In this document: piece after piece, positions 1-46,572 of the stretch
Layout of the letters: every line of letters begins with the position of its first letter
Numbering within the stretch: position 1 is the stretch's first letter
Assembly: GCA_016939335.1 (NCBI GenBank)
Contig: JAFGHC010000037.1
Span: 1-46,572, forward strand
Direction: 5' to 3'
DNA length: 46,572 nucleotides
From: Candidatus Saganbacteria bacterium
GTDB lineage: Bacteria; Margulisbacteria; WOR-1; O2-12-FULL-45-9; XYB2-FULL-48-7
Position numbers and translations under genes: made by a program
Notes under the pieces: generated by a model
Seen by the model: only the letters and a program-made list of their open reading frames with translations
What the model was told of the DNA's origin: nothing
Database searches by the model: none

Positions 1-90
1 CATTTTAAATCCTCCTGTATACATCAATAGGACAGAATCAGTTTACACTATCTATCCCATTTACACAGAAGAATTTACACTACCGATTCC
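1..90 (-). mobile_element. Possible left end of an insertion sequence whose ORF starts at the window edge on the minus strand
   Basis: CAT at 1-3 is a minus-strand ATG preceded by AGGAGG (GTATACAGGAGGATTTAAAATG); repeated GTGTAAA motifs (TAGTGTAAATTCTTCTGTGTAAATGGGATAGATAGTGTAAACTG). Transposase lies outside the window, so identity is unverified. Confidence 0.3.
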
Positions 91-323
91 GCTAGAGAGC
101 GTCGGCTATAGCCGAGGAATCTTATATATTCTTTGATCGAGCCGCTGTAAAATCCTTCCACGAAATTAGCCACCGACGAACTGGACGCTCGGTCCAACTG
201 GTCAATGATATTGTATTGATTCTTTGGCAGAAGAGGCAGAATCTTCTGTTGGATCATTATTTCCATTGCATCAAGGTTTCGCCAAACTATCATTTTCCTA
301 TGCCCATAATCATTCCCATCCAT
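75..323 (-). CDS. Four-helix-bundle (S23 / 23S rRNA intervening-sequence-like) protein, apparently C-terminally truncated
   Basis: 82 aa ORF with RASSSSVANFVEGFYSGSIKEYIRFLGYSRRSLAES, typical of the S23/four-helix-bundle family; ends early in GTGTAAA-repeat sequence. Confidence 0.6.
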   Translation of the reverse strand: MDGNDYGHRKMIVWRNLDAMEIMIQQKILPLLPKNQYNIIDQLDRASSSSVANFVEGFYSGSIKEYIRFLGYSRRSLAESVV

Positions 324-347
324 CCCATGCCCTCCCTTGCCATTTCT

Positions 348-423
348 TGCCCTCTCCCTCGTTCCCGCCCTTTCTTGCCCTTATTTGCCCTCTTCCTCAT
401 TCCCGCCCTCATGTGCCCTTACT
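348..423. repeat. Two tandem copies of a 38 bp pyrimidine-rich repeat
   Basis: TGCCCTCTCCCTCGTTCCCGCCCTTTCTTGCCCTTATT followed by TGCCCTCTTCCTCATTCCCGCCCTCATGTGCCCTTACT. Confidence 0.7.
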
Positions 424-505
424 TGCCTTCTTTCAGCAATCTTATTGCCACCATGTCTACGAAGGGAATTAAGAGAAAAACGACGGAATTCCGTCACTGG
501 AGAAG

Positions 506-570
506 AAAAAAAGCCGCCGAAGGACGGGCAACAGTGGGCCTGTTAACCACTGCGCCCGCCCAGCGGCGGC
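506..570 (-). terminator. Intrinsic terminator of the large-protein operon
   Basis: On minus strand: GCCGCC...GGGCGGGC..CAGTGG / CCCACTG..GCCCGTCC..GGCGGC followed by a T7 tract, directly after the stop at 573-575. Confidence 0.75.
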
Positions 571-572
571 CT

Positions 573-3500
573 TTAAAGCTGGCTAAGTAATTTGAGCGCG
601 ACTTCTTCGATGTAAGCCGGGTTGTTCCAGTTGTCGGCGATATGACGGCGGCCGATCCGGTTGTAAAAGGCGACGTCTCCAGCCACTGATTTATAACCTT
701 TGACCAACGCTTTGAAGCGGTTCTTGAACTCATTTCTCGGTTCCTTGACCCCTCTGTCCAGATAGCCGGGCAGGATCACGTATTCCGCCAGCTTGTAAAC
801 TTCGCTGTCGATATCGACGGTATTGGCAAAAGCGAAAGCTTCCAGGTTCTCCAGGACGCCGAGGAGTTTGCGCTTGTCTTCGGCCGCGAAGTTCATCTGT
901 TTGATCAGCCCGATCAGTTCGTTGCATTCCGGCCGCAGTTTAGCCAGCTTTTGGCCAAGCTGAAAAGCCTGCCGCTTGTCCCAGCTGCTGTCGATCCGTT
1001 TTGCCTGCCATTCCCTGATCTCGTTATTCAGTCGGGTGATTTCTTCGGCCTTTTCTCCCGGAAGCAGCATTTTTTCGTAAGTCACAGAAGCCCGGCCATT
1101 AACCAGCATGGTGGCGGTCACGGTCCCTTGTTTATTGACCTTGTCGATCAGGGCCTGACGGGTGGCGATCTCCTGTGCGACCTTCCGGTTCCAGTCCGGT
1201 ACGCTGTTCAGGTCCTGCTCTTTAAGGGCAGGGATATATCCATCCCAGCCGATAATGGTCGTCTTGCGCTCAAGATAAGCGCGCTCTTCGTCGGGTTTTG
1301 ACGCTGCGTTCCAGAGCAGCGAGATCGCCGGGCCGCCGCCCAGGACATCCAGGAAGTAACCGGCGGCGCCGCCAAAAGCTTCCCAATTGGTGCCGTTGAG
1401 CTCGATGCCGATTTGCTTGATGATCGGATCAATGACCGCCTGATCGGCGCCGGCGGTAAGCCCGGAGGCGATCGCCAGATCGGCCACAAAGCGGTAAAGC
1501 GGGTGCTTGACGATCTTGCCGACCACGAGGTCGGTCGATTTCAGCGAGCCGATGAAGACGCCGAAGCCGGTGGCGACGCGGGCGACCGCTTCGGCTTTAT
1601 TGTCGCTGTGCGCGATATGATGGATGATCGCCACGGTCATCACGAAGCCGAGCGCTTTTTCGAAGACCTGGCAGCCATTGTAATATTTGGCGAACTTGGC
1701 CCGGTTCAGCGCTTTGGCGGAATTGATCTTGCCGTCCTTGACCAGCTTTTCATATTTGGCCCAGGCGGCGGCGGTCTTCGGGTTGAGCGGCTTGGGCTGG
1801 GCCGTGCCGACCTTCTCGCCGAAGACGTCGAGCAGCTTGTTAAAGCCGGCCTCAGCACTATGCGGGGCGGGAGCTGGAGCGGAAGAAATGATCGGCCGGG
1901 CCGGACCCTTGCCGCGGATGATTAGGTTTAGTATCTTTTGGACTTCCAGCAAGCGAGCCGAGCTTTGGCCGGCGGCATTGAAGATCCGGTGGACATCCGG
2001 GACACCCATATTCGGATTGAGATCGAAGATCTCGTAAGCCGCTTCGACCGCGTTTTTGCCGCCGCTGACCTGACCGAGGATGCTTACGGCGCCGTCTATC
2101 ACAGACGGCGTCGGAATAACCGGCGCAGCCGGCGGCGGCGTAACTGGTCTCGGCAGAAGCGTTGGTGAACTCGGCGTAGTCGGAGCTGGCGTCGGCTGAG
2201 GAGCCGGCTGAGGAGTCTTACCACGGATGAGCAAGTTCAGATTCCGTACGGTTTTCAGGACCTCAGGCAAATTCCCGTTTTCGTTGAGGAGACTGAGAGC
2301 ATGCTCAGAGGACATAGTAGGATTAAGCCTAAAGATGTCTTGAGCGGCTGTTAGCGGGTCCGCTGCTCCGCGCTTAACCTTATCGATGATCGCCTCGGCC
2401 GCTGACTGAGGAGCGGGAAGCGGTTGCGGAGCCGGAGTCAACTGTGGAGCCGACGCGTTGGTTGCCGGCGCCGGTGTGGGTGCAGTTGGTCGGATCATCC
2501 GAGGCGCCGGCGCCTCGGGAGCCGTGGCGATCGAAGCGCCACTTCTCAACGGCTTCGGCAACCTGACGTAAAACCGGCGAAAGACGCGAGTTGCGGCGCG
2601 CGCGTTAAATAATTTGGCCGGCAGGTTCCACACGCGGGTAGAACAGTAGGCCGCCTGGGTCTGGACGCTGTTCAGAAACTTATTAACGACAGCTTGACTG
2701 GCCCGGCTTGCCAGCTCCTGGGATAACTGTATTTTAGCGGCCTTTTTTGATCCCGGTAGAGCGTGGACCTCTTTCTTCCTGATGATCTTGGAGGCGAGAT
2801 TGACGGCGGCCTCGACCGGCTTTTCGAGTTGTAAAGCATCGGGGATGCTGGCTATCTTGCTGATCACGTTCTGGTGCTGGAGATAGAATGCCCTGACGAC
2901 CTGTGACGGTTTGATTTCGATGACCTCAACCCCTTCGCTGATCGAACCAAACCTGAGCTTGACCGGTTTATCGCCGCTTCTGGCCAGTTCAACCATTTTC
3001 TCCAGCAGGCTGGTGACCCGGGCGAGGTCCTGGTTTTGGAGAAGCTCGGCGCCGCCCAGCGTCACTCCTTCGACCGCCAGGTCTTCGGCATTCCAGATCA
3101 CATCGACCAAGTTGTTGCCGCGGCGGTAGGGGAGCAGATCCTTGACCCGGCTGGCCAGACCGCGCTTAGGAAGAGCGATCTCGGTGCCATCATCGGCAAA
3201 GACTTCAAAATTGACCCGTGTGCCCGCTTTGCCGTGCGCGGTGTATTTGTCAGCCATCAGCCGGGCGGGGAGCTTTCTCTGCTGTTGCTTGGTGGCTTTC
3301 TTTAAGGTCTTTTTAGGTTTTTCAGCGTTCTTTTTCGTTCTGCCCAGCAGATTGTTAACTTCCGTCTGGGCCTGTTGGACCTCGGCCCCTTTGGCCGCGA
3401 TCTCCCCTGCGGAAGCCTTTTGATTCATTAAGTCGTTCATTTCCGTAAGCCGCTGGCCAAGTTCCGCCATACTGGCCGGCAGTTTGGTCATAACAGCTTC

Positions 3501-6500
3501 CAGCCTGGCGATCCGCGCCCCGATAGCCTTATCGTATTTGCCGAGCGAGGTGTGCTCGGCTATCACGTAGCGGGCGCGCTTGATGCTTCTCCAGCTCATT
3601 TGCGTCAGGCGATGCAGCCCTCTGAAGGCAAACCAGGCGAACATCATCTGTATTGCGGCACTACCCTTGTTGCCCTGTTTGTATTTTTCGACCGCCGAGG
3701 CAATTAGTGCGGGCGGGAAAAGTTCGAAAGCTTTGAACATGGCCAGAGTGTTCATCTGCTGCCAGAAGAGTTCGACCGCGTCGCCATGCCGGCCTTCGGC
3801 CAGAGCTTTACCAATGCTCCGGAGGAAGCCGGCCTGCAAACCTATCATAATTTCCGGATGCATAAAGAGATGAAGGTGGATCAATTCGGTGACGGAATGG
3901 CTAAGGGCCGCGAACGCCCCTTCTTCGTGCCGGGCCCCATAAACGAAAAAGCCGGGCTGTTTGGGCGGGGCGATAAAGTTTTCAACGACCAGCGTGCGTC
4001 CGGATTTTAGTTCCTGCCGGTAACGCTGGAGGAAGCGGCTGGAAACGACTTTTGATTCGTCTTCGCCTTTGGCTCGGACGGTCATCATCGGCAGGAAGAC
4101 CCGGGAGAGAATATAGAGGGCCCGGCGGACCCGGTCAAAGCCGCCCGTCAGTCCGATCGTTTCAAAAGAGACACGCTCTCCCCGATAATCGGCCAGCAGG
4201 CGGGCGAACTGTTCCAGGCTGGCCATCCCTTTATCAATAGACTCTTTATCTTTACCCATTCGGAAGACATTAAATATGTCGTTCACCTGTTCCAGGATCG
4301 GTTTGCGGCTTTCTTCGGGAAGGTTCTGGACGGTCTCCAGCATCTTTTTGCCAAGGAAGTTGACCTGGGCGGCGGTATACACGTGATTGTGTTTTAATGT
4401 GGCCCCGGCGCCCGGCACGAACTGTTCGCTCTGGTAAAGGAAAATGTTCAGGGCGCGGTTCCACTTCCCGGGTTCCATCATGTCCTGCTGGAGGAAAATG
4501 CTGAACACCGTGTCAGCTTCCGGCAGGGGGAGGGCCTTTTTCGCGGCGCGGGAGACGGGATTGCTGTCGCTGACGGCATAATTGCTCAACGCTCTCATGA
4601 TCAGGAGCTTGGCCCAGGCGGCCTTCTCGTCAATAACGTCTTCAAACCCGAGGTTGAGCGAGAAAGAGAATTCGGGATGTTCGGCCAGATAGGCTCTCAT
4701 GAACTTCTCCGGTTCGGCTGTGGCTTCCTGGCCGATCTTGCTTTCCGGTTTTTCGTTCGGCTGCCCGAAGAAGGCGGCGGTCTTGGAACCGCGCAGGTAC
4801 GATCTGTAGGGGGAATCGAGCAGCGCCCGCACGAATTTATGGTCGATCTCATAGCTTTCCGGACCCACAATGGCCGGATAGGGAAGCCCCAGATCTTCCT
4901 TCATCAGCATAATATCCTGGCTGATGATCATCTGGAATTGTTTCTGCGCGCCGGAGAGCGGGATCTTGAAAGTGCTGCGGCCGACGCCGGAGAGCCGGTT
5001 CCAGACGGTTTTGTCTTTCAGTTCGAAAGAGCGGGCCAGCATATCGCCTTCTATCGGCTGGAATTTCCTCAACGAGAGCTGGTAAACGCCGTTAAGGAAT
5101 TGCAGGGCGTCGGAGATCACTTTGACCTCGGGATCACCGGCCGGCCGGCCAAACGCTTGGTGGTTGATCCCGGTCGGCGTAGCGACCTCTTTGTCCCCTA
5201 GAATAATGCCGCGGCCCTTCAAAACCTGCCCGGCGATGATCATGTATTGGAAGCGGTCGCCGTATTTCTGGACCAGGTGGCTGCCGAGCCGCATCAGGAA
5301 TTCGCCGGAAATGCCGGCGTGGATATCAAGAGGGATGTCGCCAGTGGATGTCCGCGGCAGTTCCCGCCAGAAGTCGTAATGGAGTTCGTCGCTCAGGTAG
5401 GCCAGGACCGCGACCGCCGGATGGTTGAGGACAATGCCGTAGAGCCCCTGTTCGGAATTTATTTTGGTCCGGCCGACCAGGGGAACGTCGTTAAGCAGGG
5501 ATTTGTCCCAGAGATCGGGGGGGGCCGGCGCTAAGGCCCCGGCGCCGAGTTTATCCTCTACATTCTGTTTCTGGTACTGGTTGCCGGCCAAGGCAAAGAT
5601 CGAGGCCTGCAGTAGCGCCGGCGTCAGGACGTAGGTTTCCGAGCTCGGCAAGGTCAACTGCGCCAGCATCGCCTTCAGGTCCTGATTGCTGAGCTTGGGC
5701 AGTTCGCTGAGGAGGAGTTTGACCCGGCTGGCGACCATGTAAAGGAACTGGCCGTTGACATCGGCGCCGAACAGCTTTCTGCCTTCTTTGATGAAGAACT
5801 TGGCCAGTTCGAGCCGGGCTTTGGCTTTATCAAGGTTTTCCTGGAACGACTGGAATTTCTTTTTCTGTTCCGATGCGCCGGCCGCGACCTTGCTGCGGTA
5901 TTCGGATATCCGTTCACTGGCTTCAATCGTCTGTTCCACGGAAGCGCCAAAGAGGTTCTCATCGGCGTCATCGGCGTTGCTGTTTGCCTCAGCCACCTGC
6001 TTCTTCAGGTTTTTCCGCGCTTTCTCCAGCTCTTTCTCGTTCTTTTCGACGTCTGCGTGGAATTTGCTGACGATCTCCTCGTCCTTGCGGCCGGCCTGCA
6101 GCAACTGGTAGGCCAGACTCAAGACATTCTGAATGTCCTCCTGTGAGAGGGTATTGATATCGGCGACCTTGCCGCTATTGACGCACAACGCGGCCAATTG
6201 CAGGGCAAGCTTCTCGATCTGCATGCTCTGGATATCCCCTTCCGAAACGAAGGTGAGCGAATTTTCGATCGCGCCGGTCAGTTTGCCTTTCTTGGTCAGT
6301 TTTTCATCCTGCTGTTCGGTCGTATAGGAAATTTCCCAGAAAGCGCGCAGGATATTTTGTTCCTTGTCGCTCAACTTGGCCAGTTCGCCGGAGCGGAAAT
6401 AATAGAAGTGCGGTTCCTTTTTGACCGGGTCATAGATGAAAACGATCTGGGCCTTCTCCTCTGTTGTCCGGTCAAAGAACTTCTTGATCTCCTCCGGCTT

Positions 6501-8747
6501 GAGCCCGGTCTTGCCGGCCAGCACCTGTAAGAGCGGGGCCAGGGAATTGCCGATCGTGCCGCCTGGCAGGTTGCCTTTGACCAGCGCTTCCGCGTCGGAC
6601 CGGTAATTGCCAGGCAAGGCCTCGGTCCGGAGCGAGATCAGGCGAACCAGGCCGTCGGAAAAATGCAGCTGACCGTCAATCTTACCGCGCAGGCGGGGCA
6701 GGGGGAGCGGGAAGTAATCGAGCGCGGCCGCCAGTTCGGTCCGCCGGTTTGACCAGAAAAGCTTGCCTTTTTCTTCAGCCAGTGCATCGAAGACGGTTTC
6801 CGCCGCCTTTTTTGCTTCTTCATCGCCTTCGCTCTCTTCCGGCAGGCGGTACTCGGCGATCTTCTTGCCGGCAAAATTGCTGAACTGGACCAGGTTGCCG
6901 AAATCGGACGTCGAACCGAATTGCAGAGTGATATATTCGGCGGGCAGGCCGGTGCGGAAGGGGGAGCGGGCGAATTCGAACAGGGCGGTAATGATGTCCG
7001 CCGGTTTGGTCTTGGCCGGGTCTTTCGGCTTGAGATGGAAAGCGTTCTGGCTCTCGTCCGAGAAAATGAGTTTTACGTCCTCGCGGTTGATAGTAAAAGT
7101 TGCGGAGCTTACCCGGAGCAAATTGTCTTTCCGGGCGGCCAGGGCTTTCTTGGTCAGCTCATCAATTTTCGGATTTGCTAGGTTCTGTTCGACGAGCTTG
7201 ACCAGTCCGGCGGACAGTTCCTTGAAGGCCTTTTCATTGACGAGCAGGTCGAGCACCAGCTGGCTGTCTTTCAGGTATTTTTCGTACTCTTTCATGTCCA
7301 GGCCCAGGTTGGCGAGCGTTGTGTAGAGATATGAAATATCTTCCTTCAGGTTCTTGACCGCGGCATGCAGGCGGACGGCGGCCTCCAGCAGGGCCTTGTC
7401 GTCTCCCGCCTCGCCCTTGCGCATCTCGGCAAAAGTAACCTGGGTCAGGGCCTCAAAGGGGGCCAGGGCCTGGCGGAAAGCCTTGATCTTGGCCTTGCCG
7501 GTGTTCTGGTAGACAGCTTTCATCCTGGGCGATTCGGCCGACGGGGCGATCAGCTGGTAGCCAAGCTTGGTCAGTTCGGCGCCGGCAGCAGCTTTACCTG
7601 AAGTGTTCAACTTCTGGATCAGGTCGAGTTCCTTCAGGCCGATGACTAGTTTGGAGCCGTTTTTAAACTCCACGGTTACCGCTTCGCCGGCCAAAGTGAC
7701 CTTGTCCAGCGCCTCGGCCGGTTTGCCGAGGAGAGTGGCCAAGTCCGCTTTCGCTGCCTGTACCGCCTTTGATTCGAGCGCGTCTTTCAGGTCGTTGTGG
7801 GCGGCGGAGGTATATTTATCATAAACAAAGATCTGGCCGCCTTTTTTAAGGGCCGGAGCTGAGTTCTCGGTCTTGGTCACCTGGAGCGAATCAAGATCGA
7901 TCCCCTGGTTTTCCAGGGTGCGGATACGCTTGGTGGCCTGGTCGTCCGGCGCGGTCGTTGTATAACCGAGGCGGGCCAACTCCTGCATTTGCCCCGCCAG
8001 CACGGCGATGTCCGCTTCGGCCGCTTTTTCCGCCCCCGTGGCGGCCGCGTCCTTGATGTCGGCCAGTTTGCGTTTCATACTGGCCAGGATCTTCACTTCG
8101 TCGACGTTAAGGCTGACGTTGGCGCCGCTCGCCAGTTTGGCCTCGATCTTGCCGGCGGCCGTTTTTTTCAATTCCACGACGTTTTGGCCGAAGAGTTTTG
8201 CCAACGAGGGTTTTGCGGCCTCGAACGCGCCCGCCTGCAGGGCATCGGCCAGATCATTCAGTTCCTCTTCGCTCATGCTGTTGATCGATAGGATCTGGCC
8301 GTCTTTCTTGATGGAAAGAAAGCGGTTGTCCGATACTTCCAGACGGAGGCGTCCGGTTTTAAAAGCGAGATAATCGGCCAGTATTTTGCGCAGTTTAGGA
8401 TTATTGGCGATAAGCTCGGCCAGCTCTTTGCCGGTCAGTTTATCGGCCTGTTCCCGGAAATCGGCGCTCTCGCCGAGCAGGAAGCGGGTCAGGCGGGTAA
8501 AGAAGTCGAGCTTCTTGCCAGTTAGAGCAGAGAAAGCCGGGGTAGGCAGTTTGCCGTTGATCGTTCCGATGTAGAGGGCAAGCTCGCCGCCGGCGACTTC
8601 GAACTCTGTAGTGATGTCCCGGAGGTCGTTTTCGAGCAGCGAGGCCAGATCGGGTTCAATATTCCCCCTGACGGGCGCCGGCGCGGGCTGGTTGGCCGCG
8701 TTCGCGTTGCTGAAACCAAGATAGTTATAATTATAAATTCCTGTCAT
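573..8747 (-). CDS. Giant protein of unknown function (2724 aa), no signal peptide apparent, Pro/Ala-rich linkers and internal repeats
   Basis: Single uninterrupted ORF; follows the 974 aa ORF by 34 bp on the same strand; no recognised family. Confidence 0.9.
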   Translation of the reverse strand: MTGIYNYNYLGFSNANAANQPAPAPVRGNIEPDLASLLENDLRDITTEFEVAGGELALYIGTINGKLPTPAFSALTGKKLDFFTRLTRFLLGESADFREQADKLTGKELAELIANNPKLRKILADYLAFKTGRLRLEVSDNRFLSIKKDGQILSINSMSEEELNDLADALQAGAFEAAKPSLAKLFGQNVVELKKTAAGKIEAKLASGANVSLNVDEVKILASMKRKLADIKDAAATGAEKAAEADIAVLAGQMQELARLGYTTTAPDDQATKRIRTLENQGIDLDSLQVTKTENSAPALKKGGQIFVYDKYTSAAHNDLKDALESKAVQAAKADLATLLGKPAEALDKVTLAGEAVTVEFKNGSKLVIGLKELDLIQKLNTSGKAAAGAELTKLGYQLIAPSAESPRMKAVYQNTGKAKIKAFRQALAPFEALTQVTFAEMRKGEAGDDKALLEAAVRLHAAVKNLKEDISYLYTTLANLGLDMKEYEKYLKDSQLVLDLLVNEKAFKELSAGLVKLVEQNLANPKIDELTKKALAARKDNLLRVSSATFTINREDVKLIFSDESQNAFHLKPKDPAKTKPADIITALFEFARSPFRTGLPAEYITLQFGSTSDFGNLVQFSNFAGKKIAEYRLPEESEGDEEAKKAAETVFDALAEEKGKLFWSNRRTELAAALDYFPLPLPRLRGKIDGQLHFSDGLVRLISLRTEALPGNYRSDAEALVKGNLPGGTIGNSLAPLLQVLAGKTGLKPEEIKKFFDRTTEEKAQIVFIYDPVKKEPHFYYFRSGELAKLSDKEQNILRAFWEISYTTEQQDEKLTKKGKLTGAIENSLTFVSEGDIQSMQIEKLALQLAALCVNSGKVADINTLSQEDIQNVLSLAYQLLQAGRKDEEIVSKFHADVEKNEKELEKARKNLKKQVAEANSNADDADENLFGASVEQTIEASERISEYRSKVAAGASEQKKKFQSFQENLDKAKARLELAKFFIKEGRKLFGADVNGQFLYMVASRVKLLLSELPKLSNQDLKAMLAQLTLPSSETYVLTPALLQASIFALAGNQYQKQNVEDKLGAGALAPAPPDLWDKSLLNDVPLVGRTKINSEQGLYGIVLNHPAVAVLAYLSDELHYDFWRELPRTSTGDIPLDIHAGISGEFLMRLGSHLVQKYGDRFQYMIIAGQVLKGRGIILGDKEVATPTGINHQAFGRPAGDPEVKVISDALQFLNGVYQLSLRKFQPIEGDMLARSFELKDKTVWNRLSGVGRSTFKIPLSGAQKQFQMIISQDIMLMKEDLGLPYPAIVGPESYEIDHKFVRALLDSPYRSYLRGSKTAAFFGQPNEKPESKIGQEATAEPEKFMRAYLAEHPEFSFSLNLGFEDVIDEKAAWAKLLIMRALSNYAVSDSNPVSRAAKKALPLPEADTVFSIFLQQDMMEPGKWNRALNIFLYQSEQFVPGAGATLKHNHVYTAAQVNFLGKKMLETVQNLPEESRKPILEQVNDIFNVFRMGKDKESIDKGMASLEQFARLLADYRGERVSFETIGLTGGFDRVRRALYILSRVFLPMMTVRAKGEDESKVVSSRFLQRYRQELKSGRTLVVENFIAPPKQPGFFVYGARHEEGAFAALSHSVTELIHLHLFMHPEIMIGLQAGFLRSIGKALAEGRHGDAVELFWQQMNTLAMFKAFELFPPALIASAVEKYKQGNKGSAAIQMMFAWFAFRGLHRLTQMSWRSIKRARYVIAEHTSLGKYDKAIGARIARLEAVMTKLPASMAELGQRLTEMNDLMNQKASAGEIAAKGAEVQQAQTEVNNLLGRTKKNAEKPKKTLKKATKQQQRKLPARLMADKYTAHGKAGTRVNFEVFADDGTEIALPKRGLASRVKDLLPYRRGNNLVDVIWNAEDLAVEGVTLGGAELLQNQDLARVTSLLEKMVELARSGDKPVKLRFGSISEGVEVIEIKPSQVVRAFYLQHQNVISKIASIPDALQLEKPVEAAVNLASKIIRKKEVHALPGSKKAAKIQLSQELASRASQAVVNKFLNSVQTQAAYCSTRVWNLPAKLFNARAATRVFRRFYVRLPKPLRSGASIATAPEAPAPRMIRPTAPTPAPATNASAPQLTPAPQPLPAPQSAAEAIIDKVKRGAADPLTAAQDIFRLNPTMSSEHALSLLNENGNLPEVLKTVRNLNLLIRGKTPQPAPQPTPAPTTPSSPTLLPRPVTPPPAAPVIPTPSVIDGAVSILGQVSGGKNAVEAAYEIFDLNPNMGVPDVHRIFNAAGQSSARLLEVQKILNLIIRGKGPARPIISSAPAPAPHSAEAGFNKLLDVFGEKVGTAQPKPLNPKTAAAWAKYEKLVKDGKINSAKALNRAKFAKYYNGCQVFEKALGFVMTVAIIHHIAHSDNKAEAVARVATGFGVFIGSLKSTDLVVGKIVKHPLYRFVADLAIASGLTAGADQAVIDPIIKQIGIELNGTNWEAFGGAAGYFLDVLGGGPAISLLWNAASKPDEERAYLERKTTIIGWDGYIPALKEQDLNSVPDWNRKVAQEIATRQALIDKVNKQGTVTATMLVNGRASVTYEKMLLPGEKAEEITRLNNEIREWQAKRIDSSWDKRQAFQLGQKLAKLRPECNELIGLIKQMNFAAEDKRKLLGVLENLEAFAFANTVDIDSEVYKLAEYVILPGYLDRGVKEPRNEFKNRFKALVKGYKSVAGDVAFYNRIGRRHIADNWNNPAYIEEVALKLLSQL

Positions 8748-8781
8748 TGTTCAGTGCTCTTCTCGGGCGCTTTCGGGAGAA

Positions 8782-11706
8782 TTATGACTTCTTCTCTTTT
8801 ATTCGATCGTATTTTCCTTCCTCAACCAGTTCCCATCCTTTTTTCAACTTTAACTGTCCTTTGATATATGCGCGGACCTTCTGTTTTGTGCCCTCATCGA
8901 TCTCGACGCCGTTTTCCTTGATGCTATCCCAATAGATTCGGGCTCCATTGCTGGACTCATAAGCGACCTTGATCCTTTCTTTGGCCAGATTGACCAGGGC
9001 CGGGCTAAGCGCCGCTTTTTTCTCGCCGCCGCCGGTGCCTTTGGCTTTGGTCGCCGGTTGGGCGGCTTCGGCCGCTTTGGTCTCGCCCTTAATCGTTTCC
9101 ACCATTTCTTTTTGCAGTCTCTTGATAATGGCTTCAATCTCTTTATTGGCGGCTTTGGCGGTTTTGTCCTTACCGGCAATCCTGGTAGAGGAGATGGCCT
9201 GGTTGGCATCACTCATACCTTTCTTGGCTCTTTCGCGGTATTCGATGGCCTTCTGTTTGTCGCCGGCCTCCGCTTCGCCGGTGGCCGCTTTCTTGTAAGC
9301 TTCCTTGTAGTCGGCGAAGGCGGCTTCGCGTTCCGGGTTGGTCTTGGCCTGTTCCAGCTTCACTTCCGCCCGGTACATGTAGGCGGCGGCAAGCTCAAGG
9401 GCCGAGTACTTGGCCGGTTCTTTGATCGCCGCGTCCATCGGGGCGGTCTCTTTCAGGCGTTCGCTGGCGAGGACAAATTTGGCCTCCGCCTTGGTCAGGG
9501 AAACGGAAGAGACGTTACCGGCCCTGTCAGTTTTCGTCCAGGCGATCTTGCTCCCATCAGGGATGGCATTAATTATGGTGTAAGCCAGGTCTTTTTCCGA
9601 CTGTTTTTCTGACTTGGCCAGTTCCAGGGCCAGCTGGAACTTGTAGGCATAAACGTTCCCCTTCAGGCCGGTCTTGACCTCGCTGTCCAGCCCATCAGCC
9701 AGTTTTTCACAACTGTTGTATTCATCGATCAGGCTGACCAGGGTCTTATTATCGATCGCCAGCTTCAGGGCGGTCTGCAGGGATTCCTTGAGGATCTCCA
9801 GGGCCTGGGTTGAACCCTTTAATTCGGAATAATTCTTTTTGTATATCTCAAGCGCTTCGGTTGGCTTCTTGGCTAACTGGAGTTTCGAGAGCAACTCGCG
9901 CTGTTTCTGGTCATCGGCCTTTTCGCTCTTTTCTCCTTTGCTTTCCTCGCTCTTCACCTTCGCTTCCTTGACCCACTCGCCGAAGTCCTCGGCGCTGGTC
10001 TCGGGTTTGCGGGGCTTGAAGGGAGCGATTTTGCCCTGGTTGACCAGGCTCTTCAGCTCCGGCACATGGAAGACCGCGTAATTGCCGGTCATGCTGGCCA
10101 TAGCCGAGCGGAAAGTGAAGACGCCGACCTCGTCGGCCGAGGTGACCGCGCCGCGCTTGATCTGGGCGGTCAGCAGGGCGAACAAGTCGGCCTGCATCAG
10201 CGCCTTGAGGGCGGACAATTTACCGCCGATCTCGTTCTCGGAGAGGCCGGCGAGTCCGTCGAAATTCGCCAGGCCGGCGCGGGCGGCGGCGGTCAGTTCG
10301 CCAATCTTGGCGTCGATGCCGTTAAAGTCGAGGTCGACCAGGTACATCGAGCGATAGAGTTTGGCGGCATCGGCCAGCGAGATCTTGGCGTGGTCGGCAA
10401 ATGATCTCATGACCTTGACCGCTTCCCTCAATTCGTTTAGATCGAGATAACTGTCGCCGCCGGAGAGTCCGGCTCTCATATAGTTGTCGATCGCCCGGAA
10501 CAGGTCGCCGCCTTTCCCTTCCAGGTCAAAAGCTTTGGCCTCCTCTTTGCTGATCCGTCCGTCGTTCAGGGCGGTCCAAAGCCGATTGACCAAGTTCCCG
10601 TCTTTGACAATATCGGGATTGAGCGTCAGGATCAGATCGGCCGCTTCTTTTTGTTCCTTACTTAAACCATCAGGATAGCGGATGGTAATGGCTGGTTTCG
10701 GCTCGCTGACGGCCTTGCTGTTAACATCAATTACCACTGTTTCAAACCTGGGGTCGGGCACCCCCTCGGTCCGGCGCATCGTCAAAACCCCGTTTTTCTC
10801 TTCGATATAAAAATCGCTCCCCGGCAGCCCTTTATTCGCCTTGATCTGCCAGGGACCGGCGCCGTCGCGCTTGATCAGGACGACATAGGTGTTGACCCCC
10901 TTATGCATCTTGAAACTGATCAGTTTCTGGTTGTAGTCCAGGCGGACGTAACCGAGCAAAGGTTGAAGCCGCTCCGGGTCGACCGCCGAGGCATCTTCTT
11001 TAATAAGTTCAATCAGCCGCTGCCCGATCAGCTCTTTGAGGCGCTCGTTATTTTTGACGTACCCTTTTTCTTCCAGCGCCAGCAGGTCGGGGAAATCGGC
11101 CCCCGCGATCTTCTTGGCAGTTTCCCGGACCAGCCGGTCGTTGTCTGCCGATCTTTTGACCGTTTCACCGGCCGCCTTGGTCGATTCAACGATCTCATTG
11201 TATTCCGGCCTTAGCTTAATGACTGTCCCCAGCATGACTTGGTAAGCGCGGTCGGCCTCTTCGAATTTAGCCTTGGTTTCCGCGCTTGGTTTTTCCGCGT
11301 ATTCTGCCGCGCTCTTTTTCAGGTTGGACAAGGCGTCATTGGCTTCCTTGGAGTAGCAGGCGGCTTCATCTTTCCCGAGGGCCCCGAAAATGGCGCTGAT
11401 CAAGTCTTCGCCGGTCAGCGTTTCGGAGACCTTTGCCAGGATCGCCTTGAGCTGTTCCGCCGAAATGTTTTTGAGCGCTTTTTTCACTTCCGCTAGATTG
11501 TAGCGCTGGCTGCCGTTGTTCAGTATGGAGTAAAGTTTGTTGAAGATGACCTTAGCCTTTTCCCGATCCTTGGGTTCGCCCAGTCTGGAAATGTCGATGT
11601 CGATCTCGAGCTTTGTCTTGAGCAGGTCACGGCTGCCCGAAGTTGACTTCAGGCTTATTTGCGTCAGCGCCGCATCCAATTTCAAGGAATTCGCTCCTTC
11701 CACCAT
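8782..11706 (-). CDS. Large helical protein of unknown function (974 aa)
   Basis: Uninterrupted ORF with strong Shine-Dalgarno (GAGGAGGAGAAAAATTTATG on minus strand); Ala/Lys/Glu-rich. Confidence 0.88.
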   Translation of the reverse strand: MVEGANSLKLDAALTQISLKSTSGSRDLLKTKLEIDIDISRLGEPKDREKAKVIFNKLYSILNNGSQRYNLAEVKKALKNISAEQLKAILAKVSETLTGEDLISAIFGALGKDEAACYSKEANDALSNLKKSAAEYAEKPSAETKAKFEEADRAYQVMLGTVIKLRPEYNEIVESTKAAGETVKRSADNDRLVRETAKKIAGADFPDLLALEEKGYVKNNERLKELIGQRLIELIKEDASAVDPERLQPLLGYVRLDYNQKLISFKMHKGVNTYVVLIKRDGAGPWQIKANKGLPGSDFYIEEKNGVLTMRRTEGVPDPRFETVVIDVNSKAVSEPKPAITIRYPDGLSKEQKEAADLILTLNPDIVKDGNLVNRLWTALNDGRISKEEAKAFDLEGKGGDLFRAIDNYMRAGLSGGDSYLDLNELREAVKVMRSFADHAKISLADAAKLYRSMYLVDLDFNGIDAKIGELTAAARAGLANFDGLAGLSENEIGGKLSALKALMQADLFALLTAQIKRGAVTSADEVGVFTFRSAMASMTGNYAVFHVPELKSLVNQGKIAPFKPRKPETSAEDFGEWVKEAKVKSEESKGEKSEKADDQKQRELLSKLQLAKKPTEALEIYKKNYSELKGSTQALEILKESLQTALKLAIDNKTLVSLIDEYNSCEKLADGLDSEVKTGLKGNVYAYKFQLALELAKSEKQSEKDLAYTIINAIPDGSKIAWTKTDRAGNVSSVSLTKAEAKFVLASERLKETAPMDAAIKEPAKYSALELAAAYMYRAEVKLEQAKTNPEREAAFADYKEAYKKAATGEAEAGDKQKAIEYRERAKKGMSDANQAISSTRIAGKDKTAKAANKEIEAIIKRLQKEMVETIKGETKAAEAAQPATKAKGTGGGEKKAALSPALVNLAKERIKVAYESSNGARIYWDSIKENGVEIDEGTKQKVRAYIKGQLKLKKGWELVEEGKYDRIKEKKS

Positions 11707-11747
11707 AAATTTTTCTCCTCCTCAATTATCCCGACTTCGCTCGCTAT

Positions 11748-11801
11748 AAACAAAAAGCCAAGAATCCCGAACAGACACGCTGCCTGTTCTTGATCCTTGG
11801 C
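11748..11801 (-). terminator. Terminator-like hairpin in the leader of the large-protein operon (possible attenuator)
   Basis: Minus strand: GCCAAGGATCAAGAACAG-GCAGCGTGT-CTGTTCGGGATTCTTGGC followed by TTTTTGTTT, ~45 nt upstream of the ATG. Confidence 0.6.
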
Positions 11802-11900
11802 CTCTAAAACAAACCCCCGGAAACAGGCAATCCGGTAATCTGTTAATCTGCTTTCACTAATATTATCGGGCCAACCCCCGAAAAACTTGCATGCTTTTTT

Positions 11901-11994
11901 TACTTCCCGAATGCCCGAATTAATGCTCGAATTTCCGAACATAACTTCTCGAATATTCGTGTATTCGTGCCCAAATTCGAGCATTAGGGAAGTA
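11901..11994. repeat. Inverted repeat in the divergent intergenic region
   Basis: TACTTCCC (11901-11908) and TAATGCTCGAATTT (11921-11934) are exactly matched by AAATTCGAGCATTA (11973-11986) and GGGAAGTA (11987-11994). Confidence 0.85.
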
Positions 11995-11997
11995 ATC

Positions 11998-12006
11998 TGC
12001 TATAAT
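11998..12006 (+). promoter_or_regulatory. Extended -10 promoter of the ycaO-like gene
   Basis: TGCTATAAT with the -10 ending 7 nt before ATG 12014. Confidence 0.6.
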
Positions 12007-12013
12007 GCCTGCC

Positions 12014-13447
12014 ATGAGCGGATTCCGGTTAAAAAGCTGTCCCAAGGGGTACACCGTCGACCAGGACAAAACGGTCGCCCCGACCGAAACGGTCAAAAAC
12101 GCCCTCGAACGGCTCAAAAAGCGGTTTGACCTTTCGGGCCTCAAGATCGAACGCCGGGCCGACGCGATCGAGGGGGCCTATTCGTTCTCCAGCATCAGCG
12201 ACCAGCTGACCGCCAGCGGTAAAGGGCTGACCCCCGAGCAATCGCAGGCCAGCGCCATCATGGAGTTCGCCGAGCGCTATTCCTGGCTCCATTTCGACTG
12301 TGAAAAATACGAGGGTTATACGGTCAAAAAGCACAGCGAAATAGTGCAGGGCAAGGTGCCGACCGTTCAGCCCGGCTACTTCCTCAATAACTTCGTCGAC
12401 CTCCGGGAACCGGAAAAGCTGACGGAAGAGATCGTCGGGATTCCCCTGAAGTGGATCAAGGCGCTGTCGCTCAACGACTACAGCGAGTTTTACTACCTAA
12501 TCAACTGGCACAATTACATCTTCACCTCGAACGGCCTGGCGACCGGCAACGCCATGGAAGAGGCGATCATCCAGGCCCTTTGCGAGCTGATCGAGCGGGA
12601 GAATATCACCCGCCTCCTGCGCGACAAGCGGGTGGGGAACAACGTCGACCAGGCCAGCATAACTAACCCGCTAATCAGGAAAGTACTCGACAACGCGGCG
12701 GCTGACGGCATCAGTTTTGTGATCAAGGACATCTCCTTCGATTTCGGCGTGCCGACTTTTCTGGTTTACGGGACGAGAGAGGCGAGCAAGGGCAAACTGA
12801 CCTACAAGGGGGCCGGGCAGGGAGCGCACCCCAATCCGGAAAAGGCCCTGATCCGCGCTCTCTCGGAATACTTCGAGAGCTATTCGCTAATGAAGCGGAT
12901 CGATGACGAGGTCCGGATGGATTGGCGGCGGATCGTTCTCCGGATGCCGCGCAAGCATTACGGCTTCCTGGTTACCCTGAACCCGGAGATGATCGAGGAA
13001 AAACGGAACAAGGTCGTCAAGCTCTCCGAACTGCGCGACTGGAGCCGGCCGGACATCAAGGATGAGATCGAAGCGATCATGGGAAAACTGGCCAGGTTCG
13101 GCCACCGGGTTTTCTTCGTCGACAAGACCCATCCGGAGCTGCAGATACCGGTCTGCCGCCTGTTCATTCCAGACTTCCGCACCGTGATCGTCGCGGAACT
13201 CGAGGACCTCTGGTTCATTTTAAGCGAGGTCTATTTTGAGGCCGGCAACGAGGAGGCTTCCGTCAAATATTTCAAGAAATCACTCCTTAAACAGTCTTTC
13301 CATCTGAACCAGATGGTTCTGGCCAAACCCCGGCTGATGTTCCGGGAGAACTACAAAGAGACTTTGCTGGCCGCGGGCGTGTTCAAGAGGGACGCTTACG
13401 AGATGCTGAGAAAAATGGTGCGGGAGATACCAGCGCTCAAACTGTGA
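12014..13447 (+). CDS. YcaO-domain protein
   Basis: SQASAIMEFAERYSW, GNAMEEAIIQALCELIEREN and KALIRALSEYFESYS match YcaO-family glutamate-rich motifs; alternative ATG at 12005 overlaps the -10. Confidence 0.8.
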   Translation: MSGFRLKSCPKGYTVDQDKTVAPTETVKNALERLKKRFDLSGLKIERRADAIEGAYSFSSISDQLTASGKGLTPEQSQASAIMEFAERYSWLHFDCEKYEGYTVKKHSEIVQGKVPTVQPGYFLNNFVDLREPEKLTEEIVGIPLKWIKALSLNDYSEFYYLINWHNYIFTSNGLATGNAMEEAIIQALCELIERENITRLLRDKRVGNNVDQASITNPLIRKVLDNAAADGISFVIKDISFDFGVPTFLVYGTREASKGKLTYKGAGQGAHPNPEKALIRALSEYFESYSLMKRIDDEVRMDWRRIVLRMPRKHYGFLVTLNPEMIEEKRNKVVKLSELRDWSRPDIKDEIEAIMGKLARFGHRVFFVDKTHPELQIPVCRLFIPDFRTVIVAELEDLWFILSEVYFEAGNEEASVKYFKKSLLKQSFHLNQMVLAKPRLMFRENYKETLLAAGVFKRDAYEMLRKMVREIPALKL

Positions 13448-14144
13448 GATCTTCGGGCTTGATCTTGCCTTCGTAAAGCGCTTTGCCGACGATACAGCCT
13501 TCGACGCCGAGCTCTTTGAGCTTGAGGATATCTTCTTTCGACGAAATGCCGCCCGAGGCGATCACTGCCACGCCGGTCGCTGCGGCAAAGGCCCTGATCC
13601 CCTCGAAATTGGGCCCGGCCAGCATGCCGTCGCGGCTGATCTCGGTGTAGATGAAGCGGCGCACGCCGAGGCCGATCGCTTCTTTGGCCAGGGTCAGGAC
13701 GTCCTTTTTGCTGACGTACATCCAGCCCTCGGCCGCCGCGAAGTTCCCCTTGGCGTCGATCGCCACGGCGATCCGGTCGTCGAATTTCTCGCAGACGCTC
13801 GAGAGCAGGTTGGGGTTCTTGATGGCGGTCGTCCCCAGGATGATCCGGTCGGCGCCGTAGCCGAGCAGCTCGGAGATCGTCGTGAAGTTCCTGATCCCGC
13901 CGCCGGCCTGGACCGGGAGGCCGGCCTCCTTGATGATCGTTTTGATCAGGGCGATGTTCTCCGGCGTGCCGGTGCGCGCCCCGTCGAGATCGACGACGTG
14001 CAGCCGCCGCGCCCCGGCGGCGGCCCATTGCCGGGCCACGTCGACCGGGTCGGGCGAATAAATTATGGGCGACTCGTAGCGCCCCTGCTTGAGCCGCACG
14101 CACTTGCCGCCGAGGATATCGATCGCCGGGATTACTTCAAACAT
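13437..14144 (-). CDS. hisA: Phosphoribosylformimino-5-aminoimidazole carboxamide ribotide isomerase
   Basis: MFEVIPAIDILGGKCVRLKQG; VQAGGGIRNFTTISELLGYGADRIILGT; overlaps ycaO 3' end convergently. Confidence 0.95.
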   Translation of the reverse strand: MFEVIPAIDILGGKCVRLKQGRYESPIIYSPDPVDVARQWAAAGARRLHVVDLDGARTGTPENIALIKTIIKEAGLPVQAGGGIRNFTTISELLGYGADRIILGTTAIKNPNLLSSVCEKFDDRIAVAIDAKGNFAAAEGWMYVSKKDVLTLAKEAIGLGVRRFIYTEISRDGMLAGPNFEGIRAFAAATGVAVIASGGISSKEDILKLKELGVEGCIVGKALYEGKIKPEDLTV

Positions 14145-14758
14145 AATTTCCCAAAGTTTTTGAGGACCTTAAGTCCCGCGGCACCGCTTTTTTCCGGATG
14201 GAACTGGATGCCGTAAATATTGTCTTTCCAGACCGCCGAGACGAATTCTAGCCCATAATCGGTCCTGGTTGCAACTACCGGTTCGTCTTTCGGGATGACA
14301 TAATAGGAATGGGCAAAATAGAACGTGGTCCCATCCTCGAGCCCGTCAAGGATCGGGGCCTGGCGTTTGATCAGGAGACGGTTCCAGCCCATATGGGGAA
14401 CGCTCTGGCCCGACCAGGGAGTGCCGGCGAAATCGAACTTTTTGACCGCGCCCGGCAGGATCGCCAGCCCCTTTTCTTTGCCTTCTTCCGACGCTTCAAA
14501 TAAGTGCTGCAGGCCGAGGCAGATGCCGAGGAAAGGCTTGCCCAGGGCGATGGCTTCTTCGATCACCCCTTCGAGGGAGAGGGCGCGCAGCTCCTTGATC
14601 GCGGAGTCAAAAGAACCGACGCCGGGCAGGATCAGGCCGCTGGCCCCCCGGATGGTGTTTTTGTCCCGGGTGATCTCGGCCGCCACGCCGGCCGCCTCGC
14701 AGGCTTTCTCGACGCTGCGCAGGTTCCCTGCGCCGTAGTTTATGATGGCTAAAGACAT
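14132..14758 (-). CDS. hisH: Imidazole glycerol phosphate synthase glutamine amidotransferase subunit
   Basis: IINYGAGNLRSVEKA; ILPGVGSFDSA; FLGICLGLQHLFE; IYGIQFHPEKSG. Confidence 0.95.
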   Translation of the reverse strand: MSLAIINYGAGNLRSVEKACEAAGVAAEITRDKNTIRGASGLILPGVGSFDSAIKELRALSLEGVIEEAIALGKPFLGICLGLQHLFEASEEGKEKGLAILPGAVKKFDFAGTPWSGQSVPHMGWNRLLIKRQAPILDGLEDGTTFYFAHSYYVIPKDEPVVATRTDYGLEFVSAVWKDNIYGIQFHPEKSGAAGLKVLKNFGKLCLK

Positions 14759-15220
14759 CCGGGCACCTCATCCGCTGATGCTAAACCGGCCTCCTTCCCC
14801 ATCTTCGATGGAGAAGGGAGAGACAATTTTATTAGTTCCAAAGCTTTGCTTATGTTTTTCATGACCATGTCATTATTGAATCTCATGACTTTTATCCCGT
14901 TGGCCTCGATTATCTGCTGGCGTTCCGAATCATAACCCTTTTGTCGTTTATGAATAGGGCCGTCTAATTCTATAGCAACTTTAGCTTCGGCACAATAGAA
15001 GTCCAGAATAAAGCCTTGAAAAACGTGTTGGCGACGGAATTTTCTGCCGGTCAGATGATGGTTGCGCAGGAATTTCCAAAGATGCTTTTCTGCTTCGGTT
15101 TGCTCTTTTCTCAGTTCACGGGAACGCAAGACTTTAGCGAGCTTCGCCATTTGTTTTTCCCCTCTCCATGAAATGGAGAGGGGGGGCGGTTCGTGCCAGC
15201 GGGTGAGGTGCTAAAGACAT
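14748..15220 (-). mobile_element. DUF559-gene mobile element with terminal inverted repeats, end hairpins and an 11 bp flanking direct repeat
   Basis: GCTAAAGACAT at 14748-14758 and 15210-15220; TIRs GCACCTCATCCGCTGATGCTAAACC (14763-14787) and GGTTCGTGCCAGCGGGTGAGGTGC (15188-15211); hairpins at 14793-14817 and 15159-15183. Confidence 0.8.
14749..15150 (-). CDS. DUF559 / Vsr-like PD-(D/E)XK endonuclease-like protein
   Basis: LRKEQTEAEKHLWKFLRNHHLTGRKFRRQHVFQGFILDFYCAEAKVAIELDGPIHKRQKGYDSERQQIIEANGIKVMRFNN is the DUF559 signature; C-terminal ~25 aa are encoded by the repeat end. Confidence 0.88.
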   Translation of the reverse strand: MAKLAKVLRSRELRKEQTEAEKHLWKFLRNHHLTGRKFRRQHVFQGFILDFYCAEAKVAIELDGPIHKRQKGYDSERQQIIEANGIKVMRFNNDMVMKNISKALELIKLSLPSPSKMGKEAGLASADEVPGCL

Positions 15221-16083
15221 AGCGCAACCGCGCCGAGGACCCCCGCTTCGTCGCCCAGTTTGGCGCGCACGATCCTGACGCTGCCCGCGGGAAGGGTGAG
15301 GGCGTATTCTTTGAACTCTTTTTTGATCGGGTTGAGCAGCAGTTCCCTCATTTTGGAAACGCCGCCGCCCAGCACGACCAGCTCGGGATTGAAAATATTG
15401 ACGAGATTGGCGATGCCGACCGCCAGGTAATGGGCCGTCCGGGCGATGACTTTCTGGGCCCTTCTGCCGCCCTGGCGGGCGGCCAGCTCGACGGAGATCG
15501 CGTCCATCCCGGCGCGCCGCCTGATGGCGGTGCCGGAGCCGAGCGCTTCCAGGCAGCCGAGGTTGCCGCAGCCGCAGCGGAAGCCCTTCGAGTCGATGAC
15601 CATGTGGCCGAACTCGCCGGCGGAGCCGATCGCGCCCCGGTAGAGTTTCCGGTCGATAATGATCCCGCCGCCGATGCCGGTCGAGATCGTTATATAAATG
15701 AAATGGCGGGCCTTTTTGCCGGCGCCGAAGTAGGCCTCGGCCAGCGCCGCGCAGTTGGCGTCGTTATCGAGGCGGACGGGGACATGAAATTCCTTTTCCA
15801 GGATCTTTTTTAAATTGACCCGCTGCCAGCCGGGGAGGTTGGGGGGTTCGATCACGACCCCTTTTTCGTAAAGGATCGGGCCGGGAACGCCGATGCCGAG
15901 GCAGGTGACTTTCTTGCGTGAGCCGCGTTTCAGGTTATAAACCGCCTTGATGATGTTATCGATGACCTGTTTCCGGCCTTTGGCCGCTTCGGTAGGGATG
16001 TTGACGTCGGTGACGATCTTGCCCTCAGGGGTCGCTAAACAAGCCGCGATCTTGGTACCGCCGAGGTCGATGCCGATTATCAT
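15211..16083 (-). CDS. ROK family sugar kinase (glucokinase-like)
   Basis: IGIDLGGTKIAACLA; STGIGGGIIIDRKLYRGAIGSAGEFGHMVID; CGCGNLGCLEALGSGTAI. Confidence 0.92.
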   Translation of the reverse strand: MIIGIDLGGTKIAACLATPEGKIVTDVNIPTEAAKGRKQVIDNIIKAVYNLKRGSRKKVTCLGIGVPGPILYEKGVVIEPPNLPGWQRVNLKKILEKEFHVPVRLDNDANCAALAEAYFGAGKKARHFIYITISTGIGGGIIIDRKLYRGAIGSAGEFGHMVIDSKGFRCGCGNLGCLEALGSGTAIRRRAGMDAISVELAARQGGRRAQKVIARTAHYLAVGIANLVNIFNPELVVLGGGVSKMRELLLNPIKKEFKEYALTLPAGSVRIVRAKLGDEAGVLGAVALCL

Positions 16084-16089
16084 GGTTTA

Positions 16090-16098
16090 AGTATAGCA
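16090..16098 (-). promoter_or_regulatory. Extended -10 of the ROK gene
   Basis: Minus strand TGCTATACT, 6 nt before ATG 16083. Confidence 0.55.
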
Positions 16099-16236
16099 TA
16101 CCAAAAAATCAAATAACAAATAACAAATCTCAAACAATTCCAAATTTCCAAAATCCAAACAGCCAGAACATCTAATCTAATTGTTTATTGAGATTTTGGT
16201 ATTGTTTGTTATTTGATGCTTGTTATTTGTGATTTA
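16099..16236. repeat. Low-complexity inverted word repeat
   Basis: CAAATAACAAATAACAAATCTCAAACAATT... facing ...ATTGTTTGTTATTTGATGCTTGTTATTTGTGATTT. Confidence 0.75.
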
Positions 16237-16242
16237 TGAGGC

Positions 16243-16298
16243 TTGACATTTTTGGGCCCGGCATGCTATTATTAGCACTCGATAGGGTGGAGTGCTAA
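16243..16298 (+). promoter_or_regulatory. Sigma70-type promoter overlapping a CIRCE (HrcA) operator upstream of groES
   Basis: TTGACA (16243-16248), TATTAT (16267-16272), perfect CIRCE TTAGCACTC-N9-GAGTGCTAA (16272-16298). Confidence 0.93.
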
Positions 16299-16304
16299 CA
16301 AGAA

Positions 16305-16404
16305 TGACGAATTACTAATGCCACTAATGACTAATTATTGTATTAAAAATAATATTCGGATAAAAAACATTAATTAGTCATTCGTCATTAGTCATTAGTA
16401 ATTT
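16305..16404. repeat. Inverted word repeat between CIRCE and groES RBS
   Basis: ATGACGAATTACTAATGCCACTAATGACTAATTA facing TAATTAGTCATTCGTCATTAGTCATTAGTAATT. Confidence 0.8.
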
Positions 16405-16429
16405 ATAAACAAGGAGGTGAGTCTGGATT

Positions 16430-16726
16430 ATGGCAAGCAAGAAATTGATTCCGATCGGCGACCGGGTGGTCATCAAGCCCGCGCCGGAGGAGCAGAAGAC
16501 GAAATCGGGCATCGTCCTGCCCGACACCGCCAAGGAAAAACCGTCCGAAGGGACGGTGGTGGCGGTCGGCACCGGCCGGATCCTCGATAACGGACAGAAG
16601 GTCGCCATCGAGGTGAAAGTGGGCGACACGGTCATCTACAGCAAGTACGGCGGGACCGAGGTCAAGATCGATAACGAAGATTACATCATCTTGGCCGAGA
16701 GGGACATTTTAGCAACGAAAGGATAA
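16430..16726 (+). CDS. groES: Co-chaperonin GroES
   Basis: [42 protein letters not shown]. Confidence 0.97.
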
Positions 16727-16735
16727 GGGAGGTGA

Positions 16736-18382
<1,647 letters not shown>

Positions 18383-18424
18383 GTCAGATCATCAGATAAT
18401 CAGATCACCAGATTATCAGAGAAA
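18383..18424. repeat. Short direct word repeat after the groEL stop
   Basis: GTCAGATCATCAGATAATCAGATCACCAGATTATCAGAG. Confidence 0.6.
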
Positions 18425-18432
18425 TGATTTAG

Positions 18433-18466
18433 GTGGGCCGGGCGTAAAGCTCGGCCCACTTTTTTG
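18433..18466 (+). terminator. Intrinsic terminator of groESL
   Basis: GTGGGCCG-ggcgtaaagct-CGGCCCAC-TTTTTT. Confidence 0.88.
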
Positions 18467-18475
18467 AGGATTCGT

Positions 18476-18504
18476 TTGACAAGCTGGGACGCGGTTGCTA
18501 TACT
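18476..18504 (+). promoter_or_regulatory. nusA-infB operon promoter
   Basis: TTGACA-N17-TATACT with TG extended -10. Confidence 0.85.
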
Positions 18505-18519
18505 TTATGTGCATGACAA

Positions 18520-18552
18520 AGTGGGGGGAAATACCCACTTTTTTGCTTTTTT
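18520..18552 (+). terminator. Terminator-like hairpin in the nusA leader (possible attenuator)
   Basis: AGTGGG-gggaaata-CCCACT-TTTTTGCTTTTTT just downstream of the predicted start site. Confidence 0.55.
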
Positions 18553-18582
18553 AGTTAAATAAATCGCGGGGGTTTCATCGGG

Positions 18583-19740
18583 ATGAAAATAGAACATTTT
18601 AACGAAATGCTGGAAGAGATCCAGCGCGAACGCGGCATTTCCAAGGACGGCCTGGTCAGTGCGATCAAGGCCTCGTTCCTCTCGGCCGTCAAAAAGAAAT
18701 TTGCCGAGGGGGAGAACCTGGAGTGCCGGATCAGCGACGAGGGGGAGGTCCGGATCTTCCGCGTCCTGGAGGACAAAGAAGAGGACGTGACGCCGCATGA
18801 CTTCGGGCGCTTTGCCGCCCAGACCGCCAAGCAGGTCATCATCCAGCGGCTGCGCGAGGCGGAAAAGACCGAATCGTTCGATGAATATGCCAAGAAACAG
18901 GGTGAACTGGTGACGGGGATCGTCCAGCGCCGGGAATTCGGCGGTTACCTGGTCAATCTGGGGCGGCTGGAAACGATACTGACCCAGGCGGAGCAGATCC
19001 CGGGCGAGCTGCTGCGCGAGAAAGACCACGTCAAATTTTACGTTGTCGAGGTCAAGAAAACGTCCAAAGGCCCGCTGGTGATCATCTCCCGCTCCCATCC
19101 GAACCTGGTCAGGAAGCTGTTCGAGATGGAGGTGCCGGAGCTAAAGGAAGGGGTGCTGGAGATCAAGGCGCTGGCCCGCGAACCGGGCAAACGGACCAAG
19201 ATCGCCATTCTTTCCCGTGACCAGAACGTGGGAGCGGTCGGCGCCTGCGTCGGCCACATGGGCCAGCGGATCCAGAACATTATCCGCGAGCTCGGCCAGG
19301 AGCGGATCGATATCGTGGAGTGGAACGATAAGCCGAAAACGTATATCGCCAACGCCCTAAGCCCGGCCAAAGTGCAGAAGATCGAGTTGAACGAAACGGA
19401 CAAGACCGCCAGGGTCTGGGTGGCGGAAAAAGAGCTGTCGCTGGCGATCGGCAAAGAGGGGCAGAATGTCCGGCTGGCGGTCAAGCTGACCGGCTGGAAG
19501 ATCGACCTTATGTCCGACGAGGCGGAGAAGAAGAACGAGGCCAAGCCGATCAGCAAGGTCAAGGTCCATGAGCTGGCCAAAGAGCTTGACCTGGCCAGCA
19601 GCGAGTTGATCGCCAAGCTGCGCACAATGGGCTATTCGGTCAAAGCGGCCAATTCGTCAGTCCCCCAGGAGGCGCTGGAAAAGCTGCGGCCGGCCAAAGA
19701 AGAAGAAGCTAAACCGGAGACGGAAGAAAGTAAAAATTAA
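18583..19740 (+). CDS. nusA: Transcription termination/antitermination protein NusA with C-terminal IF2_N-like domain
   Basis: S1/KH regions (IAILSRDQNVGAVGACVGHMGQRIQNIIRELGQERIDIVEW; LSLAIGKEGQNVRLAVKLTGWKIDL) followed by KVKVHELAKELDLASSELIAKLRTMGYSVKAANSSV. Confidence 0.95.
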   Translation: MKIEHFNEMLEEIQRERGISKDGLVSAIKASFLSAVKKKFAEGENLECRISDEGEVRIFRVLEDKEEDVTPHDFGRFAAQTAKQVIIQRLREAEKTESFDEYAKKQGELVTGIVQRREFGGYLVNLGRLETILTQAEQIPGELLREKDHVKFYVVEVKKTSKGPLVIISRSHPNLVRKLFEMEVPELKEGVLEIKALAREPGKRTKIAILSRDQNVGAVGACVGHMGQRIQNIIRELGQERIDIVEWNDKPKTYIANALSPAKVQKIELNETDKTARVWVAEKELSLAIGKEGQNVRLAVKLTGWKIDLMSDEAEKKNEAKPISKVKVHELAKELDLASSELIAKLRTMGYSVKAANSSVPQEALEKLRPAKEEEAKPETEESKN

Positions 19741-19842
19741 AAAGGAAAAAGGTAAAAACAAAACAGGCCAAAAAAGACAAAAAGGCCCTTTTTGAATCTT
19801 GATTTGTCCCGGTCTTTTACTTTTTACTTTTAGATTTTTATA
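19729..19842. repeat. Inverted word repeat with inner hairpin between nusA and infB; includes the nusA stop
   Basis: AGTAAAAATTAAAAAGGAAAAAGGTAAAAAC facing GTCTTTTACTTTTTACTTTTAGA; inner GGCCAAAAAAGACAAAAAGGCCCTTTTT. Confidence 0.6.
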
Positions 19843-19876
19843 AATTACATAAATTAATTGCAAGCGAAGGGATAAC

Positions 19877-21928
19877 ATGGCAAAAACAAAGGTTAGTGAA
19901 CTGGCCAAAAAGCTGAAACTGCCGGCCAAAGAATTGCTGGCCGCGCTGAAGGACCTTGGCGTGGCGGCCAAGACCGCCGCTTCGTCGGTCGATGAGGAAA
20001 CCGCGAAAGTCGTCAGTGAATTGCTGAAACCGAAGGCCGAAGTCAAAGCCAAGCCAGCCCCGGCCAAGGCCGGGACCGAAGAAAACCCGAAACCGGAAGC
20101 AAAACCGGCCAAAGCGGAAGTGAAACCAGCGGCAGTTGTTCCGCCGCCGCCGCCACCACCACCGCCTCCTCCCAAAGAAGTAAAGTCGTCCGTCCCGGTG
20201 ATCGAGACCGGCGATATCTCGGTCAAGGAACTGGCGGAAAAAGTTCAGGTCAAGCCCTCCGACCTGATCAAAGAGCTGATGCGCAAAGGGATCCTGGCGA
20301 CGATGAACCAGCGGATCGCCGCTGAGGTCGCCAAGGAGGTGGCAGCCACCCTGGGCAAAGAGATCGCGCTCCGGACCGAAAAGCCGGCCGCCGCCGCCCA
20401 GCATGACCTCAAGATCGAAAAGCGGGCGCTGCGCCCGCCGGTCGTCACCGTCATGGGCCACGTTGACCACGGCAAGACCAAGCTGCTCGACGCGATCCGC
20501 AAGACCAAAGTGGCGGAAAAGGAGGCCGGCGGCATCACCCAGCACATCGGCGCCTACCAGGTGACGGTGAACGGCCGCAAGGTAACCTTCCTCGATACGC
20601 CCGGCCACGAAGCGTTCACCTCGCTGCGCGCCCGCGGCGCCAAAGTGACCGATATCGTCGTGCTGGTCGTGGCGGCCGACGACGGCGTCAAGCCGCAGAC
20701 GATCGAAGCGATCGACCACGCCCGGGCGGCCGGCGTGCCGATCATCGTGGCGATCAATAAGATCGACAAACCGGAAGCCAATAAAGACCGGGTGATGACC
20801 CAGCTGACGGAACTCGGCCTGCAGGCGGAAGAATGGGGCGGCCAGACCGTCACCGTGCCGGTCTCCGCCAAGCAGGGGACCGGCATCGAAACGCTGCTGG
20901 AAATGATCCTCCTCCTGGCCGACGTTCAGGAGTTGAAAGCCGATCCCCACGCCAACCCGGTCGGGGTGATCATCGAATCGCGCATCGACAAAGGGCGCGG
21001 CGCCGTGGCGACCGTGCTGGTGAAGAACGGGACGCTGGCGATCGGCGACGTCTTTACCTGCGGCGCGACCTACGGCAAGGTGCGCGCGCTCCTGACCGAT
21101 ACCGGCGCGCGCCTGGAAAAGGCCGGTCCGTCCACCCCGGCCGAGGTCCTCGGCTTCATGGAGGTGCCGGTCCCCGGCGACCTGTTCGAGGTCAAGCCGT
21201 CGGAAAAAGAGGCCCGCCTGCTGGCCGAGCAGAAAAAAGAGGCCAGGGCCAAGGTCAGGCGCGGCAAAGTCGTTTCGCTGGAGGATTTCTCGAAGCTGGT
21301 CAAGGAAGGCGAGAACGTCGACCTGAAACTGGTGGTCAAGGCCGACGTGCAGGGCTCGCTCGACGCGATCATCAAATCGCTGAGCGACCTCAAAATCGGC
21401 AACATCGGCGTTCACATTATCCACCGCGGCGTCGGCGGGATCAACGAATCGGACGTGATGCTGGCCAAGGCCTCGGACGCTATCCTGGTCGGCTTCAACG
21501 TCGGTTTCGAGGGCTCGGCCGAGAAATTAGGTTCTGATGAAGCGGTCGAGGTCCGCAAGTACAACATCATCTACAAGCTGATCGACGACGTCAAACTGGC
21601 GATGGAAGGGATGCTGGAGCCCGTCTTTGAAGAGGTGATCACCGGCCACGCCGAGGTCAGGAACCTGTTCAGCTTTTCCAAGGTCGGCACGATCGCCGGC
21701 TGTTACGTGACCGACGGCAAAATGACGCGCGGGGCCGGCCTGCGCCTCTTCCGCAACAAGGAAAAGATCTACGAAGGCAAGCTGGAGTCGCTCAAGCGCT
21801 TTAAGGACGACGTCAAATCGGTGGAGACCAATTTCGAATGCGGCATCGCCATTCCCGGCTACCAGGACTTTAAGGCCGGCGACGTGATCGAGACGTTCGA
21901 AACGCGGGAAAAACCGCGGGGCAAATGA
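19877..21928 (+). CDS. infB: Translation initiation factor IF-2
   Basis: [59 protein letters not shown]. Confidence 0.98.
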
Positions 21929-22305
21929 CGAGACGGGAACGGGTTGGGGAGCTTCTCCTGCGCGAGACCAGCGAGATATTGAGAGAAAAGGTCAACGATC
22001 CCCGCATCGGCTTCGCCAGCCTCACCGCCGTCGAGGTCTCGCCCGACCTGGAGAACGCCGCCGTCTACGTCAGCATCCTGGGCGACGAGCGGCAGAAGCA
22101 GGCGGCGATGAAGGGGCTCTATTCGGCGACCAGATTCATCCGCGGCGAGCTGGGGCGCCGCCTGGAGCTGCGGCTGGTGCCGCAGCTGCGCTTCTACCGC
22201 GACGATTCGCTCGAGCGGGGGAGCCGGGTGCTGGGTCTGATCAACAAGCTGGAGCAAGATGAAAAAGTCGTGCGGCGAAATAAAAAACGCGCTAAAAAAC
22301 GCTAA
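21925..22305 (+). CDS. rbfA: Ribosome-binding factor A
   Basis: RVGELLLRETSEILREKVNDPRIGFASLTAVEVSPDLENAAVYVSILG; ATGA overlap with infB. Confidence 0.93.
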   Translation: MTRRERVGELLLRETSEILREKVNDPRIGFASLTAVEVSPDLENAAVYVSILGDERQKQAAMKGLYSATRFIRGELGRRLELRLVPQLRFYRDDSLERGSRVLGLINKLEQDEKVVRRNKKRAKKR

Positions 22306-23236
22306 GACGGCGCTGATCGCCACCCACGTCGATCCTGACGGCGACGCCATCGGTTCGGCGCTGGCGCTGGGGATGGTCCTCGAGCAGCTCGGCATCCGCA
22401 CCGCCTATTACTGCCAGGACTCGGTCCCCCAGATCTACCGTTTTCTCCCCGGCGCGGACAAGATCAAGCGGGAGGTCAAGGATTTCAACCGCTTTGACGT
22501 GGCCTGCGTGGTCGATGCTTCCGACCTGGCGCGCGTCGGCGGCCGGCTGGACCTGAAACAGTGCGCCCCGCTGATCATCAATCTCGACCACCATCCGGAC
22601 AATACCCTGTTCGGCGACGTCAACTGCGTCAAGCAGTCGTCCTGCGTCGGCGAACTGATCTATGACCTGGCCGTCCTGTTCAAGATCAAAGTGGACAAAA
22701 AAATGGCCGACTGCCTCTACACTTCGATCATCACCGACACCGGCAATTTCCGCTACGACAATACGACCGTCAAGACGTTCCTGATCGCGGCCGAGCTGCT
22801 CAAGGCCGGCGTCGACCCGCACGAGCTGACCACCCGCATTTACGACAATAAATCGGTGCCGGCGGTGCGCATCGCCGCGCGCGCGCTGTCGGGCGTTAAA
22901 TTTTCCGGGGACCGGCAGGTCGGCTGGTCGGTCGTGACCGAAGGGATGATGGAAGAAGTCGGCGCCAAATCGGAGGACGTGGTCGGCATTGTCGACGCCA
23001 TCCGCGCGATCGAGGGGGTGGAAGTGGCGGTCTTCTTCCGGGAAGAAAAGGGGAAGGTCAAGATAAACTTCCGCTCCAAAGACCGGGTCAATGTCTCGGA
23101 ACTGGCGCGGCGCTTCGGCGGGGGCGGGCATCTCAAGGCGGCCGGCGCCGTGGTCAGCGGCGAGATAGCCGAAGTCGAACTGAACGTGACGCGCGATATC
23201 ATCAAGCACCTCAAAGCGCTCAAATTCCTGGTGTGA
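22259..23236 (+). CDS. nrnA: DHH/DHHA1 phosphoesterase (NrnA-like)
   Basis: THVDPDGDAIGSALALGMVLEQLG; NLDHHPDNTLFGDVN; GGGGHLKAAGAVV. Confidence 0.9.
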   Translation: MKKSCGEIKNALKNAKTALIATHVDPDGDAIGSALALGMVLEQLGIRTAYYCQDSVPQIYRFLPGADKIKREVKDFNRFDVACVVDASDLARVGGRLDLKQCAPLIINLDHHPDNTLFGDVNCVKQSSCVGELIYDLAVLFKIKVDKKMADCLYTSIITDTGNFRYDNTTVKTFLIAAELLKAGVDPHELTTRIYDNKSVPAVRIAARALSGVKFSGDRQVGWSVVTEGMMEEVGAKSEDVVGIVDAIRAIEGVEVAVFFREEKGKVKINFRSKDRVNVSELARRFGGGGHLKAAGAVVSGEIAEVELNVTRDIIKHLKALKFLV

Positions 23237-23333
23237 CCATGGACGGACTGGGGAGGGCGGGGAACCCCACACTGAAGTGTGGGGAATAACGGAATAATTC
23301 CCCAGACTTTAGTCTGGGGACCAAGAAAACAAA

Positions 23334-23347
<14 letters not shown>
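23234..23347. repeat. Paired-hairpin element bounded by a 13 bp direct repeat
   Basis: TGACCATGGACGG at 23234-23246 and 23335-23347; hairpins CCCCACACT-GA-AGTGTGGGG (23265-23284) and CCCCAGACT-TT-AGTCTGGGG (23300-23319). Confidence 0.88.
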
Positions 23348-26022
<2,675 letters not shown>

Positions 26023-26043
26023 GGACAGGGCTCGTCCCTGTCC
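26023..26043. repeat. Hairpin directly after ligA stop, abutting GTAG
   Basis: GTAG-GGACAGGG-CTCGT-CCCTGTCC; GTAG spans the ligA stop codon. Confidence 0.75.
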
Positions 26044-26107
26044 GGCCTGCGGACGGGAACCGAACGCCGCGGTCCTAAAAGTGATAGGACATTACACCGG
26101 AAAATGC

Positions 26108-26136
26108 TTGACATAATATAGGACATATGGTATAGT
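26108..26136 (+). promoter_or_regulatory. Promoter of the fic gene
   Basis: TTGACA-N17-TATAGT, with ATAGGACAT at 26084-26092 and 26118-26126. Confidence 0.75.
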
Positions 26137-26198
26137 AACTGATGCTTAATTGGCTACTAAATGGTATATAGGTTAATGGGGTGGCTCTTCATATTAAC

Positions 26199-27107
26199 AT
26201 GAAAAAGATCATTATAAATGATAAAGATAAGTTAGAAAAACTGATCGCCGAAGCCGGTTTCAGCCGCTCGGAACTTGCCGGCCGGCTGGCAACCAGCTAT
26301 AAAACCGTTTATCGCTGGTTGGATTTGGCTGTGAAGCCGAGGGAGCGCCAAGCGAGGGAAATCGACCAGTTATTTAAGGAATATATTGATTTGAGCGGGC
26401 TGGTCGAGCAAATTAGGAAGCAAGTATCAGACCCGATAAAATACTTAAAACATCATTCGGCGATCAGGGAAAAGTTCTTTTTATCGATGACTTATAACTC
26501 CAATGGCATCGAAGGCAGCCGGATGACTCTCAAAGAGACGGAACTGGCGATCGAGGGCAAGCCGGTGCGCGGTAAAGAATTATTTGAAGTCCTGGAAGCG
26601 GTCAATCATCATAACGCCCTCCTTTATCTGCTTGAAGAGATAAAGCCAAATTTTAAGATTACCGAAGAATATATTTTGAAGCTCCATTCGATAGTTATGT
26701 ATAACTTTAACAACAAATTGCCTGGGAAATATCGCACCGCTTACGTTAATTTAACTAATACTGAAAAGAAGCTCCCTTCCGCGCAAGAAGTTCCGGCTAA
26801 AATGCGGGCTTTTATTAAGGATGTCAATAATTACCGTGGCGGCAGATCGATCAAGAAGATAGCCGAAGATCATTATGAATTTGAGGCTATTCATCCGTTT
26901 TTTGACGGCAACGGCCGGGTGGGTCGGCTGATCATGTTGACCCAGCTTTTGAGCCGCGGCTATCCGCCGGCCGTTTTGACGGTCGAAGATCGCTATAAGT
27001 ATTATCTGGCTTTAGGCAAAGGAGATCTGGGTGATTTCAAAAATCTGACCCAGATGGTTTGCGACAGCATTATCAAGGGTTATAACACGCTGTTCGCGAG
27101 GGAGTGA
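26199..27107 (+). CDS. fic: Fic family protein with N-terminal HTH
   Basis: HPFFDGNGRVGRLIM active-site motif; SNGIEG inhibitory-type motif; N-terminal SRSELAGRLATSYKTVYRWL HTH. ORF can extend to a GTG at 26181. Confidence 0.92.
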   Translation: MKKIIINDKDKLEKLIAEAGFSRSELAGRLATSYKTVYRWLDLAVKPRERQAREIDQLFKEYIDLSGLVEQIRKQVSDPIKYLKHHSAIREKFFLSMTYNSNGIEGSRMTLKETELAIEGKPVRGKELFEVLEAVNHHNALLYLLEEIKPNFKITEEYILKLHSIVMYNFNNKLPGKYRTAYVNLTNTEKKLPSAQEVPAKMRAFIKDVNNYRGGRSIKKIAEDHYEFEAIHPFFDGNGRVGRLIMLTQLLSRGYPPAVLTVEDRYKYYLALGKGDLGDFKNLTQMVCDSIIKGYNTLFARE

Positions 27108-27108
27108 G

Positions 27109-27159
27109 ATGGAGAGACTGACGGAAGATGAGTTTGTGAAGATGGTAGGGAAAAAGTAG
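27109..27159 (+). pseudogene. Diverged copy of the ligA 3' end (MERLTEDEFVKMVGKK*)
   Basis: 42 nt at 27118-27159 match ligA 25981-26022 at about 33/42 positions; peptide LTEDEFVKMVGKK vs [13 protein letters not shown]. Confidence 0.8.
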
Positions 27160-27182
27160 CGGCGGTCTTCAGACCGCCATTC
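27155..27182. repeat. REP-like hairpin, 30 bp family also found inside mutS
   Basis: AAGTAGCGGCGGTCTTCAGACCGCCATTCC; reverse complement of mutS 35471-35500 differs at 2 positions. Confidence 0.8.
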
Positions 27183-27194
27183 CTGGCGTCGGTC

Positions 27195-27244
27195 GGAAAC
27201 CTACGACCTGCCTGCCGGCAGGCAGGCTAAACGTCGCGGTTTCC
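27195..27244. repeat. REP-like bulged hairpin with a second palindrome nested in its loop
   Basis: GGAAACC-T-ACGAC-[CTGCCTGCCGGCAGGCAG]-GCTAAAC-GTCGC-GGTTTCC. Confidence 0.75.
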
Positions 27245-27299
27245 TAAGAATTATTGCTAAAATAACGCGAATAATGTGTGAATAAGAGGATGTCTTTTG

Positions 27300-28310
27300 A
27301 TGAAAATTAAGCTTGTTAGCGAATGTCTGAGAATAGATAGCGCCAATGCTAAGGCAATGATAGAGGGCGTTATCAAAAATGGTAAGATTATTCATCAATG
27401 TATTTATTGTTTAGCGAAGCCAAAGAAATTTCCTAAATTGATAACCCTTGAGAGCAGCCCAACTAAATATACCTTGAGCCGGATCGGGCAAGATCTGAGG
27501 AGCGATGATTATAAGATGCCTTTTAAATACGTTGCTTGCTTAGAGAAGGAATACTTCATAAAAAACGATATCCATTTATGGAATATAGTGTGTAAAAATG
27601 GATTATTTGATATATGGGAGCCCGAAGCCCCATATCAACGCTATAAAGGGTCGAAACTGCATCCAAAAGGTTTTAATATTGCTCTGCTAAGAATATATGA
27701 GATAGATAGAGTATTTACTGATGATGACATCAGAAAGACCGTGTTTTTTCATCATATAAAAAGCGATGATTTGCTTGTTGAATTAGTGCATCCGCTTGTC
27801 AGTGATGAGGAATTTCAAAATACGAAGTCATTGCTAGAAAAATCTATTATGGGTTATGAAACTACGCCTATTGGGCCATCGGCATCTCCGAGAAACAATG
27901 GCGTGCGTGTCACCCACCGGTCGGGTGGGAATATCTTGACTAAAGGAATAAGGGAGCGGGAACTTGAAAACTTCCTTTGTGAAAGGCCGCAACTAATAGA
28001 AGATGGTTTAATACTTATGAAAAGACAATATGGAATACTAATCGACGGCCGACCACGACGAATAGATATGTTGTGCAAAGACAAGAATGAAAATCTAGTC
28101 GTGGTTGAATTAAAGAAATACAATGCTCCAAGCTATTCAATAATAGATCAAATTGCAACATATATGGGGTGCATCGAAAATGACCAAGCGAATCAAGGCC
28201 AAACAGTACGGGGAATTATCGTTGTTGGAAAAGCAGATGAAGGCCTAAAGTATGCTGTTAAGGTAATACCACATTTAACGGTTAAAGAGTTTCAAGTAAC
28301 GATAAAATGA
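27300..28310 (+). CDS. Two-domain protein: unknown N-terminus plus DUF91/NucS-like PD-(D/E)XK nuclease C-terminus
   Basis: ERELENFLCERPQLIEDGLILMKRQYGILIDGRPRRIDMLCKDKNENLVVVELKKYNAPSYSIIDQIATYM. Confidence 0.8.
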   Translation: MKIKLVSECLRIDSANAKAMIEGVIKNGKIIHQCIYCLAKPKKFPKLITLESSPTKYTLSRIGQDLRSDDYKMPFKYVACLEKEYFIKNDIHLWNIVCKNGLFDIWEPEAPYQRYKGSKLHPKGFNIALLRIYEIDRVFTDDDIRKTVFFHHIKSDDLLVELVHPLVSDEEFQNTKSLLEKSIMGYETTPIGPSASPRNNGVRVTHRSGGNILTKGIRERELENFLCERPQLIEDGLILMKRQYGILIDGRPRRIDMLCKDKNENLVVVELKKYNAPSYSIIDQIATYMGCIENDQANQGQTVRGIIVVGKADEGLKYAVKVIPHLTVKEFQVTIK

Positions 28311-28405
28311 TGGAATATGCCGTGGACTATGAAAGACGAATCTAACGGACTTTTGTTTTTCGTTTAATTAAGCCAGTCCCAAAAAATAGGGGGGCAGGGG
28401 TTGCC

Positions 28406-28500
28406 ATACAATTGAAGCGAAAGACCAAGAAGCATTAGATAAGACGATTGAGTACATTAATGACCAGACAATCGATAGCATTGATAAGAGAGTTTTGCGA
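28406..28500 (+). pseudogene. Possible decayed gene fragment interrupted by REP-like hairpins
   Basis: Frame reads IEAKDQEALDKTIEYINDQTIDSIDKRVLR with no upstream start, running into hairpins. Confidence 0.35.
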
Positions 28501-28588
28501 GGCAGGAAACCGCGAAGTTCATTCGCCGGTTTCCTGCCAGAGAAACAGCCGGATGGAAACCGAGACGTTCAGTCTCAGGTTTCCATCC
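28501..28588. repeat. Two REP-like bulged hairpins with GTTCA loops
   Basis: GGCAGGAAACC-GCGAA-GTTCA-TTCGC-C-GGTTTCCTGCC (28501-28538) and GGATGGAAACC-GAGAC-GTTCA-GTCTC-A-GGTTTCCATCC (28551-28588). Confidence 0.9.
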
Positions 28589-28683
28589 GTCATAGCCTTG
28601 AGTGGGACGTCAGTCTCAGATTTCCGTTCCTTGGAGCCATAACGCTTGTTTCATATTTCTTACTGTTATAGAATGACTTTACC

Positions 28684-29442
28684 ATGCGCGACGTCAAAAC
28701 GATCCTGAAGCTGGTCCGCAATCTATTGGATAAGCGCTCCGCCCGGAGAAAAGAAGGGCGGTTCGTCGTTGAGGGGCCGCATTTGGTCGAAGAAGCGGGC
28801 GACCGGATCGAATGCCTGCTTTATTCTGAACACCTCCCCGAGGTCAAGAAGCTGGAAGAGAAAGGGGTCCCTTCCTATAAGATCTCCCGCCGGCAGTTCG
28901 AGGAGTTTTCCGGGGTCGAGACGCCGCAGGGGGTCCTGGGCGTTGCCCGGCAGTTTGAGTACCAGTTCCGCGAGGTTTTGCGGGCCGATAAAACACTGGT
29001 CGTCTTTTGTCTGGGCGTGCAGGACCCGGGCAACCTCGGCACGATCATCCGCTCGGCCGACGCGTTCGGCGCGACGGGCGTCATCCTCTCGAAAGGGACC
29101 GTCGACCTTTATAACCCCAAAGTCGTCCGCTCGACGATGGGTTCGCTTTTCCATCTGCCGATCGTGATGACCGAGGACGAGGAAGAGACGATCAAATACC
29201 TGAAGGAACATAAGGTTAAAATAGTCGCGGCTGACGGGTCGGCCAGGCAGGACATTTCAGTTACCGACCTGAAAGGGGCGGTGGCGATCATGATCGGCAA
29301 CGAGGGGGCCGGGCTGGCGAAAGAAGTGAAAAAGCTGGCTGACGAAAAAGCCCGCATCCCGATGGCGGGCAAGGCGGAATCGCTCAATGTTGGGATAGCC
29401 GCTTCTGTGCTATTATACGAAGCGTTAAGACAACGTGCTTAG
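28684..29442 (+). CDS. TrmH/SpoU family RNA 2'-O-methyltransferase
   Basis: KEGRFVVEGPHLVEEA; VQDPGNLGTIIRSADAFGATGVIL; MIGNEGAGLAKEV; AESLNVGIAASVLLYEA. Confidence 0.93.
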   Translation: MRDVKTILKLVRNLLDKRSARRKEGRFVVEGPHLVEEAGDRIECLLYSEHLPEVKKLEEKGVPSYKISRRQFEEFSGVETPQGVLGVARQFEYQFREVLRADKTLVVFCLGVQDPGNLGTIIRSADAFGATGVILSKGTVDLYNPKVVRSTMGSLFHLPIVMTEDEEETIKYLKEHKVKIVAADGSARQDISVTDLKGAVAIMIGNEGAGLAKEVKKLADEKARIPMAGKAESLNVGIAASVLLYEALRQRA

Positions 29443-29526
29443 TGCCCTTCGTGCCTTTGTGCCTTCGTGGTAAAATCTTAAAGGGATTAACCACTAAGGC
29501 ACGAAGACACTAAGATCACAAAGAGG
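29435..29526. repeat. Inverted word repeat at trmH 3' end
   Basis: CTTAGTGCCCTTCGTGCCTTTGTGCCTTCGTGG facing CCACTAAGGCACGAAGACACTAAGATCACAAAG. Confidence 0.8.
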
Positions 29527-29572
29527 TCATGTTTTAGGCTAACGCCACCCAGACCGGAAAGGGCGGCTTTTT

Positions 29573-30694
29573 TTGTACTGCGAGATAGCGTTTGAAAACA
29601 AAGTTAAGGTTTTTAGCGACCCGGTCGCGCTGGTCGAGGCGAGACGGCTCTCTGGATTAGCTTCGGCGTTCGCCAAGCTCGAGGAATTCTCGCGTCAGGG
29701 CTATTATCTGGCTGGATTTTTCTCCTACGAAGCCGGTTACGGTTTCGAACCGCGCCTGGGCCAAAAGGACGAGTTCGACTTTCCTCTTTTGTATTTTGGA
29801 GCTTACAATGTTTTAGAATATTCCCCACACTTAAGTGTGGGGGATCATATAAATTCTGTTGGTCGGCGGGCAGGTGAGGGAAACTGGGAATGGAATAGAT
29901 CGACTGCCGAATATTTTTCCGATATCGGGCGGATCAGGGAATATATCGCGGCGGGCGAGACGTATCAGATCACTTATTGCGTCAAGAATAAATTCGCCTA
30001 TCACGGCGCCCCCCTCGGGCTGTACCGGAGCTTGCTGGCGTTTCAGCCGGTCCCTTACCCGGCTTATCTCGATGCCGGCGACTTCCAGATCCTCTCGCTT
30101 TCGCCCGAACTCCTCCTCAAAAAAGAAGGGGACTTGATCATCACCAAGCCGATGAAAGGGACGCTGCTGCGCGACGGCGGCTGGCGCAACAACTTGTTCG
30201 GGGCGGGCTGGCTCCATCACGACCCCAAGAACCGGGCGGAGAACGTGATGATCGCCGACCTCCTGCGCAACGACCTGGGGAAGATCTGCCGTTACGGCTC
30301 GGTGGTCACGCCCAGACTTTTCGAGGTCGCCAAATACCAGACCGTTTACCAGATGACCTCGACCGTCCGCGGGCGGCTGCTCGATGAAGCGATCGGTTAT
30401 TACGATATTTTCCGCGCTTTATTTCCTTCCGGCTCGGTCACGGGCGCGCCCAAGCTCCGCGCCATGGAGATCATCAGGGAGCTTGAAGGGGAGGAGCGGC
30501 GGATCTACACCGGGGCGATCGGTTTCATCACGCCGCAGCGGGAGCTTTTCTTCAACGTCCCGATCAGGACGATCTTATTGAAGAACGGGGCGGGGGAAAT
30601 GGGGGTGGGCGGCGGGATCACCCACTATTCGACGGCGGCAGGCGAATACGAAGAGTGCCTCGTCAAGGCGCGGTTCCTCAAGGCCGCTTTGTGA
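29573..30694 (+). CDS. pabB: Aminodeoxychorismate synthase component I-like protein (TTG start as called)
   Basis: TKPMKGTLLRDGG; NVMIADLLRNDLGKICRYGSV; FPSGSVTGAPKLRAMEII; YTGAIGFITP. Confidence 0.88.
   Translation: MYCEIAFENKVKVFSDPVALVEARRLSGLASAFAKLEEFSRQGYYLAGFFSYEAGYGFEPRLGQKDEFDFPLLYFGAYNVLEYSPHLSVGDHINSVGRRAGEGNWEWNRSTAEYFSDIGRIREYIAAGETYQITYCVKNKFAYHGAPLGLYRSLLAFQPVPYPAYLDAGDFQILSLSPELLLKKEGDLIITKPMKGTLLRDGGWRNNLFGAGWLHHDPKNRAENVMIADLLRNDLGKICRYGSVVTPRLFEVAKYQTVYQMTSTVRGRLLDEAIGYYDIFRALFPSGSVTGAPKLRAMEIIRELEGEERRIYTGAIGFITPQRELFFNVPIRTILLKNGAGEMGVGGGITHYSTAAGEYEECLVKARFLKAAL
29823..29842. repeat. CCCCACA-type palindrome inside pabB
   Basis: CCCCACACTTAAGTGTGGGG, in frame within EYSPHLSVGDHI. 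Confidence 0.9.
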
Positions 30695-30700
30695 TATAAT
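30694..30700 (+). promoter_or_regulatory. -10 box of pheS
   Basis: TGATATAAT context, -10 ends 9 nt before ATG 30710. Confidence 0.5.
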
Positions 30701-30709
30701 AAACGCAAG

Positions 30710-31726
30710 ATGGAAGAGAAAATCAGCCGGCTCAGGGACGAGGCGCTCCGGGCCGTTGCCGACTCCCGGAACTTGGCCGCCCTCGACGAAGCGCGCGTCA
30801 AATATACCGGCAAAAAGAGCGGCCTGCAGGAGCTTCTGAAGTCGCTCGGCGCCGCCGCGCCGGAAGAACGCCCGAAGCTCGGCGCCCTGGTCAACGAGGC
30901 CAAACAGGCGATCGAACAGGCGCTCGGCGACCGCAAGGCCGTTCTCCGGCAGACCGAACAGGACCAGAAGATCGCCGCCGAAAAACTCGACATCACGCTC
31001 CCCGGCAAAGGGATCAAAAGAGGCCGCCTTCATCCGCTGACGCAGGTGATGGACGAGGCCAAGGCGATCTTCGGCCGGCTGGGGTTCGAGATCGCCGAAG
31101 GGCCGGAGGCCGAGACCGAGTATTATAATTTCGACGGGCTCAACATCCCGCCGCACCACCCGTCGCGCGACATGTGGGCGACCTTCTTCATCAAGGACGA
31201 CGTGTTGCTGCGGACGCACACTTCGCCGGTCCAGATCAGGGTGATGGAGAAGCGCAAGCCGCCGCTCGCCATCATCGCCCCCGGCCGCGTCTACCGGCGC
31301 GACAGCGACGCCACGCATTCGCCGGTCTTCCAGCAGCTGGAGGGCTTTCTCGTCAACGAGAACGTGACGTTCGGCGACCTCAAAGGGACGCTGACCGAAT
31401 TCCTGCGCCAGATGTTCGGCAAAGAAAAGAATGTCCGCTTCCGCCCCAGCTTTTTCCCGTTCACCGAGCCGTCGGCCGAGGTCGACGTCGAGTGCGTCAT
31501 CTGCTCCGGCAAGGGCTGCCGGCTGTGCAAGGGGACCGGCTGGCTGGAGATCCTCGGCGCGGGGATGATCGACCCGAACGTCTTCAAAGCGGTCGGCTAT
31601 GACGCGGAAAAATACAGCGGGTTCGCCTTCGGCATGGGGATCGACCGGATCGCGATGCTGAAATACGGAATAGATGACATTCGCCTGCTGTACGAAAATG
31701 ACCTGCGTTTTCTGGAGCAATTTTAG
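30710..31726 (+). CDS. pheS: Phenylalanyl-tRNA synthetase alpha subunit
   Basis: GRLHPLTQVMDEAKAIFGRLGFEIAEGPE; HTSPVQIRVM; GRVYRRDSDATHSPVFQQLEG; FAFGMGIDRIAMLKYGIDDIR. Confidence 0.97.
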   Translation: MEEKISRLRDEALRAVADSRNLAALDEARVKYTGKKSGLQELLKSLGAAAPEERPKLGALVNEAKQAIEQALGDRKAVLRQTEQDQKIAAEKLDITLPGKGIKRGRLHPLTQVMDEAKAIFGRLGFEIAEGPEAETEYYNFDGLNIPPHHPSRDMWATFFIKDDVLLRTHTSPVQIRVMEKRKPPLAIIAPGRVYRRDSDATHSPVFQQLEGFLVNENVTFGDLKGTLTEFLRQMFGKEKNVRFRPSFFPFTEPSAEVDVECVICSGKGCRLCKGTGWLEILGAGMIDPNVFKAVGYDAEKYSGFAFGMGIDRIAMLKYGIDDIRLLYENDLRFLEQF

Positions 31727-31740
31727 AGAAGGAGATAATT

Positions 31741-31760
31741 CCCCACATTTAAATGTGGGG
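31741..31760. repeat. CCCCACA-type palindrome between pheS and pheT
   Basis: CCCCACATTTAAATGTGGGG. Confidence 0.9.
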
Positions 31761-31777
31761 AATTAAAATCATAATAT

Positions 31778-33763
31778 ATGAGAGTGCCGATCGATTGGCT
31801 TAAAGAGTTAATAATATTCCGCTCGAGCCCGGGGCAGGTGGCCGAGATGCTGACGATGGGGGGGCTGGAGGCGATCGTCCTGCCGGACGATGTCCTGGAA
31901 GTCGATGTCCTGCCGAACCGCGCCGACTGCTGGAGCGTCCGCGGGATCGCGCGCGAAGTGTCCGCCTTGACCAAATTCAAAAGTAAAAATTCAAAAGTGA
32001 AAATTAAGGAATCATTCAAAAGATTAGGCGGTGCGGTCAAAGTCGAAGTGCGCGACAAGGACCTCTGCCCGCGCTACATGGCGCGCGTGATCGAGAACGT
32101 CAAGGTCGCCGAATCGCCCGAATGGCTCAAGAAACGGCTGGAACAGGCCGGCCTCCGCCCGGTCAACAACGTCGTCGACGTGACCAATTATCTGCTCCAC
32201 GAGCTCGGCCAGCCGATGCACGCGTTCGACGCCGCGCTGATCAAAGAGCAGTTCATCATCGTCCGGCGCGCCAATCCGGGCGAAAAGGTCGTCACGCTCG
32301 ACGGCAAAGAGCATAAATTGGAGCCCGACATGCTGGTCATCGCCGATCAGGAGAAAGCGATCGCCGTGGCCGGCATCATGGGCTGCGCCAATACCGAGGT
32401 GAGCGCCGCCACCAAGAGCGTGATCCTGGAATCGGCTTATTTCAATCCGGTCTCGATCCACAAAACTTCCAAGCTGGTCAAGACGCGGAGCGAGTCGTCG
32501 CTCCGCTTCGAGCACGGGGTCGACTGGGACGCCGTGGCCGAAGCGCTCGACCGCGGCGCCGCGCTGGTCGCGGAGCTGGGCCGGGGCGAAGTCTTAAGAG
32601 GCAAAGTCGACGAAATCGGCAAAGAACAGAAACCGAAAACCGTGGAGTTGCGCTGTGACCGCGTCAACCAGGTCCTCGGCGCGGCCATTCCGCAGGGCGA
32701 CATGATCAGCATCCTGAAACGGTTGTGCTTTTCGGTCAAGAAAGCGGATAGTAGAAAGTTGAAAGTAGGGATCCCCTCGTTCCGCGCCATGGACATCGAG
32801 CGGGAGATCGACCTGGTCGAGGAGATCGCCCGGATCTGGGGCTACCAGCGGATCGAAGCGACGCTCCCCGGCGCCGCTTTCCCGGGGCGCGAGCCCGCGC
32901 GCGAAGACAATTTCCACGGCCGGGTGCGGGAGATCCTGGCCGGCTGCGGGCTCTGCGAGGTCCAGTCATACAGCATGCTCGGGCCAAAAGAGATCACGGC
33001 TGATAACGTCATCCGGATCGGCAACCCGCTGACGGTCGAAGAGAGCATCATGAGGACCGACATCGTGACCGGCCTGCTCAAGACGGCCGTTTACAACCAG
33101 AACCGGCAGGTCGAGAACATCCTGATCTTTGAGATCGGCCGGACTTTTGCGCCGTCGCCGGAGAAACTGCCGGCCGAAAAATGGGCGCTGGGCGGGCTGC
33201 TGACCGGCTCGCCGTTCATGAGCGCGCTCGACAAGGGCGAAGTCGACTATTATTACGTCAAAGGGATCATCGAGAATCTTTACCGCGGCCTGGGGCTCGA
33301 ACTGCCGCCGCTTGCCGGCGGCGCCGCCAGGCTGCTCCAGCCGGGCAAAGGGGCGGTCATCGCAGGGGTCGGCGTCTTTGGCGCGCTCCATCCGGACGTC
33401 CGGAGAAAATATGAGCTCTCCAAGCCGGTCTTCTTTTTTGAGCTCGACCTTGAGGCTTTATATAAACTGACGGCGGCGGAGAAGAAATGCCGGCCGCTGC
33501 CGAAATTCCCGGCCGTCAGCCGCGACATCTCGATGTTCCTCCCGGCCGGGCTGACGAACCAGGCGATCGTCGAACTGGTCGAGCGGGTGGGGGGCGACCT
33601 GGTCGAAGCGGTCTATCCGTTCGATAAATACAATGAGAGCGCGGCTTACCGGATCGTTTACCGGAGCGGCGAGCGGACGCTGACCGAGAACGAGGTCAAC
33701 GCCAGGCACCAGGAGATCGTCGCGGCGCTGACGTCGAAGCTGGCAGTAAAACTTCGGACTTAG
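31778..33763 (+). CDS. pheT: Phenylalanyl-tRNA synthetase beta subunit, apparently lacking the EMAP-like tRNA-binding domain
   Basis: MRVPIDWLKELI...MLTMGGLEAIVLPDDVLEVDVLPNRADCWSVRGIAREVSALT; NNVVDVTNYLLHELGQPMHAFD; C-terminal FDX-ACB. Confidence 0.95.
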   Translation: MRVPIDWLKELIIFRSSPGQVAEMLTMGGLEAIVLPDDVLEVDVLPNRADCWSVRGIAREVSALTKFKSKNSKVKIKESFKRLGGAVKVEVRDKDLCPRYMARVIENVKVAESPEWLKKRLEQAGLRPVNNVVDVTNYLLHELGQPMHAFDAALIKEQFIIVRRANPGEKVVTLDGKEHKLEPDMLVIADQEKAIAVAGIMGCANTEVSAATKSVILESAYFNPVSIHKTSKLVKTRSESSLRFEHGVDWDAVAEALDRGAALVAELGRGEVLRGKVDEIGKEQKPKTVELRCDRVNQVLGAAIPQGDMISILKRLCFSVKKADSRKLKVGIPSFRAMDIEREIDLVEEIARIWGYQRIEATLPGAAFPGREPAREDNFHGRVREILAGCGLCEVQSYSMLGPKEITADNVIRIGNPLTVEESIMRTDIVTGLLKTAVYNQNRQVENILIFEIGRTFAPSPEKLPAEKWALGGLLTGSPFMSALDKGEVDYYYVKGIIENLYRGLGLELPPLAGGAARLLQPGKGAVIAGVGVFGALHPDVRRKYELSKPVFFFELDLEALYKLTAAEKKCRPLPKFPAVSRDISMFLPAGLTNQAIVELVERVGGDLVEAVYPFDKYNESAAYRIVYRSGERTLTENEVNARHQEIVAALTSKLAVKLRT

Positions 33764-33890
33764 TTATCGTAACCTGCGACTGAAAGATGATTTCATAACC
33801 TGCGACTGAACGTCGCGGTTAATTTTAACAGAGAGGTTTACTCTCTGTTACGGAGATGTTATCGTAACCTGCGACTGAACGTCGCGGTTA
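33764..33890. repeat. REP-like hairpin cluster upstream of the RAYT
   Basis: TAACCTGCGACTGAACGTCGCGGTTA at 33796-33821 and 33865-33890, a partial copy at ~33771-33785, and AACAGAGAG-GTTTA-CTCTCTGTT at 33827-33849. Confidence 0.92.
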
Positions 33891-33902
33891 ATTTGAATTA
33901 AC

Positions 33903-34349
33903 ATGAAAAGAAACCCATTATTTATTTTTGTAGTAGTAATCATAACGCTCTATGTTAGCGCTGCCAGTACTTTTGCGCTAAAGAATCAATTCAACCTCCA
34001 GGCCAGAATATATGCCAGCGTTCCGATCGTTGAAATAGGAGTGCCGATAGGCAAGGTTGATTATCTCGAATTTGGTTATGGTAGATTCGACTACAATGGA
34101 GTTAATTATTACATCCCGCTGATCTATTCATGGCAGTTGAGTGGTTCTGCCAGTGAAAGGTCAGCATTAAGATTTGGCGCCATGTTTTATCATCATGACG
34201 AGGTCGATGTGTTCTTTCCAAATCATGATGGGACCTTTCCTGTCCTGCTGTACGAACAGGAACGGGCGATCAATGATAATCTCACCTGGCTTTTCAATCT
34301 CGGGATACCCAATTTAGCCGGGTTCGGATTGAAGTGGTATTTAAATTAA
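33903..34349 (+). CDS. Predicted exported protein of unknown function
   Basis: N-terminal MKRNPLFIFVVVIITLYVSAASTFA signal-like segment; alternating polar/aromatic beta-like segments. Confidence 0.6.
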   Translation: MKRNPLFIFVVVIITLYVSAASTFALKNQFNLQARIYASVPIVEIGVPIGKVDYLEFGYGRFDYNGVNYYIPLIYSWQLSGSASERSALRFGAMFYHHDEVDVFFPNHDGTFPVLLYEQERAINDNLTWLFNLGIPNLAGFGLKWYLN

Positions 34350-34449
34350 CAGAGAGGATCACTCTCTGTTCTGAAGATGTTTTCGTAACCTGCGACTGAA
34401 CGTCGCGGTTAATGGAAAATCACTATTGACAGAGAGGTTCACTCTCTGT
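34348..34449. repeat. REP-like hairpin cluster immediately upstream of the RAYT
   Basis: AACAGAGAG-GATCA-CTCTCTGTT (34348-34370), TAACCTGCGACTGAACGTCGCGGTTA (34386-34411), ACAGAGAG-GTTCA-CTCTCTGT (34429-34449). Confidence 0.92.
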
Positions 34450-34485
34450 TCTGAAGATGCTGTTGGCGGAGTGAATAAGGAAAAA

Positions 34486-34878
34486 ATGTACTACCACTAT
34501 ACTTTTCGTACTTATAAAAGCAAGTCTTGCTTATTCGACAAGGATTTTAAGGTAAAGCTGGCAAACGAATTCAGGAAAATAGCTGAAAATAAGGGCTTTG
34601 AGCTTATTGAGCAGAGTGTTTTGGAGGATCACGTTCATCTTCTGGTGAAACAAGGCCAAGCTGATTCCACACAGTATGTCATGCGTATGTTCAAGGGGAT
34701 TTCTGCCCGTCATTTTTTCCAAGAATTTCCCTCAAACCGGTTTGAATACCGCAAACTTTGGGGAAGGGGTTATTTTTATCGCAAAATAGCAGAGAGCGAG
34801 CTTCCGGAAGTGATAGAATATATCAGAAACCAAATCAGTGCCAACGGTTATGATAAGCGATATTCAATGGTCAAATAG
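34486..34878 (+). CDS. REP-associated tyrosine transposase / IS200-like Y1 transposase (RAYT)
   Basis: HUH motif in VLEDHVHLLVKQG; YVMRMFKGISARHFFQEFP; LWGRGYFYRKIAESELPEVIEYIRNQ. Upstream 20 codons of the called ORF are hairpin sequence, so ATG 34486 is preferred. Confidence 0.88.
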   Translation: MYYHYTFRTYKSKSCLFDKDFKVKLANEFRKIAENKGFELIEQSVLEDHVHLLVKQGQADSTQYVMRMFKGISARHFFQEFPSNRFEYRKLWGRGYFYRKIAESELPEVIEYIRNQISANGYDKRYSMVK

Positions 34879-34882
34879 GGAA

Positions 34883-34918
34883 GAAAATAACCGCGAAGTT
34901 CATTCGCAGGTTATTTTC
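34883..34918. repeat. REP-like hairpin downstream of the RAYT, opposite orientation
   Basis: GAAAATAACC-GCGAA-GTTCA-TTCGC-A-GGTTATTTTC. Confidence 0.92.
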
Positions 34919-34935
34919 GGATTGAAGGAATAATT

Positions 34936-37437
34936 ATGCCCGACCTAACCCCGATGGCCCGGCAATACCAGGAGATGAAAGCGCTCCACAAGGACGCCAT
35001 TCTCTTTTTCCGCCTGGGCGACTTCTACGAGATGTTCTATGGCGACGCCGAACTGGCGGCGCGCGAGCTCGACCTGACGCTGACCGGCCGCGGCAAGGAC
35101 GACAACCGGATGCCGATGTGCGGCGTCCCGTACCACGCGGCCGAGGGCTACATCGCCAAACTGATCGAGAAGGGCTACAAAGTCGCCATCTGCGAGCAGG
35201 TGGAAGACCCGAAGCTGGCGAAAGGGCTGGTCAAGCGCGACATCATCCGGATCGTCACCCCGGGGACCATCCTTGAATCGTCGATGCTTTCCGAGAAGAC
35301 CAACAACTACCTGATGGCCGTCAATCATGAAAAGGGGGCCTTCGGGCTGGCGTTCGTTGATGCGACGACGGGCGAATTCAAACTGACAGATTTTGCTTCC
35401 GTTGAACAGCTTAACGACGAGGTCAGGCGGATCAACCCGGCGGAAGTGCTCGTTTCGGACATGTTCAAATGGGATGGCGGTCTGAAGACCGCCTCTACTT
35501 TTAAGGACGTTTATGATAACGAGACCGCCGTTGAAAAACTTTTAGAGCATTTTAAGGTCAAATCGCTTGAAGCGTTCGGGCTGACCGGCCGGGAAACGGC
35601 GCTCGGCGCGGCGGCGGCTATCCTTGATTATCTGAAAGAGACGCAGAAGACGACGCTCGGCCATATCAACGTCCTCAAGCTTTATCACACCGCCGACTAC
35701 ATGTTCATCGACGGCGTGACGCGGCGGAACCTCGAGCTGACGCAGACCGCGCGCGACAAGTCGCTGCGCGGCAGCCTCCTCTGGGTGCTCGACCGGACCC
35801 GGACGTCGATGGGGGCCCGGCTCCTCAAGCAATGGCTCCTCCAGCCGCTCCTCGACGCGGCCGCGATCGAACGCCGGCTGGACGCCGTGGCGGAGCTGTT
35901 CCACAACGGTTTGCTGCGCTCGGAGCTGGGCGAAGGGCTGAAAAAGGTCTTCGATATCGAGCGGCTGACCGGCAAGGCCGCGACGCAGACGGCCAACGCA
36001 CGCGATCTGGCCGCGCTGAAAGATTCGCTGAAGCAATTGCCGAAACTCAGGAGCATGCTTAAGGATTGTCGTTCTTCTCTCCTAAAACAACTTGATTCCC
36101 CACATTTAAATGTGGGGAATAATAACAATGATTGGGAAAAGCAGATCATCGAGCTGATCTCCCGCGCCGTCGTCGACGACCCGCCGTTCGTCATCAAAGA
36201 GGGCGGGCTGATCAAGTCTGGTTACAACGCCGAGCTGGACGAGCTGAAAAAAGCGACCGGCGGCGGCAAACAGTGGCTGGCCGAGCTGGAAGCGTCGGAG
36301 CGGCAGCGGACCGGCATCAAATCGCTCAAGGTCGGCTTCACCAAGGTCTTCGGTTATTTCATCGAGGTGACGAATAGCAACCTCGACCAGGTGCCGCCCG
36401 ATTACATCAGGAAACAGACGCTGGTCAACGGCGAGCGATTCATCACCCCCGGCCTGAAGGAGAAGGAAACGCTGATCCTCAACGCCGCTGAGCGGATGAA
36501 AGAGCTCGAATACGAACTGCTGGTCGATCTGCGCAAACAAGTCGCGTCCTATACCAAAGAACTGCAGGCGGCGGCCGCGGCCGTCGCGCAAACGGACGTT
36601 TTGCTGTCGCTTGCGGAAGCGGCGGTGGAGAACCGTTATTGCCGGCCAGTCACGGGTCGCGGGTCACGAGTCGCTATTAAAGACGGAAGGCATCCCGTTG
36701 TCGAAAAGACGCTGGGCGAGTTCCAATTCGTCCCCAATGACGTGATATTAGATGAAAAGCAGGACTTCCTGCTGATCACCGGCCCGAACATGGGGGGCAA
36801 ATCGACCTACATGCGCCAGGCGGCGCTCATCTGCCTGCTGGCGCAGATCGGCTCGTTCGTGCCGGCCAAGTCGGCGGAGCTCGGCCTGATCGACCGGATC
36901 TTCACGCGCATCGGCGCGATGGACGACATCTATGCCGGGCAGTCGACGTTCATGGTCGAAATGACCGAGACGGCCAACATCATCAATAATGCGACGGAAA
37001 AAAGCTTGATCATTCTGGACGAGATCGGGCGGGGGACCGCCACTTTCGACGGCATGTCGATCGCGGCGGCGGTGGCGGAATACATTCATGCCAGAATTAA
37101 GGCGAAAACGCTCTTTGCCACTCACTATCACGAGATCACCCAGCTGGCCGACAAGCATCCGGGGATAAAAAACATCAACGTTTCCGTCAGGGAAGAGGGG
37201 GACAAGATAACTTTCCTCCACAAGGTCGCCGACGGCCCGGCCGACCGCTCGTACGGCATCCAGGTGGCCAAACTGGCCGGCCTGCCGGAAGAAGTTGTGA
37301 AACGCTCGAAAGAAATATATAATACGCTGGCGATGGTCGAGAACGATCTTGGGAAAGTCAAAAGTCAAAAATCAAAAGTAAAAATTGCAAGTAAAAAGTC
37401 AAAAGTCGCGGACCGGGACCAGGTCAGTTTGTTTTAG
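34936..37437 (+). CDS. mutS: DNA mismatch repair protein MutS
   Basis: LTPMARQYQEMKALHKDAILFFRLGDFYEMFYGDAELAARELDLTLTGR; TGPNMGGKSTYMRQ; DEIGRGTATFDG. Confidence 0.98.
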   Translation: MPDLTPMARQYQEMKALHKDAILFFRLGDFYEMFYGDAELAARELDLTLTGRGKDDNRMPMCGVPYHAAEGYIAKLIEKGYKVAICEQVEDPKLAKGLVKRDIIRIVTPGTILESSMLSEKTNNYLMAVNHEKGAFGLAFVDATTGEFKLTDFASVEQLNDEVRRINPAEVLVSDMFKWDGGLKTASTFKDVYDNETAVEKLLEHFKVKSLEAFGLTGRETALGAAAAILDYLKETQKTTLGHINVLKLYHTADYMFIDGVTRRNLELTQTARDKSLRGSLLWVLDRTRTSMGARLLKQWLLQPLLDAAAIERRLDAVAELFHNGLLRSELGEGLKKVFDIERLTGKAATQTANARDLAALKDSLKQLPKLRSMLKDCRSSLLKQLDSPHLNVGNNNNDWEKQIIELISRAVVDDPPFVIKEGGLIKSGYNAELDELKKATGGGKQWLAELEASERQRTGIKSLKVGFTKVFGYFIEVTNSNLDQVPPDYIRKQTLVNGERFITPGLKEKETLILNAAERMKELEYELLVDLRKQVASYTKELQAAAAAVAQTDVLLSLAEAAVENRYCRPVTGRGSRVAIKDGRHPVVEKTLGEFQFVPNDVILDEKQDFLLITGPNMGGKSTYMRQAALICLLAQIGSFVPAKSAELGLIDRIFTRIGAMDDIYAGQSTFMVEMTETANIINNATEKSLIILDEIGRGTATFDGMSIAAAVAEYIHARIKAKTLFATHYHEITQLADKHPGIKNINVSVREEGDKITFLHKVADGPADRSYGIQVAKLAGLPEEVVKRSKEIYNTLAMVENDLGKVKSQKSKVKIASKKSKVADRDQVSLF

Positions 37438-37447
37438 GAGCTGTCAG

Positions 37448-37888
37448 ATGAAAAACATGGCGGGGCTGATTTTATTGGCGGTCATCTTTTCCAGCCAACC
37501 CGTCTTGGCTTCTCACACGGCTATGATCGGCGGTCTGCGCAGCGGACTGGGGCTGGGAGCGGAAACGGACCGCCAGCTCGGCCCGGTCGCCGCGCGGTTC
37601 GGGGTCGAGGCGGCCACCGGCGAAGACCTCTTGCCGGCCGGCGACAACCCGTTCATCATCTTTGCCGGGCTGAAGCTGCCGCTCCTCACCCTGGGCGGCC
37701 GGCCGGTTGACTGGAGTTTCGGTTTCATCGGCAATTACGGCAACCGCACGGAGCAGGGCGAGTATTTTTCACTGCTGTTCGAGAAGCTCGGCGGCAACGA
37801 GGCGGCTTTTCTGGAGACCGGCCTCGACTGGTTCGGCGACCATGGTCACGTTCAGGCGCAGTTAGGCTTCAGGTTCCTGGCCGATTAA
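37448..37888 (+). CDS. Small predicted exported protein
   Basis: Signal-like MKNMAGLILLAVIFSSQPVLA; SD GGAG; similar in layout to the next gene. Confidence 0.65.
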   Translation: MKNMAGLILLAVIFSSQPVLASHTAMIGGLRSGLGLGAETDRQLGPVAARFGVEAATGEDLLPAGDNPFIIFAGLKLPLLTLGGRPVDWSFGFIGNYGNRTEQGEYFSLLFEKLGGNEAAFLETGLDWFGDHGHVQAQLGFRFLAD

Positions 37889-37909
37889 ACGGCGAAAGGG
37901 GAGAGTAAG

Positions 37910-38326
37910 ATGAGAAAAGTGTTGTTTGGCTGTTTGCTGGCGGGGTTATTGATCGGTTGTTCGCAGGCGGCGCAGCTGGCGGTGATCGGCGGGGTCCGGG
38001 ACGGTTTGGCGGTCGGGGTCATGGCCGACCAGAGCGTTGCCCACAACCTCGGCCTGCGCTACGGCCTCGAGGCGAACACCGGCAGGCAGCCGATCATCGC
38101 ATTCCTGGGCGGGAAATTCTACCTGACCAGCGTCGGACGCCAGATGCCAATGTCACTGGGGCTGGGCGCCGTCGCTTACGTGGGGAACGGCAAAACCTCG
38201 CCGGGGCTCTCGCTGTCGCTGATCATTGACCGCGCGTTCAACCTGCCCCAGCTTTTTATCGAGGCGGGGGTTGACGCGGCCGACCAGGGGCGGTTCCAGC
38301 TTCAGCTGGGGTATAAGATATACTGA
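37910..38326 (+). CDS. Small predicted lipoprotein/exported protein, paralog of preceding gene
   Basis: MRKVLFGCLLAGLLIGCSQA lipobox-like; AVIGGVRDGLAVG.. vs AMIGGLRSGLGLG.. ; ends RFQLQLGYKIY vs HVQAQLGFRF. Confidence 0.65.
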   Translation: MRKVLFGCLLAGLLIGCSQAAQLAVIGGVRDGLAVGVMADQSVAHNLGLRYGLEANTGRQPIIAFLGGKFYLTSVGRQMPMSLGLGAVAYVGNGKTSPGLSLSLIIDRAFNLPQLFIEAGVDAADQGRFQLQLGYKIY

Positions 38327-38329
38327 AGC

Positions 38330-38440
38330 CTTGTTAATGAACAATGACTCAATTAACAATGAACAACAAGGAATTGTTATTTAAGTGTCGCGCAGCGACA
38401 CCACGTTGTTCATTATGTCATTGTTAATTGTTCATTGAGG
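38330..38440. repeat. Inverted word repeat with nested palindrome
   Basis: CTTGTTAATGAACAATGACTCAATTAACAATGAACAAC facing GTTGTTCATTATGTCATTGTTAATTGTTCATTGAGG; centre GTGTCGC-GCA-GCGACAC. Confidence 0.85.
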
Positions 38441-38488
38441 GAAGGGGCCGGTTTAAGAGCGGGTGCGGATTGATAAGATAATTTGGCA

Positions 38489-38548
38489 CCCCACACTAAA
38501 GTGTGGGGAATTATAGTCATATAATATTCCCCATACTTCAGTATGGGG
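38489..38548. repeat. Pair of CCCCACA-type palindromes
   Basis: CCCCACACT-AA-AGTGTGGGG (38489-38508) and CCCCATACT-TC-AGTATGGGG (38529-38548). Confidence 0.9.
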
Positions 38549-38569
38549 TTTCAAAATAATAGCGAAAGC

Positions 38570-38598
38570 TTGACAGTTGGCGGGCCAGCGTCTAAAAT
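38570..38598 (+). promoter_or_regulatory. Promoter of the DUF5679 gene
   Basis: TTGACA-N17-TAAAAT. Confidence 0.75.
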
Positions 38599-38647
38599 GC
38601 CGGAGCAGTCGGCAAGAGCAAGAAAACGAATTGAAGGAGGTGGCAAC

Positions 38648-38794
38648 ATGGCAGGGACCAAGGGGTATTGCGTAAAGTGCAAAAAGAAACAGGAGATGAA
38701 GAATCCGAAAGCAGTGACGATGAAGAACGGCCGCAAAGCGATGAAAGGCGAGTGCCCGGACTGCGGCACCAAGATGTTCAAGATCGGCGGGTAA
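38648..38794 (+). CDS. DUF5679 zinc-ribbon protein
   Basis: GYCVKCKKKQEMKNPKAVTMKNGRKAMKGECPDCGTKMFKIG; SD AAGGAGGTGG. Confidence 0.88.
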   Translation: MAGTKGYCVKCKKKQEMKNPKAVTMKNGRKAMKGECPDCGTKMFKIGG

Positions 38795-38820
38795 TCATTC
38801 CAAAATTCTAACGTTAGAAA

Positions 38821-38858
38821 AAGGCCGCGGCTTCAGTTTGAGGTCCGCGGTCTTTTTT
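38821..38858 (+). terminator. Intrinsic terminator of the DUF5679 gene
   Basis: AAGGCCGCGG-cttcagtttgaggt-CCGCGGTCTT-TTTT. Confidence 0.8.
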
Positions 38859-38866
38859 GTTATAAT
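38838..38866 (+). promoter_or_regulatory. dnaE promoter with -10 7 nt... from the ATG
   Basis: TTGAGG-N17-TATAAT (38861-38866), TG extended -10; 6 nt separate the -10 from ATG 38873. Confidence 0.65.
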
Positions 38867-38872
38867 GCGCTC

Positions 38873-41800
38873 ATGCCTCACCGCCAAAAATTCGTCCACC
38901 TTCACGTTCACACCGAATACAGCCTGCTGGACGGCGCCTGCCGCCTGCCGGACCTGATCGGCCGCGCCAAAGAGCTGGGGCTGGGGACGCTGGCCGTCAC
39001 CGACCACGGCAACATGTACGCGGCGATCGATTTTTACCTGCAGGCCAAAGCGGCCGGGCTCAAGCCGATCATCGGCTGCGAGATGTACGTGGCGCCGCGC
39101 ACCCGGCACGACAAGGAGACCAAAGAAGACCGCTCGCCCCATCACCTGACGCTGCTGGCCAAGAACCAGGCCGGCTACCGGAACCTGCTCAAGCTGGCCT
39201 CGCTGGCGTCGCTTGAGGGTTTCTATTCCCGTCCGCGCGTCGACCGCGAGCTGCTGGAGAAGTACCGCACGGGGCTGGTCGCCATGTCGGGCTGCGCCAG
39301 CGGCGAGGTCCAGCGGGCGCTGCTGGCTGGCAAGCTGAAAGAGGCGCGGGCCGCGGCGGAATACTTCAAAAGCCTCTGGGGCGAAGATTTTTACCTCGAG
39401 ATCATGGACTTTGACCTGGCGGAGACGAGAGCGCTCCGGCCGGCGCTCGTCCAGCTCTCCCGCGAGGCCGGCATCCCGCTCGTCGCCACCAACGACGTCC
39501 ACTGCGTCCGCCGCGAAGACGCCTATTTGCAGGACGTCCTGCTCTGCATCCAGACCAATTCCTTCTTGAGCGACGAGAAACGGCTGAAGTTCGAGAGCAA
39601 AGACTTTTATCTCAAATCGTACGAGGAGATGGCGGAGCGCTTCGCCGACCTGCCCGAGGCGCTGGCGCGCACGCTGGAGATCGCCGAGAAGTGCAACCTG
39701 GAGATCGAGACCGGCGTCCTCCATCTGCCGAATTTCCAGGTGCCGGAGGGTGAAACGCCCGAATCGTACCTGGAAAAACTGGCCTGGGACGGGATCAAGC
39801 GGAAGTACGGCACGCTGCTGCCGCCCGAAGTGATCGACCGGGTCAAGTACGAACTGATGACGATCGAAAAGATGGAGTACGCCTCGTACTTTCTGATCGT
39901 CGCCGATTTCATCAACTGGGCCAAGTCGCAGGGGATCCAGGTCGGCCCCGGCCGCGGTTCGGCCGCCGGCAGCATCGTTTCCTACGCCCTGGGGATCACC
40001 AGCGTCGAGCCGCTCAAGTACGGCCTGATCTTCGAGCGCTTCCTCAACCTGGAGCGGGTCTCGATGCCCGATATCGACGTTGATTTCTGTTTCGAACGGC
40101 GCGGCGAGGTCATCGATTACGTGACGAAAAAATACGGCGGCGACCACGTGGCGCAGATCATCACCTTCGGGACGATGGCGGCGCGGGCGGCGATCCGCGA
40201 CGTCGGCCGCGTCCTGCAGGTGCCGCTGCCGGAAGTCGACCGGATCGCCAAGCTGGTCCCCTTTGGCCCCGACGTCACCCTGGCGAAAGCGCTGGCGAGC
40301 GTCAAGGAGCTGAAATCGGTCTACGAGGGGGACGAGCGGATCAAGCAGCTGCTCGACACGGCGCTGCAGGTCGAAGGGGCGGTGCGGCACGCCTCGGTCC
40401 ACGCGGCCGGGGTCGTCATCGCGCGGGCGCCGATCATGGAATACGCGCCGCTCCAGCGGCTCGACGAGAACACGCTGGTGACGCAGTACACGATGACCGA
40501 CCTCGAGAAGATCGGCCTGCTCAAGATGGACTTCCTCGGCCTGCGCAACCTGACGATGATCGCCCACACCGTCGAGATCCTCAGGCAGGACCGCGGCGTC
40601 GAGCTCGACATGAACGCGCTGCCGATGAACGACCTGCGCACCTACAGCCTCTTCTCGGCCGGGGAGACGATCGGCATTTTCCAGCTGGAAAGCCGCGGCA
40701 TGCGCGCGCTGATCAAGGACCTGCGGCCCTCGACCTTCGAGGAGATCATCGCCCTGCAGGCGCTCTACCGGCCCGGCCCGCTCGAGAGCGGCATGGTCGA
40801 GGACTACGTCAGGCGGAAGCAGCGCAAGGTGCCGATCAAGTACGAGCTGCCGGAGCTCCAGCCGATCCTGAAAGAGACGTACGGCGTCATCCTCTACCAG
40901 GAGCAGGTGATGGAGATCGCCCGCAAGGTCGCCGGCTTCACGATGGGACAGGCGGACGTGTTGCGCGCCGCCATGGGGAAAAAGAAGGTCAAGGAGATGG
41001 AGCGGCAGAAGGAGCACTTCATCGAAGGGGCGGTCAAGCGCGGCGTCTCCCGGCACAAGGCGACCGAACTGTTCAACCTCTGCGCCAAGTTCGCCGGCTA
41101 CGGCTTCAACAAATCGCACTCGACTTCCTACGCCGTGATCTCCTACCAGACCGCTTTTCTCAAGGCGAATTACCCGGCCGAGTTCATGGCCGCGCTGCTC
41201 ACTTCGGTCATGGGGAACACCGACAAGGTGCGGCTCTACCTGTCCGAAGCCAAGCGGATGGGGCTGAAGATCCTGCCGCCCGACGTCAACGAAAGCGGCC
41301 GCAACTTCACCGTTGCCAGGGACGGGATCCGCTTCGGCCTGACGGCGGTCAAGAACGTCGGCCTGGCGGCGATCGACTCGATCATCGGCGTCAAGGCGGA
41401 GGGCGGGCCGTTCCGGTCGTTCGAGGACTTTTACCGGCGGGTCGACGCCCGCGCCGTCAACAAGAAAGTGGCGGAAAGCCTGATCAAGGCCGGCGCCTTC
41501 GACTCGTTCGAGCGGGGGCGGGCCTTCCTGCTGGCCAATTACGAAAAGCTGATGGCGGGCATCAACGCCGATCTCAAAGAGCGGGCCAACGGGCAGGAAG
41601 CGCTTTTCGAAATTAAATCCGAAATTCGAAATCCGAACCTCGAAGGAAAATCGAAATTCGAAAATGGGAAAATGGAAGAGGTGCCGGAATTCACGCCGGA
41701 CCAGCTCTTGAGGATGGAGAAAGAATTGCTCGGCCTTTATATCTCGTCGCATCCGCTCGAGCGGGTGCGCGAATCGCTCGAGGCGCAGACGACCGTCACG

Positions 41801-42358
41801 GTCGCCGATCTCGCCGAAATGAGCGAAGGCGAGACGGTCAAGGTCGGCGGCCTGTTGACCGACTGCAAGCGGCTGGTGACCAAGCGCGGCGACGCGATGA
41901 TGCTGGCCAACCTGGAGGACCTGACCGGCAGCATCCCGCTGGTCGTCTTCCCCAAGGCCTACGAGAAGTGCGCGCCGTTCCTGACCGACGACGAGGCGGT
42001 GATCGTGCGCGGCAAGCTCAACCGGGATTTCCGCACCGACGAGCTGAACGTCCAGGCCGAAACGGTCGAAGCGCTCGAAGAGCTGGAGAAGGTCCGCTCG
42101 CTCCACGTCGAGTTCGTCGACGTCAAGGACCGGCAGGTCCTGCCGCTGATGAAAGAGATCCTGGCGCTTCACCGCGGCAGCGACCCGGTCTTTGTCCGGA
42201 TGGACGGCCGGAGCGTCGAGCTGAACCGCGACCACTGGGTCGAGATCAACCCCGATCTGGTCGAGCAGCTAGAGAAACTGCTGGGCGACGGGGCGGTCAA
42301 TGTGGAGTTCAAGGTCGCGAAAAAGAAAGAGGAGGAAGTTGCCAATGGACTTAAGTAA
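38873..42358 (+). CDS. dnaE: DNA polymerase III alpha subunit
   Basis: [93 protein letters not shown]. Confidence 0.98.
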
Positions 42359-42665
42359 GATCAGGTTCGACGAAAAGGGGTTAGTGCCGGTGATCGCGCA
42401 GGACCACAAGGACGGGACGGTGCTGATGCTCGCTTACATGAACAAGGAAGCGCTCGAAAAGACGCTTAAAACGAAAGAGATGGTCTACTGGTCGCGTTCG
42501 CGGAAAACGCTCTGGCACAAGGGAGAGACTTCCGGCCACGTTCAAAAGGTCAAAGAAATGTACTATGACTGCGACGGCGACGCGATCCTGGCCAGGATCG
42601 AGCAGGTCGGCGATTGCGCCTGCCACACGGGGAAGCGGAGCTGTTTTTTTCAGAAGATGATCTAG
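42345..42665 (+). CDS. hisI: Phosphoribosyl-AMP cyclohydrolase
   Basis: [54 protein letters not shown]; overlaps dnaE 3' end. Confidence 0.95.
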
Positions 42666-42737
42666 ATGGAAGCCGAAAAAATAGTCATCAAAGGGGCGCG
42701 CGAGCATAATCTCAATGAAAAAGAAAATCGTCAGTAA
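42666..42737 (+). pseudogene. Duplicated uvrA 5' end ([17 protein letters not shown]...) fused to the RhuM start region
   Basis: 42669-42715 matches uvrA start 43689-43735 region at about 43/47 positions; starts directly after hisI stop. Confidence 0.88.
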
Positions 42738-43680
42738 TCAAATAGCTATTTACCAAGGGCCGACGGGGGCGCTGGAACTTAAGGCGGATGCGGGTAGAGA
42801 GACCATCTGGGCGACTCAAGCGCAGATAGCAAGAATCTTTGGTGTTGAACGATCAGTAGTGACAAAACATATTGGCAATATATTTAGCTCCGATGAAGTA
42901 AGCCAAAAAAGCAATGTGCAAAAAATGCACATTCCAAATTCTGATAAACCGGCTGCTTTTTATTCGCTGGATATTATTTTGGCTGTGGGTTATCGAACTA
43001 ATTCATCAAGAGCGATCGAATTCCGGCGTTGGGCGACTAAAATACTGCATGAATATATCGTTAGCGGTTATAGCATTAATCGTAAACGTATCGCTAAAAA
43101 TTACGATTCTTTTTTGAGGGCAGTTGAAAGCGTCCACGCTTTATTGCCGCCAGAATCCCAGGTTGATACGGCGAGCATTTTAGAATTAATTAAACTTTTT
43201 GCCGACACCTGGTTCTCGCTCGCGGCCTATGATAAGGGGAGCTTTGGCAAAGGCAAAATTACTAAAAGGAAAGCCGTGTTGGCTGCGGCCGATCTTTCCG
43301 CCGGCATCGCTGAACTTAAATCTCATTTAATAAAGAAGGGCGAAGCCAGCAGCCTCTTTGCTTTGGAACGAGGCAGTGGCTCGCTTGAGGGGATCGTCGG
43401 CAACATCATGCAGACCTTCGGCGGCAAAGACTTATATCCGACTATCGAAGAGAAGGCGGCTCATTTGCTTTATTTTATGGTCAAGAACCATCCTTTTGCG
43501 GATGGGAACAAGCGGAGCGGGGCCTTTGCTTTTATTTGGTTTCTGAAGCGGTCGGGCAGGCTTGATCTCGCGCGCTTGACACCGACAACTCTTACCGCTA
43601 TAACGCTGCTGATCGCTGAAAGTGATCCCAGAGAAAAAGAAAAAATGGCCGGTTTGATCGCCATGTTGATAAGGAAGTAA
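42715..43680 (+). CDS. RhuM-type N-terminus with C-terminal Fic/DOC domain
   Basis: [29 protein letters not shown]...; [50 protein letters not shown] Fic/DOC motif. Confidence 0.92.
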
Positions 43681-43682
43681 AA

Positions 43683-46493
<2,811 letters not shown>

Positions 46494-46495
46494 AC

Positions 46496-46535
46496 TTCCA
46501 ACCTCCAACTTCCAACTTCAAAACAAATATCAAAA
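46496..46535. repeat. Low-complexity word repeat downstream of uvrA
   Basis: CTTCCAACCTCCAACTTCCAACTTCAAAAC. Confidence 0.5.
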
Positions 46536-46572
46536 GGCAAGGACCTGAAATCACAAATTTGGCATTTGGGTC

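Follow-up and report, generated by a model that had tools for sequence, protein, structure and literature searches.

The DUF559 nuclease gene between rok and hisH in the window (the 46,572-nucleotide stretch of DNA analysed here) probably belongs to a full-length mobile element that encodes DUF559 as its sole protein, is bounded by inverted repeats and hairpins, and would be moved by that nuclease. Comparison of the sequences shows that the element was inserted into a one-copy rok/hisH overlap, of which about 9 bp were duplicated, and that related elements are present in many phyla, where they are accompanied by gene-less copies and often lie in frame in host genes. The same comparison establishes the mobility of the element, for which DUF559 is the presumptive driver.

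The rok/hisH junction of the window

The genome that contains the window belongs to the Margulisiibacteriota/“Saganbacteria” (WOR-1) group, and its nearest named locus (L194) comes from WOR-1. The original prediction described an exact 11-mer repeat, GCTAAAGACAT, and the window sequence carries it at 14748-14758 and 15210-15220. In minus-strand orientation, the rok stop (15211-15213) comes from the right copy and the hisH ATG (14756-14758) from the left one, as had been claimed. The inverted ends (consensus GCACCTCAyCCGCTG) delimit an element of about 450 bp, and one hairpin lies inward of each end (Table 1). DUF559 is the only gene between them according to the list of open reading frames and a profile search, neither of which revealed a gene for a transposase or recombinase there. 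Both the inverted repeats with their hairpins around a lone DUF559 gene (PF04480, E 6.8e-36) and the course of its reading frame had been foreseen correctly: the frame traverses the hisH-side end, which thereby encodes the C terminus of the protein, and stops inside the duplicated copy in the same frame as rok. At the other side, the rok TAG is followed by HLTRWHEPPPLSISWRGEKQ up to the DUF559 methionine, all in one frame with rok. The final G of this TAG is the first base of the element. Both host genes survive because rok obtains the last base of its stop codon from the element and hisH starts anew at the duplicated ATG.

Two copies of the repeat are thus present, but the predicted length of 11 bp did not stand. 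A duplication of 9 bp is the best reading, since a gene-less insertion at the same junction of a distant relative (G017) shows a clean 9-bp duplication. In the window, the duplicated sequence is therefore probably ATGTCTTTA, and the GC next to it would serve at once as the first two bases of the element and as the bases after the target. The CCTCAC of the rok-side end CAGCGGGTGAGGTGC forms the start of most further copies in the window genome. The hisH-side end reads GG(G/A)TGAGG on the minus strand (within 14763-14777) just upstream of the regenerated hisH start and could act as a ribosome binding site.

Table 1. Features of the DUF559 element and its host genes, in window coordinates.
Feature	Position	Strand	Basis
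DUF559 (Vsr/EDxHD-like PD-(D/E)XK) nuclease gene, 133 aa	14749..15150	-	ORF; PF04480 E 6.8e-36
Element proper, both ends included, 449 bp	14763..15211		Inverted ends; missing from 24/27 readable genomes
Terminal inverted repeat, hisH side, GCACCTCATCCGCTG	14763..14777	+	Related end copies elsewhere in genome
Terminal inverted repeat, rok side, CAGCGGGTGAGGTGC	15197..15211	+	Sequence
Subterminal hairpin, hisH side, CCTTCCCCATCTTCGATGGAGAAGG	14793..14818		CCTTCTCC type at same end of gene-less copies
Subterminal hairpin, rok side, CCCCTCTCCATGAAATGGAGAGGGG	15159..15183		CCCTCTCC type at same end of gene-less copies
Target duplication copy 1, probably ATGTCTTTA (minus strand), hisH start	14750..14758	-	Single in empty relatives; 9-bp duplication in G017
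Target duplication copy 2, probably ATGTCTTTA, rok end	15212..15220	-	Sequence; empty relatives; G017
Four extra bases CCGG between hisH-side element end and duplication, part of neither	14759..14762		CCGA in G003
Host gene rok (ROK family), intact	15211..16083	-	PF00480 E 3.8e-81
Host gene hisH (glutamine amidotransferase), intact	14132..14758	-	PF00117 E 1.7e-21

Empty and filled junctions in relatives

hisH was searched for in 39 genomes, and its start is readable in 27 of them, the window’s own included. The junction is empty in 24 of the 27, with rok running straight into hisH. These are the single-copy empty sites that the original prediction proposed to look for, and they hold only one copy of the overlap or of a variant of it. 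As claimed, the element rebuilds both overlapping host genes, and rok and hisH are whole in the window. Nearly all empty junctions share one ATGTCT(A/T)TAGC-like overlap; some have GTG starts, and in two the genes are adjacent without that overlap.

The only filled junctions among the readable genomes are those of the window genome (G000), G003, and G017. G003 and G008 form a sister pair (91% identity in hisH) with G000 outside it (79%), and the junction is filled in G003 and empty in G008. The insertions of G003 and G000 have the same right-hand extra bases (CCGA/CCGG), and the nucleotide identity of their DUF559 genes (74%) is comparable to that of hisH (77%). A single old insertion that was later lost exactly from G008 is therefore likely, the alternative being an independent gain. 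In G003 (L003/L194), the ends are doubled on both sides: those of another copy enclose the DUF559 element.

The gene-less element of G017 has the arrangement CT-ATGTCTATA-ATCCTCACCCC...hairpin...hairpin...CGGATGAGGAT-ATGTCTATA-GC, with symmetrical ends around which the 9 bp are cleanly duplicated, and its first base turns the rok stop into TAA. All other readable members of the G017 family have an empty junction. Repeated insertion exactly at rok/hisH probably reflects the fact that few positions spare both overlapping genes.

Inverted ends at DUF559 loci across phyla

A DUF559 match is found in 28 of the 39 related genomes. The flanks of DUF559 loci were first inspected by eye, after which 123 distinct loci from many phyla were tested for inverted arms, defined by a score of at least 12 within 300 bp. 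Such arms are present at 94 of the 123 loci, compared with 16 of 610 neighbouring control sites at the same loci (Fisher P 1e-74) and 1 of 24 hisH control genes; DUF559 genes with inverted ends of the same kind, which the original prediction suggested seeking elsewhere, are hence widespread. Clear inverted arms are absent from the remaining 29 loci. When arm partners were swapped between loci, the rate was 18.5% versus 78% for true partners (in a set that was not deduplicated), so the arms fit their own partner far better than any common motif would allow. The boundaries are illustrated by two copies in G029 (L030 and L061) that lie 12 kb apart and share 92% identity between TCCTCACCCC and GGGGTGAGG; past these ends there is no similarity, and the flanks are unrelated. 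In L030, 9 bp (CCGTTGACA) are duplicated where the upstream gene ends.

End sequence tracks the DUF559 protein clade and not the host in the loci compared. End similarity climbs with DUF559 identity (Spearman 0.39; the largest of 500 permutations gave 0.14; for the window’s phylum against all others, 0.29 versus 0.17). The DUF559 tree, which is based on a short alignment and has many weak forks, requires 18 changes of end type, whereas none of 200 label shuffles needed fewer than 29; for the window’s phylum by itself, the tree requires 5 changes and the shuffles never fewer than 11. The same holds inside single genomes, as the elements L007/L030/L061 versus L068 of G029 and L063/L005 versus L067 of G004 each carry the ends typical of their protein clade. 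The CTCCCCTT type is an end from another DUF559 clade than that of the window.

Gene-less copies and target duplications

In the window genome, 16 further places match the end alone (E < 0.01), and several complete gene-less elements of about 110-125 bp show the same left/right asymmetry. Gene-less copies measure 112-132 bp overall. A 123-bp gene-less copy used as query gives at least 21-29 matches each in G000, G003, G005, G006, G008, and G014. With the ends of the full-length element and more than 20 matches in several genomes, these short gene-less copies have the organisation of miniature inverted-repeat transposable elements (MITEs). At least 28 matches are found in G014 (85% complete), and 11 and 12 in G018 and G026 (71 and 99% complete); a search for a DUF559 gene in these three genomes retrieved none. 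Across 32 genomes, gene-less matches (among the matches listed) and DUF559 genes are not correlated in number (rho 0.14, P 0.43).

Target duplications of 8-9 bp are seen in G000, G003, G017, L007, and L030, and the clear ones are found mostly in elements whose hairpins are of the CTCCAT type (L001, L003, L007, L030, and G017). A 9-mer repeat with at most one mismatch flanks 5 of 57 DUF559 elements versus 0.9% of swapped pairs. No target duplication was detected at 38 full-length gene-less copies of one subfamily, whose ends reach ACAGCCCTCACCC...GGATGAGGGCTGT. Duplication as a general rule was rejected, as most copies have no visible one. Clear short direct repeats, which the original prediction suggested seeking at DUF559 genes, occur mainly in one subfamily and do not extend to the abundant gene-less copies tested.

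In-frame residence inside host genes

At 19 of 127 loci, the DUF559 frame continues without a stop for 100 aa or more to either side, which places the element in frame within a host protein. The hosts include HsdM, type I R subunits (HsdR), type ISP and Eco57I-like enzymes, LeuRS, a YrdC-type protein, and MetH, the last being an assignment from sequence. In HsdM, the element occupies one loop at five loci. Fusions to one protein end involve HemD, CbiC, N-formylglutamate amidohydrolase, and an amidohydrolase. In the genome with the LeuRS insertion, a search with the LeuRS editing domain yielded no further strong match. In one Chloroflexota family, the linker of the MetH-like protein exists in empty short, gene-less in-frame (several), and DUF559-containing in-frame versions in different genomes; the last version occurs in 13 genomes and adds 172 to 224 aa. 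An intein is not indicated: in 12 proteins with a fused or embedded element, the domains recognised (E <= 1e-10) were DUF559 and those of the host, and no splicing (Hint) domain was among them.

The typical terminal peptides of the elements are LTPNPSPxGEG ... GEGxGVR. The arms are open by preference in the DUF559 frame: 32 of 54 left arms are open in this frame, compared with 3 and 14 in the two others, and 26 of 54 right arms, compared with 14 and 15. When only the terminal 51 nt are considered, the bias is weaker (left 38 versus 22 and 32; right 31 versus 20 and 24).

Relatives of the HsdM and LeuRS hosts were rejected as empty sites. The HsdM loop is too variable, and the closest HsdM relative, G078, has a different palindromic insertion there; the LeuRS loop is too variable for a duplication to be seen. 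The G078 insertion (L313), a short palindrome (SVRASPVGAHNTCD; GGGCATCCCCTGTGGGTGCCC), lies in frame in the hsdM loop where others have DUF559. The MetH-like linker appears to receive small repeats in general, because other small repeated in-frame insertions (GAGASPAPTR and ITNNQLP types) are found there in L373, L375, L382, L383, L354, and L384.

The DUF559 protein

The window protein matches PF04480 with 122.9 bits (curated cut-off 20.6, E 6.8e-36). The acidic and histidine site residues E21, D50, E61, and H67 do not vary among 56 sequences, and D63 hardly does. Pairs of DUF559 genes have dN/dS values of 0.04-0.13 (0.13 for the window and G003 copies), indicating purifying selection. The AlphaFold model (pLDDT 82.5) resembles NGO0050 (PDB 3HRL) and I-Bth0305I (PDB 3R3P, TM-score 0.72 on target length), and its match to Vsr is weak. 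The catalytic domain of I-Bth0305I is homologous to DUF559 (E 2.8e-6), and the PHROGs match of DUF559 is a homing-endonuclease family. The profile match and the site residues place the protein in the DUF559 (Vsr/EDxHD-like) family, as predicted.

NGO0050, E. coli YcjD, and Caulobacter VsrA belong to the same DUF559 family as the window protein. NGO0050 is a solved endonuclease-like protein and YcjD is of unknown function. VsrA, a proposed mismatch-repair enzyme, causes an SOS response in cells without a methyltransferase (PMC12907096). The papers found do not describe any of the three as parts of mobile elements.

Proposed mechanism and alternatives

The empty junctions and the lack of an encoded transposase or recombinase support the original prediction of a minimal mobile element in which DUF559 is not accompanied by a known transposase. 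DUF559, as a relative of I-Bth0305I, would recognise its own palindromic ends and introduce breaks, and host repair would then complete excision or copying, and insertion. A nuclease assisted by host repair would explain the small filler sequences (beside L030 and the window copy) and the inconsistent duplications, and it accounts for the presence of a homing-type enzyme. The reading is weakened by the 29 loci that lack clear arms, the many copies with no visible duplication, the gene-less matches of G014 and the missing correlation of such matches with DUF559 genes, the rarity of DUF559 on phages and plasmids, and the repair role proposed for VsrA. Survival inside coding sequence may be due to the tendency of the element to stay open end to end in the DUF559 frame. 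The chances are about even that DUF559 elements form a separate autonomous mobile class across bacteria, whose hairpin-ended DNA is moved via host repair by nothing more than a Vsr/homing-endonuclease-like hydrolase and is made to survive in proteins in frame, with the common intergenic palindromes of the CCCTCACCC/CCCTCTCC type as its non-autonomous copies.

The main rival is homing into pre-existing repeats, which we consider unlikely. DUF559 would then be a homing endonuclease that parasitises palindromic repeats spread by other means, cutting gene-less repeats into which repair copies the gene. This would fit the nearest characterised structure, which is a homing endonuclease, as well as the gene-less copies that far outnumber DUF559 copies in several genomes, the one MetH linker that is empty, gene-less, or DUF559-filled in different genomes, and the nested element of G003. 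However, the near-identical DUF559 copies of G029 sit in unrelated sites with nothing in common past their ends, several end types exist, each with its own DUF559 clade, and we know of no independent agent that spreads these repeats.

It is quite improbable that an unrelated transposase works in trans on the ends and that DUF559 is a passenger, for instance a stabilising or defending nuclease. Although 9-bp duplications are usual for some classical transposases, the MITE-like organisation fits mobilisation in trans, and the element itself encodes no classical transposase, DUF559 is the sole cargo in many phyla, end type tracks DUF559 even among the elements of one genome (G029 and G004), and most copies are missing a visible duplication. 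The view of DUF559 as an ordinary host Vsr-like repair gene, with terminators or common intergenic repeats beside it by chance, draws on the frequency of the repeat motifs and the role proposed for VsrA (PMC12907096) but can practically be dismissed given the filled versus empty junctions (which contradict it for the window copy), the sharp identity boundaries, the in-frame insertions, and the contrast to neighbouring sites.

Comparison with known elements

The nearest known phenomenon to the DUF559 elements are the Rickettsia palindromic elements, short palindromic sequences inserted in frame in protein-coding genes, metabolic ones included (PMC10969869). DUF559 elements likewise reside in frame inside protein-coding genes (19/127 loci). 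The Rickettsia elements are about 150 bp long and encode only a short peptide, whereas the full-length elements described here encode a nuclease and the hosts belong to many phyla (a comparison by description, not by sequence). I-Bth0305I (Vsr-like EDxHD) shares a homologous catalytic domain but is the protein of a mobile intron. The window element and six other loci gave no match to an Rfam RNA or intron, and DUF559 has its own palindromic ends and many sites. In REP/RAYT and IS200/IS605 systems, a small nuclease gene with hairpin ends is accompanied by many gene-less palindromic copies, as in DUF559 elements, but the enzyme is an HUH tyrosine transposase. DUF559 elements instead encode a PD-(D/E)XK/Vsr-like hydrolase, and 8-9-bp duplications flank some of them. 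With the insertion sequences and MITEs of classical transposases, DUF559 elements have in common the terminal inverted repeats, the gene-less copies, and in some cases a 9-bp duplication. They differ in having no transposase gene, in many cases no duplication, and a frame that is often open end to end.

DUF559 with inverted repeats, COG2852 repeats, or the motif CCCTCACCC were not found described in the open literature (subscription journals and specialist element databases were outside the search), and the element is provisionally regarded as novel. If DUF559 moves these elements, a common family of “unknown function” would gain a role and the abundant palindromic repeats of many genomes a source. 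It would represent an additional type of mobile element, one whose hydrolytic nuclease, of the homing type, is paired with its own palindromic ends and not with an intron or intein. Residence in frame in genes such as LeuRS would show selfish DNA lengthening essential proteins, and it would suggest where to seek the driver of the in-frame Rickettsia palindromes.

DUF559 on plasmids and at polymorphic sites

DUF559 is rare on phages and plasmids, which offer too few DUF559 genes to serve as a source of polymorphic sites. On the Synechocystis B12 plasmid (L111), a DUF1156 gene is apparently interrupted by a DUF559 element whose ends are of the TCACCC/CTCTCC type; a second copy of this insertion was sought and none was found. 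On a Pseudanabaena plasmid (L277), DUF559 is annotated within a gene of ~1,620 codons. In Legionella, segments with a transposase and DUF559 are recombination hotspots (PMC12308824). The E. coli ycjD gene was rejected as a filled/empty pair, since the sampled alternative sapF-fabI alleles hold an efflux operon and not a clean empty site. ycjD, which encodes a DUF559 protein, is present with its flanks in 3366 of 5426 E. coli genomes (about 62%), and the four ycjD-less genomes looked at hold a multidrug efflux operon between sapF and fabI (L280-L286).
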